Source: Nitrospirales bacterium LBB_01 (lineage in GTDB: Bacteria > Nitrospirota > Thermodesulfovibrionia > Thermodesulfovibrionales > Magnetobacteriaceae). Taken from it: a DNA stretch of 64,000 nt. Of this stretch, positions 1 through 64,000 are shown in pieces. The notes under the pieces were generated by a model that was given only the letters and a program-made list of their open reading frames with translations, had not been told where the DNA came from and searched no databases. The translations under genes were made by a program, and so were the position numbers. How positions within the stretch are numbered: the stretch's first letter is position 1; every line of letters starts with the position of its first letter. Where the stretch lies: the NCBI GenBank assembly GCA_004376055.2, contig CP049016.1, positions 2,604,001 to 2,668,000 of the forward strand. The letters run 5' to 3'.

Positions 1-906
1 ATGTCATCAGAAGCAGAGTCCGCAGGGTTTCGTTTTGGGTTTGTATCAATAATTGGTAAGCCTAATGTTGGTAAGTCAACTCTGCTTAACAAAATTATCG
101 GGCACAAGCTGGCTATCGTTACCTCAAGGCCCCAGACGACAAGAAATCGGATTATGGGAATTAAAAACCTTGTGGGCGGGCAGATTGTCTTTTACGATAC
201 GCCAGGAATTCATGACGCCAAACATAAACTCGGTGAGTTTTTGGTTAAAACCGCAGTCGCTGCCGTTAAGGAAACCGAGCTGACATATTTTGTAACTGAC
301 CCAACACCTGCAGATGATACTGATATAGGAATCATAAAAACTCTCAAGGAACAAAGTAAACCCTCATTCCTCTTAATCAATAAGACCGATACCGTATCCG
401 ATAAAAGCCGACTATTGCGAGTAATTGATGAGTACAGAGACTTATATGACTTTAGCGAAATAATCCCCATATCGGCTAAAACCGGTGACGGCATTGATAT
501 TTTGTTAGAGAAAACACTCCGGTTGCTGCCAGAGGGGCCTGCCGGTTTTTCCACAGATGTGCTGACTGATAAGTTTGAACGCTTCATGGCGGCTGAGATT
601 ATACGGGAAAAGGCTATGGAGCTGACATACGAGGAACTGCCACATGCGCTTGCTGTGGAAATCGTCACATGGAAAGAAAAATCAAAGAACCTCGTCTCAA
701 TATCGGCAAACATATATGTTGAAAAAGACTCCCAAAAAGGTATAATAATAGGTAAGCGCGGAGCGCTGCTAAAAGAGACCGGCAGCAGAGCACGGCTTGA
801 AATTGAGAGGCTGCTTGGCGCTAAGGTCTATCTCGAGCTGTTTGTGAAGGTCAGGGATAAGTGGCGAAAGGATGCAAATACATTAAAAGAGTTGGGTTAC
901 AGCTAA
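1..906 (+). CDS. era: GTPase Era
   Basis: Era is a ribosome-associated GTPase that binds the 3' end of 16S rRNA and helps mature the 30S subunit. The 301-residue protein has the P-loop GKPNVGKST (residues 19-27), the switch II DTPG motif, an NKTD guanine-specificity motif and a C-terminal KH domain with IIGKRGALLK. Length is normal for the family. The reading frame begins at the first base of the window, so an upstream start cannot be excluded, but the family usually has only a few residues before the P-loop, so this ATG is plausible. The next gene begins one base after the stop, suggesting an operon with the nuclease-family gene and recO; era-recO linkage is common in bacteria. Confidence 0.96.
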   Translation: MSSEAESAGFRFGFVSIIGKPNVGKSTLLNKIIGHKLAIVTSRPQTTRNRIMGIKNLVGGQIVFYDTPGIHDAKHKLGEFLVKTAVAAVKETELTYFVTDPTPADDTDIGIIKTLKEQSKPSFLLINKTDTVSDKSRLLRVIDEYRDLYDFSEIIPISAKTGDGIDILLEKTLRLLPEGPAGFSTDVLTDKFERFMAAEIIREKAMELTYEELPHALAVEIVTWKEKSKNLVSISANIYVEKDSQKGIIIGKRGALLKETGSRARLEIERLLGAKVYLELFVKVRDKWRKDANTLKELGYS

Positions 907-907
907 A

Positions 908-1360
908 GTGGTAATCAGAATGAAAGTTGATGGGTTACTGTTTGACCCCAGAAGCGGAATGTACATCATGTTACTAAAAGCGCTTGAAGGCGAGGAAACT
1001 CTTCCCATCTGGATAGGAAAACCGGAGGCTGACTCTATTGCCCTCGCTCTTGGAAGAGTTGCTACGCCAAGACCACTGACCCACGACTTGTTAAAAAACA
1101 TCATTGAGGAGTTAAAACTTACGGTTGCAAGGGTTGTGGTGCGGGAAATCGTAGATAACACCTACTATGCAACACTTTACGTGACAGACGGCGAAAACGA
1201 AAGACCAATAGACTCCAGACCCTCCGATGCTGTGGCCGTTGCGCTTAGAACAAATTCACCGATATTTGTTGACGAAACAGTTATAGAAAAGCGTAACGCT
1301 GATGAGCTTGAGGAGTGGCTCCGAAACCTTAAGCCTGAGGACTTTGGAAACATCATGTAA
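908..1360 (+). CDS. Bifunctional nuclease family protein (DUF151)
   Basis: A 150-residue protein of the DUF151/BFN family, named after plant nucleases with DNase and RNase activity; bacterial members are mostly uncharacterised. The sequence shows the family pattern of an N-terminal MKVDGLLFDP segment, a central LPIWIGKPEADSIALAL block and a C-terminal RPSDAVAVALRTNSPIFVDE block. The frame opens with GTG at 908, but the family usually begins at the ATG at 920, so that is an equally good start; neither has a clear Shine-Dalgarno sequence. It lies one base after era, and its TAA shares its last base with the recO ATG (TAATG), which indicates translational coupling. Confidence 0.85.
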   Translation: MVIRMKVDGLLFDPRSGMYIMLLKALEGEETLPIWIGKPEADSIALALGRVATPRPLTHDLLKNIIEELKLTVARVVVREIVDNTYYATLYVTDGENERPIDSRPSDAVAVALRTNSPIFVDETVIEKRNADELEEWLRNLKPEDFGNIM

Positions 1361-2154
1361 TGCTTCTAAGGACTGAGGGCATTGTCTTTAAGAGCTTTCC
1401 GCTGGGAGAGGCCGATTTAATCCTTACAGTGTTGTCTTGTGACGGAGGGTTTCTAAGAGCTTTTGCAAAAAGCCCAAGAACTACCAAAAGCCGCTTTGGA
1501 AGCGCTCTTGAGCCGCTTTCTCATCTGCGGATTTCTCTTATGGGTAAAGAACATGCTGACCTTCCGCGTCTTACTCAGGCCGATATAATTCACTCATACC
1601 AAAAACTCAGAGAGCAATTTGACTGTTTCCTGAGAATTAGCGAACTGCTTGAAATCACATTGTCACTGTTTGGTGAAAAGGAACATCACGAGGGACTGTT
1701 TGAACTTCTGGTGGATACGTTAAACGCTATTGAAACAGAGAAGGAAAATGTAGCATTGCGGAGGTTTTTGTTTTATAAGGTCAGGGTGCTTGAAAAAGCA
1801 GGGTTATCGCCACGACTTCATGGCTGTGTCCGATGCGGCGTATCCGTAGGCACTTTCTATTTTAGCGAGGGCGCTGTTATCTGCGGCAAGTGTAAAGATA
1901 AAACTACAGATGAGACCCGCTCAGCAAGCGCACGGTTAATCAGCATGGGGGCTGTAAACCTCTATGAAACCATTCGCACATGGAGTTGGGATAAACTTAA
2001 TAGAATTATGCCAAATGATAGACTCATATTTGAGCTTGATACATTCCTAAATCTTCATATCAAATACCGAACAGAACGAGGACTTAAAACGAGGGATTTT
2101 ATGTATAAGACCAAAGCCCTTACCAGCAGTTTTGCCAACGCCAAAGATGCTTAA
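1360..2154 (+). CDS. recO: DNA repair protein RecO
   Basis: RecO is a recombination mediator that with RecR loads RecA on SSB-coated single-stranded DNA and anneals strands. The 264-residue product has the N-terminal OB-fold region (RTEGIVFKSFPLGEADLILTV) and the central four-cysteine zinc-finger pattern (CVRCG and CGKC, 18 residues apart). The ATG overlaps the previous stop by one base. The 3' end overlaps the start of the following Crp-like gene, so era, the nuclease-family gene, recO and the regulator appear to be transcribed together. Confidence 0.93.
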   Translation: MLLRTEGIVFKSFPLGEADLILTVLSCDGGFLRAFAKSPRTTKSRFGSALEPLSHLRISLMGKEHADLPRLTQADIIHSYQKLREQFDCFLRISELLEITLSLFGEKEHHEGLFELLVDTLNAIETEKENVALRRFLFYKVRVLEKAGLSPRLHGCVRCGVSVGTFYFSEGAVICGKCKDKTTDETRSASARLISMGAVNLYETIRTWSWDKLNRIMPNDRLIFELDTFLNLHIKYRTERGLKTRDFMYKTKALTSSFANAKDA

Positions 2155-2823
2155 AGACCAGCTAAAGAAAGTGCCCTTGTTTTCTTCGCTAAACAATGAG
2201 GAGTTGGATTGGGTTATCAGCAAATTAAAAATAAAGAAGTATAAAAAAGACGATATTGTGCTTTTTGAGGATGATTCAAATAACTACATGTACGTGATAA
2301 TTGAGGGCGAGGCACGGGTAACTCAGATGAGCGTAGAGGGTAGGAATTTACAATTGCAATGTTTCAAAGCGGGGAGTACTTTGGCGAGCTTTCTCTTATT
2401 GATGGAAAGAGGACATCGGCTGCTGTGGGAGTTACAAAGGATTCAACTCTTGCGCTTATTTCAAAAGAGAATTTTTTCTCCATTCTTCACACTCAAAATA
2501 AAATTCTTGATAATCTGTTAAACACTCTTTGTATGCGAATTAGGGGCAGCCTTGAAACCATTCAGATGTTTAGTCAGACTCAGGCAAATAAACGGCTATT
2601 CATGTTTTTTAATAAACTTGCTACGCAATACGGCACTGATGCCCCAAACGGAACAGCACTAAACATCCGGCTTACCCACAACGAATTAGCAAACATGACT
2701 GGGCTTGCCCGCCAAACCATCACAAAAGTCATGGACGAATGGAAAGCCGAAGGAGTTATAATCATCCACAGCGGTAAATTTATCCACCTTACTGAAAAAT
2801 TCTTTAAATTGCCACTTGAATGA
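2147..2823 (+). pseudogene. Crp/Fnr-family regulator, frameshifted
   Basis: A cyclic-nucleotide-binding-type transcription regulator split by a frame change. The first frame (ATG at 2147, overlapping the recO stop) encodes the N-terminal part of the sensory beta-barrel up to VEGR. The second frame picks up exactly at base 2344 with EFTIAMFQSGEYFGELSLIDG and continues through the dimerisation helix to an intact helix-turn-helix (ELANMTGLARQTITKVMDEW) ending at 2823. Restoring one base near 2344 gives a full-length protein of about 225 residues, normal for the family. Both halves are well conserved, so this is either a recent mutation or a single-base sequencing error. I see no slippery heptamer in the correct frame that would suggest programmed frameshifting. 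Ligand unknown. Confidence 0.85.
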
Positions 2824-2933
2824 TACCTTAAAATTATGATGCAGGCTCTTGACGTTTATAGAGCAAAGACTGCAAGATATAGTGCAAGCTAAGTGAATAG
2901 CTGTAAAAAGTGTAAATATAAGGAGGTGAGTAA

Positions 2934-3131
2934 ATGAAGAGATTATTAGCAATTTTGGCAAGTTTGGTTCTTACCCTTTCATTTGCTGCGTTTGCAGTAG
3001 CTGAAGAACCGGCAGCAGATGCACCAGGGTCACCGACAATGGAAAAGCCGATGAAGAAGGCTAAGAAGCACAAAAAGCACAAGAAACACTCCAAACACAG
3101 GTCGCACAAACACAAGCACAGCACGAGTTAG
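2934..3131 (+). CDS. Secreted Lys/His-rich small protein
   Basis: A 65-residue protein with a typical Sec signal peptide (KR, then a hydrophobic run of about 15 residues ending AFAVAEE, cleavage probably after AVA near residue 23). A short acidic/proline segment follows, then a C-terminal half made almost only of Lys and His (repeated KKH, KHK). Start choice is firm: AGGAGGTGAG lies just before the ATG. A strong terminator follows, so this is a short monocistronic or operon-end gene. His/Lys-rich exported peptides may bind metals or polyanions, but that is inference. I do not recognise a named family. Confidence 0.8.
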   Translation: MKRLLAILASLVLTLSFAAFAVAEEPAADAPGSPTMEKPMKKAKKHKKHKKHSKHRSHKHKHSTS

Positions 3132-3149
3132 GCATATAATACAAAAAAG

Positions 3150-3177
3150 ATGGCGGTGTAAACCGCCATTTTGCTTT
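3150..3177. terminator. Bidirectional rho-independent terminator
   Basis: TGGCGGT (3151-3157), a 4-base loop, then ACCGCCA (3162-3168) form a 7 bp G+C-rich stem, extended by a flanking A-T pair. A T-rich tract follows on the plus strand, and an A-run precedes it (a U-run for minus-strand transcripts). It sits between the convergent small secreted protein gene and the 1035-residue orphan gene, so it can stop transcription from both sides. Confidence 0.85.
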
Positions 3178-3204
3178 CAAAAACAGAGGATAAAGCCCTC
3201 TGTC

Positions 3205-6200
3205 CTACTCTTTCCTCTGGAGTTGCCCATCCATAATGTCTATCAGAGCACTTACGATATTGCCGTAGTTTTCATAATCAGCCACACAGGCGCCTGTCAT
3301 CTCAGCCGGTATCTGACACTTCTCTATTAATCCGGTGTGCCCTTCAATGGGTTTTGCCCCAAGGACTTTCCAGTGTTCTTCTGTCTGAAAGCTTTTTTGT
3401 TTTAACTCATCTGCTATGTGTACAAGCAGTGCCTTAAAGAACGGATGCGTGCTGTCATGCAGCTCCAGCGCCTCAGCATAATCGCTGCACCGCTTGGTAG
3501 ATTCACCTACATATTTGTATATAATTCTGGATATTAATTCTACAATCAGGTACTCTGAGTTGTTTAGGTCACGCTCCAGTGCCTCAGAGTCCTCAGACTG
3601 AGAAAAACGCTCTTTAATTTCAGCCCTGATCTGCCCTAGTGAGGCATTTACTATTAGGCCAGCTAACTTAAAATATGATACTGTACGGAGATTATCACGT
3701 ATTAGCCGCACTCGCTGCTTTTCCTGCTTCAGATTCTCTCGTCTCTCTGTCAGTCTTATACCAAAGATATACAGGATATGCTCTTTGGTGAGTTCATTTT
3801 GAGGTAAATCAAGGGACTGTAGCAATGTGCTAAAACGGGCGTCAACTTTACACCTTTCCAGAGCTTTCATAACGCTTTCGTAATTAGCCATAAAGTCGCC
3901 CTCTTCTATCTGCCTCTTTAGTTTATCACTGCGATGTTGTACGGTGAGCATTTTTTTTACGGCATTATTTCGAGCATCTCGTATAACCTTTATCAGTTTA
4001 TACGCTTTGTCGGTTTCCATTTTAGCGTGTTGAGAGCTCTTAGAAAGCCCCTCAAGGATAATCGTTTCAATATTTCCCGTTTCCTCTACGTTGTATATCG
4101 CAGAGTTACAGTGGTAAAGGATTTCTGCCACAGTTTTCCACGTAAAGGCCGAGTTAGAAGCGTACTCGGTACTTAAAAAGTCCCGCATATAAAATTGAAA
4201 ATACAAGACTCCGATGTCACCGAGGTTTTCAGGCGTAAGCACATACTTCTTTATAGTTTCACTGATAGCCTCCACTATTGGCTCTTCATACATTCTTGGG
4301 CTGCTTCTCAGGTGCTCTCTCTTGTCTCTGTGAAATATAGGGCGACCCTTAGTCCTGCATTCACCGCCTGTTTTCTGAATTACAAACTTTTCGTCTCCCT
4401 CGCCGATTATTTCAAATCGCGCATTAGCCTCCCTCAAAAGTCCAATTGGCCCAAAAATCCGCTCAAACCGATTTAAGTCTGTCACAGCAGTATAAACACC
4501 TATCGGCGAAATATACACAGCTTGCTTTAACGTTCCCTCGTGTTCCTTTATCTCTATTATTGTAGCACGTGGACATAGCCCCGGCAGGAGCAAAATCTTC
4601 TTTTTCCGTGCAAATGCAAAACACCTGACAAAGTAACGAAGGTAATTGCGCGTAGTTCCAACTATGTCTTTGCCGCCATCCACTCCGTAAGAGTAGAGTG
4701 TGCTGTCCGGAGTCGGTTCAAAAGCAATCCCTTGCCGTGACATCTCAGTAAGCACATCGGATATGCCGATTAAATCATCCAATTTTTGCAGCAATTCGCT
4801 CTCAGCGCCGACATCCCCGACTATTCGTACACATGCCTCCGTAAGGTAGTAGATTTTCTCCCACTGACTGTTAAGGCTCTCCTCAGCTATTTTCATAATC
4901 GGTTTGCCGTACATTGACCACACTTGCGGGTCGGCTATGAAGCTAAACGCTGGAACTATACTTTCTGTGCCGCTAAAACTAAAGTAATCAATTACTTCAA
5001 AATGTATGTATTGCTCATTAGGAACTCCGTTTGCTATCGCCTCACGGATTTTTTCTACAATACCTCTTTTGATTAATTTTTTCATAATAGCGCAGGCAAA
5101 TATCTCTGATGCCGGGGATACTGCAACCTTATTTGCATACATGCGCCAGTACCGCAGACGCACCCTGATATCTTTCATAAAATGGCAGAATTCCATAGCT
5201 CGCTGTCTATCTGAGAGTGACTTTTTCTGTCCTGCATCGCTAAGAAGCACACTGTATTTTTCTAAAAGTAACAGCACACTGCGGTTTTGAAAATCCTCAA
5301 GAAAGTCCTCAAAGCCGTATTTCTCAGTCCCCAATATCTTTTCTGAAACTACGCTCAGTGATTTCAAAAATCTCCTGAATTCCTCCTCCTCTATATAACA
5401 TGGGTCATTTAGGCGTTCAACGGCAAGAGTTTCCATCCCCAACTTAAGAGACTCAGTAAGAGCAAGAAAGTTCTCCAATGCCAGCTCTTGAAGAGTTTCA
5501 ACGATGTAGTTTCCATCAAGTGTTTTTTGACCAAGCCGTTCAAAATGCTTTTTTGTGACAATAGTATTATCTATACGGTTTTCATTTGGGAGGGATTCCA
5601 TCCCAGAGTCTTTTCTTTGGCTCATCGCATGGGCATGAAATGAGGGCGTTGTAGCTCCGCCGAGTTCCGATGAGTTTATGAAAACATGGAAACCGTCAAG
5701 GAGTTTCCCTAGTCTGTTTCTATAAACGTTCAAAACTGATACGAGTACGGAATTGCACTCAATCCATGATTTATCAGACATATCGGATATCGCCTTTGTA
5801 ACGCTCTCAGCCAGCATGAACATGAGGTCTGCGACATATCTGTCGGTTTTATCGACAGCAATGACTGCAGGAGTAGTGCCATGGGCGTTAGAGAGCTGTG
5901 CTCTGACTCTTTGCAGATTATGGAAAAGCTCCTCTCTTTGGTCAATAGTTAGCGGTTCACTGACAAGAGAGTACTTGACCAGATAATTAACCATGATGTG
6001 AAATGTGCCGACGAGATCTGCGTCAACGGTTTTCCCCTCTGCTTGAAGTTTGAAAGCGCCCTTTAAGTCAGCTATTCGCTGTTCCAGAATTGTTGTGGTC
6101 TCAGGATAGATTCGGAAGACATCGGCAGTTTTTTTCATGTAACTTTCCAGAAAAGCCCACATTACAGAGATGCGGGGAATCAAGGGATGCGGGATTAATT

Positions 6201-6312
6201 CCGTGAAATTCCGCTGCTTTTCAGCAAACATTGGAGCCGTGCGCACCACTTTAACCGGATACGACGCCCCCTCGTATTTTCTAATCGTTTCGCTTGCCAT
6301 ATTTATGAGCAC
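3205..6312 (-). CDS. Large orphan protein, 1035 residues
   Basis: A very long protein with no family that I recognise. It has no signal peptide or obvious membrane segments and is rich in charged, probably helical segments (for example a Lys/Arg/Glu-rich stretch around residues 780-890), with no Walker, kinase or nuclease motif visible. The frame opens with GTG at 6312, inside the end of the upstream DJ-1 gene; the ATG at 6300, two bases after that gene's TAA, gives MASETIRKYE and is an equally good start. Coding quality looks real: no internal stops, and codon use similar to its neighbours. It probably shares a transcript with the DJ-1/PfpI gene and ends at the bidirectional terminator. Function unknown; a cytoplasmic location is inferred. 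Confidence 0.75.
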   Translation of the reverse strand: MLINMASETIRKYEGASYPVKVVRTAPMFAEKQRNFTELIPHPLIPRISVMWAFLESYMKKTADVFRIYPETTTILEQRIADLKGAFKLQAEGKTVDADLVGTFHIMVNYLVKYSLVSEPLTIDQREELFHNLQRVRAQLSNAHGTTPAVIAVDKTDRYVADLMFMLAESVTKAISDMSDKSWIECNSVLVSVLNVYRNRLGKLLDGFHVFINSSELGGATTPSFHAHAMSQRKDSGMESLPNENRIDNTIVTKKHFERLGQKTLDGNYIVETLQELALENFLALTESLKLGMETLAVERLNDPCYIEEEEFRRFLKSLSVVSEKILGTEKYGFEDFLEDFQNRSVLLLLEKYSVLLSDAGQKKSLSDRQRAMEFCHFMKDIRVRLRYWRMYANKVAVSPASEIFACAIMKKLIKRGIVEKIREAIANGVPNEQYIHFEVIDYFSFSGTESIVPAFSFIADPQVWSMYGKPIMKIAEESLNSQWEKIYYLTEACVRIVGDVGAESELLQKLDDLIGISDVLTEMSRQGIAFEPTPDSTLYSYGVDGGKDIVGTTRNYLRYFVRCFAFARKKKILLLPGLCPRATIIEIKEHEGTLKQAVYISPIGVYTAVTDLNRFERIFGPIGLLREANARFEIIGEGDEKFVIQKTGGECRTKGRPIFHRDKREHLRSSPRMYEEPIVEAISETIKKYVLTPENLGDIGVLYFQFYMRDFLSTEYASNSAFTWKTVAEILYHCNSAIYNVEETGNIETIILEGLSKSSQHAKMETDKAYKLIKVIRDARNNAVKKMLTVQHRSDKLKRQIEEGDFMANYESVMKALERCKVDARFSTLLQSLDLPQNELTKEHILYIFGIRLTERRENLKQEKQRVRLIRDNLRTVSYFKLAGLIVNASLGQIRAEIKERFSQSEDSEALERDLNNSEYLIVELISRIIYKYVGESTKRCSDYAEALELHDSTHPFFKALLVHIADELKQKSFQTEEHWKVLGAKPIEGHTGLIEKCQIPAEMTGACVADYENYGNIVSALIDIMDGQLQRKE

Positions 6313-6851
6313 ACCATGGCAGCATGAATGGAGTCAGCCCGTTCTTTGCCGCAAAACAGCTCTACAATCTTTAGTGAAAATTCTATTGCAGTCCCTGCTC
6401 CCTGACTTGTTACCACTTTGCCGTCAACCACAACCCGCTCTGTCTTAGAAACCGTGGCGGCTTTAATTTTATCATGATACGAGGGATGGCTTGTCGCTGT
6501 TTTTCCGCTTAGCACTCCTGCCTCAGAAAGAACAAATGGCGCTGCACATATTGCGGCTGTATATTTGCCGTCATTGTACATGCTGGCAACTAACGATTTC
6601 ACGCGTGTATCTGCGGCAAGATTAAGAGTGCCCGGCATTCCACCGGGTAAAACCACCATGTCAAAATTCACGGCACTGACACTGTCCAACGTACAGTCCG
6701 GTATCACCTTAACCCCTCTTGCACTTGTAATAAACCCCTCTTTTAGCCCAGCAACAACTGTGTTTATCTCAGCACGCCTTAGTATATCTATTACTGCGAT
6801 TGCCTCTATTTCTTCAAACCCCTCTGCTAATATCACAAGCACTGAAGCCAT
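6303..6851 (-). CDS. DJ-1/PfpI family protein
   Basis: A 182-residue member of the DJ-1/ThiJ/PfpI superfamily, which includes glyoxalase/deglycase-like and chaperone proteins. The nucleophile elbow AAICAAP carries the conserved Cys at about residue 102, and the family Glu lies in EGFEEIEA near residues 14-15. The sequence also shows the VLPGGMPGT oxyanion segment. The length matches the DJ-1 (YajL-like) branch. The start has a strong AGGAGG Shine-Dalgarno 7 bases upstream. Its stop overlaps or abuts the 1035-residue gene, implying co-transcription. The exact substrate cannot be read from sequence. Confidence 0.88.
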   Translation of the reverse strand: MASVLVILAEGFEEIEAIAVIDILRRAEINTVVAGLKEGFITSARGVKVIPDCTLDSVSAVNFDMVVLPGGMPGTLNLAADTRVKSLVASMYNDGKYTAAICAAPFVLSEAGVLSGKTATSHPSYHDKIKAATVSKTERVVVDGKVVTSQGAGTAIEFSLKIVELFCGKERADSIHAAMVCS

Positions 6852-7188
6852 ATGATGTTCCCTCCTTTTTCAGAGTATTTAATAACCGACAACTATTTTA
6901 ATATAAATACGCACGATATTAAAACCACATACTTTAACCTGCAGGGCAAACGCATTTCACAGGAAATAATAATATATTGCCAATGCAGTGTAGCTTCGCT
7001 AAAAAACTGGATTCCTGCCTGCGCAGGAATGACAAAAAAAAGACATATCCTTCCTTGTCATTCCCGCCTCCGAGCGGGAATCCAGTCCTTTTCTCTAAAA
7101 ATTCTGCCTTGCAACAGAGAAGTCTTTTGCTGCTTTTTTCTCTAATGCGTTTCCCCTGCTTTAACCTGTGGTATTATGAAACTTTGCC
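6852..7188. other. Intergenic region holding a palindromic repeat
   Basis: This 337-base gap separates the DJ-1 gene start from the 3' end of the STT3-like gene. It holds the DJ-1 upstream region (AT-rich, 6860-6950) and one copy of the dispersed palindromic element (6976-7088). I see no convincing coding sequence. Confidence 0.7.
6976..7088 (+). repeat. Dispersed palindromic repeat, copy 1
   Basis: The left part reads ATTGCCAATGCAGTGTAGC, followed by two adjacent hairpins: ATTCCTGC/GCAGGAAT, and ATTCCCGC/GCGGGAAT. The whole hairpin block is bounded by CTGGATTCC and GGAATCCAG as an outer inverted repeat (7008-7086). The same arrangement, reverse-complemented, occurs at 29983-30119 and, truncated, at 47859-47921. 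This is a MITE- or REP-like element without coding capacity. Confidence 0.85.
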
Positions 7189-9282
7189 CTATCCCTTTGC
7201 CTTATAAAGCCTGACATGAGGGAAATCGTTGTAGATTTCCTCAAAAAGATTTTTATCAAAAATCCCAAGAATAAACATTTTGTTGAAGTTTGACTGATAG
7301 ATCCCCTCATCCATAAGGAGTATATAGAGGACAGTTTGGCCTGATTTTATTATTTCAAGGTATTGTCCGGCGGGATTATTGATAAAAGTCTGAGTGTCCT
7401 TTATCTCACCGCTATCTACTGTGATTATAGACTTAACGGGAATGTTACCGTTGAGAATTCCTCTTTCGCTTTCCAATGAGGTTTCTCTTAGAAATTTAAT
7501 CGGTTTTTTATACTGACGGACTTTGGCGTCAAAATCCCAGTTGCCTATATTTGTTACGGCATTAAATGTAAGAATCATATCGTTAGAGAAAAGAACATAC
7601 ACGTTGTTTCCTTTTAGATTAGGAGTGAGGTTGATTGCTTTCTGTATTTTTTCTTTAGCGTTGTCATTGACCTTACTTTTTGAAGCCACACGGTCTATGT
7701 AACAGAGGATACTGTATAGCTCCCGTTGACTTGTAACCGTTAGGCCTCTTGCCGTAAAGTATGTGATTTCCTGAGTCATGGGGCCAGGGTCATGGTATGT
7801 CTTAAGCCCAATACTTTGCAGCGCATACCCTGTGTCCCACCACGTAAACATTTTTGAGTCCGGCGGTACAAATTTCTTTACCTCAGTAAACCCTTTATAT
7901 ATTTTTCCGTTTATTAATACAAATGGATTATATGAATAAGCGTCTGAAAAGTTAGTCGCAAAGAAAAGCGCAAATATAAACATATAAACCAGTATTTCTT
8001 TTTTAAGTTTGTTAAGGAAAATCCTAAAAGGAGATGCTGCCAAAGTGAGCAGGTAACCTAACCCGGCGCCGACAAACGGCGGTAAATACATGGCAAGGCG
8101 AATTTCACTTTTAAAAGAAAGAAGCCCTATTAAAAAAATCGGCAGCAGTATAAAAGCCGCTCTGAAATTCAGGATTATAAAAACGAGAAATCCTAAAAAC
8201 CCAATCACCGCCAGCCATGCTCCGCTGTAAAATATAGTGGACATAACCACTTGAGGTGTATAGTGTTTAGTCTCTCTTGTAAAACTCTCCCTTCCTGGAA
8301 AACTGTCCACGGTCTTTATTGTTTCCACTGACGTCACAGCTGTAAATCTGTGCGTAAAAGACAGGAGTTTTCCCAGCTCCGGTTTTAATATATTAAAACT
8401 TACAGTAAATACAATAAGAAAAAGTACTAAAGCAATTGCGTGCACCATGGTATCCCACTTTTGAGCGTCTCTGAAGGTATAAAGCAAAAAGCCGCTAAGG
8501 ATTATAATAAAAACGACAACCAGAAGCAAAGTATTGCTTAGTGACAGCAATGCCTCATTTAAAAAGGAAAACGAAAAACACAGTAAAAATGACACAACGA
8601 TATGTCTATACTTCACCTTATAAAAAACAAGTGATATAACCAAAATAGCAAGATAAATAAATGTAAACCCTCTGTGCCCCTGATACCACCAATCAAAGAA
8701 AGACAGTGCAATGCCGGTAAGCGCTGAGTACAAATATGTCCGTTTATGAGTTTTAGCTTTAGATGATTTTAAAATAAAAAACGAGACAAGAAATGGGAAA
8801 AATAAATTTAATAAATCAGTGTCAAATCTTCCTATAGCGGTTCTTTCATAATATATTTTACCAACCGTTCCAAAGACAGAAGCAGAAATTCCAGCGCCCG
8901 GATGTCCAGCTTTATAAAAAAACAAAGACAACGGAATTATAAATAAGCCAGACAAGAAAAAAACCATATAAAAGGCGGCTTTTGAGACATTGTTTCCGAA
9001 AAGTCCTGAAAGCCTAACTGCTATGACGCTGATAAGCGGGCTTTCAAGTGCAGGTATTCCATGCAAATACTCATTGGCATTAATAATCCAGTCGTATGCG
9101 TCAACCGTTGACATCATGGGGGTGCTGCCGTAAAAGTACATTTCCGGCTGCATGTTCCACTTACTCATTGCATGGTAGCGGACAAATACGGAAAGAAACA
9201 AACACAACAAGACGGCTGCGCCAAAAATAATTTTCCCAGTTAATATTTTAGTTTCAGCGACAGAGCTATTTTCCACACTCAT
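7189..9282 (-). CDS. STT3/PglB/AglB-like oligosaccharyltransferase
   Basis: A 697-residue polytopic membrane protein of the GT-C fold. Family marks are an acidic first external loop (VDAYDW, D61 and D64), a second loop reading ERTAIGRFDTD (R147 to D156) that matches the STT3 D-x-D region, and the soluble-domain WWDTGY motif (near residue 480), the hallmark WWDxG sequon-binding site. A TSVET stretch in the large central loop resembles the SVxE/TIxE catalytic glutamate motif. Such enzymes move a lipid-linked glycan onto Asn in N-x-S/T of exported proteins. The ATG overlaps the stop of the GT-C-like gene upstream by four bases (ATGA), so the two are translationally coupled. Confidence 0.82.
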   Translation of the reverse strand: MSVENSSVAETKILTGKIIFGAAVLLCLFLSVFVRYHAMSKWNMQPEMYFYGSTPMMSTVDAYDWIINANEYLHGIPALESPLISVIAVRLSGLFGNNVSKAAFYMVFFLSGLFIIPLSLFFYKAGHPGAGISASVFGTVGKIYYERTAIGRFDTDLLNLFFPFLVSFFILKSSKAKTHKRTYLYSALTGIALSFFDWWYQGHRGFTFIYLAILVISLVFYKVKYRHIVVSFLLCFSFSFLNEALLSLSNTLLLVVVFIIILSGFLLYTFRDAQKWDTMVHAIALVLFLIVFTVSFNILKPELGKLLSFTHRFTAVTSVETIKTVDSFPGRESFTRETKHYTPQVVMSTIFYSGAWLAVIGFLGFLVFIILNFRAAFILLPIFLIGLLSFKSEIRLAMYLPPFVGAGLGYLLTLAASPFRIFLNKLKKEILVYMFIFALFFATNFSDAYSYNPFVLINGKIYKGFTEVKKFVPPDSKMFTWWDTGYALQSIGLKTYHDPGPMTQEITYFTARGLTVTSQRELYSILCYIDRVASKSKVNDNAKEKIQKAINLTPNLKGNNVYVLFSNDMILTFNAVTNIGNWDFDAKVRQYKKPIKFLRETSLESERGILNGNIPVKSIITVDSGEIKDTQTFINNPAGQYLEIIKSGQTVLYILLMDEGIYQSNFNKMFILGIFDKNLFEEIYNDFPHVRLYKAKG

Positions 9283-10853
9283 GGATTTACCTCGTTGTAT
9301 TTCATGACGTAGAGACAGTACCTTTCATCTCCGACTATGCCGTTAGCAAAGGTTCTTATATGCACTATATTGTTTTGTTCAATTTGCTGCGTTGATAGTT
9401 GATAGTTTAAGACAAGCAGGACATTTCTTTTATTGAATTTCATAAATTTTTCTATTTCTTTCAGCACACCATCCTTGTCAATGTAGAGCCGCTTGTTGTT
9501 AGAAATAACGTACATGCCATAGCGTTCTGTTATCGGATAAAACAGACTTTTACCCAGATACACGGCAACAGACGTGGTTTGGTAGTCCAAATCAGCCGCT
9601 ATTGGCAATAAATCAAGCTTGTTGGCTTTTATGAAATCAGCAGTATCTTTGGCGTCTGTAAACGGATATATGGCAGATATTGTTATGGCAGTTATGGCAG
9701 TAAATAAATGTATTGCTATAAAAAAGTTTAACCATGCACTCCTTTTTTCCTCAAAAAATTGACAGAACCTGTTTAAAAAGTCCGATTTAAAGCTAACAGG
9801 CTTGTAATAGTATGAAAGCCACATGGAGCAGATAAAAACCATAAAAAGATGTCCCCTGTGTCTTATCAGGCTGCCATAGACAACATCGCTAAAAGCCATA
9901 AGAGCAGCATTTCCAGCTATGAAAAAAAATGCGGCAACCGGACGTCTTATAACCATAAAAAACGTGATAAATAAAAAAATCGTTCCCACCACAACTCTTG
10001 AAAAAAACAGTACGTAAACGTTCTCAGATATATAACCGATTATATTTCCGCCCCAAAAGGCGTCACGAAACATTGGTATTGGAAAATACACATTGTAAAT
10101 AATAGAAATCTGAGCAAGGATGCGCATGAAATCATTCAGTGGGTCTCCGGTCAAAAATTCGGGTTTTTTAAGATACTGTGAATCTGGGGGCGGTACCATC
10201 TGATATATGGAAAAAATGAGACCCGAGATAAAAATAAAAGCGCTTAGTACAAATATTAGCCATGTATTCGTACCTTTTTGCTTATACATAATAAATTCAA
10301 AACATAGAGTCAGTGCAAACGCTATCGCAACAACTGCTGCGTAGGCGTTAGTCTGACACATTATAAAAAGTACAACTGACAGTAATATATAGTTTCTTCT
10401 GCCCTCTGCCGGTCTCATCATATAGGCAATAATAAAAAACAGTAAAACTCCCATAGAGTAATTTCTGCTTATTACGGCATACTCATAAAAAGTGAAATAT
10501 CCAAAGATAAGGAAAATACGCTGCCATTTCTTAAAAGGTGAAAATTTCAAAAGCACAAAAGCAGTTGCCGTGGCAAAACACAGGTGAACCATCTGCATTG
10601 CAGCCATGTTGTTGTTTAGTTTGGTAAGCAGATAGACTATCAAAACCCAGAGTCTGGGATGCCCCTCATACCGGTAGTTATAAAAAAGCTCAGACAACGA
10701 GGAGCTATCATGCGCTATTGCCCACGGGCCAAGCTCATCTCTCCACATTACATGATTAAGCAGATTTATCAGGGTAATGACGAAATAGACGCCGATAGCA
10801 ATGTAAAGAGCCGTATCAGGCTTTTTGAGTATTTCTTTTATCTTAGAGTGCAT
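9279..10853 (-). CDS. GT-C-like polytopic membrane protein
   Basis: A 524-residue protein with about ten hydrophobic segments. Its first external loop carries an acidic motif, LNHVMWRDELGPWAIA, followed by YEGHPRLWVLIVY. Two close relatives with the same marks lie at 54475-56031 and 56057-57586. Acidic first-loop residues in a multi-span protein are typical of polyprenyl-phosphate-sugar-dependent glycosyltransferases (ArnT/PMT/GT39-like), so the likely job is adding a sugar at the periplasmic face. The substrate is unknown. It precedes and overlaps the STT3-like gene by four bases, suggesting the two act on the same glycan. A divergent kup gene lies upstream. Confidence 0.7.
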   Translation of the reverse strand: MHSKIKEILKKPDTALYIAIGVYFVITLINLLNHVMWRDELGPWAIAHDSSSLSELFYNYRYEGHPRLWVLIVYLLTKLNNNMAAMQMVHLCFATATAFVLLKFSPFKKWQRIFLIFGYFTFYEYAVISRNYSMGVLLFFIIAYMMRPAEGRRNYILLSVVLFIMCQTNAYAAVVAIAFALTLCFEFIMYKQKGTNTWLIFVLSAFIFISGLIFSIYQMVPPPDSQYLKKPEFLTGDPLNDFMRILAQISIIYNVYFPIPMFRDAFWGGNIIGYISENVYVLFFSRVVVGTIFLFITFFMVIRRPVAAFFFIAGNAALMAFSDVVYGSLIRHRGHLFMVFICSMWLSYYYKPVSFKSDFLNRFCQFFEEKRSAWLNFFIAIHLFTAITAITISAIYPFTDAKDTADFIKANKLDLLPIAADLDYQTTSVAVYLGKSLFYPITERYGMYVISNNKRLYIDKDGVLKEIEKFMKFNKRNVLLVLNYQLSTQQIEQNNIVHIRTFANGIVGDERYCLYVMKYNEVNP

Positions 10854-10876
10854 CTGTTTGGTAACTCAAAAATATG

Positions 10877-10906
10877 TTCACTAATTAAATTGAGTTATAG
10901 TATACT
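10877..10906 (+). promoter_or_regulatory. Candidate kup promoter
   Basis: TTCACT (10877-10882), 18 bases, then TATACT (10901-10906). It is 24 bases upstream of the kup ATG, in the 76-base gap between the divergent genes. Pattern match only; the -35 box matches consensus at four positions. Confidence 0.5.
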
Positions 10907-10929
10907 ACACAACTTTTAGAATTGGAAAG

Positions 10930-12744
10930 ATGGTAAAAGAACCGGCACCCTGGAAAGGGATAATAAAGTCTTTAGGACTCGTATTTGGTGACATTGGCAC
11001 AAGTCCAATTTACACACTGACCGTCATCCTCCTGCTTATAGAACCTACCAAGGACAACATAACAGGGGTTCTCTCACTAATAGTTTGGACTCTGATTGTG
11101 CTTGTAACAATAGAGTATGCATGGCTTGCAATGTCTCTGGGCAAAAAAGGCGAGGGTGGAACCGTAGTGCTTAAAGAGCTGTTGATCCCTATGGTAAAAA
11201 ACGTTTGGGGCGTGCGGCTTGTTTCTACCCTTTCGATTGTCGGCATATCGCTGCTAATTGGCGATGGTGTAATAACTCCTGCAATAAGTATTCTTAGTGC
11301 AGTAGAGGGCGCAAGACTAATTCCAGGATGGGACAGTTTAACCACTAATCAGATTCTGATAGCAGCAGGGATAATTGCCATAGTGCTGTTTTTATTTCAA
11401 AGAAAGGGAACTGAGAAAGTGGCAAGCGCTTTTGGACCAATCATGGTTGTATGGTTTGTGTGTCTGACCGTTTCCGGTGTGTTTTCACTCTTGGAATTTC
11501 CTCATATATTAAATGCAGTGAATCCGTACTACGGGATAAAATTCATTTCTAATAAGGGCTTAAGCGGTTTTTTTATTTTATCAGAAGTGACACTCTGCGC
11601 TACAGGCGGAGAGGCTCTCTATGCCGACATGGGGCACCTTGGCAGGAAACCCATAGTGAGGGCCTGGTACTTTGTTTTCATAGCGCTGCTTTTAAATTAC
11701 CTTGGTCAGGGCGCTTATGTAATACAACATCCGGCTGCTAAAAATGTGCTCTTTGAGATGATCTTTCATCAGGCGCAGTTTTTATATGTACCTTTTTTGA
11801 TTCTTAGTATAATGGCCACTGTAATAGCCTCTCAGGCTATGATTAGCGGGATGTTTTCAATAGTCTATCAGGGTATCACCACGCGTGTTATGCCGATGTT
11901 TAGGGTGGATTACACGTCTGAAAAGCTGCGCTCTCAGATATATATAGGATTCGTTAACTGGTTTTTGCTGATTTCTGTTCTGTTTATAATGAACCAGTTT
12001 AAGGAATCAAGTAATCTTGCCGCTGCTTACGGACTTGCTGTTACGGGTACGATGTCACTTACCGGATTTTTTATGACATGGATTTTCTTTTTAAGGAAAC
12101 AGTATATAAGGTCATCTCTTTCTTTTGGTGTTTTCATTGTCGATTTGATATTTTTTCTTTCCAACATGTTTAAAATCCCGCACGGCGGATACTGGTCAAT
12201 AATCATTGCTTCTATACCGTTATCAATAATACTTATATACACGGCAGGGCAAAAGAGATTATACAAGAGTTTAAAGCCGGTTCCTTTGGTAGATTTTTTA
12301 CCTGAATACATAGAACACTATAAAAATATGCCCAGGATACATGGGACAGTTCTATATTTTGCAAGGGACATACAGTTGATACCTCCCTATGTAGTAAGCA
12401 CAATGTTTACGGCCAACATAATTTACGAGGACAATATCATCGTATCCATCCGTGTAACGGATGAGTCTTTTGGCGTAAAGGGCTGGCCTGAAAAGGAGGT
12501 AGCCCCCGGGCTTATGGCGTTTATAATTGAGATTGGCTACATGGAGATTATTGATGTTGAGGCAATACTAAACATAAACAGCATTTATGAAAAAACTATA
12601 TTTTACGGAGTAGAGGATATTGTTACCAGAAATTTTGTTTGGCAAATTTTTTCGATAATAAAAAGACTGACTCCCTCCTTTGTTCAGTTTTACGAACTGC
12701 CTTCTCATAAACTCCGCGGAGTTATCACAAGAATTGACATGTAG
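10930..12744 (+). CDS. kup: Kup/HAK-type potassium uptake protein
   Basis: A 604-residue K+/H+ symporter of the KUP (TrkD) family. The N-terminus shows the family signature LGLVFGDIGTSPIYTL, followed by GEGGTVVLKELL, IGDGVITPAISILSAVEG and a downstream ATGGEALYADMGHLGR block. About 12 transmembrane segments occupy the first ~435 residues, and a cytoplasmic C-terminal domain of about 165 residues follows. Length is close to the usual 620. A sigma70-like promoter lies directly upstream. No riboswitch fits in the short leader. Confidence 0.95.
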   Translation: MVKEPAPWKGIIKSLGLVFGDIGTSPIYTLTVILLLIEPTKDNITGVLSLIVWTLIVLVTIEYAWLAMSLGKKGEGGTVVLKELLIPMVKNVWGVRLVSTLSIVGISLLIGDGVITPAISILSAVEGARLIPGWDSLTTNQILIAAGIIAIVLFLFQRKGTEKVASAFGPIMVVWFVCLTVSGVFSLLEFPHILNAVNPYYGIKFISNKGLSGFFILSEVTLCATGGEALYADMGHLGRKPIVRAWYFVFIALLLNYLGQGAYVIQHPAAKNVLFEMIFHQAQFLYVPFLILSIMATVIASQAMISGMFSIVYQGITTRVMPMFRVDYTSEKLRSQIYIGFVNWFLLISVLFIMNQFKESSNLAAAYGLAVTGTMSLTGFFMTWIFFLRKQYIRSSLSFGVFIVDLIFFLSNMFKIPHGGYWSIIIASIPLSIILIYTAGQKRLYKSLKPVPLVDFLPEYIEHYKNMPRIHGTVLYFARDIQLIPPYVVSTMFTANIIYEDNIIVSIRVTDESFGVKGWPEKEVAPGLMAFIIEIGYMEIIDVEAILNINSIYEKTIFYGVEDIVTRNFVWQIFSIIKRLTPSFVQFYELPSHKLRGVITRIDM

Positions 12745-12781
12745 TTTTGTGACAACATACCCTAAAGAGCATAAATTGCGT

Positions 12782-12809
12782 TTGACAACATCAGCATATA
12801 CGTTATAAA
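12782..12809 (+). promoter_or_regulatory. Promoter of the GWAY-repeat gene cluster
   Basis: TTGACA (12782-12787), a 16-base spacer, TATAAA (12804-12809), 35 bases before the ATG at 12844. The stretch TTGACAACA...GCATATACGT recurs at 13497 in front of the next gene, showing that the upstream region was duplicated together with the gene. Confidence 0.65.
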
Positions 12810-12843
12810 ATAGCGTAGTATGGTATTGAAAAGGTGACCTCTC

Positions 12844-13500
12844 ATGTCGTATAAAGACAAAGATTATGACGGCTATATTGAGAGCTTTGACGAAACAGGG
12901 CTTACCGGTTGGGCATACAATATAAAATGCCCTGATACCCCCGTTGAGGTTGAAATCTATGACCTGTCAACTCAAACACGCCTGACCGTTGCTGCCGTTC
13001 TGTACAGAGGCGATCTAAAAGAAGCAGGCTTTGGGAATGGCTGTCATGGGTTTAAGTGCAGTTTTCCTGCAATTATGGCTGATAACGAACATCATACAAT
13101 CTCCGTAAAGATTTCTAATACTGATTTCTTTCTATACAACAGCCCTTTTGAAATTTATATACCTGCCATGTATGAAGGGTACATTGATGGTTTTGACAAT
13201 AGCGGGTTTACAGGGTGGGCGTATGATAAAAAAACTCCTGATACCCCAGTTGATGTTGAAATATATGATGTAACAACCCAGACACATCTCACTACCATAA
13301 CTGCCGATACATATAGAAAGGATCTTGAGGAGGCAGGAGTAGGCAATGGCTGCCACGCATTCAGGTATGATTATCCGGCAACTATAACAGATAATCATAC
13401 AATCTCTGTAAAGATTTCTAATACAGATTTCCTTCTGGATAATAGTCCCTTTACAGTTTGTCTGCTAGCAGATTATCCGCCAGTATCGCTGCTGTCTTGA
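12844..13500 (+). CDS. Two-repeat GWAY protein, lacks radical SAM domain
   Basis: A 218-residue protein made of two tandem ~100-residue units. Each unit has the pattern GYIxxFDxxGxxGWAYxxKxPDTPVxVEIYD, then YRxDLxEAGxGNGCHxF, then HTISVKISNTDF and a closing NSPF. The two units cover about residues 7-103 and 108-200. The same unit occurs once in the next gene and three times in the one after, where it leads into a radical SAM domain. Here the sequence after the second NSPF (TVCLLADYPPVSLLS) departs from the paralogues and stops, so this looks like a copy that lost its catalytic half. The unit looks like an all-beta (Ig- or carbohydrate-binding-like) module; that is inference. No signal peptide. 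Confidence 0.75.
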   Translation: MSYKDKDYDGYIESFDETGLTGWAYNIKCPDTPVEVEIYDLSTQTRLTVAAVLYRGDLKEAGFGNGCHGFKCSFPAIMADNEHHTISVKISNTDFFLYNSPFEIYIPAMYEGYIDGFDNSGFTGWAYDKKTPDTPVDVEIYDVTTQTHLTTITADTYRKDLEEAGVGNGCHAFRYDYPATITDNHTISVKISNTDFLLDNSPFTVCLLADYPPVSLLS

Positions 13501-13527
13501 CAACACAAGCATATACGTGGCTAAATA
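13497..13527 (+). promoter_or_regulatory. Degenerate duplicate of the cluster promoter
   Basis: TTGACAACACAAGCATATAC matches 12782 onward closely, but the -10 region is altered (TAAATA after 19 bases). If active, transcription would start downstream of the GTG at 13517, so translation of the next gene would have to use the ATG at 13541 or 13544. Confidence 0.4.
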
Positions 13528-13540
13528 TAAGTTGAGTCAC

Positions 13541-14776
13541 ATGATGTGGAAAAAGTTAAAAGATAGGTTTAGGGTAGATGACTATTTTGAAGGGAAAGTT
13601 GATGCCTATGACACAGTTGGGTTTTCCGGATGGGCGTATAATAGGAAATCTCCTAATTCTCCTGTTGATATTGAAATTTATGACTCATCCACTCTCATTG
13701 GCACTATTAAGGCTGATACATACAGAAAGGATCTTGAGAGGTCAGAAATTGGCAATGGCTGTCATGCGTTTAGGTTCAATTTTCCGCTTGATTTTGTAGA
13801 TAAAAAAAATCATGAGATATCTGTAAAGATTGCTAACTCAAACTACTTTTTAAAAGACAGCCCTTTTACAGTAAACATACCGACAGATATTGATTTTATA
13901 TCTATTGACATCACTAATAACTGTAACCTGAGATGTCCTTTTTGTCTTGTTGATCGTAAGGGCGCAATAAATACAGATTTTATGTCGCTTGAAACTTTTA
14001 AGAAAATATTAGTATTCCTGCCATACCTCCCTGTGGCTTCATTTTACTTGTCGTGTCTTCACGAACCAACGCTTCACCCGGATTTAGCAAAATTTTTGGA
14101 AATTATACCTCAACATTGGCGTAACAGGGTTTTTTTCACAACAAACCTGGCAGCTAACTTAACAGATGACACATTTATCGCAATGAGCAAAAGCGGTATT
14201 CATCACATTAATATTTCAGTAGATACATTAAACCCAACACTCTATCCTAAACTAAGAAAAGGCGGTATTTATAAACGATTCATAAGTAACATTGAGCGCT
14301 TGACATCTATTTTTTCTAAAGAACCACACGCCCCTGAACTTCACTTTATAACCGTTGCTTTAAAATCAAACATGAATGAAATACCGGAAATTGTAGCCCA
14401 ATGTGCGAAAAAATATTTAGCTGTATCACACGAAGTAAGGTATCCCTTTAATGTAAACAGCATAGATGATGTGTGGCGGAAAGACAATTTTATAACAGAA
14501 GAAACTGATTGGGATATTATTGAAAACTCATTGAAAGATACCACAGCCAACTACGTTTTATGCCGTCCGCCGGATAACTATTATGATGCCTTTGCCTCAT
14601 CGGTTGATTATTATGAAACAGGGCAGAACCATGTACAGGCAACACCGCCAGAAAAACCAATACAATTACGGATTGATTATAAAGGCATTATCAGAGTCTT
14701 AACCAGAGAAGAGCATTTTTATGTAAACATAAATATACTCAATGATCCTTTGAAGCTCTTTAGTGCTTTCTCCTGA
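13541..14776 (+). CDS. Radical SAM protein with one GWAY repeat
   Basis: The N-terminal ~110 residues are one GWAY unit, with the same GWAYN, EIYD, YRKDL and GNGCHAF marks as the neighbours. A radical SAM domain follows, with the [4Fe-4S] motif CNLRCPFC (C-x3-C-x2-C, first Cys codon at 13922). Further radical SAM marks are LHEPTLHPDL in the GEP position, FTTNLAANL, and ISVDTLNPTLYPKLRKGG. The C-terminal end (IDYKGIIRVL) sits where SPASM proteins carry extra cysteines, but none are present. I chose ATG 13541; an in-frame GTG at 13517 lies within the duplicated promoter. Substrate unknown. The closest paralogue is the next gene, similar over its whole radical SAM part. Confidence 0.82.
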   Translation: MMWKKLKDRFRVDDYFEGKVDAYDTVGFSGWAYNRKSPNSPVDIEIYDSSTLIGTIKADTYRKDLERSEIGNGCHAFRFNFPLDFVDKKNHEISVKIANSNYFLKDSPFTVNIPTDIDFISIDITNNCNLRCPFCLVDRKGAINTDFMSLETFKKILVFLPYLPVASFYLSCLHEPTLHPDLAKFLEIIPQHWRNRVFFTTNLAANLTDDTFIAMSKSGIHHINISVDTLNPTLYPKLRKGGIYKRFISNIERLTSIFSKEPHAPELHFITVALKSNMNEIPEIVAQCAKKYLAVSHEVRYPFNVNSIDDVWRKDNFITEETDWDIIENSLKDTTANYVLCRPPDNYYDAFASSVDYYETGQNHVQATPPEKPIQLRIDYKGIIRVLTREEHFYVNINILNDPLKLFSAFS

Positions 14777-14836
14777 GCCCCAGATGCAAATTTAGTATAG
14801 CATAATGTCGTATTATACACAGGACGGAGTAACAGG

Positions 14837-16684
14837 ATGTTATATAAAACAGAAAATTATGTAGGTTGTATTGACTACATTTACAGAACCGGATTTTCCG
14901 GCTGGGCATATAACAAGAAGACTCCTGATACTGCTGTCGACATTGAAATCTATGATGTAACAACTCAAACCCATATTGCCACTATAACGGCAGACATATA
15001 CAGAAAAGACCTTGAAGAGGCAGGCATTGGCAATGGCTGCCATGCGTTTAAATTTGATTTTCCGGCAAGTATGGCAGATGGTAAAGACCACACGATAACT
15101 GCAAAGATATTTAATACAGATTTTTCTCTGAGTGCCAGTTTTTTCACGATCAATATTCCTGTAGAAATTCAGTATGATGGCTATATTGAGAGCTTTAACA
15201 AAACGGGATTCTCAGGGTGGGCATATAACAAAAAAAGTCCCGATACTCCGGTTGATATTGAAATTTATGACGAGACAACCCAAACACATATTACCACAAT
15301 AGCAGCAGACACGTATAGAAAAGACCTTGAGGAATCAGGCTTTGGAAACGGTCGTCATGCGTTTAGGTTTGAGTTTCCACAGCACATATCAGATGGCAAA
15401 GAGCACTCTATAACTGCAAAGATTTCTAATACCGATTTCTTACTGAATACAGCTGTTGTTACACTCAATATCCCTGTTGAAAATTATTTTGACGGCTGTA
15501 TAGAAGGGTTTGACAAAACGGGATTTTCAGGGTGGGCATATAACAAAAAAAGTCCTGATACCCCGGTGAATATTGAAATTTATGATGAGACGACACAAAC
15601 TAATATTGCCACAATATCGGCAGACATATATAGAAAAGACCTTGAAGAGTCAGGTATAGGAAACGGCTGCCATGCGTTTCATTTCTATTTTCCTGAGTAT
15701 ATGGCAGATAACAAAACTCACACGATTTCCGTAAAGATTAATAATACTGATTACTTTTTAAAGAACAGTCCTTTTAGTATTGGCCTGAATATTGATATTG
15801 AGTTTATATCAGCTGACATCACTGATAACTGTAATCTGAGATGTCCTTTTTGTTCAGTCAATCGTAAAGGGTTACTTAATACCGGAGTTATGACAACAGA
15901 AACTTTTACAAAAATAATATCGTTTCTGCCATACCTGCCAGCTGGTTCATTTTATTTGTCATGCCTTCATGAGCCTACACTGCACCCTGAGCTGGCAGAA
16001 TTTCTGGAACTAATACCACCAGAGCTTCGTGACAGGGTTTTGTTTACTACAAACCTGGCTGCCAACCTCTCTGATGACATTCTTTTCGCCATGAGTAAAA
16101 GCGGCATTCATCATATTAACATTTTAGTGGATACGCTAAATCCGTCTCTGTATCCTAAATTAAGAAAAGGCGGCATTTATGATAGATTCATTAGTAATCT
16201 GGAGCGTTTAACATCGTTTTGCTCTCAGCAACATCGTGCCCCTAAACTTCACTTTATAACGGTTGCGCTAAAATCAAATATCAGTGAAATACCGGACATT
16301 GTAACTCAATGTGCTAAAAAGTACTCAGGCGTGTTTCATGAAATCAGGTATCCCTTCAATGTATCCAACATAGACAGTCAGTGGCAAAAAGAAAATTTCA
16401 TAACAGATGATGCAGATTGGGATATTTTTGATAAATCATTGAAAGACACCGGAGTAAGCTATGTTTTATGCCGCCCGCCTGAAAACTATTATGACAAAGT
16501 TGTTTCGTCAGCAGATTGTTATGAAGCAAGGCAGCATCAGACGCTTATGCTGCCGCCAGCTAAACCCATACAGTTGAGGATTGATTACAAAGGTATTATC
16601 AGGATTCTAAGCAGAGAAGAGGATTTTCATGTGAATGTTAATTTAGTGGATAACCCGGTAAGGCTAATCAGCACTTTCTTCTGA
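14837..16684 (+). CDS. Radical SAM protein with three GWAY repeats
   Basis: A 615-residue protein: three tandem GWAY units (about residues 7-110, 112-215 and 218-320), then a radical SAM domain with CNLRCPFC at C332, C336 and C339. The SCLHEPTLHPELAEFLE, FTTNLAANL and LVDTLNPSLYPKLRKGG segments align almost residue for residue with the preceding gene. As there, the C-terminal segment (LRIDYKGIIRILSREEDF) lacks auxiliary-cluster cysteines. A GGAG-type ribosome site precedes the ATG. No signal peptide, so the repeats probably act in the cytoplasm, perhaps to hold the substrate. Neighbours kup and tRNA-Ala give no functional hint. Confidence 0.85.
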   Translation: MLYKTENYVGCIDYIYRTGFSGWAYNKKTPDTAVDIEIYDVTTQTHIATITADIYRKDLEEAGIGNGCHAFKFDFPASMADGKDHTITAKIFNTDFSLSASFFTINIPVEIQYDGYIESFNKTGFSGWAYNKKSPDTPVDIEIYDETTQTHITTIAADTYRKDLEESGFGNGRHAFRFEFPQHISDGKEHSITAKISNTDFLLNTAVVTLNIPVENYFDGCIEGFDKTGFSGWAYNKKSPDTPVNIEIYDETTQTNIATISADIYRKDLEESGIGNGCHAFHFYFPEYMADNKTHTISVKINNTDYFLKNSPFSIGLNIDIEFISADITDNCNLRCPFCSVNRKGLLNTGVMTTETFTKIISFLPYLPAGSFYLSCLHEPTLHPELAEFLELIPPELRDRVLFTTNLAANLSDDILFAMSKSGIHHINILVDTLNPSLYPKLRKGGIYDRFISNLERLTSFCSQQHRAPKLHFITVALKSNISEIPDIVTQCAKKYSGVFHEIRYPFNVSNIDSQWQKENFITDDADWDIFDKSLKDTGVSYVLCRPPENYYDKVVSSADCYEARQHQTLMLPPAKPIQLRIDYKGIIRILSREEDFHVNVNLVDNPVRLISTFF

Positions 16685-16697
16685 GTACTTATAAAAC

Positions 16698-16773
<76 letters not shown>

Positions 16774-16825
16774 ATTAACTCATTAAACATTACGAGTATA
16801 ACTCCTTTACAACATTCTTGTCAAC

Positions 16826-17419
16826 TTAAATCACTTTTTTCACATAATAAGCATTATTGTTAAAGCATGTCTTACAGAGGGGTTTACCGTCTTTTTCTAT
16901 ATGTCTTAGGTCCTGAACAAATTCACCGCACTGTGAGCACTCAAGCCTTTTAAGCGGTCTACCGGGCATATCCTCAGGCGCTATGGTTACCGAGACGTCC
17001 ATTGAGTCAAACAGCTCCTCATCTTTCATAATCATATAAGCCTGAAGTTGAGCCTTATGAATATCGGTCTCGTTCGGGAAATACTCCACTGATTTAAAAC
17101 GGGCATCCTCTCTTGCCAACACTCTTACGGCACATCCGGTTTTTAAATTAACAAATGTCGCAGCCATCTTACCGTAGTCCATAAACTTAAGAGTCCGTTT
17201 ACCAAGAGTAGCGCCCGTTACGGACTGTATAGCATCAGTAGCACAGCGGTCTATCTCTACATACACGAGGAAATCTTTCCTTTCTGTACCACGGGGGTCA
17301 TCTATCCCAACGGAGTTTAGCCCTAACACTGACATCCGCACACCGAGCACTTGACCGGGACACAGATGTCCGTGAATTCTTACCGATTCCTCTAATAGTG
17401 CTTCAAAATTATATGACAT
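16826..17419 (-). CDS. FmdE family protein
   Basis: A 197-residue protein of the FmdE family, named for a subunit linked to molybdenum formylmethanofuran dehydrogenase but widespread in anaerobes that lack that enzyme. The N-terminus has HGHLCPGQVLGVRM, with the conserved His/Cys metal-binding cluster. DRCATDAIQSVTGATLGKRTL and DYGKMAATFV follow, and a C-terminal four-Cys zinc ribbon (CSQC...CKTC, residues ~160-183) closes the protein. Its ATG directly follows the TAA of the carbonic anhydrase gene, so it ends a four-gene minus-strand operon starting with cheV. Partner enzyme not identified here. Confidence 0.88.
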   Translation of the reverse strand: MSYNFEALLEESVRIHGHLCPGQVLGVRMSVLGLNSVGIDDPRGTERKDFLVYVEIDRCATDAIQSVTGATLGKRTLKFMDYGKMAATFVNLKTGCAVRVLAREDARFKSVEYFPNETDIHKAQLQAYMIMKDEELFDSMDVSVTIAPEDMPGRPLKRLECSQCGEFVQDLRHIEKDGKPLCKTCFNNNAYYVKKVI

Positions 17420-18085
17420 TTATACCCTGATAATTTTCCCAGTAGAGATAGAATAATATGCTCCCAGCACGTTAACTTTCCCTTCTTTAAGCTCCTTAGC
17501 AACAACAGGGCTTTTAGTGGAAATCTCTCTGGTTACATTTCTTACATTTTCAATAATGGCGTTATAGAGAACGTCTCCGCCGGCTTTTGTATTTTTCTTA
17601 GCAGTATGAACTGCAGGCAGGATTTTATCCACAATTGAGCCGATATTGCCATGCACTTTGCCCTTTGCTTCAAGAGTTGCCTTTACCGCTCCACAACTTT
17701 CGTGGCCAACAACTACAACGATTGGGCTATGCAGATGTTCAACGGCATATTCAATGCTCCCCAGTGCTATCTTATCTACTACGTTTCCTGCGGTGCGTAT
17801 CACAAATATCTCCCCCAAATCCTCATCAAAGACAATTTCAGGGTCCACCCGTGAATCCGAACATGTCACTATGACGGCAAACGGGTGCTGACCTTTAGAA
17901 AGTTCGCTTAGTTTAGCGGAGCTTGAGTCACGCTGTTTAAACTCTCCTTTGGTAAACCTTTCGTTACCCTCCATCAGCTTCTTTACCTCAGCTTCAAAAT
18001 CCTTATCTGCAAAAACCAGTTTTGGAATAGAAGCGCTAAAAGCCACTGCTGCAACAGCTAATTTAATAAAATCTCTTCTTTCCAT
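17420..18085 (-). CDS. Tat-exported beta-carbonic anhydrase
   Basis: A 221-residue beta-class carbonic anhydrase, interconverting CO2 and bicarbonate. The zinc ligands are C75 (in CSDSR, with the catalytic Asp77-Arg79 dyad), H128 and C131 (GHESCGAVKA). Unlike cytoplasmic family members it begins MERRDFIKLAVAAVAFSAS, a twin-arginine signal, so it is probably folded in the cytoplasm and exported to the periplasm. The start has a good AGGAGG site. It lies between cbiC and the fmdE homologue in one operon. Confidence 0.9.
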   Translation of the reverse strand: MERRDFIKLAVAAVAFSASIPKLVFADKDFEAEVKKLMEGNERFTKGEFKQRDSSSAKLSELSKGQHPFAVIVTCSDSRVDPEIVFDEDLGEIFVIRTAGNVVDKIALGSIEYAVEHLHSPIVVVVGHESCGAVKATLEAKGKVHGNIGSIVDKILPAVHTAKKNTKAGGDVLYNAIIENVRNVTREISTKSPVVAKELKEGKVNVLGAYYSISTGKIIRV

Positions 18086-18123
18086 GTAATCCTCCTGTTT
18101 TAAGTGTACAATATCAGGTTAGC

Positions 18124-18750
18124 TTATTTATTCTCGCCGGCGATAATAACGAGGGCATTTATGATTGCGGCAGCAACAGGAGAACCCCCTTTTTTGCCCA
18201 GACAGGTGATAAATGGGTAGTTTTTTTGCGAAAGCATATCTTTTGATTCCTCTGCCTTTACAAAACCAACTGGTACACCAATAACCAGTGCTGGTGAAAA
18301 TCCCCCGGCATCTATAATCTCCATAGTTTTTATAAGAGCCGTTGGCGCATTGCCAATAGCAATTATGCCTATGTTTGAAGCCGTACCCTCAGACAAAATC
18401 ATCTGAAAGGCCGCCTCTGCCCTGGTTAATGAAAACCTCAATGCAGTCTGTTCCACATCCTCATCTGAAATTCTGCAAACTACATTGCAGCCAAACTTAG
18501 CAAGCGCTTTTTTGTTTACACCGGCAGCCACCATCTTGACATCAACCACTATGTCCAATCCCCGTCTTATTGCCTCAACACCGCACTTTACAGCATCAGG
18601 GTGGAATCTGATTGTATCTTCAAACTGAAAATCCCCTGTAGCATGGATTATTCGTTTCACTATCGGCAAATGAAAACTGTCAAAATCCTTTTTCATTTCT
18701 TTTCCAATAAGGTTAAAACTGTCTTTCTCTATTAAAGGTCCTTTTTTCAT
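18124..18750 (-). CDS. cbiC: Precorrin-8X methylmutase CbiC/CobH
   Basis: A 208-residue enzyme that moves a methyl group from C-11 to C-12 of (cobalt-)precorrin-8 in cobalamin synthesis. Family marks are the RIIHATGDFQFEDTIRFHPDAV block with the catalytic His, the DVKMVAAG loop and the C-terminal VGVPVGFVKAEESK segment. No other cobalamin gene is in the window. It sits 15 bases after cheV and upstream of the carbonic anhydrase, an unusual genomic setting. An AAGGTGG ribosome site precedes the ATG. Confidence 0.92.
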   Translation of the reverse strand: MKKGPLIEKDSFNLIGKEMKKDFDSFHLPIVKRIIHATGDFQFEDTIRFHPDAVKCGVEAIRRGLDIVVDVKMVAAGVNKKALAKFGCNVVCRISDEDVEQTALRFSLTRAEAAFQMILSEGTASNIGIIAIGNAPTALIKTMEIIDAGGFSPALVIGVPVGFVKAEESKDMLSQKNYPFITCLGKKGGSPVAAAIINALVIIAGENK

Positions 18751-18765
18751 CGCTTACCACCTTAG

Positions 18766-19725
18766 TTATTTAAAAAACCGTGAAACCTCCGATATTAAAT
18801 TCGCAACGTCAAACTTTATAAGGTAGCCCTCAGCACCAACTACCTTAGCCTTTTCCTTGTTCTCAGCTCCGCTTAACGACGTGTTCACTATGATTGGTAT
18901 TTTCTGTAACAATGGGTTAGTCTTAACGTTTTTTGTAAAAGTAAGCCCATCCATCTCCGGCATTTCAACATCGGAAATTATTAGATTAATAAAGGTCTCT
19001 ATAGGTTGATCTCCTATTTTTTTCTGAAAATCAAAAAGAAGCTGGAGAGCCTGCTTGCCGTCCACTGCCTCCATTATAGTAAGGCCTATGTTTTCAAGGG
19101 TGTCTTTTAGAATTCGCCGTGCTACCGACGAGTCATCAACAATTAAAACATTACCGCTTAGTTTTTTCTTATCTGTTTTCCTCACATCATCCATAGATAT
19201 TCCAGGTTTTGGCACCAATGCCCCGATGTCCTGTATAACGCTTTCAAGGTCCAAAATTAGAAGCAGCCCCTCACCCTCTTCAATCTTTGTGACTCCGGTT
19301 ATTTTACCGCCGTGCTTAGATTGCAAAAGCTGAGGTGGCGGTTTTATCATATCCCACTTAATACGCCTGATTCTTTCCACGTCATGCACTATCATTCCAA
19401 CCGTTGTGCCAAGCATCTCAAGCACTATCACTTTTGGCCGTATTTCAATGTCCGGCAAAACCAGCTTCATCCACCGCCCCAGGTCCACTATTGGAATAAC
19501 CTCCCCTCTGACCTCAGCCATAGAATCAGCGTAATCAGGCGTATCTGGCACTGTCGTTACAGAAGGCATTGGAATTATTTCCCGCACTTTTGCTACATTA
19601 ACTCCATATATCCTCGTTTCCATATGTCCGGTATCACGTTTTGTAAACATTTTGAAAACAACCAACTCCATCTCATTTGTGCCTACCTTTAGAACCTCAG
19701 GCAATGCACCGATCCCATGCGCCAT
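18766..19725 (-). CDS. cheV: CheV-type chemotaxis coupling protein
   Basis: A 319-residue protein joining an N-terminal CheW-like domain (residues ~15-160, with the ADSMAEVRGEVIPIVDLGRW block) to a C-terminal receiver domain (from VLIVDDSSVARRIL). The receiver has the acidic DD pair, the phospho-acceptor Asp in SDVEMPEMDG, the conserved Thr/Ser in NTSLSG and Lys in LIKFD. CheV couples chemoreceptors to CheA and adapts by phosphorylation. AAGGAGGTG lies 5 bases before the ATG. It leads the operon with cbiC, the carbonic anhydrase and the fmdE homologue; no other chemotaxis genes are nearby. Confidence 0.9.
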   Translation of the reverse strand: MAHGIGALPEVLKVGTNEMELVVFKMFTKRDTGHMETRIYGVNVAKVREIIPMPSVTTVPDTPDYADSMAEVRGEVIPIVDLGRWMKLVLPDIEIRPKVIVLEMLGTTVGMIVHDVERIRRIKWDMIKPPPQLLQSKHGGKITGVTKIEEGEGLLLILDLESVIQDIGALVPKPGISMDDVRKTDKKKLSGNVLIVDDSSVARRILKDTLENIGLTIMEAVDGKQALQLLFDFQKKIGDQPIETFINLIISDVEMPEMDGLTFTKNVKTNPLLQKIPIIVNTSLSGAENKEKAKVVGAEGYLIKFDVANLISEVSRFFK

Positions 19726-19809
19726 CAGGCACCTCCTTGCTTACTAAGCTCCTCTGTCACAACCATAATACGTTATAACATTCTGATTAAATTGTCAAAT
19801 GCTTAAAAA

Positions 19810-20874
19810 TTATTCCGGTATTCTGCCAAAAAAATAAGCGGCGACAGCGCCAAAGGAGGCAGGAATTAGCCATGCAGAGAGCACAGCCGGCAGTATGCCG
19901 GAATATCCAAGGGATATTGACATGGCAAAAAATATCCAGTATATCAGGCTTATGGCGATGGAAAGCCCCACATTAATTATGTTGCCTCCCATCTTAAATC
20001 GTGCTGATATGGATAGACCCAACAGCACCATAACCATGCAGGTAAACGGATACGACAACTTAGAGTTTAAGTCAACAAGCACCCGTTGGTTGTTATAACC
20101 TGCGGCTTTCAATCTGAGGTTATATCTGTATAAATCCAAAAAGTGCATTTCATCGGAGATCATAACGCTTTCGTCATAGATATTAGTTGTTTTAAAGTCT
20201 TTAAAATGCAAATCTTTGACTTTTGAAGCAGTCATCGCAAGAAGGTCATATTTCAATGCCTCATCCATAACCCACTGGTTATCTTTATAGTAGCAGCGTT
20301 TAGCTTTTATGATTTCAACCAGTTTACTGCCAGAAGCTATAAAAACGCTGACATCTGTCAGCGATTTATCCTCAGGATGATATAGGGCAGCGTTTATGAT
20401 CATATCCTTTTTTTCCATAAACCATACATCCTCGGTCTTATACATTAAGCGTTGTTTTTTGTTTTTAATTTTGAAAAGCAGATTGTTTGCATAGAGATTA
20501 AACTTGGCTGCAACAAACTCATCAACGGCAAAATCAACGAACGAAACAAGCAGAGCCAGCATAATGATAGGCAAAAACAGCTTCTTTAACCGTCCTCCTG
20601 AGGCTTTAACTGCAACGAGTTCGCCGATTTTAGAGGCCTGGCCAAAGACAATAAGCACGGCCATCAGAACAGCCATGGGGAGGAGATATTTTAAGTATCT
20701 TGGCAGCACGTAAACCCAGTAGAGTGCAAAATCATTGAAACCGGGCGAAAATTTGATCAGTTTATCAAGTTTGTCTATAACCTCAAACATTGCAATCAGA
20801 CAGGAGAGCCCAAGCGAGACTATAAAAATAACCGTGACGGTCTCTTTTATATATTGCCGGAGGAGGATTTTCAT
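19810..20874 (-). CDS. lptG: LPS export permease LptG
   Basis: A YjgP/YjgQ-type permease of the LptB2FG transporter that extracts lipopolysaccharide from the inner membrane. From the ATG at 20874 the product is 354 residues: an N-terminal amphipathic start MKILLRQYIKETV, three membrane segments, a periplasmic beta-jellyroll region, then three more membrane segments. The ATG overlaps the lptF stop as ATGA, which fixes the start; a longer frame reaching 20937 would run far back into lptF. Being second in the pair and carrying the LNSKLSYPFTCMVMVLLGLSISAR segment fits LptG rather than LptF. Confidence 0.88.
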   Translation of the reverse strand: MKILLRQYIKETVTVIFIVSLGLSCLIAMFEVIDKLDKLIKFSPGFNDFALYWVYVLPRYLKYLLPMAVLMAVLIVFGQASKIGELVAVKASGGRLKKLFLPIIMLALLVSFVDFAVDEFVAAKFNLYANNLLFKIKNKKQRLMYKTEDVWFMEKKDMIINAALYHPEDKSLTDVSVFIASGSKLVEIIKAKRCYYKDNQWVMDEALKYDLLAMTASKVKDLHFKDFKTTNIYDESVMISDEMHFLDLYRYNLRLKAAGYNNQRVLVDLNSKLSYPFTCMVMVLLGLSISARFKMGGNIINVGLSIAISLIYWIFFAMSISLGYSGILPAVLSAWLIPASFGAVAAYFFGRIPE

Positions 20875-21947
20875 CGTCTGGTGGCCTTGATAAAGAAGAT
20901 AGAAGTGAAAATCAGAAGAGCTGTAAGAGGGAGCCATCCGCTGACATAATGTGGTAGTTTTCCAGTTCTGGCAAGTTTTTCAAAGTAAATAAGACTGCTG
21001 TAATAGAGCAGAAAAACTACCATAGCAAGGCTTAGCTCTCCCAGTCTGCCTGTTTTTTTAGAGAGGAGGGAGATTGAGGGAGCAAGAGCACTAAGAATAA
21101 GCACTATCAGAGGAAGTGCCAGTCTTCTGTGGAATTCCAAAAAAACCTGTACCCTTTCATCTCCTTTTGTCTCTTTAGCTCTACTAAGTACTTCAAATGG
21201 GGTCAGTTCGCTTATCTGAGAGTTGACCTGATGGGTCATAGTTAGTATCATGTTGTAATTGTCAAAGGTTATTTTAGTTATATCGGTTTGATCAGGAAGA
21301 TAAATCTCTCCCTCTTTAAGGTTGAAACCTATTTTAGTGCCTCCGTAAACAGATATCTTCCCTTCTTTTGCAAATATAGTTCCCGGCCGCGTTGGATCTC
21401 TCTTATCGTAAATAAATATCTCGTTAAGCGTGTCTTCAGTAGGTTTCTTTTTTACCAGAATAACAACGTCTTTAAACAGCGAATAAAAGTTTCCCTCCCT
21501 GATAGCACGAGGAGATTTTGTAGTAATCAGCTCTGTGATTTTGATGCGAAGCTCTTTGGCTGTTTCAGGGCCCAGGTAAAAACTGTTAAAAATACTTAAA
21601 ATGAAACACAGAATGCCTAATGCAAATACTGGTCTTGAGATAGATACAAAGGACATGCCGGAGGAGCGTAAAATGGTAAGTTCATTGTCAGATGTAAGCC
21701 GTCCGTAAGTAAACAATACCGCTGACATTAAAGACATTGGGATAGTCAGTAAAAATAGCTGCGGCTGAATCAGCACTATAATGCCTGCAAAATCCAATAG
21801 TGTGGCTCCTACGCCTGATAGCAGGATACTGAACTTCAGGATCCTCTCCATCATTAGTACCATGTTAAATGCAAGCAGGCTTAAAACAAAGTTATTGAAA
21901 AGCTCTCTAACTATGTATTTCTCTATGAGTTTTACTTTAAGTTCCAC
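20871..21947 (-). CDS. lptF: LPS export permease LptF
   Basis: A 358-residue permease, partner of LptG in the LPS export ABC transporter. It begins IEKYIVRELFNNFVLSLLAFN (first membrane helix), has a large periplasmic domain (about residues 120-260) and C-terminal helices with FLEFHRRLALPLIVLILSALAP, a segment typical of YjgP/YjgQ proteins. The start is GTG at 21947, with only a weak ribosome site. Its presence shows the organism has an LPS outer membrane. Confidence 0.88.
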   Translation of the reverse strand: MELKVKLIEKYIVRELFNNFVLSLLAFNMVLMMERILKFSILLSGVGATLLDFAGIIVLIQPQLFLLTIPMSLMSAVLFTYGRLTSDNELTILRSSGMSFVSISRPVFALGILCFILSIFNSFYLGPETAKELRIKITELITTKSPRAIREGNFYSLFKDVVILVKKKPTEDTLNEIFIYDKRDPTRPGTIFAKEGKISVYGGTKIGFNLKEGEIYLPDQTDITKITFDNYNMILTMTHQVNSQISELTPFEVLSRAKETKGDERVQVFLEFHRRLALPLIVLILSALAPSISLLSKKTGRLGELSLAMVVFLLYYSSLIYFEKLARTGKLPHYVSGWLPLTALLIFTSIFFIKATRR

Positions 21948-22063
21948 AACTATGCTATATTAGCAAAATTGCAGCAAAAAAAACGTCATTGTAATAACGC
22001 AAGTTGGGTGGTATCGTAAATGTTAAATTATGCTTATTGATTTAAGAGCAGTGGTTTTGACGA

Positions 22064-22855
22064 TTACTTATTCTCAATCGCTTTTAGCAGTTCCTCGGTT
22101 TTCATGTTGCCACGGTATTGTCTGCCATCCGGTAAAATGACTGTAGGAGTGCCGGTTATGCCAAGTTTGTTCCCAAGTTTTATATTATCATCCACTGCTT
22201 TTGTGCTGCAGTTTTCCTCCGGTATTTCTTTTTTTTCTGCTGCATCGTCAAGGAGTTTCATAGACTTCGTACACATTATGGAGACTGCCTTTTTGTAGGA
22301 GTCCGGATGAATTTCCGTAAGAGGAAACAGCATGATGTAAAAAGCAATATCATCTCTTTCAGCAACAACCTGTTTTAAATCTCCGTGAAGTTTCTGACAA
22401 AATGGACAGTCAGGGTCGGTAAACACAATTATTTTGTACTTAGCTTTTTTACTCCCAAGCACAATTGCATTCTTTGTCGGTATGGATTTATAATCAAATT
22501 TCTTTAGCTCACCCATTCGCTTATCGGTAAGGTTTTCTTTAGTTTTTAACTTAAGAATATTTCCCAGTATTACGTTTCCTTTTGAGTAATCAAGATACAC
22601 CACGCCGTCTTTCTGATGCCCCTCCTTATCCTCAGCCTTTATGGTTATCTCCCACAAACCCTTAGATGGCGCTACTTGAATCTTTTTTACAGTGATGGCA
22701 GGCCCAAGCTGCTTAAGAATGTCTGTAGCCTCCTCCTCGGTTAACGTGTGACACGCCGCACAATTTGTATCGCACCCGCTCATTCCCTCGGCTGAAGCAA
22801 TGTAATAAAACATCACTGCCGTCAAAAGCAAACTCAGCAACACCAATTTTTTCAT
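22064..22855 (-). CDS. DsbC-like disulfide isomerase with CxxCH motif
   Basis: A 263-residue exported thioredoxin-fold protein. The signal peptide (residues 1-22, ending ASA) is followed by C28, C32-A-A-C35-H36, which is a c-type haem binding motif (CxxCH) not present in E. coli DsbC. A DsbC/G-like linker or dimerisation domain covers about residues 38-120. The thioredoxin domain carries the active site C150-P-F-C153, and the cis-Pro loop GITGTPTVILPDGR is near the end. Likely role: periplasmic disulfide isomerisation or c-cytochrome maturation. Whether C32/C35/H36 binds haem or serves redox relay is open. The gene is monocistronic. Confidence 0.83.
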   Translation of the reverse strand: MKKLVLLSLLLTAVMFYYIASAEGMSGCDTNCAACHTLTEEEATDILKQLGPAITVKKIQVAPSKGLWEITIKAEDKEGHQKDGVVYLDYSKGNVILGNILKLKTKENLTDKRMGELKKFDYKSIPTKNAIVLGSKKAKYKIIVFTDPDCPFCQKLHGDLKQVVAERDDIAFYIMLFPLTEIHPDSYKKAVSIMCTKSMKLLDDAAEKKEIPEENCSTKAVDDNIKLGNKLGITGTPTVILPDGRQYRGNMKTEELLKAIENK

Positions 22856-22929
22856 TACGTTTTATACCACAAAGCCGGATATTTAGTCAATGTTACCAGT
22901 CAAAAAATTTTTTATCGTACAGGATTTAT

Positions 22930-22959
22930 TTGATTTTACTTAGAAATACCGGCTATACT
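22930..22959 (+). promoter_or_regulatory. Promoter, copy 1 of a duplicated upstream region
   Basis: TTGATT (22930-22935), 18 bases, TATACT (22954-22959). The block TTGATTTTAC...GGCTATACTTAAAG is nearly repeated at 27918-27952 ahead of the FHA-kinase gene. Conservation of both boxes between copies supports promoter function. Confidence 0.6.
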
Positions 22960-23022
22960 TAAAGACAGGATTTGCAAAGGAACACAGTGTAATGTAATAA
23001 ATAATCAGGGAAAGGGTGATTT

Positions 23023-23286
23023 GTGGAACTAAATGATAAAGAAACAAAGTTTATAAACCGTTTGATTAGGAGAAAAATCTACTTTCTTATCTTTAGTGTA
23101 TCAAGCAGCTTGATGGGAGTTTCGCTTCTGATTTACCATTTAATCAACAAAAACTTAAACGGGCCCACGTTTGTACTGGTTGTATTTATACTGCTTTCTG
23201 GCAGACAAAATCTAAGGCAATATAGAATATCGCAGCTGTTGGCTAAAGTTAAACCTCTCATATTTGTCAACAATCAGGAGCAGTAA
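23023..23286 (+). CDS. Small two-helix membrane protein
   Basis: An 87-residue protein: a charged N-terminus (LNDKETKFINRLIRRK), two hydrophobic segments (about residues 19-38 and 47-62) and a basic C-terminal tail. The start is GTG at 23023, with GGGAAAGGGTG upstream. I do not recognise a family. It follows the duplicated promoter and precedes an FHA-gene remnant, so it may have been inserted into or beside an FHA-kinase copy. Confidence 0.5.
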   Translation: MELNDKETKFINRLIRRKIYFLIFSVSSSLMGVSLLIYHLINKNLNGPTFVLVVFILLSGRQNLRQYRISQLLAKVKPLIFVNNQEQ

Positions 23287-23289
23287 GGC

Positions 23290-23412
23290 ATGTCCGGGAT
23301 GTTGTCAAGCACTGACGGATCAATTTCCAGCAGCCACTGTAAGATTGAGATGACGGCAAACCAGATTTACACAGCGATAGATCCGGCTATTGTTGAAAAT
23401 TTGTGGCGGTAG
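23290..23412 (+). pseudogene. Remnant of an FHA-domain gene
   Basis: A 40-codon frame reading MSGMLSSTDGSISSSHCKIE and so on. Its MSG start and its TDGSIS-SHCK-EMT-NQ stretch match the intact FHA-kinase gene at 28006 (MSG...; TDGSISRSHCKLEMTENQ at 28126-28181), with the ~35 codons between removed and everything downstream lost. It shows that an FHA-kinase copy once stood here, just upstream of the restriction-modification cassette. Confidence 0.7.
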
Positions 23413-23418
23413 GACACT

Positions 23419-25110
23419 ATGCCGCTCTTGCATTGGCTCACACGCGATGACGATATTAAAGCCACTACGCGCACCCCTTACCGCTTGTTAGAGGAGGTGC
23501 GTGAGTTTTCGCACGGCGACCGCAACACCGGCAATATGCTGATTCAAGGCGACAACCTCGATGCGCTGAAAGCCTTGCTTCCCTATTATGCCGGAAAGGT
23601 GAAGTGCATTTTTATAGACCCGCCTTACAACACAAAAAGCGCGTTCGAGCATTACGATGACAACCTTGAACATACAAAATGGCTTGCCATGATGTATCCG
23701 CGTCTTGAAATGTTGCGCAGTCTATTATCAGAGGACGGGAGCATGTGGGTAACGATTGACGACAACGAGGCTCATTACCTAAAAGTGATTATGGATGAGA
23801 TTTTTGGACGGGCAAACTTTGTTAATCAAATTAGCGCAAAAATGAAACAAACTGCAGGCGCAAGCGGTGGTGGCGAAGATAAGAAACTAAAGAAAAATAT
23901 TGAATATCTTCTTGTGTATGCAAAAAATTATAATGGTTCAGGAGGGTTTAAGAAGTTTAATGATGTTTATGATGAAGAAGACTTATTTGAGCTAATTGAT
24001 GAAATGCGGGATGAAGGTAAAAGTTGGAAATATACGCGGGTTCTAAAAAGTTTGGGTACTAAGGAATTTGTTTCTAACATCACAGATGGTGCAGGAGAAC
24101 CTATAAAAATCTTTCGGCATAACGGTGTCGTTATGGAGCCAATTACTTATATTATGAATGCAGAAGGGATTTCAGAGAGAGATTGCTATATAAAATATTT
24201 CGACAAAATCTTCCGCGATACAAACGCTCAAAGCTCGATCAGAACTAGAGTTATGGAGGCTGTAGCTGGGCATGGCGATTTTTTCAGCATCGAATATATG
24301 CCACGATCTGGAAAAAATAAGGGAAGAACAACCAGACTCTATTACAAAGGCCAGAAATGCGATCTTATTGCATGGTTAAGCGACGTTGCAGTTAAGAAAG
24401 GTTCAAGGCTCCTGAAATTAGAAAAAACAGGTACATATTGGGAAGGCTTCCCACTGAACAATTTAACAAATGAAGGCGGTGTTCAATTTCCACAGAGCAA
24501 AAAACCAGAAGCTTTAATACATAAAGTAATAGAACTATCGACCCAACTAAATGATCTTGTCTTAGATTCTTTTGGTGGTTCTGGAACCACAGGTGCGGTT
24601 GCCCATAAAATGGGGCGGCGCTGGATCATGGTCGAGCTGGGCGAGCATTCCCATACGCATATAATCCCTCGCCTTAAAAAAGTAATTGCAGGTGAGGATA
24701 GCGGAGGTATTACCGAAGCCGTGGGATGGAAAGGCGGAGGCGGTTTTCGCTTCTATCGTTTGGGCGTTCCTGTGTTTGATGAAAGCGGCCATGTTTCTAA
24801 AGGGATAACATTCGCTCCTTTGGCTGCGCATATTTGGTTTATCGAAACCGGCATCCCTTTTTCTGGTCGCGCGGATGCCACTTTCCTGGGAAGCCATGAG
24901 GGCGTCGGTTATTATCTGCTTTATAACGGCATTTTGGGCGACAAACGACCCAACGGCGGCAATGTCTTGACAGCGAAAATGCTGTCCAGCTTACCGCCAC
25001 ATAACGGAGCAAAAGTCATTTTCGGAGAGGGCTGCCGCTTGAGCGCGGAACGATTGAACCGTGAAGGCATAACGTTTCGACAGATTCCCTATGAGATAAG
25101 GGCAAGATAG
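23419..25110 (+). CDS. mod: Type III restriction-modification DNA methyltransferase (Mod)
   Basis: A 563-residue N6-adenine methyltransferase of the type III Mod class (beta order). The catalytic motif IV is D67-P-P-Y70 (IDPPYNT), and the SAM-binding motif I, FGGSGTTG, starts at residue 385. The region between, about residues 135-385, is the target recognition domain. That middle part is visibly richer in A+T than both flanks, as expected if recognition domains are swapped between alleles. The gene is intact; its partner res, 12 bases downstream, is frameshifted. The cassette is G+C-richer than its surroundings, suggesting horizontal transfer. Confidence 0.92.
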   Translation: MPLLHWLTRDDDIKATTRTPYRLLEEVREFSHGDRNTGNMLIQGDNLDALKALLPYYAGKVKCIFIDPPYNTKSAFEHYDDNLEHTKWLAMMYPRLEMLRSLLSEDGSMWVTIDDNEAHYLKVIMDEIFGRANFVNQISAKMKQTAGASGGGEDKKLKKNIEYLLVYAKNYNGSGGFKKFNDVYDEEDLFELIDEMRDEGKSWKYTRVLKSLGTKEFVSNITDGAGEPIKIFRHNGVVMEPITYIMNAEGISERDCYIKYFDKIFRDTNAQSSIRTRVMEAVAGHGDFFSIEYMPRSGKNKGRTTRLYYKGQKCDLIAWLSDVAVKKGSRLLKLEKTGTYWEGFPLNNLTNEGGVQFPQSKKPEALIHKVIELSTQLNDLVLDSFGGSGTTGAVAHKMGRRWIMVELGEHSHTHIIPRLKKVIAGEDSGGITEAVGWKGGGGFRFYRLGVPVFDESGHVSKGITFAPLAAHIWFIETGIPFSGRADATFLGSHEGVGYYLLYNGILGDKRPNGGNVLTAKMLSSLPPHNGAKVIFGEGCRLSAERLNREGITFRQIPYEIRAR

Positions 25111-25122
25111 GAGAAAAGACTT

Positions 25123-27746
25123 ATGGAATTAAAAGACTTTCAGCGCACCGCTTTGGATACTTTAGCAGTGTATCTTGAGCGTGCCCGTATGTCCGGCGAT
25201 CCGGAACAGTCGTTTATTCGTACATTGCGGGAGCGCAAGCCTGATGAGCTGCCCCCGCCCTATCGTACAATTGCGAAACTTGAAGGCGTTCCCAACGTTT
25301 GCCTGCGCCTGCCGACAGGTGGAGGAAAAACCTTGCTGGCCGCACCACCATAGCCGTTGCAGGTAGGACGTATCTTGAGCGGGATTATCCAGTTGTGTTG
25401 TGGCTTGTGCCGACTAGCACAATCCGCACACATACAGCGGAGGCGTTGAAAAAACCATATCATCCCTACCGCGCAGCTATAGAAGACGCTTTTGCCGGGC
25501 GCGTGTCTGTATTCGATATTAGTGAGATTGATCAAATCAGGCCGCAAGATTTGACCGAGCGTGTCGCCGTTATTGTCGCTACGATTCAGACCTTACGCAC
25601 AAGCAACCCCGATGGACGCAGAGCTTACGCCCATTCGGAAAACTTTGAACCGCACTTCGCACAGATACCCCCTAATACGACAGGGCTTGAACGTGACGAA
25701 AAAGGCAATATCAAGTTTTCCTTTGTCAACCTTATGGCATATCACCGTCCTTTAGTTATTGTGGACGAAGCGCACAAGGCAGGCACCAAACTCTCTTTCG
25801 ATATGTTGGCTGCTTTGCGCCCATCTTGTATTGTTGAATTTACAGCTACGCCAAACACCGACCCGCAAAATGGGAGCAACGTATTGTTTAGGGCTTCCGC
25901 TGTCGATGTGAAGGCAGCGCAGATGATAAAACTTCCAATCATCCTTACCGAGCATCCCGACTGGCGCTCCGCCGTGCATGACGCTATAGAAAGACGCGCT
26001 CAACTGGCTGAAACTGCGAAAACCGACCCGCTCTGTATTCGTCCATTGACACTTTTTCAAGCTCAGGACAAAGGGCAGGAGGCGACCGTTGAAGTCCTGA
26101 AAAATCACCTTATCGAAAACGAAAATATAGCGCCGGAGAGAATCGCCGTTGCAACCGGTGAGCAGCGTGAACTGGATGCGATCAATTTATTTGACCCGGC
26201 TTGCCACGTTGACTTTATCATCACCGTGGAGGCGCTGAAAGAAGGATGGGATTGTTCGTTCGCTTATGTTCTGTGCTCTGTTGCAAACATCAGCAGCGCA
26301 ATAGATATAGAGCAGCTTTTAGGGCGCGTATTGCGTATGCCCTACGCGCAGAACCGCCCGAACTCAGCCTTAAATCGTGCTTACGCCCATGTCAATGCGC
26401 TCTTTGGCGAAGGTGCGCGCGCCCTCACTGATACGCTTGTACAAAAAATGGGCTTTGAACCAGACGAAGCCGCCGCCATGCTTCAACAGCGGCAACCCGG
26501 TTTGCCTGGATTCGGAACAAATGGCGATCTATTTAACCGCACCCCTGTTTTCCTCGAAACTGTGGACAGCGTACCGGATCTTACCGGCCTTGCCCAAGAT
26601 GTGGCCGAGCGTGTGCAGGTGGAAACGCGACCGGATGGAACCGTTACTGTTACCGTGCAGGGCGAGATTACCGACGAGTTGGAAGAGTGCCTTGTTGCCG
26701 CTGCGGCTCCCGACCGGCGCGATGCCTTGCGCGCTTCTGTTGGCCGTCACCGCGTTACGTACCGCAACAGCATTGCCCCCGTTGCACGCGGTGAGAAATT
26801 TGCAGTGCCGCGCCTGTTTTTGAACATTCAAGGCAAACTGGAATTTGTCGAAGAAGACTTGATCCTTGACCTTGGCGGCTGGACTTTGAACACCTGTGCG
26901 GCGGAATTATCACCGGTGGAATTTTCCATAATAGAAACTGCAGAGCGTTGGGAGGTGGACTTAAAAGGTGAAAAAGTGGAATATAGGCACCTCGACCAAA
27001 ACGTCCAGCTTGAGATTGGCACGCTAAAGCTGGACACGACGGACTTGCAGCTTTCCCGTTGGCTTGACAACCAATGCCGCCAGCCAGACATTACTCAGCC
27101 CGTGCTTTTAGAATTTTGCAGAAAACTGGTTGCCTACCTCATTGAGCGGCGCGGCATCCCGTTACAGGACTTGTTGCGCTTCAAATATCAGCTTGCCAAG
27201 GTTACACAGCAAAAAAAAGCGGATTACCGCAAACAGGCTTACGCTGTCGACTATCAAACATTTTTGTTTGCTCCCGAGGCGTCCGTTGAAACAAGTTTTG
27301 CCTACGGCTTCGCTTTCGAAAACCGCGACTATCCTGCAGCGTGGTCTTATCATGGCCGGTATCAATTCAAGAACCATTTTTTCGGCAGCGTAGGCGAGCT
27401 AAAAAGCGATGGAGAAGAATTTGAATGCGCTAAGTTAATAGACAACCACCCACAAGTGAAATACTGGATTCGCAATCTGTCAGGCCGTTCGCAAACGTCA
27501 TTTTGGCTGCCGACATCAACCGATCGCTTTTATCCCGATTTTGTCGCTGTACTCAAAGACGGGCGGATTTTGGTTATAGAATATAAGGGCGCGTTTCTTG
27601 CCGACACCCAGGATACTAAGGAAAAGCGCAACATTGGCGAGCTTTGGGCGGCAAAGAGCGGCGGCAAGAGCCTGTTTCTTATGGCAGAGAAAAAGAACGC
27701 CCAAGGGCAAGGACTTGAAGAACAAATCGCTTGTGCGATAGCGTGA
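25123..27746 (+). pseudogene. res: Type III restriction endonuclease subunit (Res), frameshifted
   Basis: The translocase/endonuclease partner of Mod. The first frame carries the helicase Walker A motif LPTGGGKTLLAA and then stops at 25351. The rest continues in another frame from about 25340 (TIAVAGRTYLERDYPVVLW) to 27746. One inserted base near 25345 would join them into a protein of about 875 residues. The continuing part keeps the DEAH box (VDEAHKAG), helicase motif VI (QLLGRVLRMP) and a C-terminal PD-(D/E)xK nuclease site (PDFVAVL...VIEYKG). As written, no functional Res is made. Either a real null mutation leaving a solitary methylase, or a sequencing error. Confidence 0.88.
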
Positions 27747-27917
27747 GCGGTTGAGGTTTTGTGCTTGCAGATCAAGGTTACAGCTCGGAACTCCTCAAAG
27801 AAATGCCAGATGCCCCATACTCTACGGTTTCTTTGTAAAACAAGCAATACAAAACCACAGTGTATGTATGTATGTACATATTCGCTTATCTCCCAATTAT
27901 GTAAAATTTCATTAAAT

Positions 27918-27947
27918 TTGATTTTACATGGAAACACAGGCTATACT
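27918..27947 (+). promoter_or_regulatory. Promoter, copy 2, upstream of FHA-kinase
   Basis: TTGATT (27918-27923), 18 bases, TATACT (27942-27947). It is near-identical in layout to the copy at 22930, and the flanking bases (TTTGATTTTAC, GGCTATACTTAAAGGCAGG) are shared. It lies about 60 bases ahead of the FHA-kinase ATG at 28006. Confidence 0.6.
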
Positions 27948-28005
27948 TAAAGGCAGGGTTTATACGGCAAAACTGTTTGTTATGTAAATATCGGAGATTA
28001 TAAAT

Positions 28006-29517
28006 ATGTCAGGCATCAAGGTAGAAATACTTGAGGGGTTTCAAAAAGGCAAACGATTTGTCTTTAGCGATTTTTATGAAATAGTTGTTGGCCGCTCTAA
28101 GAATGCCAATCTGCAATTGGTAACCACAGACGGCTCAATTTCCAGAAGCCACTGCAAACTTGAGATGACGGAAAACCAATGTGTACTGTCCGATTTGGAA
28201 AGCAAAAACGGCACACTGGTCAACGGCAAGAAAATATCCAAACAGGTACTAAATTCCAGAGACGAAATAAAAATAGGGGATGTTCTTTTACGTCTGACAT
28301 TTGAAAAAACAGGCAGCACCCCTGTGTTATGCAGACTGTGCGGGGTTGAAATAATTAAATTCATCAGTTACGACGATGATGAGACAGACGCAGGAGACGC
28401 TCTCTGTGAGGAATGTCAGACAAACGAGGTTGAGACCTCTGAAAAGATTGACTTCTTTCCAAAGCCCCCAGATGATAAATCATCCGAAAACTGCAGCCGA
28501 TGTTCTAAAGACATCTCAGACCTTGCCGGCTCTGACGGTATGACTCCATTTTTCCCCCTTGCTGTGTATCTATGCCGTGATTGCACCAGCCGCATGGAGG
28601 ACAAGTCTCAGCATTTCGACTATGAGGACTTTTATGCAACCATAGGAGAGCTGGGACGTGGCGGAATGGGTGTTGTCTATAAAGCGGTGCAACGCAGTAC
28701 AGGCAGAGTGTGCGCAATAAAAAAGATTCACCCCTCAACTTTGGATGACCCCCGCCGGTTAAAACTCTTTGAGCGTGAGATGGCAGTTCAGTCTGAGGTC
28801 ACACACCCTAACCTCGTTGCCATTACCGACAAGGGCGCCTTTGGCTCAACATACTACTTTGTTACTGAGTTTATGCCGGGCGGAGATGTGTTAAATCTTA
28901 TGAAAAACTCTGCCCGTAAAACTATCTCCGTTAAGAATGCCTGTGCAATAACGGTTCAAATCCTTAAAGGGCTTAACGCTCTCCATAGCAGAGGGTTTAT
29001 TCACAGAGATATTAAACCCTCAAATATTTTACTATATAGCCTAAATCAGGAACAATCACCGGCAGCAAAAATATGTGATTACGGGCTTGCGAAGTCTTTT
29101 GAAAACGTGGGAGACTCGTTCTTTGATATAACCAGAACTCACGGCGGTTTTGCCGGCTCTCTCATGTACATGTCTCCGGAGCTTATCAAAAACTACAAGT
29201 ATTCAAAGCCCCCGGTTGATGTATATGCAACAGCGGTTACACTCTATTTTATGCTGACAGGCAAATACACCGTAGATATTCCTGATGAGCTCAAAAATAA
29301 ACCTATAACAGGAGAGAGTAAACTTATCAGACATCCGATAGACATTGTCTTAGAGGAGCCGCCGATACCAATACTGAAGCGCAGGTCTGATATTCCACCT
29401 GCGTTAGCTGAGGTAATAGATAAAGCCGTTACAAAGGACATTGAGGTAAGCTATCAGAGCGCCAATACGCTGTGTCTTTTGATAGACAATATTATGGAAC
29501 ACGAGGGTTGGAGATGA
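28006..29517 (+). CDS. FHA-domain Ser/Thr protein kinase
   Basis: A 503-residue signalling protein. Residues ~5-95 are an FHA phosphothreonine-binding domain (VVGRSKNANLQL, SRSHCKLEM, DLESKNGTLVNGK). Two CxxC pairs (CRLCG...CEEC at ~107-140, CSRCS...CRDC at ~165-195) look like small zinc ribbons. A Hanks-type kinase follows from about residue 215: glycine loop LGRGGMGVVYK, invariant Lys in AIKKIH, HRDIKPSNILL near residue 332 and MSPE. The DFG motif reads DYG, a tolerated variant. No membrane segment, so it is cytoplasmic. The gene is followed by a lipoprotein gene and a second, much larger kinase, suggesting a signalling locus. Confidence 0.9.
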   Translation: MSGIKVEILEGFQKGKRFVFSDFYEIVVGRSKNANLQLVTTDGSISRSHCKLEMTENQCVLSDLESKNGTLVNGKKISKQVLNSRDEIKIGDVLLRLTFEKTGSTPVLCRLCGVEIIKFISYDDDETDAGDALCEECQTNEVETSEKIDFFPKPPDDKSSENCSRCSKDISDLAGSDGMTPFFPLAVYLCRDCTSRMEDKSQHFDYEDFYATIGELGRGGMGVVYKAVQRSTGRVCAIKKIHPSTLDDPRRLKLFEREMAVQSEVTHPNLVAITDKGAFGSTYYFVTEFMPGGDVLNLMKNSARKTISVKNACAITVQILKGLNALHSRGFIHRDIKPSNILLYSLNQEQSPAAKICDYGLAKSFENVGDSFFDITRTHGGFAGSLMYMSPELIKNYKYSKPPVDVYATAVTLYFMLTGKYTVDIPDELKNKPITGESKLIRHPIDIVLEEPPIPILKRRSDIPPALAEVIDKAVTKDIEVSYQSANTLCLLIDNIMEHEGWR

Positions 29518-29598
29518 TTCAAATTCTAATTAAATCGCCTAACTTTGTTGGCTTCGTTATACTTCTGAATTAAAATTTGATTAACATTAGGAGGTAAA

Positions 29599-29919
29599 AT
29601 GAAAAAAATACTTAAATCGTTGCTGCTGTTGTCGGTTGTATTTTTGCTGCTGTCAGCTTGTGAAAAACAAGATAAAGAACCGGGAGTTGCAGATAAAGTT
29701 CAGGAGATGGCCAAATCACGAAAGGACGCACTTGACAACTCTAAGGTGGTGGCACAGAAAACTGAGCTTGCAAACCTCAAAGCAGCCATCAACGCATATA
29801 ACGCCGCTGAGGGCAGATTTCCAAAGGATCTGACAGAATTGGAACAGTTTTCCGGCTCAGCCATAGATAAAGGGGTTTACAACTATGACCCTCAATCTGG
29901 CGCACTGTCACTGAAGTAA
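29599..29919 (+). CDS. Lipoprotein with pseudopilin-like C-terminus
   Basis: A 106-residue exported protein. The signal ends in a lipobox LLSAC, so it should be lipidated at Cys20. After a charged linker, the C-terminal ~50 residues (LANLKAAINAYNAAEGRFPKD, LTELEQF, VYNYDPQSG) resemble the end of type II secretion pseudopilins (GspG), but there is no pilin-type N-terminus. AGGAGG precedes the ATG. It lies between two kinase genes; function unknown. Confidence 0.75.
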   Translation: MKKILKSLLLLSVVFLLLSACEKQDKEPGVADKVQEMAKSRKDALDNSKVVAQKTELANLKAAINAYNAAEGRFPKDLTELEQFSGSAIDKGVYNYDPQSGALSLK

Positions 29920-29982
29920 TTAAAATGCTTATTGAGTTAACTCCTGTAAATTTTTTTCAGTCAGCAAATGATACATTTAAAA

Positions 29983-30119
29983 GGACTGGATTCCCGCTCG
30001 TAGGCGGGAATGACAAAGGGGGACAATTTCTTTTTTTTGTCATTCCTTTTTTTCTTGTCATTCCTGCGAAAGCAGGAATCCATTTTTTTGTTTGCGGAGC
30101 TAACTGCATAGGCAATATA
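29983..30119 (-). repeat. Dispersed palindromic repeat, copy 2
   Basis: Reverse orientation to the copy at 6976. It reads GGACTGGATTCCCGC/GCGGGAAT, then an extra GTCATTCC segment, then ATTCCTGC/GCAGGAATCC, and ends TGCGGAGCTAACTGCATAGG. T-runs within it could also act as a weak terminator for the lipoprotein gene. Confidence 0.85.
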
Positions 30120-30205
30120 AGTAATGTTGAAACACAGATTATGGTTATATCTGTGTCCATCTGTGTTTAAATTTTTTTTAAGTTCCTTATGAGGAGAGCT
30201 TCTAA

Positions 30206-33200
30206 ATGGCGACACTGACCACAATATCACTCAAAGAGAAAGGGCTTTGGTCTAAAAACGATGTCATAGACAATCGTTACGATGTCAGGGGTCTTGCTCG
30301 CGGTGGCATGGGCGAGGTGTATTTTGTCTATGACCGTGAAATAGGCAGGATGATGGCGGTTAAGACTCCGCTTCCCTCGGTGCTTAAAAACGAGGAGGGT
30401 CTTAAACGTTTTTATCGTGAAGCTGAGGCGTGGATAAGTCTGGGGATTCACCCCAATATCTGCTCTGCTTACTATGTTCAGGTGATGGAGGGAATCCCTC
30501 GTCTTTTTGTTGAATACGTGGATGGCGGTGCTATGGACAAGTGGCTCAAAGAGGGACGCTTTTCAACGCTTATCGAAAAACTTGATATAGCAATTCAAAT
30601 AGCAGCCGGAATGGATCACACTCATTCTCTAATTTGGACAGACGAGGACGGAGTAGCTCAAACCGGTCTGGTTCACAGAGACCTTAAGCCGGCTAACATT
30701 CTTATGAGCAGATACGGGATGTCATTAATCACAGATTTTGGGCTTGTAGGACTTGGCAGTTGGGGAAATGATGAGACGTTAGCCGTATCAGAAAAAAACA
30801 AGAGTATGATAGAACTTGTGTCAAATCAAGCAGCAGACAATGATGACACCTCTAACCCGTGGCAGACTATGACAATAGGGGGAGTTCCATTTGGCACTCC
30901 TCAGTACATGGCTCCTGAGCAGTTTGAAAATGCTCACACTGCCGGAATCCCTGCTGATATTTATGCTTACGGCTGCATTCTTTACGAGCTATTTTGCGGG
31001 CGCAGACCGTTTTTGCTTACAGAAGAGCAAAGACATGCGGTGATTTTTTATCAACTAATGCTTTGGCAAAAAATGCACACAGGCGAGCCACCCCCGGTGC
31101 CCCAAGACTTAAGCCCAAATCTGGACGATGAGCTTTCCTCCCTCATGGTGGAGTGTCTTTCCAAAACTCCGATGGGCAGACCCGATAGTTTTAAAGAAAT
31201 CGCAAGCCGTCTTACGTCAATATACAGCCGTCTAATGGGTACTCCGTATCCACGCCCTGAGGCGAAGTCTGATGACCTTAAGGCCGACTCCCTAAATAAT
31301 CAGGGAGTCTCATACGCAACAATTAATCAGCTGCACCGAGCAGAAAGCAGTTGGAAAGAAGCGCTCACCGCTGAGCCTGAGCACGTTGAGGCCGCATTTA
31401 ACCTTACCATGCTAAAGTGTAAAACCGGAGAGCTGACAGAGGATGCCGCAGTGTCTGAGATGCGGGACTTTTTGCAAAGAATTCAACACACCGGAGCAGG
31501 AAAGTTTTTATTGGGGAAACTTCATCTTTTTTATGCCGATGAGCATAATGCCCTCAATCTAATAAACGAGGTAATCACTGAGGGTAAGGAATCGGCTGAG
31601 GCGCTAAAATTACAGGCTCTATCTATAGCTAACCGTGAAATTACAAAGCAGGACACGATGTCACTTAAGAAAGCCGCTGAGAGTTTTAAGTGGTTTTTAG
31701 ACAGCGGCAAAGAAGATCCGATAACGGCGGTAGGTTACTGCTACTGCCTTAGAGAACTTCAAGAGGACTACGCCGCACTCTATGACTCCATGAGAGGGCG
31801 TTTTATAGAACTCCCTGACTCTCTTGATGATGCCGCAAATCAGTATCTGCCAGGGTTTTCAGTGCAAAGGACATATTTTGACGAATTCCGAGCGCCATGC
31901 TCACTATCGGTATCAGGTGACGGGCAGCATATCTATGCCGGAATGAGTGACGGTCACATAAATGTTTATGATATAGCGTCAGAGACTCCGGTAAGTGTGT
32001 TTAAACTGAGTTACGGCAAAGTCACAGCTATAGATATAAATCCTAAAGGGGAGAGTATAGCCTCTGGGCATGAGGACGGTTCAGTGCACATTCTTAATGC
32101 CTCTGATGGAAGCGAAATATGGGCTTTAAAAAAACACACAAAAGCTGTGTCGGCAATTAAGTTTCTGGCTTCAAAAAATTACGTTATATCAGCCTCATCA
32201 GACGGCACAATTTTAGTGTGTGATATTAATACTGGGAAAAGCGCAGGAGCATTTAAAACAGAGGGAAAACCGGTAACAGCACTTACTCTCTCCCCTGATT
32301 TAAAACAGGTTTATACCGCCCACAAGGGGGCGCCGCCGTGTGTGTGGGAAACTAAAAACGGAAAACCTATTCGCACATTTTCGGGTCATAGCAGAGGAGC
32401 TGTCTCTATTGCTCTAAGCAGCAACGGTAAACTTGCCGTAACCGCAGGATCAGGACAATCGCAGGTGATTTTATGGGACGCCGTGTCAGGAAAAAACATT
32501 CACACATTCTCTGGTCACACAAGCCCTGTAGCTTATGTGGGAATTAGCGCTGATGGCAAGTTTTTACTCTCCGCTGACGAAACAAATCTCAGGGTGTGGG
32601 ATATAAAAAGCAAACTTACACACAATGTTTTTAAATACAGGGGGCCGCTTAAATGCGCCGCTCTGGGGTTAGCTGAAAATAAGCTTACAATTGCACACGG
32701 CAACGAGATAATGGTGCTGAATTTTCATGCCCGGTACTCTTTGTCATATACACTGGTAACTCCTGCCTCAATCCGTGAAGAGGAGATACGATACGAGTTT
32801 TCTAAAAGACTTTCCGGAGCGGCTCAAAAAATCAGTCAATCAGAATTTACTGAGGCACTAAATTTAATAGAGGGCGCAAGGAGTCTGACAGGTTTCGAAC
32901 AACACCCTGCAGCAATAGAGCTCTTAACCTCAATCCCACAAATGTATAGTAAACATTTTCTAAAATCCGGATTTAAAGTCAGAGAGTATCTGCATCATAC
33001 CGATTCTGTAAACGCTGTTGTATTAACCTCTGATGACAAATATCTGATAACAGGCAGTGACGATGGCAAAGTGATAAGAGCTGACACTTCCTCCCCCTCA
33101 TCTGAGTTGACAGAAATTGCAGGACTTGGGTCAGTAAAAACGCTTGCAATAGATTACACGTCACACACTATGTGCTTTGGCAGTGCTGATGGGAAAATTC

Positions 33201-34804
33201 AAACGTGGGATTTAGATAAAAGTGAGCGTCTGAGCGATTTAAAAGTCCCTGTGGGATCAGTAACAACGGTAGCATTAACCTCTGACGGCAGATACGCTTT
33301 TTCGGCATCCCCGGAAAGAACCATCCGCCTGTTTGATGCGATACACGGCAGATACTATGGCAGATTTGAAGAAAGCGCCGATGAGATAACATCCATTGCG
33401 CTGCATAACGAGGAAAGAACGCTAATCTCAGGCACAGTGAAAGGACTCATCATGTTTTGGGACAGTGTAACGGGTAAATCGTTGGCAAGCGTTGAGGGAC
33501 ACACGGGATCTGCAAACTCAATATCATTCAGTACTGACGGACAACAATTTCTTACCGGAGGTCAGGATGGTTATGTTTGTGTTTGGGGCACAAATACTAT
33601 GAGACGAGTTAAACGTCACAGGGTGTCAAATAAAGGAGTGTTAAGCGCCGTGTTTCATCCGGATGGGAAATGCTTTGCAGTGGGAACATCAGATGAGACA
33701 ATAAACATCCACAGTGTTGAAAGCGGTGAGCTTTTGGTAACCCTTTCTGGACACACCGATGGTGTAAACGCTCTGGTGTTTAGCGCAAATGGCTGGTACT
33801 TGTACTCTGGCGGCAAAGATGCTGCTGTAATACAGTGGTTTCTTGACTGGGAACTCTCGGAGGAGCCGGATATTAAAACTGAACAGCCGCTTAAGCAGTT
33901 GGGAGCAGCCTCCGGCAAATCGCCGATAATGCGCCCGTCTCTCATTCAAGAGGAGATAGCGAAAAAGCCGACCGCCTCAGAAATACAAAATAGGGCAGAA
34001 GTGAAAAAAAATAAATTTTTGTCAGTCGCCTTAGCTATTTTGGTGGTAGTTCTCGTTGGAGCTTACTACGTATATCAGAGCACGGTTACAAAATATAACT
34101 CAGCCGAGATTAACAAAAAAACAGAAGAGGACAGTTATTTTGCTTTAGTGGCAGAGTCTTTAAAATCACTTGATAAACCTGCCTCAGGGTGCAAAGCATC
34201 TGAATTTGACTCATACAGGGAAAGCTATATCGTATTCATAAAAAAGAGCCGTGCATCGGTTCAAGCGGCATATCCAAAGAGTATTGAAAACATCACCTGT
34301 CTTTTATCCCATCGCAAAGATGCTGCAACGGTAAAATCACTGATTTCAGAGATGGTCAAAGCCGCCGACCCTGCCGATTCACAAGCATTAGAGTATCTGT
34401 TGGCTTATATGGGAAACGATATGCTTGTACCACTTTCGGGCTTGTTACACGATGAGCAATTTGTAAAAGGAAACCCTGAGGGAGCAAACCGGATTGTTCA
34501 TGTGCTGTCAGCTATTGCAACCGATGAGACTGTTAATGAGCTTATTAAACTAATGTCGGAAACGCCGACACTCACTGGCATAATATCGCCGTTTTTGGGT
34601 AAAATCATATCATCCGGCAAAATAGAACCCGCAAATGCGCTGGCTCTCATTGAAAATTTACTAAATAACTCTGACTACAAAGTAAGAAAGGATGCAGTGG
34701 CTGCGCTTAAATATTTTAAAGGCTCAAAAGCAAAAGACCTTCTTGCCAAAGGCTTATCGGATTCAAACAGCGAGGTTACAGATGAGGCGAAGAAACTTCT
34801 TTAA
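30206..34804 (+). CDS. Giant Ser/Thr kinase with TPR, double WD40, TM and HEAT
   Basis: A 1532-residue protein. Residues ~28-335 are a Hanks-type kinase (LARGGMGEVYF loop, K53, HRDLKPANIL near 157, TDFGLVG near 178, MAPEQF). A TPR-like helical region follows (~350-545). Then come two blocks of WD40 repeats, about 560-845 and 930-1215, which could each form one propeller, split by a helical insert around 850-925. A single membrane helix (FLSVALAILVVVLVGAYYVY, ~1271-1290) leads to a C-terminal helical region ending in HEAT-like repeats (SDYKVRKDAVAALKYFKGS). The kinase and propellers should face the cytoplasm, the HEAT part the periplasm. GAGGAGAG precedes the ATG. Ligand and targets unknown. 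Confidence 0.88.
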   Translation: MATLTTISLKEKGLWSKNDVIDNRYDVRGLARGGMGEVYFVYDREIGRMMAVKTPLPSVLKNEEGLKRFYREAEAWISLGIHPNICSAYYVQVMEGIPRLFVEYVDGGAMDKWLKEGRFSTLIEKLDIAIQIAAGMDHTHSLIWTDEDGVAQTGLVHRDLKPANILMSRYGMSLITDFGLVGLGSWGNDETLAVSEKNKSMIELVSNQAADNDDTSNPWQTMTIGGVPFGTPQYMAPEQFENAHTAGIPADIYAYGCILYELFCGRRPFLLTEEQRHAVIFYQLMLWQKMHTGEPPPVPQDLSPNLDDELSSLMVECLSKTPMGRPDSFKEIASRLTSIYSRLMGTPYPRPEAKSDDLKADSLNNQGVSYATINQLHRAESSWKEALTAEPEHVEAAFNLTMLKCKTGELTEDAAVSEMRDFLQRIQHTGAGKFLLGKLHLFYADEHNALNLINEVITEGKESAEALKLQALSIANREITKQDTMSLKKAAESFKWFLDSGKEDPITAVGYCYCLRELQEDYAALYDSMRGRFIELPDSLDDAANQYLPGFSVQRTYFDEFRAPCSLSVSGDGQHIYAGMSDGHINVYDIASETPVSVFKLSYGKVTAIDINPKGESIASGHEDGSVHILNASDGSEIWALKKHTKAVSAIKFLASKNYVISASSDGTILVCDINTGKSAGAFKTEGKPVTALTLSPDLKQVYTAHKGAPPCVWETKNGKPIRTFSGHSRGAVSIALSSNGKLAVTAGSGQSQVILWDAVSGKNIHTFSGHTSPVAYVGISADGKFLLSADETNLRVWDIKSKLTHNVFKYRGPLKCAALGLAENKLTIAHGNEIMVLNFHARYSLSYTLVTPASIREEEIRYEFSKRLSGAAQKISQSEFTEALNLIEGARSLTGFEQHPAAIELLTSIPQMYSKHFLKSGFKVREYLHHTDSVNAVVLTSDDKYLITGSDDGKVIRADTSSPSSELTEIAGLGSVKTLAIDYTSHTMCFGSADGKIQTWDLDKSERLSDLKVPVGSVTTVALTSDGRYAFSASPERTIRLFDAIHGRYYGRFEESADEITSIALHNEERTLISGTVKGLIMFWDSVTGKSLASVEGHTGSANSISFSTDGQQFLTGGQDGYVCVWGTNTMRRVKRHRVSNKGVLSAVFHPDGKCFAVGTSDETINIHSVESGELLVTLSGHTDGVNALVFSANGWYLYSGGKDAAVIQWFLDWELSEEPDIKTEQPLKQLGAASGKSPIMRPSLIQEEIAKKPTASEIQNRAEVKKNKFLSVALAILVVVLVGAYYVYQSTVTKYNSAEINKKTEEDSYFALVAESLKSLDKPASGCKASEFDSYRESYIVFIKKSRASVQAAYPKSIENITCLLSHRKDAATVKSLISEMVKAADPADSQALEYLLAYMGNDMLVPLSGLLHDEQFVKGNPEGANRIVHVLSAIATDETVNELIKLMSETPTLTGIISPFLGKIISSGKIEPANALALIENLLNNSDYKVRKDAVAALKYFKGSKAKDLLAKGLSDSNSEVTDEAKKLL

Positions 34805-35553
34805 CATCCTACAAAATCAAACAAAACTTTGTTAAACTCATCGGGCGTCTCCACCATCGGGCTGTGACCGCAGTTAGGGAGGGTTACAAAAGTGCAGTTT
34901 TTAATGGCTTGAGCAGTTTTCATGCTCCCATTCATAGTTACAAATCTGTCATGCTGACCTTGTATAAACAGGGTTTGACACAAAATCATACCAATGCGCT
35001 CAGACCAGTCGGATTCAAACATGGCTTTAGAGTGCGCAATATACGTCTTATCCGGTATGGCCTTTGCCTGCGTTACGATTTCCTCAAAAAACTCTGTATC
35101 TTTAAGTTGTGGCACAACATTTCGTATTGATTTTCTAAATACGTGCTCACGCTGTCTAAGCTGTCTGAGTTTGTCCTCTCCGTAGCTGTAAAACGCCTGA
35201 AACCCGTGCATCGGGATGGAATTTACCAGCACCAATTTCTCCACACGCTCAGGATAATTTAAAGCTGTCAGCTGAGCTATGCCGCCTCCCATAGAATGCC
35301 CTACAAGAGTTACCCGTTTTAATCCCAAAGCATTCAGAAAATTATTAATAAGTGAAGCTAAATACTCAAGTGTTATGACAGCGTTGGTCTCTTTGGTTTT
35401 GCCGCAGCCGGGAAGATCCACTGCATAGCCCTCACACGGTGCTTTAATCTCTGACAAGGTCTTTTTCCACCACAGCGATGAGGCAAGGTTACCGTGTATA
35501 AACACTATTTTTTTGTCCCCAGAGCCAGCCCTTATAAAATGCAGGTCAGCCAT
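34801..35553 (-). CDS. Alpha/beta hydrolase
   Basis: A 250-residue alpha/beta-hydrolase-fold enzyme. The oxyanion HGN (FIHGNLASSLWW), nucleophile Ser in GHSMGGG, acidic residue in GQHDRFV and catalytic His in NCGHSPMVE form a complete catalytic triad. Likely an esterase or related hydrolase; substrate not predictable. It lies seven bases after panC, at the end of a minus-strand run from the CorC-like gene. Its TAA overlaps the TAA of the convergent kinase gene in a shared TTAA. Confidence 0.85.
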   Translation of the reverse strand: MADLHFIRAGSGDKKIVFIHGNLASSLWWKKTLSEIKAPCEGYAVDLPGCGKTKETNAVITLEYLASLINNFLNALGLKRVTLVGHSMGGGIAQLTALNYPERVEKLVLVNSIPMHGFQAFYSYGEDKLRQLRQREHVFRKSIRNVVPQLKDTEFFEEIVTQAKAIPDKTYIAHSKAMFESDWSERIGMILCQTLFIQGQHDRFVTMNGSMKTAQAIKNCTFVTLPNCGHSPMVETPDEFNKVLFDFVGC

Positions 35554-35560
35554 GCAAAAA

Positions 35561-36436
35561 TCACGGGACGGTTACTAATAAGTTATCTATCAAACGGGTA
35601 GAGCCTATTTTCACAGCTATGGCAAGTGTAACGGTTTTGCCGCTATAAGACGCTGCATCTTGCTCTGAAATATCATCAAGCGTCTCTGAGTCATACACGG
35701 AGCCGTACTGAATCTCACTAATGTGTGCTGAGGATTTTAGTATCTGCTGTATAAGTGTGGCGGCATCAGTAAATTTTAGCAACTGCCCTCCACTTATCAG
35801 CGATCCGGCCTCACAAAGTGCCCTGTAAAGTATGGGAGCATCGTGTCTTTGGTCAGCACTTAAATATGCGTTTCTTGAGCTCATTGCAAGACCGTCCTGT
35901 TCTCTAACAGTTTCACAAAATCTGAGACTTACCGGCATGTTCAAATCGGCTGCCATTTTTCTTATGACAACGCACTGCTGATAGTCCTTGAGTCCGAAAT
36001 AGGCGCGCTCTGGCATTATGGTGTTGAAAAGCTTTGCTACCACTGTTGCAACGCCTGTGAAGTGCCCTGCTCTGTAAGCACCGCATAGCTTGCCGGAAAT
36101 CCCCCTCACCTCAATAAATGTCGCAAACCCATCACCATACATATCTGAGGCTTGTGGTAAAAATAGAGCGTCTATGTCCGTCTGCTCAAGTTTCTTAAAA
36201 TCGCCGTCAAAATCACGCGGATATTTTTCAAAATCCTCACCCGCTGAAAACTGAGCCGGATTAACGAATATGCTTACCACAGTTAGGTCATTTTCCTGTT
36301 TTGAGGCTTCTATGAGGCTGATGTGCCCTCTGTGAAGAGCTCCCATTGTGGGTACAAACCCAATGGTCTTACCCTCTGAGTGTTTTTTCTGTGACCACTG
36401 CTGCATTGCAGAAGGACTCTTTAGCGTTTCAAGCAA
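35561..36436 (-). CDS. panC: Pantothenate synthetase
   Basis: A 291-residue ATP-dependent ligase joining pantoate and beta-alanine in vitamin B5/CoA synthesis. It shows the nucleotidyltransferase HxGH motif in VPTMGALHRGHISLI, the FVNPAQF loop, AYFGLKDYQQ and the MSSRNAYLS motif (KMSKS equivalent). The frame starts with TTG at 36436, five bases after the M16 gene stop; an ATG 33 bases further in would cut into the N-terminus of the fold and is less likely. Confidence 0.93.
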   Translation of the reverse strand: MLETLKSPSAMQQWSQKKHSEGKTIGFVPTMGALHRGHISLIEASKQENDLTVVSIFVNPAQFSAGEDFEKYPRDFDGDFKKLEQTDIDALFLPQASDMYGDGFATFIEVRGISGKLCGAYRAGHFTGVATVVAKLFNTIMPERAYFGLKDYQQCVVIRKMAADLNMPVSLRFCETVREQDGLAMSSRNAYLSADQRHDAPILYRALCEAGSLISGGQLLKFTDAATLIQQILKSSAHISEIQYGSVYDSETLDDISEQDAASYSGKTVTLAIAVKIGSTRLIDNLLVTVP

Positions 36437-36441
36437 CGTGT

Positions 36442-37806
36442 CTATTTTACGTCCTGTGCCGCATTAATCTTACTTTTGCTGCCCACTATGACCAATTGAT
36501 AGTTAGTGTCGGTCAGATACTTAAGTGCAACGCGTTTCACGTCCTCTTTAGTTATGTTGTTAATGAAGCTTATGTAGCGCTTATCGTAGTCAAGTCCAAG
36601 AGCGTAGAACTCGGTCAGCGCCATAAATGTCACAAGCTTATCGGTTGTGTCAAGGCGTCTGGGAAAGCTGCCGGTCAGATATGACTTTGCGTCATTGAGT
36701 TCGTCATCTGTCACAGGGGTTTCTTTCATTGTCTTTATTTGCTTTAATATCTCAGTGATGGCAGTGTTTGCGTATTCATTTTTTGTCTGAATACTGACCA
36801 TAAAAAACCCGCCATACTTATAAGCAAAAGAATGTGAGTGCACATCATAGGCAAGCCCCATATCGTCCCTTATGGTTTTAACCATCCTTGAGGCAAACCC
36901 GCCGCCGCCTAAAATATAGTTCATCACATCAATTGCGTAGTAGTCGGGATTGTCACGCTTTATGCCGGCTCCGCCAAGTATTATATTAGACTGGGTTATA
37001 TCTCTGTCTATAACTGTTATTTTCTTCTTGTTATGATAATTTTCTGCCTTTATTTTGCCGCGCTCTTTGATAGGTTTCCCTTTCCAATTACCCATGTGCT
37101 TAGTTATCAACGCTGCAATCTCATCGTACGTAATATCACCGGCTACAGCAATAATGCTGTTTGATGGAACATAGTGTTCCTGGTGGAATTTAACGATATC
37201 CGGCCGTTTTATAGCATTGATAGTCTCAGGAGTGCCGGTTGAGAGCCGGCCGTAAGGACTGTTGCCAAAAACCTCTGACATAAACGCCTTATTGGCCACA
37301 AAATGAGGGGAATCCTCATTTTGTCTCAAAGCGCCCAGAATCAACTCCTTCTTCTGGGTTAGCTCTGTGTCGGAAAATGCAGGATGTAACATGCAATCGG
37401 CAAAGATTTCAAATGCTCTGTTGAAATCTTTTTTAAGAGCCGAGAGTCTTATTGAAGTGTAGTCAGCCTCAGAGTTTACCTCTAAAGAGGCGCCCATAAA
37501 CTCTATCTCCTCTATGATTTCCTTAGATGAGTGCCCCTTAGTGCCCTCAAGCAGCATCTCTGCTACAAGGTGCGATAGCCCCGCCTTAGCTGCAGACTCG
37601 TCCAGCTTTGAGGCTGCAACAATCATCTCAAGTTTCACTATGGGAAGATTATGCCTCTCTGACACTATAACCCTTAATCCATTCGGTAACACCTCACGCC
37701 GCCCCTCCACTGCCTCTAAAACGCCCGGTATTAAAGCCCCTATAAATAGAACTATAAGCGCTGCTGCTATGCAGTATATGTTAAATGTTTGTTTTCTAAT
37801 TTTCAT
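36442..37806 (-). CDS. M16-family peptidase, catalytically inactive partner
   Basis: A 454-residue exported M16 (pitrilysin/MPP-like) protein. The zinc motif HxxEH of the family is degenerate: the aligned stretch reads GLSHLVAEMLLEGT, keeping the first His but with Ala and Glu in place of Glu and His. It is therefore probably the non-catalytic subunit paired with the active M16 lipoprotein encoded just upstream, as in known alpha/beta M16 heterodimers. I chose the ATG at 37806, which has GAGGAGAGG before it and yields a normal signal peptide; a GTG at 37836, overlapping the previous stop (GTGA), is an alternative. Confidence 0.85.
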   Translation of the reverse strand: MKIRKQTFNIYCIAAALIVLFIGALIPGVLEAVEGRREVLPNGLRVIVSERHNLPIVKLEMIVAASKLDESAAKAGLSHLVAEMLLEGTKGHSSKEIIEEIEFMGASLEVNSEADYTSIRLSALKKDFNRAFEIFADCMLHPAFSDTELTQKKELILGALRQNEDSPHFVANKAFMSEVFGNSPYGRLSTGTPETINAIKRPDIVKFHQEHYVPSNSIIAVAGDITYDEIAALITKHMGNWKGKPIKERGKIKAENYHNKKKITVIDRDITQSNIILGGAGIKRDNPDYYAIDVMNYILGGGGFASRMVKTIRDDMGLAYDVHSHSFAYKYGGFFMVSIQTKNEYANTAITEILKQIKTMKETPVTDDELNDAKSYLTGSFPRRLDTTDKLVTFMALTEFYALGLDYDKRYISFINNITKEDVKRVALKYLTDTNYQLVIVGSKSKINAAQDVK

Positions 37807-37832
37807 ACCATGCCTCTCCTCATAAAAAAATA

Positions 37833-39221
37833 TCACTCTGGTATCAGAACTCCAACAGTTCTGTTTGCAGGCACAAAGTATTTCTTTGCTACCCTCATAA
37901 CGTCATCTGCGGTGACTTTGCGAATCTCCTTAAGGTACGCCTCCTTAAGTTGCCGGTTTCCGAGCATTTCGTACATACCAAGAATTTCAGCCTGAAAGAA
38001 AATCGAGTCCTGTCCCATTACAAAGGTAGATTCAACCATGTTTTTTGCCTTCTGTAGTTCACGCTCTGAGAGCGGCTCATTTTTTAGTTTTTCAAGTTCT
38101 GTGTTCAATGCCTTCTCAAATTTTTCAATGTCCTCCATGTTTTTGGTGGTACCTCCCACATAAAACAGGTATGGGTCAATGTACAGGCCGCTGTATGAGG
38201 CAAAGGCATTGAAGGCAATTCGCTGCTCTTTTACCAGATTGCGGTAAAGCCGTCCGCTTTTTCCTGAAAGCGCTATGGTTAATACATCCACAGCGTAGCT
38301 GTCCTTATCTGGCACAGAAGGCACGTGGTAAGCCATAATAAGATACGGCAATTTGGCCTGTTTCTTAAGAACTATGCGTTTTTCCTCTGTCTGAGCAGGT
38401 TCTGTTACAGTTACAGGCTCTTTGACAGGCCCTTGTTTGATTTTCCCAAAGTGTTTATTAAGTTTCTCCATAATTTTATCAGAGTCAACATCGCCGGCAA
38501 TTATTATAACCGCATTGTCCGGACTGTAGTATGTCTTATAGTAGCGATACAGCTCATCGCGAGAGATATTTTCAATGTCACGCATCCATCCTATTACAGG
38601 ATTGCCGTAAGGGTGCCGTGTAAAGGCCTTAGCGGTAAGCTCCTCTACAAGCAAATCCTGCGGGTCGTCGTCGGTTCTCAGTCTGCGCTCCTCCATGACC
38701 ACCTTTCGCTCCGAATTGACGGCCTCCTCCCGCAAAGCCAGGTTAGACATCCTGTCAGCCTCCATCTCTATAGAAATGTCTATCCTGTCTGAGGCCACCG
38801 TTTGATAGTACATGGTATAGTTTTGTGTTGTAAAGGCGTTGTCTATGCCTCCGTTTTTCTGTATCAGGTTTGAGAATACCTTAGAGCCGTAATTTTTGGT
38901 TCCCTTAAACATCATATGCTCAAGGAAATGACTGATACCGGTCTTTCCTGCTTTTTCGTTTCTTGATCCAACCCTGTACCACACCTGAAAGGTTGCTATC
39001 GGGCTTCTATGATCCTCAATGATTATCACCTTTAGGCCGTTTGAAAGTATATAAGTTTTTGCATTGTCTGTGGCGTCTATGTCTTTGATGTAACTGTATA
39101 TGTCACGGTTTTCATCTAAGCCTGCACACGAAAAGAGCGGCAACATAAAAAGGAGCCCTGTTATAAAAATAAAAAATCTGCTGCGAGGGTTAAATTTATT
39201 CAATTTGCGGAACAGTTTCAT
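37833..39221 (-). CDS. M16-family zinc peptidase lipoprotein
   Basis: An M16 metallopeptidase with intact HFLEH zinc motif (GISHFLEHMMFKGT) and the downstream Glu in the NSERKVVMEE segment. The N-terminus (FIFITGLLFMLPLFSCAG) is a lipoprotein signal with lipobox LFSC, so the enzyme is probably membrane-anchored in the periplasm. ATG 39221 has AGGAGG 6 bases upstream; it overlaps the end of the CorC-like gene by 26 bases. The following gene encodes the inactive M16 partner. Confidence 0.9.
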   Translation of the reverse strand: MKLFRKLNKFNPRSRFFIFITGLLFMLPLFSCAGLDENRDIYSYIKDIDATDNAKTYILSNGLKVIIIEDHRSPIATFQVWYRVGSRNEKAGKTGISHFLEHMMFKGTKNYGSKVFSNLIQKNGGIDNAFTTQNYTMYYQTVASDRIDISIEMEADRMSNLALREEAVNSERKVVMEERRLRTDDDPQDLLVEELTAKAFTRHPYGNPVIGWMRDIENISRDELYRYYKTYYSPDNAVIIIAGDVDSDKIMEKLNKHFGKIKQGPVKEPVTVTEPAQTEEKRIVLKKQAKLPYLIMAYHVPSVPDKDSYAVDVLTIALSGKSGRLYRNLVKEQRIAFNAFASYSGLYIDPYLFYVGGTTKNMEDIEKFEKALNTELEKLKNEPLSERELQKAKNMVESTFVMGQDSIFFQAEILGMYEMLGNRQLKEAYLKEIRKVTADDVMRVAKKYFVPANRTVGVLIPE

Positions 39222-40521
39222 CAATCACCTCCTGGTTTTTTATCAATTCGATCTTAACTTTTGCAACCCTTGTGTGAACAACCTCAACAACTGTGAGTTT
39301 CATATCGGGCAGCTCTATTGTTTCACCACTTTTGGGGATTTTCTGAAGTGTGGTCAATACAAATCCTGCAAGTGTGTCATATTGGGGGGACTCGGGAAGT
39401 TCTATTTCATAGTCATCTTTTAAGTCTCTTATGTTAATTGACGCATAGACAATGTAGGTGCTGTTGCCTAACTCTATGACAGGCTGTTCTGTGTCGTGTT
39501 CGTCTCTGATTTCTCCAACAATTTCCTCAAGCAGATCCTCAATTGTGACAATTCCAGTTACCAATCCATGCTCATTAACAGCGATAGCCATGTGCATGCG
39601 TTTTCTTCTCATATCTGCCAGAAGTGTGCTTATCATAAGAGTTTCGGGCACATAAAATGGCGGTCTCAGTAATTTTCTAAGGTTAATCTCACGATGTTTT
39701 GAAAGCATATTGCAGACGTCTTTAGTGTGAATAATGCCAAGAATGTTATTTATCTCTTTGCTATAGACGGGGTATCGTGAGTACTGTTCTTCATAGATTC
39801 TGAAAAGGACGTCTGTGAGCGGATCGTCAAGCGACAGCGCCACTACCTGACCTGTAGGCACCATAACCTCCTTGACAGATATATCGGTAAACTCAAAAAC
39901 ACTATGTATAAGTTCTTGTTCAGCCAGATCAAAAATTCCCCTTTCTTTACCCTCCTTTATAAGAAGCTTAATCTCCTCATGGGATATTAACGCTCTGTCC
40001 ATGAAGGCAGTTTTGCCAAATGGTTTTAGGAGGAGGTTGGTGCTGGCGGCAAGAATGTTAACCACAATTGCGCTTAGTTTAGAAAATGTAGCAATAGGCT
40101 TAGCCAAAAAGAGAGCAACTTTTTCAGGAAACATAAGGGCAATGGATTTAGGAACCAGCTCGCCTAAAATAAGAGTCAGATAGGACGTCGCACAGATTAC
40201 CATACCGATAGACAAGGGTTCCGCCCACCCTGATATAATCTGAACAGGCACGCCGGCAATTACAGGTTTTAGGGCCTTGATGGCTAACACGCCGCCTAAG
40301 GCTGAGGCCACAGCACCTCCTATTGTAACGCCCACCTGAACTGTTGCCAGAAATCTGTTAGGATTTTCAATGAGAGTGAGCAACGTCTTTGCTGAGCCGC
40401 TCCCCTCCTTAGCGTAAGCCTCTATCCTTGCCTTGCGAGAGGTGACTACCGCTATCTCAGCGCTTGCAAAAAAGCCGCTGAACACTATAAACACTAAAAC
40501 TAATAATATTTCTATCCACAT
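39196..40521 (-). CDS. CorC/HlyC-family (CNNM/UPF0053) membrane protein
   Basis: A 441-residue hemolysin-C/CorC-family protein: N-terminal DUF21 membrane domain with about four helices (starting LLVLVFIVFSGFFASAEIAVV), a CBS-domain pair (EVMVPTGQVVAL and ILGIIHTKDV segments, around residues 215-335) and a C-terminal CorC_HlyC domain (YDTLAGFVLTTLQKIPKSGE). Relatives are implicated in Mg2+/Co2+ efflux or Na+-coupled Mg2+ export. First gene of a tightly packed minus-strand run with the M16 pair, panC and the hydrolase. Confidence 0.88.
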   Translation of the reverse strand: MWIEILLVLVFIVFSGFFASAEIAVVTSRKARIEAYAKEGSGSAKTLLTLIENPNRFLATVQVGVTIGGAVASALGGVLAIKALKPVIAGVPVQIISGWAEPLSIGMVICATSYLTLILGELVPKSIALMFPEKVALFLAKPIATFSKLSAIVVNILAASTNLLLKPFGKTAFMDRALISHEEIKLLIKEGKERGIFDLAEQELIHSVFEFTDISVKEVMVPTGQVVALSLDDPLTDVLFRIYEEQYSRYPVYSKEINNILGIIHTKDVCNMLSKHREINLRKLLRPPFYVPETLMISTLLADMRRKRMHMAIAVNEHGLVTGIVTIEDLLEEIVGEIRDEHDTEQPVIELGNSTYIVYASINIRDLKDDYEIELPESPQYDTLAGFVLTTLQKIPKSGETIELPDMKLTVVEVVHTRVAKVKIELIKNQEVIDETVPQIE

Positions 40522-40894
40522 ATAAGGATTAAAATCACGCTCCCCGGTACAACAACCGCTTTTGTCAGTTAGCTACAAACACAGCGCGCAGTGTCAAATT
40601 GTTTCTGTCTGAGTGCTGAGGTCACTGCACTCTATCGTTAGATTAAAGTCAGTCAAACCGTCTCCGGCACATGCCATGAGTGAGCATCCACAAGGCTATT
40701 ATAAACTTATGTTAAAAAAAAATCCATAAATTTTTAATGACAATGCTGCAACAAGCAGGATAACTTAGAAAATACTAAAAAAAATGATATTTTTTTAAAT
40801 AAAATATTTTATAATGCTATGGGAGTGCGGGTTAAAGTATATCCCTTTATAAGGGAGAGGAATTAGGATTAGAAGTAATAAAGAGGGATTGTAA
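40522..40894. other. Divergent intergenic region without a gene
   Basis: A 373-base gap between the divergent CorC-like and MBL-hydrolase genes. The right half is very AT-rich, with A/T runs (40707-40810) and a TATAAT at 40810-40815 that could be the -10 box for the MBL gene, though no good -35 box is visible. I see no RNA gene or reading frame of note. Confidence 0.5.
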
Positions 40895-41734
40895 ATGCTG
40901 ATAAGATGTTGGGGGTCAAGAGGCTCGATACCGGTTTCAGGTAAAGAATACTTGAAATATGGGGGAGATACGACCTGCATAGAAATTATGACAGAAAGCG
41001 GCGACAGATTAATAATTGATACTGGGTCGGGAATCAGGGAACTGGGCAAAAAATTGATTGAAGAAAACCAAACGAGATTTCATATCTTTTTTACCCATTT
41101 TCACTGGGATCATATTATGGGATTTCCCTTCTTCAGGCCGATTTATAAAGAGGGCACACAAATTGACTTCTACGGCTGTGTGTTTACTCATGAAACTATA
41201 GAAGAGATGATTTCAAAAACGATGGTGTCGCCGAATTTCCCTGTTAATTTCAATGAGGTTAAGGCTGAGTTTAAATATACTGATCTTTGTAGCGGCACTT
41301 TTCAAATAAATTCAATGACTGTAACCCCTATTCATCTCAGCCATCCAAACCAAGGACTTGGCTATAAATTTCAGGAAAACGGTAAAACTTTTGTATTCAT
41401 AACAGATAATGAGCTGCGATATAAACACCCCGGCGGGTTAGACTATACGGACTACGTGGAATTTTCAAAAGGAGCGGACTTGCTCTACCATGACTCGGAG
41501 TACACCGAGGAGGAGTATCCGGAAAAAATAACCTGGGGGCACTCCATATACACAGATTCTCTTAAACTTGCCTTAGAGGCTGACGTAAAAACCTTCGGCC
41601 TGTTTCACCATAATCAAAACAGAACTGACGATGAGATAGATGCTATGGTTGAAAACTGCCGGACACAAATAAAGTCAAATAATGTTTCTACCACATGCTT
41701 TGCCGTGGAAAAAGGCAGTGTTGTAGAGCTGTAA
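40895..41734 (+). CDS. MBL-fold metallohydrolase
   Basis: A 279-residue metallo-beta-lactamase-fold protein. The di-metal motif is THFHWDHIMG (HxHxDH). The N-terminus CWGSRGSIPVSGKEYLKYGGDTTC matches a widespread branch related to PhnP/RNase Z-like hydrolases; later ligands are in THLSHPNQG, YHDSEY and FHHNQN. Substrate unknown, perhaps a phosphodiester. Apparently monocistronic. Confidence 0.85.
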   Translation: MLIRCWGSRGSIPVSGKEYLKYGGDTTCIEIMTESGDRLIIDTGSGIRELGKKLIEENQTRFHIFFTHFHWDHIMGFPFFRPIYKEGTQIDFYGCVFTHETIEEMISKTMVSPNFPVNFNEVKAEFKYTDLCSGTFQINSMTVTPIHLSHPNQGLGYKFQENGKTFVFITDNELRYKHPGGLDYTDYVEFSKGADLLYHDSEYTEEEYPEKITWGHSIYTDSLKLALEADVKTFGLFHHNQNRTDDEIDAMVENCRTQIKSNNVSTTCFAVEKGSVVEL

Positions 41735-41772
41735 GAACATTCAGTAGGGTTTTACCCACATCTTTACAAAGA

Positions 41773-41801
41773 AATTATTATTTATCCGCACGTGTTATAA
41801 T
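41773..41801 (+). promoter_or_regulatory. Promoter-like site close to the methyltransferase start
   Basis: A perfect TATAAT (41796-41801) ends eight bases before the ATG at 41810; the -35 position (41773-41778, AATTAT) is poor. If used, the transcript would be leaderless or nearly so. Confidence 0.4.
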
Positions 41802-41809
41802 AGAGGCGT

Positions 41810-43048
41810 ATGAACTACCTGCCAGAACGAAGCGCTCTAACTGGAGACTGCACTGTCAGGGATGAAGCGATGGATTTTGGAGGCATCCGAGCAAGTGAGG
41901 GTGTAAATTCAATCCATGCGTATCCAGCGATGTTTCATCCTCGTCTGGTAAGGCAGCTTATTGAAAGTTACTCTCAGAGGGGCGATTATGTCTTAGACCC
42001 ATTTATGGGCTCAGGCGTCTCAGCTGTTGAAGCCTCCGTGTCAGATCGTAACTATGTGGGATTTGATATAAACCCTTTGGCAATTTTAATTGCGAAGGTT
42101 AGAACTACCCCTATAAAAAAAGAAATTTTAATGAATATGCTTCTAAGAATTATTAGACAGTACGATAAAATCACCCCAAACCCTCCAGTATTTCCAAATA
42201 TCAACTTCTGGTTTTCAAAAGAGAGAATTCTGTCTATTTCTAAGATAATCACTTCTATAGAAAATATTGGTAATGATGACGTACAAAGATTTTATAAAAT
42301 AACATTATCTGAAACTATCAGAGCAGTATCTCAAACAAAACCCAATGAATTTAAACTGGTTAGACGTAAAAATCCCTGCAATTTTGAAACCCTTGAATTA
42401 TTCTCAACTAAATCAATGAAAAATATAAAATCTCTTGATGACTATTATGCGATAAATAGGATTTATCATAGACCAAATATCCAGTTAGTAAATACACTAA
42501 CAGATGATATTCCTTTAGAGGACAACAGCATTTCACTTCTAATCACATCTCCGCCTTATGGTGATTCACAAACAACGGTAGCTTATGGGCAGTTTTCAAG
42601 GTTGTCGCTTCAATGGCTAAACCTTCCACATGATGCAGACAAAAAATCACTGGGCTGTAAACCAATTGCAATAAATAATGACGTCACATCTCAAACTCTA
42701 TACTCTGTAGTAAATATTATTTCAAAGCAGGATTCAAAAAGGGCAATGCACGTTTTTTCATTTTATTATGATTTGTTTCAATGTGTGAAAAAACTTGTTC
42801 CAAAAATAAAGATAGACGGTTACATAGTGTTTGTAGTTGGCAACCGGACAGTTAAGGGCACTCAGTTGCCGACTGATGTTATATGTGCAGAGATGTTTGA
42901 ATCGCTTGGGTTTAATCGTATAGAAACACGAGTGCGCTTAATCGGAAACAAAAGAATGCCGCATGAAAATTCCCCTACAAATATAATCGGAGAAAAAGCA
43001 CCTACTATGAAATATGAATATATCGTAGTTTGCAAGAGAATTAAGTGA
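41810..43048 (+). CDS. DNA methyltransferase of an MvaI/BcnI-type R-M system
   Basis: A 412-residue amino-methyltransferase, probably forming N4-methylcytosine. The SAM-binding motif DPFMGSG (F65-G69) precedes the catalytic TSPPYGDS (T246-Y250); S/T-P-P-Y is typical of m4C enzymes. The gene is more AT-rich than its neighbours. Its stop overlaps the start of the endonuclease gene by four bases (GTGA), so methylase and nuclease are coupled. The MvaI/BcnI class of the nuclease suggests a CCWGG- or CCSGG-like target; this is inference. Confidence 0.88.
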   Translation: MNYLPERSALTGDCTVRDEAMDFGGIRASEGVNSIHAYPAMFHPRLVRQLIESYSQRGDYVLDPFMGSGVSAVEASVSDRNYVGFDINPLAILIAKVRTTPIKKEILMNMLLRIIRQYDKITPNPPVFPNINFWFSKERILSISKIITSIENIGNDDVQRFYKITLSETIRAVSQTKPNEFKLVRRKNPCNFETLELFSTKSMKNIKSLDDYYAINRIYHRPNIQLVNTLTDDIPLEDNSISLLITSPPYGDSQTTVAYGQFSRLSLQWLNLPHDADKKSLGCKPIAINNDVTSQTLYSVVNIISKQDSKRAMHVFSFYYDLFQCVKKLVPKIKIDGYIVFVVGNRTVKGTQLPTDVICAEMFESLGFNRIETRVRLIGNKRMPHENSPTNIIGEKAPTMKYEYIVVCKRIK

Positions 43049-43749
43049 CATTTATAGAAATAATAAGCAGATTAAAAAGACTAAAAGAGCAAGGTTTTAT
43101 TCCCTCTTTACGGCGTGGTTCAACAGGCATAGGTTACACATTAGAGGCAAAGCTCGGACTAAATGAGACAAATATTTCTGTTCCAGACCTTGGCGGTAGA
43201 GTTGAGTTAAAAGCAACAAGGAGAAATTCATCATCGTTAATAACATTGTTTACCTTTAATAGGGGTGTCTGGCAAATACCTCAAAAGATAGTTGTAGAAA
43301 AGTTTGGCTATATAGAGGAAAATGGACGAAGGGCTCTTTACAGCACTGTTTGGTCAAAAACACAAAATGCTCAAGGTTTATCAATTCAGGTTGATAGAGA
43401 TAATCATAAGCTAAACTTAGTGCATAACGGAAATAATTTAATCGCTTCTTGGGATATTTACATTCTTGTAAGCAAACTCATAAGCAAATTGGGCAAAGTG
43501 TTATTTGTTAGCGCTGATACCAGAGTTACTGAAAATAATATCGAGGAGTTTCATTTTAATGAGGCATATCTTTTAATAGAGCCAACTGCAAAGGGTTTTA
43601 TAAAAGCACTTGAGGATTCTACTGTTTGTGTTGATATAAGAATGCACCTTAAAGAAAGTAGTAATGTTAGAAATCATGGGACAGCAATTCGTATTAAGGA
43701 GAGCGATATTCCAAGTCTTTTTGAAAAAAAACAAACAGGCTTAATTTAG
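43045..43749 (+). CDS. MvaI/BcnI-family restriction endonuclease
   Basis: A 234-residue type II endonuclease. The family signature is clear: GSTGIGYTLEAKLGLNETN, then VPDLGGRVELKATRR, in which D48, E54 and K56 form the PD-(D/E)xK-type site, then SLITLFTFNRG. Known relatives cut CCWGG (MvaI) or CCSGG (BcnI) as monomers. It starts with GTG overlapping the methyltransferase stop. Length is near that of MvaI/BcnI, and no frame damage is seen, so the system may be active. Confidence 0.88.
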   Translation: MTFIEIISRLKRLKEQGFIPSLRRGSTGIGYTLEAKLGLNETNISVPDLGGRVELKATRRNSSSLITLFTFNRGVWQIPQKIVVEKFGYIEENGRRALYSTVWSKTQNAQGLSIQVDRDNHKLNLVHNGNNLIASWDIYILVSKLISKLGKVLFVSADTRVTENNIEEFHFNEAYLLIEPTAKGFIKALEDSTVCVDIRMHLKESSNVRNHGTAIRIKESDIPSLFEKKQTGLI

Positions 43750-43866
43750 CTCTAATGTTTTTCAGGTATTGTAGGAATATACGAATAGGCGCTCTACCTC
43801 TATATACCTCACTTAGACCTTTCCTGTTGATAAAGAAACGGGTTTCTTGTTAAAATCATGAGTTAA

Positions 43867-44646
43867 ATGGAAAACAGCGCAAGTAATATAAGGCCATGTG
43901 CTTTAATAACCGGCAGTTCCCGTGGCATAGGGCGGGCAATAGCCGTGCGGTTTGCTAAATGTGGCACTGACGTTGCCGTTAACTATTCCCGTGAGGGCGG
44001 AAAGTCCGAGAGTGCCGCAAAAGCACTCGTTGAGGAATTTAAATCGCTGGGAGTTAACGCTGTTTCAATAAAAGCTGATATTTCAAAAAAAGACGAGGTT
44101 AAATACCTGATTGCTGAGACCATCAGCAACTTAGGCCGTCTTGACTATCTTATTTTAAACGCCGCAAAGGCTCCGTTTAAACCGATTGAGAAACTCTTTG
44201 AACGGGAGCTTACCGATCTTGTCAGAACTAACTATATGGGCAATATATTTTGTGTTCAAGAAGCACTGCCGCACTTAGAGGCAGCCGGAGGGAAAATAGT
44301 ATTCATATCAAGTCTTGGCAGCAAGTACTACAATGCAAGCTACCCGCTTGGCAGCATGAAGGCGGCTATGGAGGCCGTTGTCAGGGATTTATCGGAGACA
44401 CTTTCCAAAAGAGGAATATCCGTCAATGCCGTCTCAGGCGGAATTGTGAAAACCGATTCATTTAAGGTTTTAAGACAGTACGTTGAGGGACTTGACGTGA
44501 TGCCGGAGTCGTTTTTTGTAACACCTGATGAATTAGCCGACGTCGTGTATTTTCTGTGCAGCGACCAAAGCCGCGGTATATCGGGGCAGACAATTGTGGT
44601 TGACCGCGGCATGAGCAACAGTCTATTTAGAAACTTTACAAAATAA
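43867..44646 (+). CDS. FabL-like short-chain dehydrogenase/reductase
   Basis: A 259-residue SDR with the NAD(P)-binding TGSSRGIGRAIA motif (residues ~16-27), NAAKAPF and a C-terminal GQTIVVDRG. The segments ISSLGSKYY and ISVNAVSGGIVKTDSFK match FabL-type enoyl-ACP reductases. The catalytic Tyr-Lys region reads ASYPLGSMKAAME: Tyr and Lys are separated by five residues, one fewer than in FabL. It heads a cluster with an ACP and a ketosynthase, so the substrate is probably an acyl-ACP. Confidence 0.8.
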   Translation: MENSASNIRPCALITGSSRGIGRAIAVRFAKCGTDVAVNYSREGGKSESAAKALVEEFKSLGVNAVSIKADISKKDEVKYLIAETISNLGRLDYLILNAAKAPFKPIEKLFERELTDLVRTNYMGNIFCVQEALPHLEAAGGKIVFISSLGSKYYNASYPLGSMKAAMEAVVRDLSETLSKRGISVNAVSGGIVKTDSFKVLRQYVEGLDVMPESFFVTPDELADVVYFLCSDQSRGISGQTIVVDRGMSNSLFRNFTK

Positions 44647-44679
44647 CATTTAAATATACGCACAAAAGGAGACGACCTG

Positions 44680-45267
44680 ATGAAACAAAACCTGATACCC
44701 TTTGAACGGGTTATAGAGGAGATGAAAACGGCAATATCGGACACTCTGACAATAGACAAAGACAAAATCACGCCGGACAGCTCTTTGATAAAAGACCTTG
44801 GGGCCGAATCACTGGACTTTCTTGACATCAATTACCGTCTTGAGCAGGCCTTTGGAATCAAGATGGCCCGCCACTTCATCATAGAGCACATAGAGGAAAT
44901 GTTTGGAGAGGGTACGGCTGTTGATTCAAACGGTCAACTGACGGAAACTGCCGTTAAACTTATGAAGATACGTCTTTCTGCCGGAAAGGAGGCAGGGGAG
45001 AGTTTTGATGAGCTTATACCAGGAATGGATATGGACGCTCTTCCTGCGATGGTGACCGTAAAGTCTATGTCAATGGCGGTTATGGATATTTTGGATTCAC
45101 TGCCACAAAAGTGCCCTGCCTGTGGAGCGTCAAGCTGGAAAACCGATGACGGCACACACGTAATTTGCGGCGGCTGTAGCGCTGAAGCGCCATACGAAAA
45201 CGGCGATGACTTAATTAAAAACTGGCTTGAAAAGACCCAGAAAGACCATAATATTATCAAATCCTGA
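44680..45267 (+). CDS. Acyl carrier protein with C-terminal zinc ribbon
   Basis: A 195-residue protein, more than twice the length of a normal ACP. Residues ~5-75 form the ACP domain with the phosphopantetheine Ser in DLGAESLDFLDI. A helical linker follows, and the last ~60 residues hold CPACG...CGGC, a zinc ribbon. AAAGGAG precedes the ATG. It lies between the FabL-like reductase and the ketosynthase. The ribbon may dock a partner enzyme; that is inference. Confidence 0.82.
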   Translation: MKQNLIPFERVIEEMKTAISDTLTIDKDKITPDSSLIKDLGAESLDFLDINYRLEQAFGIKMARHFIIEHIEEMFGEGTAVDSNGQLTETAVKLMKIRLSAGKEAGESFDELIPGMDMDALPAMVTVKSMSMAVMDILDSLPQKCPACGASSWKTDDGTHVICGGCSAEAPYENGDDLIKNWLEKTQKDHNIIKS

Positions 45268-45268
45268 A

Positions 45269-46573
45269 ATGAATTTAGAGCACAAAAAGCGCCGGGTAGT
45301 TGTTACAGGCTTTGGTATGGTAACTCCGCTTGGAGTAACAGCAGATGAGACATTTGAAAATGCGCGTTTAGGGCGCTCCGGCATAAGAGAGATTACCAAC
45401 TTTGACACAAAGGGGCTGCCCTGTACGGTTGGCGGTGAGGTTAATGGCTCATGGGACATAAACATTAAAGCTGTCAACAGTGAAATAGATGTTAAACGCC
45501 TTGAAAAATATGTGACAAGGGGCTCAAGGTTTATGATAGGGGCTACTGATGAGGCACTTAAGAGAGCTAAGTTAAGTGCCAAAACCATACCGGAGACAGC
45601 AGGAGTAGCTCTTGGTTTTCACGGCGAGAATCCTGTGGTTAGCGACATGGTATTTCTACACAGGTTTTATGACGGAAAAGGCGGATGGGACATTGAGGGG
45701 CTTAGGAACAAAGGGGGATACTCTTACTTTAACTTCTTTAGGCGAAAGTCAGATGTGGGTTCAACACTTCTGTCTGCGCTTTTTAACTGTAAGGGGCCTA
45801 ATCTTGCCATAGCAAGCGCATGTGCGGCAGGCTCTCAAGCAATTGGCGAGGCGTGTGCGCTTATAAAGTCCGGCGATACCGATGTGATGATAGCCGGCGG
45901 GTGTGAGTCTTCGCTTAATTTTACCGGATTTATCGGTTTTGTGCTTATAAAGGCATTGGTTGAGAAATATTCGTCACCGGATGCTGCCTCACGTCCGTTT
46001 GACAGAAAGAGAAATGGCTTTGTTATGTCTGAGGGCGCTGGGGCTGTAATTTTAGAAGAGCTTAGTCATGCTAAAAGACGCGGCGCTGACATTTATGCTG
46101 AAATCAAAGGTTATGGCTCCTCTGCCGACGCCTACAGAATTACCGATATGCACCCAAAGGGAGAGGGCGCTGTAATTGCCATGCGAGCCGCCCTTGAGGA
46201 TGCCTCACTTACCCCCTCAGATATTGGATATATAAACGCTCACGGCACATCCACACTTCAAAACGATGCCACAGAAACTATGGCAATTAAAGAGGTATTT
46301 GGCTCCCTTGCTGACACTGTTCCGATAAGTTCTAATAAATCTATGCTTGGACATACAATAGCCGCAGCAGGAGCTATTGAGTGTATTCTTAGTATCATGG
46401 GTATCAATAGTTCAACGATTCTTCCTACAATTAACTATGAATTTCCAGACCCCAAGTGCAGCCTTAACTACGTTCCCAATGCTGCCATTGAGCGGCAGCA
46501 TAGATTTGTGCTTTCCAACTCCTTTGGCTTTGGCGGTCAAAACGCCTGTCTTTGTATCGGCGCTGTTGATTAA
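45269..46573 (+). CDS. Beta-ketoacyl-ACP synthase (FabF-like)
   Basis: A 434-residue KAS II-type condensing enzyme starting at ATG 45269, one base after the ACP stop; a frame extending back to 45227 overlaps the ACP and adds a non-family tail. The catalytic triad is present: Cys in IASACAAGSQ, His in INAHGTSTLQNDATE, and His in SNKSMLGHTIAAAGA. The C-terminal SFGFGGQNACL loop is typical. With FabL-like and ACP genes, but no dehydratase, it may serve a specialised lipid or polyketide chain rather than bulk fatty acids. Confidence 0.87.
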   Translation: MNLEHKKRRVVVTGFGMVTPLGVTADETFENARLGRSGIREITNFDTKGLPCTVGGEVNGSWDINIKAVNSEIDVKRLEKYVTRGSRFMIGATDEALKRAKLSAKTIPETAGVALGFHGENPVVSDMVFLHRFYDGKGGWDIEGLRNKGGYSYFNFFRRKSDVGSTLLSALFNCKGPNLAIASACAAGSQAIGEACALIKSGDTDVMIAGGCESSLNFTGFIGFVLIKALVEKYSSPDAASRPFDRKRNGFVMSEGAGAVILEELSHAKRRGADIYAEIKGYGSSADAYRITDMHPKGEGAVIAMRAALEDASLTPSDIGYINAHGTSTLQNDATETMAIKEVFGSLADTVPISSNKSMLGHTIAAAGAIECILSIMGINSSTILPTINYEFPDPKCSLNYVPNAAIERQHRFVLSNSFGFGGQNACLCIGAVD

Positions 46574-46601
46574 CTAATACCAACTGCAATCTAAGTTATA
46601 A

Positions 46602-47492
46602 TAATACCAAGTAGCAATCTAATAAGTATGAATGTTATACAACCTCAGAAGTAATAAAGGAGGAAGTAATGATAAAAAAGATACAAGTATTAGAACATCT
46701 AAGCGAGGCAGAGATAAAAGCACTTCTTGAACCGTTTATAGAGAGAGCCCTTACCGGTAATATAGCTACAGCAAAAGAAATTAAGAAAGCTTTTGAACAT
46801 AGTATTCATAAAACAACAATCTATAGGATTCTCAAGAGGAATGGGTGGAGAAAAATAGTACCAAGACCATTTCATGTTGAAGCAAAGAGAGATGAACAGG
46901 AGGAATTTAAACAAAATTTAGAGACGATGTTGTTTTGCAGGGCAGAAACCCAGCAGATAAGCGTCCGGTGATAGTGATGTCACAGGATGAGGGACCGTAT
47001 AAATAATGCACGTAGAGCATGGTCTCCACCTGGCGTACGACCAAAAGCACCACGTCAAATCGTCAGAGAATTTCTATATGTTTTTGCTGCAATATGTCCG
47101 GCATTAGGGAAAATGACAGCCCTTATTCTGCCATACGCTAATACAGAAACAATGAATATTTTTCTTCGACAGGTTTCTATAGATTTTCAAGTTTATTTCA
47201 TGATCATCGTTGTTGATCAAGCAGCATGGCATCTGTCTAAAAAGCTTGTTGTGCCGGAAAATATAAGACTTATACCACAACCTGCACATTCACCGGAACT
47301 GAACCCGACAGAACATCTTTGAGAAGAGGTGAGAGAAAAATATCTCCATAATATCGCTTTTGAATCCATCGACAAACTTGAATATACACTTTGCATGGCT
47401 CTTAATGACATATATAACGACACTGACAGGCTAACTTCTATGACCAACTTCCCTTATCTTAAATTACCTCTATCACTGCTACTTGGTATCAC
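46602..47492 (+). mobile_element. IS630-family element, degenerate
   Basis: The left end reads TAATACCAAGTAGCAATCTA (46602 onward); the right end has the complementary TGCTACTTGGTATCAC (47478-47493). Together they are terminal inverted repeats with the core ATACCAAGTAGCA. A second, similar left-end sequence (TAATACCAACTGCAATCTAA) lies at 46576-46595, as if one end had been duplicated or another copy had left a scar. The internal gene is a broken transposase. Confidence 0.75.
46669..47490 (+). pseudogene. IS630-family transposase, broken
   Basis: The N-terminal helix-turn-helix part (EIKKAFEHSIHKTTIYRILK) is intact to about 46945. The frame is then shifted: PADKRPVIVMSQDEGPY, with the first catalytic Asp, is in another frame, and the original frame returns at RINNARRAW. 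The second Asp lies in IIVVDQAAWHLSK and the third acidic residue in PELNPTEHL, followed at 47320 by an in-frame TGA where family members have Trp (HLWEEVREKY). With two frame changes and one stop it cannot be active. Confidence 0.85.
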
Positions 47493-47503
47493 TTATCGTT
47501 GCG

Positions 47504-47764
47504 CTAGCAACAGGCTCTTAGCCAGTCCACTTCTACTTGTAACTTCCCTATTTGACTATATAGACGCTCTCGCTCCAACTCATATGCCGCCTGAGTATTC
47601 TCTTGCACCCCATTAAATAACGTAGAAGCCCCTTCTACTAAATGCTTTTTCCACTCATTCACTTGGTTGACGTGGATATCAAATTCCTGCGCTATCTCGT
47701 ACGTTGACCTTTGAGCGCTTCTATTGCTACCGTACTCTTTGCCAAACTTCCGTCTGTTCTTCAT
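47504..47764 (-). pseudogene. IS3-family OrfA transposase fragment
   Basis: The start MKNRRKFGKEY and the later YEIAQEFDIHVNQVNEWKKHL block match IS3-type OrfA helix-turn-helix proteins. Between them the frame is off: TVAIEALKGQRT can be read in another frame. The gene is truncated after QIGKLQVEVDWL, right where the IS630 right end begins, so the IS630 copy probably inserted here and OrfB was lost. A possible IS3 end lies around 47805-47850. Confidence 0.75.
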
Positions 47765-47858
47765 TTTCTCCTCCCAATGATTACTACCAGTTCTATCTTA
47801 ACGGATTGTCTCATATTTGGGATCCACTATATTTACAGGGGAGTCCACTTTAGGGGAG

Positions 47859-47921
47859 TGTCATCCTGCGAAGGCAGTAATCCAGTTTTTCTATTAGCGG
47901 AGTTAACTGCATAGGCAGTTA
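47859..47921 (-). repeat. Dispersed palindromic repeat, truncated copy 3
   Basis: GTCATCCTGCGAAGGCAGTAATCCAG followed by TTAGCGGAGTTAACTGCATAGGCAG matches the second half of the 29983-30119 copy. The other hairpin is missing on the side of the IS3 fragment, as if cut by that insertion. Confidence 0.7.
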
Positions 47922-48791
47922 AATTAATTTATAAGAGGATAGAATATCTTTTAGTTTATCTCTGTTTGGCTTAGACATCTCACAGAGCGGAAGTCTGAAT
48001 TCCTCCGCAATCATGCCCATCATGGCAAGCGCCGTCTTAACCGGTATGGGATTTGTTTCAATAAACATAGCGGCATTAAGAATATCCAATTTGTAATGTA
48101 TAGCTCTGGCCTCGTCAATTTTTCCGGCAGCCGTCAACGCACACATCTGTGCCATATCTTTTGGCATAACATTGGCAGTTACCGATATAACGCCAGAGCC
48201 GCCCAACAACATAAGCGGAAATGTGGTAAAGTCATCGCCGGATATTACGGCTATCTTGTCGCCGCAAAGGCGTATCACTTCACTGACTTGTTTCATATCG
48301 CCTGTGGCCTCTTTTATAGCCACAATGTTTTTGATTTCGGCAAGGCGTGCCACAGTCTGAGGCAGCATATTCAGTGCGGTTCTACCGGGAACATTATATA
48401 AAACTATGGGAATATCAACAGCCTCAGCCACGGCTTTGTAGTGGCGGTATAAGCCCTCTTGAGTGGGTTTGTTGTAGTATGGGCAGACGAGCAATGAAGC
48501 GTCAGCGCCAAGCTTTTGGGCTTCTTTTGTCATCTTGATTGTCTCTTCTGTAGCATTAGCTCCCGTGCCAGCTATTATTGGAACCTTTTTATTTGCCGCT
48601 TCAATTGCTACCTGTATGACCCGGTAGTGCTCGTCATATTCTAAAGTGGCGGACTCTCCGGTTGTCCCGCATGGAACGATTGCTGATGTCCCTTCTTTTA
48701 TATGCCACTGAATTAAATCTCCATACGCTTTCTCGTCAAATTTACCGTTTTTAAACGGCGTCACTATAGCTACAATTGAGCCTTTAAACAT
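47919..48791 (-). CDS. dapA: 4-hydroxy-tetrahydrodipicolinate synthase
   Basis: A 290-residue class I aldolase condensing pyruvate and aspartate semialdehyde, the first lysine/diaminopimelate-specific step. It shows GTTGESATL, the YNVPGRTALN segment (catalytic Tyr and Arg) and the Schiff-base Lys in VAIKEATGD. The ATG at 48791 (MFKGSIVAIVTPF) is chosen because AGGAGG sits 9 bases before it and the family starts there; upstream in-frame ATGs reach into dapF. Last gene of lysA-dapF-dapA. Confidence 0.95.
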   Translation of the reverse strand: MFKGSIVAIVTPFKNGKFDEKAYGDLIQWHIKEGTSAIVPCGTTGESATLEYDEHYRVIQVAIEAANKKVPIIAGTGANATEETIKMTKEAQKLGADASLLVCPYYNKPTQEGLYRHYKAVAEAVDIPIVLYNVPGRTALNMLPQTVARLAEIKNIVAIKEATGDMKQVSEVIRLCGDKIAVISGDDFTTFPLMLLGGSGVISVTANVMPKDMAQMCALTAAGKIDEARAIHYKLDILNAAMFIETNPIPVKTALAMMGMIAEEFRLPLCEMSKPNRDKLKDILSSYKLI

Positions 48792-48817
48792 GGTTTTCAT
48801 CCTCCTGCTATTTATCA

Positions 48818-49663
48818 TTAGATTTCATAAGTTTCAATATCAATTTCGCCGGTAAACACGGTTACTGCCGGGCCTGTCATATATATACGATTATTTTTTT
48901 CATTCCACATTATGTCAAGATCGCCGCCTCTGAGATGAACAAGTACTTTCCTGTCTGTTAATCCCTTAAAGGCTGCTGCTGCAACCGATGCACATGCTCC
49001 AGTGCCGCATGCAAGCGTCTCACCGGCTCCGCGTTCCCACACTCGCATTTTTATCTCATCTTTGTTTAGCACTTCTATAAATTCAACATTGGTTCTCTTT
49101 GGAAAAAACTTGTTGGTCTCTATTAAACTGCCAACTTGCTCAACCGGATAGGAGTCAACATTATCCACAAAAATAACGGCGTGCTGATTGCCCATTGATA
49201 CACAGGTTATATTAAACTCTCTGCCGTCAACATTAAGCGGATAGTCAACAACTCTGCCGTCCATGTTAACAGGGATTTTCCTGCCTTCAAACTCAGGCGC
49301 TCCCATGTCAACCATTACAAGCTGCCCTGCTTTGTGTGGTTTAATAACTCCTGCAAGAGTTTCTATGTTCAGCTTTTCACTATAGTACAATCCGGTATCC
49401 CAAATATATTTTGCGAGACATCTGATCCCGTTTCCGCACATCTCAATCTCTGAGCCGTCAGCATTAAAAATCAGCATAGAGAAGTCAGCGCCATCTGCCT
49501 TAGAAAGAAGAAGGATTTGGTCGCACCCTATGCCAAAGTGTCTGTCGCTAAGTTTCTTCGATAGTTTAGGCCAATCTATATCCTTAAGACGCTTGTCTTG
49601 TATCAAATCAAATAGCACGAAATCGTTACCGAGTCCGTGCATTTTAGTAAATTTAACTTTCAT
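48818..49663 (-). CDS. dapF: Diaminopimelate epimerase
   Basis: A 281-residue PLP-independent racemase converting LL- to meso-diaminopimelate for lysine and peptidoglycan. The two catalytic cysteines are in MCGNGIRC and ACGTGACAS; the start MKVKFTKMHGLGNDFVLFD is typical. It follows lysA by 10 bases and is followed by dapA, forming a lysine operon. Confidence 0.95.
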   Translation of the reverse strand: MKVKFTKMHGLGNDFVLFDLIQDKRLKDIDWPKLSKKLSDRHFGIGCDQILLLSKADGADFSMLIFNADGSEIEMCGNGIRCLAKYIWDTGLYYSEKLNIETLAGVIKPHKAGQLVMVDMGAPEFEGRKIPVNMDGRVVDYPLNVDGREFNITCVSMGNQHAVIFVDNVDSYPVEQVGSLIETNKFFPKRTNVEFIEVLNKDEIKMRVWERGAGETLACGTGACASVAAAAFKGLTDRKVLVHLRGGDLDIMWNEKNNRIYMTGPAVTVFTGEIDIETYEI

Positions 49664-49673
49664 GCGCTCTGCG

Positions 49674-50930
49674 TTATTTCAAAAAGTCCGGGATTTTCTC
49701 GCCTCGGACAAGGTCTTCATAGGTTTCCCTTTGGCGGATAAGGTAGTGTTCTGTGCCGCTTACAAGCACCTCGGCTGCGCGCGGTCTGCTGTTATAGTTA
49801 GAACTCATAGAGGAGCCGTAAGCTCCTGCGCTCATAATAGCGGCAAGCTCACCAGGTTCAAAACTTTGAATATCTCTGTCTTTACCGACAAAGTCACTGG
49901 ATTCGCATATTGGGCCTACAATATCTGCAAACACGTTCTTTCGTTTGGTTTTTTTGACCGGCATAATGTGGTGATAAGCGCCGTACATGGCAGGCCGCAT
50001 AAGGTCGTTCATGCCGGAGTCCACTATTATAAAGTCCCTATCAGAGCCTTTTTTCACGTATAATACTTTTGAAAGCAGTATGCCGGCGTTTCCGACCAGC
50101 GCCCGCCCGGGCTCCATGATGATGGTAATATCGCGTCCTGCCACTATAGGAATCACTTTCTTTGCAAGCTCTTCAGGATGCGGCGGCACCTCGTCCAGAT
50201 ACTGAATGCCAAGTCCGCCCCCGATGTCAAGATATTTTATGCCTATCCCCACAGCTTTCAGTTGGTCAATAAGCGCAACAATACGGTTTAGAGCGTCAAG
50301 AAACGGCGTAATATTTATAATCTGGGAGCCGATGTGTTTGTGAATTCCTACGACCTCTATATTTTTAAGTTTTGACGCTTGTTTGTAAAACTCAAGCGCT
50401 CCTTCATAAGGAATTCCGAACTTGTTTTTCTTTAATCCGGTTGAAATATAGGGGTGCGTTTGAGGGTTAATATCGGGATTAATTCTAAGGGCCACACGAG
50501 CGCATTTTCCCAAATTAGCGGCAACCTTGTTAATAGCGGCAAGCTCCTGCTCTGATTCTACATTGAACATCAGGATGTTTTCGTTTAAGGCATAAGCGAT
50601 TTCGTCCTCTTTTTTACCAACGCCCGCATATACGATTTTCTCAGAGGAAATCCCTGCGGCTTTTGCGCGATACAGCTCGCCGCCTGAGACAATATCGGCC
50701 CCTCCGCCTTCATTGGCAAACAGTTTAAGAATTGAGGCATTAGAGTTAGCCTTAATGGCAAAACATATTATATGAGGAAAATCCTTAAAAGACGTGTCGT
50801 ATGCTTTAAAATGTCTTAGCAGTGTTTTATGACTATAAACGTACAGGGGAGTGCCGTAGGTCTCAGCCAACGTCTCAAGTGGTACGTCCTCAGCATACAG
50901 CCGGTTGTTTTTGTATTCAAAGTAGTGCAA
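49674..50930 (-). CDS. lysA: Diaminopimelate decarboxylase
   Basis: A 418-residue PLP enzyme making lysine from meso-diaminopimelate. The cofactor Lys is in FAIKANSN, followed by GGADIVSGGEL, the IHKHIGSQI motif, a glycine-rich DIGGGLGIQY phosphate loop and the active-site Cys in GPICESSDF. The frame begins with TTG at 50930, with GAGGG seven bases upstream, and no better start lies nearby. A sigma70-like promoter lies 56-84 bases upstream. Confidence 0.94.
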   Translation of the reverse strand: MHYFEYKNNRLYAEDVPLETLAETYGTPLYVYSHKTLLRHFKAYDTSFKDFPHIICFAIKANSNASILKLFANEGGGADIVSGGELYRAKAAGISSEKIVYAGVGKKEDEIAYALNENILMFNVESEQELAAINKVAANLGKCARVALRINPDINPQTHPYISTGLKKNKFGIPYEGALEFYKQASKLKNIEVVGIHKHIGSQIINITPFLDALNRIVALIDQLKAVGIGIKYLDIGGGLGIQYLDEVPPHPEELAKKVIPIVAGRDITIIMEPGRALVGNAGILLSKVLYVKKGSDRDFIIVDSGMNDLMRPAMYGAYHHIMPVKKTKRKNVFADIVGPICESSDFVGKDRDIQSFEPGELAAIMSAGAYGSSMSSNYNSRPRAAEVLVSGTEHYLIRQRETYEDLVRGEKIPDFLK

Positions 50931-50985
50931 TTGTCATCCCTCGCTTTCTATCACTATCGTATTGAAAACATCCCTCTTAGGGTAT

Positions 50986-51014
50986 AATATAGAATATTTC
51001 CGCTAAAAGGGCAA
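50986..51014 (-). promoter_or_regulatory. Promoter of lysA-dapF-dapA
   Basis: On the minus strand TTGCCC (51014-51009), 17 bases, TATATT (50991-50986), ahead of the lysA TTG at 50930. Good spacing; the sequence match is moderate. Confidence 0.55.
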
Positions 51015-51033
51015 GTGTAAAAAAGATTTTTTA

Positions 51034-51060
51034 AATTCCAGCCTCAGATTTGGAATCCAG
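51034..51060. repeat. Possible decayed copy of the palindromic repeat
   Basis: AATTCCAGCCTCAGATTTGGAATCCAG resembles the ATTCCCGCCTC...GCGGGAATCCAG hairpin of the repeat family with several changes. Weak on its own; no second hairpin or tail is seen. Confidence 0.35.
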
Positions 51061-51142
51061 CCACTTCTCTCCATTATTAGATATTACCTTTTTGGAGGTT
51101 ACTTGGTATAAACTGCCTAACCTCCCTCCTCCATGCCCCAAT

Positions 51143-52276
51143 CTAAATAGCAGATTTCTTTTCCTCTATGAGATCAAGAATGGAGTTAAATGCCTCGACA
51201 AACAGGCGCACACCGTCCTCTTCAAGCATAGCGGTAACAACATCGAGGTTAATATTTAAATCGCTCATATCGTCAAGAATATCTGAGGCATCATCAAGTC
51301 CTTGGTCAACAGTTCGCTGCACTGTGCCGTGGTCTTTAAAGGCAATCACCGTTTCATGCGGCATGGTGTTAATGGTTTGAGGGCCAATCAGTGAATCAAC
51401 ATACAGGGTGTCGCTGTAAGCCGGGTTCTTTGTGCTTGTGCTTGCCCAAAGTAGCCTCTGAACACGGGCGCCGCGCTGTTTTAGCGCTAAAAAACGTTCC
51501 GTTGAAAACAACGCTACCATTGACTGATAAGCGCTCTTAGCGTACGCAACCGATGCTTTTCCTTTAAGGGATTCTATCCAATCCTTTTCATCAGGATTTG
51601 TGGTAGCATTTATGCGGGCGTCAAATATTTTATCAATAGCGGTGTCTATCCGGCTTATGAAAAAACTTGCAACCGATGCGGTGTCAGCTATGCTGCCTCC
51701 TCTTTTTAGCGCCTCCTCAAGTCCCTCTATGTATGCCATAACAGCGTCCTCATATCGCTTTACAGAAAAAAGCAGTGTCACATTTACATTGACGCCTTGA
51801 GCTGTAAGCTCTCTTACCGCTTCAACTCCCTCTTTTGTTGCCGGTACCTTTATCATTATGTTAGGCCTGTTAATGCGTTTAAATAAGTCCAGCGCCTCAG
51901 AAATAGTAGTCTGCACATCGCTGGCAAAGTTTGGGTCAACCTCTATGCTTACGTAACCATCCACCCCCTTAGTGGCCTCATACACCGGATACATCACAGC
52001 GGCGGCATCAACGATGTCTTTAATCTCAAGCCCATAAAACACCTCCTTCGGAGTAACTTCTGGTGTTTTGAATAGCTCTGCCATCTGTTTGTCATACTCT
52101 TTGCCGTTTTTTATGGATTTATAAAAGATACTCGGATTTGACGTGATTCCTAAAAGACCGTCATTGTCTATCATGCTTTTTAACTGCCCTGAACTTATAA
52201 ACTCCCTGCTTATGTTATCATACCAGAAACTCTGACCGGCTTTTTTCAATTCTATAAGCGGATTTTCCTTTGACAT
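51143..52276 (-). CDS. tal: Transaldolase
   Basis: A 377-residue transaldolase of the longer bacterial class, moving dihydroxyacetone units between sugar phosphates in the non-oxidative pentose phosphate pathway. It shows ITSNPSIFYKSI near the N-terminus and the Schiff-base Lys in IMIKVPATKEG; RLLWASTSTKNP and DTLYVDSLIGP complete the barrel. ATG 52276 follows GGGGGTG; an in-frame GTG at 52282 is less likely. It ends the minus-strand glycosyltransferase run. Confidence 0.93.
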   Translation of the reverse strand: MSKENPLIELKKAGQSFWYDNISREFISSGQLKSMIDNDGLLGITSNPSIFYKSIKNGKEYDKQMAELFKTPEVTPKEVFYGLEIKDIVDAAAVMYPVYEATKGVDGYVSIEVDPNFASDVQTTISEALDLFKRINRPNIMIKVPATKEGVEAVRELTAQGVNVNVTLLFSVKRYEDAVMAYIEGLEEALKRGGSIADTASVASFFISRIDTAIDKIFDARINATTNPDEKDWIESLKGKASVAYAKSAYQSMVALFSTERFLALKQRGARVQRLLWASTSTKNPAYSDTLYVDSLIGPQTINTMPHETVIAFKDHGTVQRTVDQGLDDASDILDDMSDLNINLDVVTAMLEEDGVRLFVEAFNSILDLIEEKKSAI

Positions 52277-52327
52277 TAACACACCCCCACGGTTTTCTTT
52301 ACTGCTTTTTTAACATAAAACAACAGA

Positions 52328-53692
52328 TTATTTCAATGACTTAATGGTTTTAATGCGGGCTAAAATTAAGACAACTCCATAGCCTCCCAAAATGGAAATA
52401 ACCGGCATCACCGGATGCCTGAACCTGCCATACCCCGTTACTCCGCCCGAAAGTAACAAAAAATACGCTAACACCAAAAACATAAAGAAGCAGGCGGGGT
52501 CTGTCTTTTTTATATTTACCGATGCTATTACCATAAAAAAATAGTATAAGACCATCAACAGACCGAAGCACACGTTAATAGTAAGCAAAAAAGGCGTTTG
52601 ACTCAGCGCTTCTTTAAACACTTGAAGGATAGAGGAGTCAAGTGTGCCGCTAAAAATATCCGTCCTTCCTTTATAGCTTAACAGTTGTGCGTATTCGGTT
52701 GCCCCCGGGGAAAGTAAAACTGTTGCAATCCCTTTTATATAGATTGGAACAAAGACATTGATGTTTCCCTTTATGGTGTTGAGTGCCTCTTTTTGCATAT
52801 AGGCAAGGCTGCCAACAAATCCAAGCTCTTTGACTATTTGTTTGAATTTTCTTTCCTCAGTATCCTGTACTTGATAAAATGAGAGTTTTTCCTTTTTTGC
52901 TATGATTGATACCCTGTGGTAGAAATAGAGATTGAAATCAGAGACTGACGAAAACTTGCTATAGCCGGTTTCTTTAAAGTTTCTCATCTGCCACACGCCT
53001 GTCAGAGAAATTGAAATTAGAAGAATGGCTGCTGTATATATAAATAAGCGTTTCTTTTTCAACCGGGTTTTCAAAAAAAACAAATATGCGCCCAAAAATA
53101 TAACCGTAGCTGTAGAAAGATAGAGCGCCACTGGTCTTATGTATGAACACATTGCAGCAAAAATACCGGCTGCTAAAGCGTATCGCATAGAGGGAGTTTT
53201 CAGAAGTTTTACAACATAAAAAATAAAACACATCAGAGCGAAAGTAAACAGAGTTTCCGTAAGCAAAATCAATGAATACACAATGGACAGCTGCTCAAAA
53301 GCATACAGTAATGAGGCAGCACGGGCGGTAGTGTCATCTTTAAAGATAACTAAAGCGGTCTTATAGACAAGATACACTGTCAGTGAACTAAGCACAATTT
53401 GAATCAGCGCTGTTACAATTTCAACATGACAGAACAGAAGTCCGGGGATAAGAAAAACCGGATAAGCCGGAGTTCTAAATACCTCAGGTGTGGAGCCATT
53501 AGTGAATGAACCGGTTGAGAGCAATTCCCTTGCCAACACCAGGTAGGGGGGAGTATCGGAGCGTGTAAAAACAACTGGCGAGTCTGCTTTCAAATAACAA
53601 ACCAAGAAAAAACCAAGACGCAAAAAAAACGAAACCATTACTATACGCCATGGGTTAGCGTTTTTTAATAAACTTTCTATGGGCTTATTCAA
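52328..53692 (-). CDS. GT39/ArnT-like membrane glycosyltransferase
   Basis: A 454-residue polytopic protein of the PMT/ArnT type. The first external loop has an acidic pair-like motif in FTRSDTPPYLVLARELL and the RTPAYPVFLIPG segment common in this group; about eleven membrane helices follow. These enzymes take a sugar from a polyprenyl-phosphate carrier. Its start abuts the stop of the GT2 gene, which likely makes the polyprenyl-phosphate sugar donor; the pair should work together. Confidence 0.78.
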   Translation of the reverse strand: MNKPIESLLKNANPWRIVMVSFFLRLGFFLVCYLKADSPVVFTRSDTPPYLVLARELLSTGSFTNGSTPEVFRTPAYPVFLIPGLLFCHVEIVTALIQIVLSSLTVYLVYKTALVIFKDDTTARAASLLYAFEQLSIVYSLILLTETLFTFALMCFIFYVVKLLKTPSMRYALAAGIFAAMCSYIRPVALYLSTATVIFLGAYLFFLKTRLKKKRLFIYTAAILLISISLTGVWQMRNFKETGYSKFSSVSDFNLYFYHRVSIIAKKEKLSFYQVQDTEERKFKQIVKELGFVGSLAYMQKEALNTIKGNINVFVPIYIKGIATVLLSPGATEYAQLLSYKGRTDIFSGTLDSSILQVFKEALSQTPFLLTINVCFGLLMVLYYFFMVIASVNIKKTDPACFFMFLVLAYFLLLSGGVTGYGRFRHPVMPVISILGGYGVVLILARIKTIKSLK

Positions 53693-54388
53693 TTAACCGA
53701 AGAGGTTGTACCAAATTATACAATATATAGCCTTAATGCCGTCTTTCCAGTTGATTTTTTTACCCTCAGCATAGGTGCGTCCGTAATATGAAATTGGAAC
53801 TTCATATATTTTCAGGTCCCTTTTAGCAATCTTAGAGGTAAATTCAGGTTCAAATCCAAAGCGGTTTTCTACAAGCTCAATGCCGTTAAGGACTTCTTTG
53901 CGAAAGACCTTATAGCAGGTTTCCATGTCCGTCAGGTTAATGTTTGTAAGCATGTTTGAAAGCATGGTAAGAATTCTGTTTCCTATATAGTGCCAGTAGT
54001 AGAGCACTCTGTGCGGGCCTCCCAAAAACCTTGAACCATAAACAACATCCGCCACACCCTGCTCAATTGGACTGAGAAGTTTTTGGTATTCGTTTGGGTC
54101 ATATTCCATGTCGGCATCCTGAATTATTATTACTTCTCCTGTTGCAGCAGCAAACCCGGTGCGAAGAGCGGCGCCCTTTCCAAAATTCCGACTGTGATAC
54201 ATTACCTTTAAGTACCCCTTTTTATTTTCAGCCTGTTGTAAATATTCCCTTGAACCGTCAGTTGAATAATCATCCACTATGATTATTTCTCTTTCATTAT
54301 TTCCGATGGGAGCATTTTCAACTCGTCTTATTATCTCCTCTATCGTGTTTCTTTCGTTAAATATCGGTATTACTATTGATACCTTCAA
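53693..54388 (-). CDS. Family 2 glycosyltransferase, dolichyl-phosphate-sugar synthase-like
   Basis: A GT2-fold enzyme of about 231 residues. It has [20 protein letters not shown], the [11 protein letters not shown] motif, the DxD ([12 protein letters not shown]) and the VYGSRFLGG segment typical of polyprenyl-phosphate mannose/glucose synthases. I chose TTG at 54388 because AAGGAGG lies 8 bases before it and the family begins with KVSIVIP; a GTG at 54418 would place that ribosome site inside the gene. It probably supplies lipid-linked sugar to the adjacent GT-C-type enzymes. Confidence 0.88.
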
Positions 54389-54474
54389 TCCACCAGCCTC
54401 CTTAAACTGTACGCTCACTCGTACTATGCTCTGGTAATTATAATAAATTAACTCTGTAAAAGGTCAACAATTCT

Positions 54475-56031
54475 TTAGTCTACAGAGTTATTTATTTTTG
54501 GCGCAGGATACCTCATAACATAGAGATAAAACTTTTCACTTAACACTATGCTTTGTGTAAAATATTTGATTGGAGTCAGCCTGTAGCGTCTGATATCCTG
54601 AAAACTTATCGGTTTATTAAACACAAGCAGCACATCGGTTTTAACGGTATTTCTATACATTAATGTTGCCCTCAGTGCATTTTCGTTGATATTTGATTGA
54701 GATCTCCACACGGTGAAAGTGCCTGTTTTATTAGGTATAGGATAGTAAAATGGTCTGTCCAGATATGCTGATACACCGCTTGCAGCAAAATCCCAGAAAC
54801 CCGAAACCGGCATGTTTTGCCAATTGTTTTTTTTGATAAACTCCGCAGTCTCGTGAGCTTCCGAAAAAGGATAGATGTAATCAAGACTGTTGGCTATTAA
54901 TGCGCCAATTACACCTGCTGAAAATATTAGAGTTAAAAACCGGTTTTTGTTTCTTTCAAAAAAGTTAAAAAATACGTTATATGAAGGTTTTGTGAATTCT
55001 CCCATAGGGTAATAGCTGCACATCCAGAGAGCCGCCACAGAGGCAAAATAATAGTGCCCTCTGTGCCTAAGCGACCCCTCATAAAAAATATAACCAAAAG
55101 CAGTAATTCCGGCTATTGCAACCATATAGTAAAAAGCGGCAACTTTCCTTCTGAAAACAATGCAAAGTGTAAACAGGAACAATCCTAACGCTGCAAACAG
55201 CCTTATAACATAGCGCAGCTCTTTTGGTACTGGTAAATAACTTAGAATATTCGTCTCCCAAAAGTTCAGCTCTACTCTGGGTATTGGGATAAACACATTC
55301 CATATTTCTGAAATCTGATCCTCTATTCTTGATGGTATATCAGAGGTGATAATGACCGAATGATACCAGTATGAGTCGGACGGCGGCTTCATTTGAATTA
55401 TTGAAAGAAAAAGTCCTGCCGTAAAAATTGCAATTGCCGCATAAAACCGCCATGACCGATAAATAGTGAAATTCTTTGTGAGCAGTGGTTCAAAGAATAA
55501 TGTGATTGCAAGCGCTATTGAGAGCACTGTTGAAAGCGCATTACATTGACACATTAAAAACAAAATTATAGAAAGAAGAGTATAATTTCTGTTTTTAAAA
55601 TCTTTACCAAAATATGCACAAAAAAGGAAAAGAAACAAGATTCCTACAACATAATTTCTGCTAATTGTCGCATATTCAAAAAATGGGAAATATCCAAACA
55701 CAAAGAGTCCCTTTAGTAGTTTGTTAAAAGGGGCAAATCTTAAAAAGATAAACGCTGAGGCTGTGGCAATAACAAGATGAACCATCTGCATAGCAATGGG
55801 ATTTCTTGAGATTTTGGTTATCGGGTATAAAATTAAATGCCAGAGCATGGGATGCCCCTGATAGCGCATGTTGTCAATAAGCCCGTGCAATGAGCTGGCA
55901 TCTCTGGCTATCATCCATGCCTCAAGCTCATCCCGCCACATCTCGTGATGCAGCAAGTTAAACAGAGTCAGAACGGAAAAAACAAGGGTTAAGGTGTATG
56001 CAAATTTTAAATCGTTGTCAGAATTTTCCAT
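54475..56031 (-). CDS. GT-C-like polytopic membrane protein, paralogue 2
   Basis: A 518-residue protein with about ten membrane segments. The acidic first-loop motif LLHHEMWRDELEAWMIARDASS and QGHPMLWHLILY match the gene at 9279 and the next one upstream. Similarity extends to the middle (FAPFNKLLKGLFVFGYFPFFEYATISRNY) and the SLRHRGHYYF motif. Likely a polyprenyl-phosphate-sugar-dependent glycosyltransferase; acceptor unknown. It lies 25 bases after its neighbour, with the GT2 gene downstream. Confidence 0.7.
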   Translation of the reverse strand: MENSDNDLKFAYTLTLVFSVLTLFNLLHHEMWRDELEAWMIARDASSLHGLIDNMRYQGHPMLWHLILYPITKISRNPIAMQMVHLVIATASAFIFLRFAPFNKLLKGLFVFGYFPFFEYATISRNYVVGILFLFLFCAYFGKDFKNRNYTLLSIILFLMCQCNALSTVLSIALAITLFFEPLLTKNFTIYRSWRFYAAIAIFTAGLFLSIIQMKPPSDSYWYHSVIITSDIPSRIEDQISEIWNVFIPIPRVELNFWETNILSYLPVPKELRYVIRLFAALGLFLFTLCIVFRRKVAAFYYMVAIAGITAFGYIFYEGSLRHRGHYYFASVAALWMCSYYPMGEFTKPSYNVFFNFFERNKNRFLTLIFSAGVIGALIANSLDYIYPFSEAHETAEFIKKNNWQNMPVSGFWDFAASGVSAYLDRPFYYPIPNKTGTFTVWRSQSNINENALRATLMYRNTVKTDVLLVFNKPISFQDIRRYRLTPIKYFTQSIVLSEKFYLYVMRYPAPKINNSVD

Positions 56032-56056
56032 GTCTTTAATTAATAGGTCGCATTTA

Positions 56057-57586
56057 CTAATATGGTATCATATAGAGGAAAAACTTTTCACTCTCTACTA
56101 TACTTACTGTAAAATTCTTAAGTGGAACTATCCCGTTACTTTTAACTAACTCATCCGGCAACGGCCTTTCATTAACAATAAATAAAACATCCGATTTAAC
56201 AAAATCTCTATACTTGCTAACCTGCATAAGTATATCTGTCTTGTCCCATTTGTATTTCCACACTGAGAAAGTCCCAATTGTATCAATTAGTGGATAATAA
56301 AAAGCTCTGTCAAGATATGCCGACACACCGCTTGCCGCATAAAACCAGTGACCGGCAATCGGCATATTTTGCCAGCTATTTTGTTTTATATAATCTGCTG
56401 TTTGCTTAGATGCTGAGAAAGGGTACATGAAACCAATGGTGTTTGCCGTTAGTGCTGCAAGGACTCCTAATGAAAAGATTGCTGTTAAAAAACGATTCTT
56501 ATTTCTCTCAAAAAACCTGAAAAACGCACTGATAGAAGTTTTTGGTGCGGAATAATAATTGTGCAGCCACAGAGCTGTGACAAAGGCAAAGTAAGTGTGG
56601 CCCCAGTGGCGTAAGTAGCCCCCGTAAAAAACGCCTCCAAATGTAATAATTCCAAAAGTGCTTATAATAAAATAAAAAGTTGGGATTTTCTTTCTAATCA
56701 ATATGAAAATGGAAAACAGAAGTATCCCTGACGATAAAGTTAGCCTTAGAGCATGTCGCATTTCTACTGGCAGATAATCAAGAAAATTCGTGTTCCAAAA
56801 GTGTAGTTGAATGCGTGGCACAGGCACAAATGCACTCCAGAGCACTGACATCTGATCAACAATCTTTCCCGGTATATTCCGTGGATTAATGACTGGATGG
56901 TATAAGCTGGCATCAGCCGGAGGGTTCATTTGAAGTACAGATAACATCAGACCTGCCGCAAAAATCAAAATTGATGTGTAAAACCGCCATGAGCGATAAA
57001 AAATGAAATCCTTTAACAGAAGGGGTTCAAGAAAAATGGTGATTGCAAGTGCTATTGCTAAAATGACTGCAAGAACATTACTCTGGCACATCAAAAACAA
57101 AATTATCGAAAGAAATACGTAATTTCTATTCTTAAAATCTTTACCAAAATATGCACAAAAAATAAAAAGAAATAAAATCCCAATAGCGTAGTCTCTGCTT
57201 ATAACGGCATATTCAAAAAATGAAAAATATCCGAATATAAACAGTCCCTTTAAACGGTTATTGAAAGGAGCAAACTTTAAAAAAACAAACGCTGATGCTG
57301 TGGCAATAAGAAGATGCACTATTTTCATAGCTGCGGGATTCGTTGTTACATGTTTAACAAGGTAAAGAATAACAAACCACAGGGATGGATGTCCTTCATA
57401 TTTGATATTTTGAAAAAGCTCCGAAAAGGAATTACTTGACGCAGCAATCATCCACGCTTGAAGCTCATCCCGCCACATTGCGTGATGCAGGATGAGAATC
57501 AGTGTCAGGATGAAAAAGACAGAGGTTAAAATATATGCAAATTTTGTATCTTTGCCCACTTTAGTCTTGTACTTTATCAAAGGCAC
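56057..57586 (-). CDS. GT-C-like polytopic membrane protein, paralogue 3
   Basis: A 509-residue paralogue of the preceding protein: ILHHAMWRDELQAWMIAASS, YEGHPSLWFVILY, FSFFEYAVISRDY and YLRHWGHTYF appear in the same order. Tandem arrangement with the 518-residue gene suggests duplication followed by divergence, perhaps for a different sugar or linkage. Start is GTG at 57586. It follows the MBL hydrolase gene by 22 bases on the same strand. Confidence 0.7.
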   Translation of the reverse strand: MPLIKYKTKVGKDTKFAYILTSVFFILTLILILHHAMWRDELQAWMIAASSNSFSELFQNIKYEGHPSLWFVILYLVKHVTTNPAAMKIVHLLIATASAFVFLKFAPFNNRLKGLFIFGYFSFFEYAVISRDYAIGILFLFIFCAYFGKDFKNRNYVFLSIILFLMCQSNVLAVILAIALAITIFLEPLLLKDFIFYRSWRFYTSILIFAAGLMLSVLQMNPPADASLYHPVINPRNIPGKIVDQMSVLWSAFVPVPRIQLHFWNTNFLDYLPVEMRHALRLTLSSGILLFSIFILIRKKIPTFYFIISTFGIITFGGVFYGGYLRHWGHTYFAFVTALWLHNYYSAPKTSISAFFRFFERNKNRFLTAIFSLGVLAALTANTIGFMYPFSASKQTADYIKQNSWQNMPIAGHWFYAASGVSAYLDRAFYYPLIDTIGTFSVWKYKWDKTDILMQVSKYRDFVKSDVLFIVNERPLPDELVKSNGIVPLKNFTVSIVESEKFFLYMIPY

Positions 57587-57608
57587 TTATGCCAACGATA
57601 ATCGGCTA

Positions 57609-58235
57609 CTACTCTGAGTTGTAGAAATTGTACTTTATTTCATGTGATATGGTGGTCTCAGGGCCGTGCCCTGGAAATACCCTTGTCTGAGGCGGTAATA
57701 CCATTAGCCGCTTAAAGGACTTTTTTAAATCCAGCGCATTGCCTCCAGGAAGGTCTGTTCGTCCCACTGAGCCCTCAAACAACGTATCGCCAGTTATGAC
57801 AATTCCCTCGCCGTAAAGACAGATTCCACCCCACGTGTGCCCTGGTGTATGAATCACTTCAAAACTGTAACTGCCAACTGTTATCTTATCACCCTCAGAG
57901 AGAAACTCATCGGGCTTTGGCATATTGTCCATCTCGTGACCCCAAAACGCTGCCATCTCTTTAGCCGATTCGTATATGGTACGATCATCGGTATGGATTA
58001 AAAGAAGGGGGTTAAGGGCTTCCTTTATCTCAGGAATCCCCCCTATGTGGTCAAAATGCGTGTGCGTACAAACAACACTCTTTAAGTTCAGTGATTTTTC
58101 TGTTACATAATCAATAATTCTGTCAGGCTCATCACCTGGGTCTATCACTATGGCCTCTTTGGTGTCATCATCCGAGACAACATAACAGTTGACCTGCAAA
58201 GGGCCTACGATGAAACACTTAAGTAATAATCCCAT
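57609..58235 (-). CDS. Glyoxalase II-like MBL-fold hydrolase
   Basis: A 208-residue metallo-beta-lactamase-fold enzyme of the YcbL/GloB-like group. It has CTHTHFDHIGG (HxHxDH), HTPGHTWGG, the bridging Asp in VITGDTLFEGSVGRTD and a late His in FPGHGPE. The short length lacks the classical glyoxalase II C-terminal domain. Likely a hydroxyacylglutathione- or persulfide-type hydrolase; substrate not certain. Confidence 0.85.
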   Translation of the reverse strand: MGLLLKCFIVGPLQVNCYVVSDDDTKEAIVIDPGDEPDRIIDYVTEKSLNLKSVVCTHTHFDHIGGIPEIKEALNPLLLIHTDDRTIYESAKEMAAFWGHEMDNMPKPDEFLSEGDKITVGSYSFEVIHTPGHTWGGICLYGEGIVITGDTLFEGSVGRTDLPGGNALDLKKSFKRLMVLPPQTRVFPGHGPETTISHEIKYNFYNSE

Positions 58236-58298
58236 ATCTCAGCCCCCAGCCCCGAAACGATGTAATCCCAAACACAATCCCTTAGTTATGCCATCCCT

Positions 58299-58640
58299 TT
58301 AGAAGAACAACTTCTGGTTCATAAGCACACCAAGGGACAGTAAAAAAGCATAAATACACAGTGACTCAATCATAGCAAGACCGATAATCAATGTGGTGGT
58401 TATCTTTCCAGAGGCTCCGGGATTCCTTGCAACACCGTCACAAGCTTTACTGAGACCCAGTCCCTGACCTATTCCTGTACCGAGCGCTGCAATTCCAAGC
58501 CCTATCAATGCTCCGATAGCTGCAAACGCTTTCACATTTGAACTTGATCCCTCGGCAGAACCGTCATTGGCATACAAAGCTGCCGCAGGAACCGCTACCA
58601 CCATCATCACTACAAACAGTAACGCCATAAATCTCTTCAT
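58299..58640 (-). CDS. atpE: ATP synthase F0 subunit c with signal-like extension
   Basis: The 113-residue product has an N-terminal hydrophobic leader (residues 1-24, ending ALYA) ahead of the usual two-helix hairpin, so it is longer than standard subunit c. The ion site is Q59 (GTGIGQG), E92-S93 and Y97 (AMIESLCIY); the Q-to-E distance of 33 and the ES...Y pattern match the Na+-binding c-ring of Ilyobacter tartaricus. ATG 58640 is chosen because GGAGG sits 9 bases upstream; a TTG further out would contain that site. It follows atpB. Confidence 0.93.
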   Translation of the reverse strand: MKRFMALLFVVMMVVAVPAAALYANDGSAEGSSSNVKAFAAIGALIGLGIAALGTGIGQGLGLSKACDGVARNPGASGKITTTLIIGLAMIESLCIYAFLLSLGVLMNQKLFF

Positions 58641-58667
58641 GTAAATCAACCTCCGCAATATTGTTTA

Positions 58668-59345
58668 TTAATGTGACTCTTCAACCGCACCTGCAAAGTA
58701 CAGCGTAGTTAACAAAACAAAAACAAAAGCCTGCACCACACTTACCAAAATGCCAAGCCCTAAAAACACTATGGGTATCACGGCAGGAGCCAGCAACCCT
58801 AACACTGACAGAATTATGTGCTTTGAGAGCATGTTCCCAAAAAGCCTGACTGAAAGCGTTACAGGACGCGCTAAATGCCCGATAAACTCTATTATAAACA
58901 TCATAACCATAAGCGGCAGCGCATAAATGGAGCGTATGGGGCCCAAAAAATGCTTAATGTAACTACCGCCGTGCTCTCTGAGTGCAAAGTAGTGGGTTGC
59001 CAAAAACACAGGGATTGCACACGATGCTGTCATATTTATGTCGCTGGTAGGCGCCTCAAAACCAGGTATCAAGCCCATTAAGTTACATGTCAGTATGTAA
59101 AGCCCAAGAGTTCCTATCATAGGAAACATTGAGTCAACCCAATGGTGATTTATGTTTTCTTTACAAAAATCATACAGTGCTTCAACAATCCCCTCAGCCA
59201 CGTTCTGTGCGCCAACTGGCACCAACTTCAAAGACCCACGTACTGTAAATGCCACAGTTATCAGTATAACCATCGCTAACCACGAGTATGTAACAAAGGG
59301 CGGTACCCCTGGTATATGTATAAGTGCATGTGACTCCAATTTCAC
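58668..59345 (-). CDS. atpB: ATP synthase F0 subunit a
   Basis: A 225-residue polytopic subunit forming the ion half-channels against the c-ring. The essential Arg lies in RPVTLSVRLFGNMLSKHI; GLIPGFEAPTSDINMTASCA is the conserved earlier region. The frame can begin at GTG 59345, which touches an AGGAGG, or better at TTG 59339, six bases after it. Only subunits a and c are here; the remaining F0F1 genes must lie elsewhere. Confidence 0.93.
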   Translation of the reverse strand: MKLESHALIHIPGVPPFVTYSWLAMVILITVAFTVRGSLKLVPVGAQNVAEGIVEALYDFCKENINHHWVDSMFPMIGTLGLYILTCNLMGLIPGFEAPTSDINMTASCAIPVFLATHYFALREHGGSYIKHFLGPIRSIYALPLMVMMFIIEFIGHLARPVTLSVRLFGNMLSKHIILSVLGLLAPAVIPIVFLGLGILVSVVQAFVFVLLTTLYFAGAVEESH

Positions 59346-59520
59346 CCTCCTTTATAAAATAAAACTATCATACTCACTTGTCAGACTAAATGTCAAGAAC
59401 CCGTAAACAAAATATTTAGAATTAACTTAATTGTAAATTCAGATTTAATACAATTGTAACATCAGATAATCTATAATATTTACCGACGGCTAAGTTTATG
59501 CTGGATTTACAGCAATTCAG

Positions 59521-59550
59521 TTGATTTGCAGAAACATCATAGAATATAAT
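59521..59550 (+). promoter_or_regulatory. Promoter of pstB-phoU-phoU
   Basis: TTGATT (59521-59526), 18 bases, TATAAT (59545-59550). Its position puts the transcript start near 59557, inside a frame that could open at GTG 59552, so translation must begin at ATG 59573. No clear pho-box-like repeat was recognised. Confidence 0.6.
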
Positions 59551-59572
59551 AGTGCCAGAGGTTAGTGAGCTG

Positions 59573-60337
59573 ATGAGACAGGAATCTGATATAGAGGTCA
59601 AAGGATTAAATTTCTATTATTCTAACAGCGTCAAAGCGTTGAAAGATGTAACGTTTCCAATTTATAAAAACTCTGTGACGGCTCTGATAGGGCCCTCTGG
59701 GTGCGGTAAGACAACGCTATTGCGCTGTTTTAACCGAATGCACGATCTCTACCCAGGTTGTAGATATGAGGGGGAGATAGCTTTTAACGGAATAGACATT
59801 CTGTCCAAAGACATAGACCTGATAGATTTGCGGTGTCAGATAGGAATGGTGTTTCAAAAGCCAACGCCGTTTCCTATGTCAATTTTTGAAAACATAGCGT
59901 ACGGATTGAAATTGCGTGGAATAAAGAAGAGAAACGAGATTGCAGAACACGTTGAATCAGCCCTGAGGCAGGCGGCGCTGTGGGATGAGGTAAAGGACAA
60001 GTTAAATGAAAGCGCATACGCAATCTCTGGCGGTCAGCAGCAGCGTCTTGTTATAGCGCGCTCTCTTGCGGTTAAGCCAAAAGTGCTGTTGTTTGATGAG
60101 CCTACAAGCGCACTTGACCCTATTTCAACCTCAAAAATAGAGGACCTTGCAATTTTATTAAAAAAAGAAGTTACAATTATCATAGTGACACACAACATGC
60201 AGCAAGCTGCAAGGATTTCTGATTACACAGGGTTTATGATGCTTGGAGACCTTATAGAATATAATAAGACAGACACAGTGTTTACAAACCCCTCAAATAA
60301 ATTGACAGAGGATTATATAACGGGAAGGTTCGGATAA
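59573..60337 (+). CDS. pstB: Phosphate transport ATP-binding protein PstB
   Basis: A ~254-residue ABC ATPase energising high-affinity phosphate uptake. It has Walker [12 protein letters not shown], the Q-loop [19 protein letters not shown] typical of PstB, the signature [16 protein letters not shown], Walker [13 protein letters not shown] and the H-loop THNMQQA. I chose ATG 59573 because the promoter lies too close to the GTG at 59552. pstS, pstC and pstA are not in the window, so PstB must act with permease genes elsewhere. Confidence 0.94.
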
Positions 60338-61008
60338 TGCCAATACGGGATGATGAGTTAAAGACACTTAAAGAGATGATCCTTAAAATGGCTTCATTGG
60401 TGGAAAGCGCCATAAGGGATTCAGTACGTTCTTTGATAGAAAGTAATGCTGGTTTAGCACAAACCGTAATAGAAAACGACCACATAGTAAACGCACTTGA
60501 TGTTAATATTGATGAGGAATGTATCCGGCTTATAGCCAGGCGTCAGCCTATGGGGAGAGACCTCCGGTTTTTAACAACAGGAATGAAAATAACTACAGAC
60601 CTTGAGCGCATAGCCGACCATGCGGTAAATATAGCCGAGAAGTCTATCACACTTATGGAATCTCCTCAGATAATGAGTTACTCGGAAATATCTCGGATGA
60701 GGGAAATCACGCAGATGATGGTCAAAGACGCTATTGATTCTTTCGTAAATGAGGATAAAGCCCTCTCGGTAGCCGTAATTAATAGGGATGACGAGGTGGA
60801 TGACCTCAACGATACGATTATTGACGGGCTGCTCTCTATAATGACCCGCAACCCCGACAGCATAATTCAGGCGTCACAGTTGATTTATATTTCCAGGAAT
60901 TTGGAGCGAATAGCCGATCATTCAACAAACATAGCAGAGGTTGTAATTTACATGGTGGAGGGCAAAATAGTCCGCCACATGGGAGATATTACGCATCTAA
61001 AGACCTAA
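60337..61008 (+). CDS. phoU: PhoU-family phosphate regulator 1
   Basis: A 223-residue PhoU protein made of two three-helix bundles, each with the metal-binding E-R-x-x-D-H motif (DLERIADHAVNIAEK and NLERIADHSTNIAEV). PhoU links Pst transport to PhoR and restrains phosphate uptake. The ATG shares its first base with the pstB stop (TAATG), indicating translational coupling. Confidence 0.92.
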   Translation: MPIRDDELKTLKEMILKMASLVESAIRDSVRSLIESNAGLAQTVIENDHIVNALDVNIDEECIRLIARRQPMGRDLRFLTTGMKITTDLERIADHAVNIAEKSITLMESPQIMSYSEISRMREITQMMVKDAIDSFVNEDKALSVAVINRDDEVDDLNDTIIDGLLSIMTRNPDSIIQASQLIYISRNLERIADHSTNIAEVVIYMVEGKIVRHMGDITHLKT

Positions 61009-61041
61009 ACTGGCGTGAGGTTTTAATTCATTGGAGGTTTG

Positions 61042-61728
61042 ATGCATTTAAAGGAAAGAGAGTTTGCGGAGCTTAAGGGTAAAATCCAGAAAATGGGCAT
61101 ACTTGTTGAGGACGCCGTAAGAAACTCTGTTATATCCTTGCTTGAAAGAGATGTGGAACATGCCCAGAAGATTAAAGAGGGTGATGCTCTTATAAACACC
61201 TTTGACAATGAATTGGATGAGTATTGTATAAAACTCATAGCGCTCCGGCAGCCTGTAGCCAAAGACCTCCGGCTGATTACAACTGCGATGAAAATAACTA
61301 CGGATTTAGAGCGGATAGCCGATAATGCTGCAAATATAGCTAATCGCACTATAGAACTTGCCGATGAGAGGTACATAGCCGTACACGTAAGTTTTCCTGT
61401 GCTGAGAGACATCACCTGCGGCATGGTCAGAGATTCGGTAGGCTCTTTTATAAAAGAGGAAACATCGCTTGCCTTTGACGTTATGTCACGTGACAAAGAG
61501 GTGGATGCAATAAATGAGAAAGTGCTCCACGACCTTATCACCATGATGTTACACGACTGTGACTCTGCTATCCCTGCCACAAAACTAAGTTATATTTCAC
61601 GGTATCTTGAAAGAATCGGCGACCATGCTACAAACATTGCAGAGATGGTAATTTATATGACAGAAGGGGAAATGATTCGACATAGGGCTGATAAAGATGC
61701 TTTTAACATAAACGCCTTGAAACGCTGA
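61042..61728 (+). CDS. phoU: PhoU-family phosphate regulator 2
   Basis: A second PhoU, 228 residues, with the same two motifs (DLERIADNAANIANR and YLERIGDHATNIAEM); the first has Asn instead of His. TTGGAGG lies 6 bases before the ATG. A tandem pair suggests duplication with possible division of labour, for example one per permease or a mixed dimer. Confidence 0.92.
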   Translation: MHLKEREFAELKGKIQKMGILVEDAVRNSVISLLERDVEHAQKIKEGDALINTFDNELDEYCIKLIALRQPVAKDLRLITTAMKITTDLERIADNAANIANRTIELADERYIAVHVSFPVLRDITCGMVRDSVGSFIKEETSLAFDVMSRDKEVDAINEKVLHDLITMMLHDCDSAIPATKLSYISRYLERIGDHATNIAEMVIYMTEGEMIRHRADKDAFNINALKR

Positions 61729-61732
61729 GTTA

Positions 61733-63073
61733 ATGTCCTCTGTGGTAGTGATAGGAGGGGGGCTTGCCGGCTCTGAGGCCGCATGGCAGGCAGCCCGGTT
61801 TGGCGTGCCGGTAACCTTGTACGAAATGAGGCCAGATATGCAAACAGAGGCTCACAGGACAGGGCTTCTGGGCGAGCTTGTATGCTCTAATTCTCTGCGC
61901 TCTGACCTCCCTGACACTGCCCACGGCCTGCTTAAACAGGAGCTTACCCTGCTTGGCTCTCTGATTATGGAGGCGGCAAGACAAACCTCCGTGCCTGCAG
62001 GTTCAGCTCTGGCTGTTGACAGAGCTCTGTTTGCTAAGTACATCACGGAGGCTATTGAATCAAATCCAAATATAGAGGTCATAAGACGGGAATGCAGAGA
62101 CATATCAGAGTTCTGCTCAACTAGTTCTGACGGCTCTCCAATTGCCTATATTTTAGCCACAGGGCCTCTAACCTCTCAATCAATGTCAAATAGTCTGGCT
62201 CAGATTTTAGGCCGGGACTCGTTGTTTTTCTATGACGCTATAGCCCCTGTAATTGATGCCGAAACGATTGATTACTCAAAAGTGTTTAGTGCCTCGCGCT
62301 ATGGCAAAGGCGGAGATGATTACATAAACTGCCCGATGGACACTGAGTGTTACCATACCTTTTATGAAGCTCTGGTCAGCGCCGATAAGGTAAGTGTCAG
62401 AGATTTTGAGGACAATAAAGTGTTTGAGGGTTGTATGCCGATAGAGGTTATGGCCTCACGCGGCATAGATACGCCGCGCTTTGGCCCTATGAAACCGGTT
62501 GGCCTCATTGACCCTGAAACTCAGAAGCAACCATATGCAGTGGTTCAACTTCGTACAGAAAATGCAGAAAAGACTGCCTATAACATGGTGGGGTTTCAAA
62601 CCAGACTAAAGTACCCGGAGCAGCAGAGGATATTTAGAATGATACCGGGCCTGCAAAATGCCGAGTTTCTCCGCTTTGGCAGTGTTCACAGAAACACCTA
62701 CATCAACTCCCCTGCGTGTCTAACCACAGAGCTTGCCATAAAAGGGCATGAGCATATACTTTTGGCCGGACAGATTACCGGAGTTGAAGGTTATATTGAA
62801 TCAACTGCTATGGGACTTTTTGCAGGCGTCGCTGCGGCAAGGAAAGTCAGAGGGGTTTCTTTTGTTGCTCCTTCTGAAACAACGTCTGTCGGAGCTCTTA
62901 TTAAATATGTGACGACAGAAAAGGCACATGGTGCTTTTCAGCCGTCTAATATAAACTTCAGCCTCTTTCCTCCTCCGGAGGTTAAGTGCAAAGACAAAAG
63001 CATCCGGCGGCAGCGAATTGTGGAACGAGCGCTTACGGAGATTGATGGGTTTATTAAAACAGCATATAGATGA
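61733..63073 (+). CDS. trmFO: tRNA uridine-54 C5-methyltransferase TrmFO
   Basis: A 446-residue folate- and FAD-dependent enzyme making ribothymidine at position 54 of tRNAs. The N-terminal FAD motif is VVVIGGGLAGSEAAW; LVCSNSLRSD, the CPMDTECYHTFYEAL block and AGQITGVEGYIESTAMG are family marks. It follows phoU by four bases and overlaps the xerC frame, as trmFO and xerC are often linked. Confidence 0.95.
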   Translation: MSSVVVIGGGLAGSEAAWQAARFGVPVTLYEMRPDMQTEAHRTGLLGELVCSNSLRSDLPDTAHGLLKQELTLLGSLIMEAARQTSVPAGSALAVDRALFAKYITEAIESNPNIEVIRRECRDISEFCSTSSDGSPIAYILATGPLTSQSMSNSLAQILGRDSLFFYDAIAPVIDAETIDYSKVFSASRYGKGGDDYINCPMDTECYHTFYEALVSADKVSVRDFEDNKVFEGCMPIEVMASRGIDTPRFGPMKPVGLIDPETQKQPYAVVQLRTENAEKTAYNMVGFQTRLKYPEQQRIFRMIPGLQNAEFLRFGSVHRNTYINSPACLTTELAIKGHEHILLAGQITGVEGYIESTAMGLFAGVAAARKVRGVSFVAPSETTSVGALIKYVTTEKAHGAFQPSNINFSLFPPPEVKCKDKSIRRQRIVERALTEIDGFIKTAYR

Positions 63074-63977
63074 CTTTTTAAGATACATGTCAGTAGAGGT
63101 AAATGCCTCAGAGCATACGCTAAGGGCATACACTAAAGACCTTGAAGAGTTTTTAAAAATCACAGAAAAAAGTGACGCCGAAGACACAGACCTTTACGAT
63201 ATAAGGGGGTTTGTGGCATCCCAGAGCCGGGCAGGGCTTGCTAAGTCAACTGTAGCCAGAAGACTTGCCACTGTTAAGTCGTTCTATAAATACCTAAGAG
63301 CTCAGGCAGTTGTGACAAATAATCCAACAAGGCTTGTGCCGACGCCAAAGGCGCCCCGTCCGCTTCCAAAGTTTTTAAGCGTAGATGACATATTTAATAT
63401 GATAGAGAAAACCTCCGGGATGGGATTTATCATGGCAAGAAACAGGGCGATTATTGAGCTTTTTTATTCAAGCGGGTTAAGAATCAGCGAGCTTACCGGC
63501 AGTAACATGGAGGACATAAACCTAAATCAGGGACTTATAAAGGTTATGGGTAAGGGGAAAAAGGAGCGTATTGTGCCGGTTGGAGAGCCCGCGGTTAAGG
63601 CTATGAAGATTTATCTGATAGAACGTTTGCTGATTAAAAAGACAAAAGCAGATGTTACAAAAAAAGGCACTTCTAAGAAAATCACAGAGGATGACGCAGG
63701 GGCACTCTTTTTAAACTCAGGAGGCAAAAGACTTACGGTGAGGCATATCAGACGGGTAGTGGTAAAATTTGCCCGTCTTATAGGTATTCAGGGAAAGATG
63801 GGGCCGCACACGTTAAGGCACACCTTTGCAACACACCTGCTTCACGGTGGTGCTGATCTTAGGGTAATTCAGGAGCTTCTTGGTCACTCCTCGCTTTCCA
63901 CCACACAGCGCTACACACATCTGGACATTGAACACCTCATGGATACATACGACAAAAGCCATCCGCTGGCTAAGTAA
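63045..63977 (+). CDS. xerC: Tyrosine recombinase XerC-like
   Basis: A ~310-residue site-specific recombinase resolving chromosome dimers. An N-terminal SAM-like DNA-binding domain (EHTLRAYTKDLEEFL) precedes the catalytic domain with R146 (SGLRISEL), Lys in MGKGKKERIVP, H255 and R258 (HTLRHTFATHLL), a later His in LGHSS and the nucleophile Y290 (QRYTHL). ATG 63045 is preferred: GGAG lies just upstream and it starts close to the family N-terminus. It overlaps trmFO by 29 bases. XerC rather than XerD is inferred from the trmFO linkage. Confidence 0.9.
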   Translation: MGLLKQHIDDFLRYMSVEVNASEHTLRAYTKDLEEFLKITEKSDAEDTDLYDIRGFVASQSRAGLAKSTVARRLATVKSFYKYLRAQAVVTNNPTRLVPTPKAPRPLPKFLSVDDIFNMIEKTSGMGFIMARNRAIIELFYSSGLRISELTGSNMEDINLNQGLIKVMGKGKKERIVPVGEPAVKAMKIYLIERLLIKKTKADVTKKGTSKKITEDDAGALFLNSGGKRLTVRHIRRVVVKFARLIGIQGKMGPHTLRHTFATHLLHGGADLRVIQELLGHSSLSTTQRYTHLDIEHLMDTYDKSHPLAK

Positions 63978-64000
63978 AAAGACTCTTAATTCATCGTGTT

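Follow-up and report, generated by a model that had tools for sequence, protein, structure and literature searches.

A conserved trio of FHA-kinase, lipoprotein and giant WD40-kinase genes in Nitrospirales bacterium LBB_01, a candidate envelope-to-cytosol phosphosignalling unit

Results

Domain composition of the three proteins

The window analyzed here is a stretch of 64,000 nt from the forward strand of Nitrospirales bacterium LBB_01 (GCA_004376055.2, CP049016.1, positions 2,604,001–2,668,000), and all coordinates below are positions in it. Three ORFs, all on the + strand, encode an FHA-kinase of 503 aa (FHAK-A, 28006..29517), a lipoprotein of 106 aa (LIPO, 29599..29919) and a giant kinase of 1532 aa (30206..34804), just as the original prediction had placed them.

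According to its ORF and Pfam matches, FHAK-A is composed of an FHA domain, two zinc-ribbon-like motifs and a Ser/Thr kinase domain. The phosphothreonine-binding key set of FHA domains is Arg, Ser, His and Asn. These ligand residues, on which phosphothreonine reading by this protein had been premised, are present in the FHA domain (aa 26–91, 28081..28278, +; Pfam FHA above the cut-off, E = 8.9e-17), and the core G29, R30, S46, R47, H49, N68 and N73 is invariant in the alignment of all 27 family proteins. FHAK-A is thus a predicted phosphothreonine binder. The two CxxC..CxxC motifs (C109, C112, C134 and C137, 28330..28416, +; C163, C166, C190 and C193, 28492..28584, +) would bind zinc, judging from their Cys pattern. 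Six of the eight Cys are invariant across the 27 proteins and the other two nearly so, one row having been shortened by trimming. Both motifs had been noticed before as insertions, but they are rather the linker joining FHA to kinase. The protein kinase domain (aa 210–478, 28633..29439, +; Pfam Pkinase, E = 9.1e-48) has its G-loop, Lys, HRDxKPxN and DYG all intact.

The giant has the order kinase-TPR-WD40-WD40-TM-HEAT, as deduced from its ORF and Pfam matches. Its kinase domain (aa 30–327, 30293..31186, +; Pkinase, 1.9e-34) possesses a long activation loop with a conserved WQTMTIGGVPFGTPQYMAPE and a DFG motif in place of the DYG of FHAK. With Pkinase matches above the cut-off, the catalytic Lys, HRD and DFG-type motifs, both proteins belong to the Hanks-type Ser/Thr kinases. 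A weak TPR (about aa 360–411, 31283..31438, +; Pfam) is followed by two WD40 blocks, each with many Pfam matches, at about aa 566–805 (31901..32620, +; matches from 566 to ~860) and about aa 925–1215 (32978..33850, +). Having an N-terminal kinase and a C-terminal WD40 array in one chain, the giant belongs among the PkwA-like WD40 kinases.

A single TM segment (aa 1271–1289, 34016..34072, +), with KKNK just before it, leads to an outer domain that is predicted to be periplasmic and helical or HEAT-like (34079..34801, +). C-terminal to the TM segment, all 13 orthologues contain exactly two Cys (1329 and 1365 in the window), which are aligned, and no others; this is the pattern of a disulfide-bearing periplasmic domain. 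HEAT_2 was matched at aa 1480–1527 (E = 4.1e-08, 33.8 bits against a cut-off of 27.7), so that by sequence HEAT extends over about the last 50 residues only. The model of the outer domain is of middling quality (pLDDT 68.9, mostly low at model residues 30–109), and the best E that Foldseek reached with this middling model against alphaRep/HEAT-like solenoids was 3.1e-4. The stretch N-terminal to HEAT_2 may, by the same model, be a helical solenoid, and the Pfam match, together with the Foldseek matches of this model, places the outer domain among HEAT-repeat domains. Of the earlier description of the giant, the kinase, the two WD40 blocks and the one TM helix are borne out, and the HEAT-like end has Pfam support for its last ~50 residues and is modelled for the rest.

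LIPO has a signal peptide, a lipobox (LLSAC, Cys21), a helix and a C-terminal pseudopilin-G-like part. The lipobox Cys is invariant in the 25 aligned members, and with this signal peptide LIPO is classed as a bacterial lipoprotein with predicted lipidation. In six members (L073, L074, L076, L077, L058 and L064), the first Cys lies inside the signal peptide and the aligned lipid Cys is a separate one. Pfam T2SSG was matched at E ≤ 0.1 in 21 of the 25 members; the LIPO of the window scored 15 bits against a gathering cut-off of 21. Its structure model (pLDDT 81) gave no Foldseek match at E ≤ 0.001. VIA comparison placed the PulG pseudopilus at the top with Z 5.4, a value that can arise by chance (rmsd 3.9, 81 residues), and rows of unrelated folds reached Z 3.9. 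In a PDB sequence search with the LIPO profile, pseudopilin G appeared at E 0.5–1.3 only, and a BamD chain ranked higher. The label "pseudopilin-like" given to LIPO before thus finds weak but consistent support in T2SSG, profile and model comparisons, but by its signal sequence and its T2SSG score LIPO does not qualify as a type II pseudopilin G.

Conservation of the trio

Our sample comprised 19 genomes of the host's family and 382 outside that family. The outer domain of the giant was found in 13 of the 19, and in its full form in none of the 382. LIPO was present in all 13 giant-bearing genomes and FHAK-A in 12 of them; in the thirteenth (G017), the contig stops just past LIPO, at the place of FHAK-A. 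FHAK-A and LIPO are directly adjacent, FHAK-A first, in all 12 genomes showing both, with a gap of −17 to 28 nt in the nine relatives measured, while LIPO adjoins the giant in 10 of 13. The gaps in the window are wider, 81 nt between FHAK-A and LIPO and 286 nt between LIPO and the giant, and the latter holds two terminator-like palindromes with T-rich tails (30006..30079, +), which may damp read-through in the LBB_01 genome. The three genes had been proposed to belong together, and within the family they are indeed kept together in a fixed order; rare co-occurrence was not seen. The trio is jointly absent from G007, G011 and G018, the last being an assembly only 64% complete. G006 carries the FHAK-A type without LIPO and without giant-A, which indicates that FHAK-A can work without these two.

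The flanks of the trio vary between genera, as far as the annotated part of the neighbours goes. This bears on whether the kinases and the type III restriction-modification genes next to them form one anti-phage defence set. The PADLOC models mad6 and PD-T4-6 match both kinases, in the window a type III mod/res pair is the immediate upstream neighbour, and mod/res-like proteins, as read from their sequences, occur near the FHA-kinase of G006. However, the PADLOC matches are limited to the kinase domain, save one in the WD40 region of the giant, the res frame is broken in the window, and the trio has kept a fixed build through its inheritance across genera, in contrast to its changing flanks. 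Since the PADLOC matches reflect the kinase domain, we do not favour a defence function and regard it as quite improbable.

The LBB_01 genome also carries a cluster of magnetosome genes (MamK 469 bits, cut-off 400; MamM 389 bits, cut-off 350). Because this cluster is about 200 kb away and the giant is missing in 6 of the 19 family genomes, no special magnetosome link is claimed.

Paralogous FHA-kinase loci

FHAK and a WD40-kinase are neighbours in 10 of 13 type A loci, in 8 of 13 of type C plus G007, and in the single type E locus. FHAK-B adjoins the flagellar stator genes motA-motB, and no WD40-kinase was found beside it in eight loci. Locus C also encodes an FHA-bearing PP2C phosphatase. The kinase tree, which served for grouping only, has long branches for G393, G006 and the E and F types. 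The recurrence of this pair across paralogous loci lends independent support to a functional coupling of FHAK with the WD40-kinase. The two kinases might instead serve unrelated pathways and merely share a neighbourhood, as FHAK-A alone in G006 and FHAK-B beside motAB would allow; given that three or more locus types repeat the pairing and that the trio is jointly missing from the three genomes named above, one of them incomplete, we hold this to be improbable.

In A. tumefaciens, the kinase PpkA, Fha and the membrane protein TssL constitute a phosphothreonine switch (PMC3953482). Together with the PP2C-FHA protein of locus C, this precedent would suit a type VI secretion system under post-translational control, of the PpkA-PppA-Fha type, by the trio. 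But the sheath protein VipB scored above the cut-off in none of the 19 family genomes, and this absence leads us to discard such control as extremely improbable. One sub-threshold VipB stretch, interrupted by stops, was seen in these genomes.

LIPO outside the trio

Relatives of LIPO were found in 64 of the 382 genomes outside the family, and within the family LIPO occurs unlinked in G008 and G009. We retrieved 17 non-trio loci and read 15 of them in detail, L052 and L055 being left out as the ORF filter had removed their LIPO ORF. The neighbours in these 15 loci were unrelated, and no recurring partner was found among them. In one of the 17, locus L062 of G041, the LIPO gene has about 1 kb away, on the opposite strand, a 676-aa protein that matches the kinase part of the giant. 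The LIPO family is older than the trio and usually solo, and it is the weakest link in reading the three genes as one unit.

It is therefore conceivable, though somewhat doubtful, that FHAK and the giant are the functional pair and that LIPO is an old stand-alone envelope protein lodged in their operon with no direct signalling role. Besides its solo occurrence, the pairs of loci C and E, which lack LIPO, speak for this. Against it, LIPO accompanies giant-A in 13 of 13 genomes and always lies right behind FHAK-A where the contig allows, with ends often overlapping, and the LBB_01 genome yielded no further copy.

Discussion

Our analysis suggests, with a confidence that we would call evenly poised, that FHAK-A, LIPO and the giant form one envelope-to-cytosol Ser/Thr phosphosignalling unit. 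Its basis is the genes and their domains, the intact catalytic and FHA residues, the one TM segment, the Cys pair, the linkage and the co-occurrence. From these we infer the membrane orientation, the disulfide, every contact, the direction of flow and the physiological signal. The giant would be anchored in the inner membrane by its one helix, with its kinase, its TPR and both WD40 propellers on the inner side and a HEAT-type solenoid, braced by a disulfide, on the outer side. LIPO, held by its lipid anchor at the periplasmic side, may present its pseudopilin-like head as a partner or ligand carrier of the solenoid. A change outside would then alter the kinase activity of the giant, and once active, the giant could offer a phosphothreonine on which the FHA domain of FHAK-A docks; the first candidates are the conserved Thr in the long activation loop. 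Docked FHAK-A might be phosphorylated or brought to its substrates, and the signal would so be passed on.

Among the giants, mean identity to the window is 75% for the kinase, and the propellers, TM and HEAT parts average 40–52%. This is expected if the input varies and the output is constant. All domains follow species divergence, so their co-variation adds no support for the unit.

A wider reading, unlikely in our judgement, is that FHA-double-zinc-ribbon kinases are hubs of a phosphothreonine network peculiar to this magnetotactic Nitrospirota family, in which the neighbours set the input and output of each copy. Here A would be wired to the envelope sensor giant and a repurposed pseudopilin-like lipoprotein, B to motA-motB, and C both to a WD40-kinase and to a PP2C-FHA-cyclase, and FHA docking would couple envelope signals, a second messenger and swimming.

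If the three proteins do form one signalling unit, uncultured magnetotactic bacteria possess a complete eukaryote-like envelope-to-cytosol phosphorylation chain, with the genes for sensor, transducer and phospho-reader side by side, and a lipoprotein family present in about one in five genomes sampled from the phylum gains a testable role. The recurrent pairing of FHA-kinase and WD40-kinase offers a general clue to the partners of orphan bacterial Ser/Thr kinases. The component domains are all already known; our literature search found no description of the FHAK-LIPO-giant trio.

With GspG/PulG, LIPO shares a C-terminal helix and a YP..YDP-type head, but it has a lipobox instead of a prepilin-type signal, and its T2SSG score stays below gathering. 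PkwA of Thermomonospora curvata has an N-terminal Hanks kinase and C-terminal WD40. The giant resembles such kinases in this order, but its two propellers are followed by a TM segment and a HEAT-type outer domain, and it has a fixed FHA-kinase partner. Cyanobacteria and Planctomycetes commonly have fusions of WD40 with kinases, according to excerpts of one paper (PMC5587647). In Ca. Uabimicrobium and other Planctomycetota, membrane Ser/Thr kinases combine TPR or WD40 with TM in one protein, and the excerpts describing them predict the WD40/TPR to be periplasmic, whereas those of the giant would lie on the kinase side with only HEAT outside (PMC11032199). The PpkA/PppA/Fha system is similar in combining a Ser/Thr kinase with PP2C and FHA proteins and in reading phosphothreonine, but the family of the trio lacks a T6SS sheath gene above the cut-off in its 19 genomes.

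By analogy, the trio may broadly be likened to GlnH-GlnX-PknG-OdhI, in which OdhI is an FHA protein. Excerpts of two papers on Corynebacterium glutamicum describe the lipoprotein GlnH, the TM protein GlnX, the TPR-kinase PknG and OdhI as one chain (PMC9769921, PMC8546545). As far as these excerpts go, both would comprise an outside lipoprotein, a TM protein, a TPR-bearing kinase and an inside FHA protein. Unlike GlnX and PknG, the giant merges the TM part and the kinase-TPR in one protein, leaving no separate TM partner, and adds WD40 propellers. Its outer domain is HEAT-like, and LIPO is pseudopilin-like rather than a periplasmic binding protein as in GlnH-GlnX. In contrast to OdhI, the FHA protein of the trio is not stand-alone but is fused to a kinase domain, being itself a kinase.

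Conservation and linkage of the trio

Our analysis recovered, all on the + strand, the three ORFs that the original prediction had placed in one signalling locus. The first (28006-29517, +, 503 aa) encodes an FHA-kinase, here called FHAK-A, in which the FHA domain is accompanied by a pair of CxxC..CxxC motifs and a protein kinase domain. The second (29599-29919, +, 106 aa) encodes a lipoprotein with LLSAC at the end of its signal peptide and a pseudopilin G-like C-terminal part, and the third (30206-34804, +, 1532 aa) a giant kinase in which a kinase domain and a weak TPR precede two WD40 blocks, a single TM, and a helical, HEAT-repeat end. Both kinases have intact catalytic motifs, in the window as well as in those relatives that cover them, and the FHA core residues, including Arg30, Ser46, His49, and Asn68, are invariant in all 27 aligned FHA-kinases.

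A profile of the outer half of the giant (the part after the TM, predicted to be periplasmic) was run against 19 Magnetobacteriaceae genomes, several of which are incomplete, and matched over essentially its whole length in 13. The lipoprotein was present in the same 13 genomes; a solo relative was found in two others (G008 and G009) and none in the remaining four. FHAK-A was identified in 12 of the 13 giant-bearing genomes, and in the other one, G017, the contig stops about 145 nt past the lipoprotein. An FHAK-A-like gene with neither lipoprotein nor giant was found in G006. The FHA-kinase and lipoprotein genes are adjacent in 12/12 cases and the lipoprotein and giant genes in 10/13; the spacing is −17 to 28 nt for the first pair (nine relatives measured) and 19–153 nt for the second (eight relatives). 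In G010 the two are separated by about 4.8 kb containing other genes, including ORFs that we take to be Rpn-like nucleases, and in G012 and G014 the lipoprotein and the giant lie on different, broken contigs. The giant of G013 (L077:8427-13216) is split near its N-terminus, the first part being in another frame, which represents a frameshift or an assembly error. The genes flanking the trio vary from genus to genus, indicating that the trio is retained while its surroundings change. In a sample of 395 genomes of the phylum, 9 of the 13 Magnetobacteriaceae matched the outer half; outside this family, 15 of 382 genomes gave weak partial matches (26–37 bits) to the C-terminal HEAT-rich stretch.

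The gaps in the window, 81 nt between FHAK-A and the lipoprotein and 286 nt between the lipoprotein and the giant, are wider than in most relatives, and the latter contains palindromes with terminator-like tails. This suggests that co-transcription of the trio may be weaker here than in the relatives. One palindrome, TCATTCCTGC....GCAGGAATCC, occurs at 30058-30081 and 7009-7032 (two matches in the window, 0 expected by chance) and looks like a dispersed repeat; the copy between lipoprotein and giant has a T-rich tail.

Host genome and surroundings

Directly upstream of the trio (23419-27746) lies a type III restriction-modification pair (PADLOC defence-system models MTase_III, 468 bits, and REase_III, 598 bits). 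The res gene looks broken: the N-terminal ~80 residues of its protein, including the Walker A motif, are in a different frame from the remainder.

The host genome is a single contig of 3.27 Mb. Its magnetosome gene cluster (L128, G000:C1:2416000-2434000), about 200 kb from the trio, encodes MamK and MamM above the NCBIfam cut-offs, together with MamP-, MamQ-, and MamE-like proteins each below its own cut-off. According to PMC8353452, Magnetobacteriaceae comprises magnetotactic bacteria only and takes in most magnetotactic Nitrospirae genomes, nDJH6bin1 (G003, which belongs to the genus of the host) being listed among the representatives.

Topology of the giant and features of the lipoprotein

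Hydropathy analysis of the window giant showed one TM after a KKNK stretch. All 13 orthologues have a strong TM at the corresponding position, and three of them show a further weak or overlapping segment. Past the TM, each of the 13 contains exactly two Cys, in the same two columns 36 apart, as a structural periplasmic disulfide would. The model of the outer part had a mean pLDDT of 68.9, with the last 130 residues good, and its best PDB matches were alphaRep and HEAT-like solenoids.

The lipid Cys of the lipoprotein is invariant in all 25 aligned members. Pfam T2SSG matched 21 of the 25 at E≤0.1 (best 1.2e-4), the window protein falling below the gathering score. Its model (pLDDT 81) comprises one long and one short helix plus a beta hairpin, and the best row in VIA, the second structure comparison, was the PulG pseudopilus, with a Z of 5.4 that alone is no proof of kinship. 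Of the 395 genomes in the phylum sample, 75 contain the family, and 64 of these lie outside Magnetobacteriaceae. A search for a partner recurring across families at 15 solo lipoprotein loci found none besides a transporter-like neighbour in two. The lipoprotein family appears to be older than the trio and to have been recruited into it; linkage alone would assign it to the signalling pathway.

Paralogous FHA-kinase loci

With the FHA-zinc-ribbon profile, 12 of the 13 sampled Magnetobacteriaceae genomes and one genome of another family, G393, yielded full-length relatives, and G009 and four other genomes yielded FHA-only matches. In G393 a small ORF separates the FHA-kinase from a PP2C, after which come an unknown protein and then a kinase-TPR protein. 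The FHA-kinases of Magnetobacteriaceae fall into distinct types, type A being that of the trio.

Type B (G000:C1:846539-848008; L010:8530-10017; relatives at L089, L090, L103, L104, and L105, in genera g1 and g2) comes directly after fliD, a PilZ protein, motA, and motB, as named by reading of the sequences, and possibly links Ser/Thr phosphorylation to the flagellar stator. Type C is followed in all 11 loci examined by a PP2C-FHA-cyclase-like fusion, whose cyclase-like part rests on a weak NCBIfam match. These loci usually also have a second WD40-kinase giant, in which no TM-HEAT end was seen and which lies apart from its FHA-kinase in all four g2 genomes. FHA-kinase, fusion, and kinase-WD40 giant form an operon-like run at L009:6153-9412 and G000:C1:835423-839130; the giant has an N-terminal CxxC..CxxC motif, and the run is kept across most of the family. 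The type E FHA-kinase of nDJH6bin1 (G003) is followed by a tandem pair of nearly identical WD40-kinase giants (L120:6307-14999), which is a recent duplication.

A same-strand WD40-kinase was found no more than 6 kb downstream in 10/13 loci of type A, 8/13 of type C, 1/1 of type E, and 0/8 of type B; this count, made by coordinates with giants listed to E 1e-40, missed the type C pair of G007, which was seen otherwise. The pairing of FHA-kinases with WD40- or TPR-kinases thus recurs in several locus types and does not depend on the lipoprotein. The kinase tree places giants and FHA-kinases in two separate groups, with the type A and B FHA-kinases as sisters. A further group of kinase-WD40 proteins of 2,141–2,274 aa with many WD40 repeats occurs in the family (L087, L088, L099, and L100).

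Proposed signalling pathway

The giant would most likely be a transmembrane receptor kinase whose output is read by the FHA-kinase, and the lipoprotein would be its periplasmic partner, beside the outer HEAT solenoid. The activation-loop motif WQT[MI]T[IL]G is kept in the 12 giants with the loop covered. Some FHA domains favour Ile or Leu at +3 from Thr, and the first Thr of this motif has Ile/Leu there, which makes it the first candidate FHA docking site.

The domains of the trio are all known already. The literature found contained no description of their fixed combination, of a topology that puts WD40 on the same side as the kinase and HEAT on the outside, or of nearly family-restricted FHA-zinc-ribbon-kinases. 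By analogy, the closest worked-out parallel is the GlnH-GlnX-PknG-OdhI chain of C. glutamicum. There, according to PMC9769921 and PMC8546545, the TPR-kinase PknG is under the control of the lipoprotein GlnH and the membrane protein GlnX, and its substrate is OdhI. OdhI is an FHA protein. Compared with this chain, the giant would combine GlnX and PknG into one polypeptide, and FHAK-A would be an OdhI-like reader, but with a kinase of its own.
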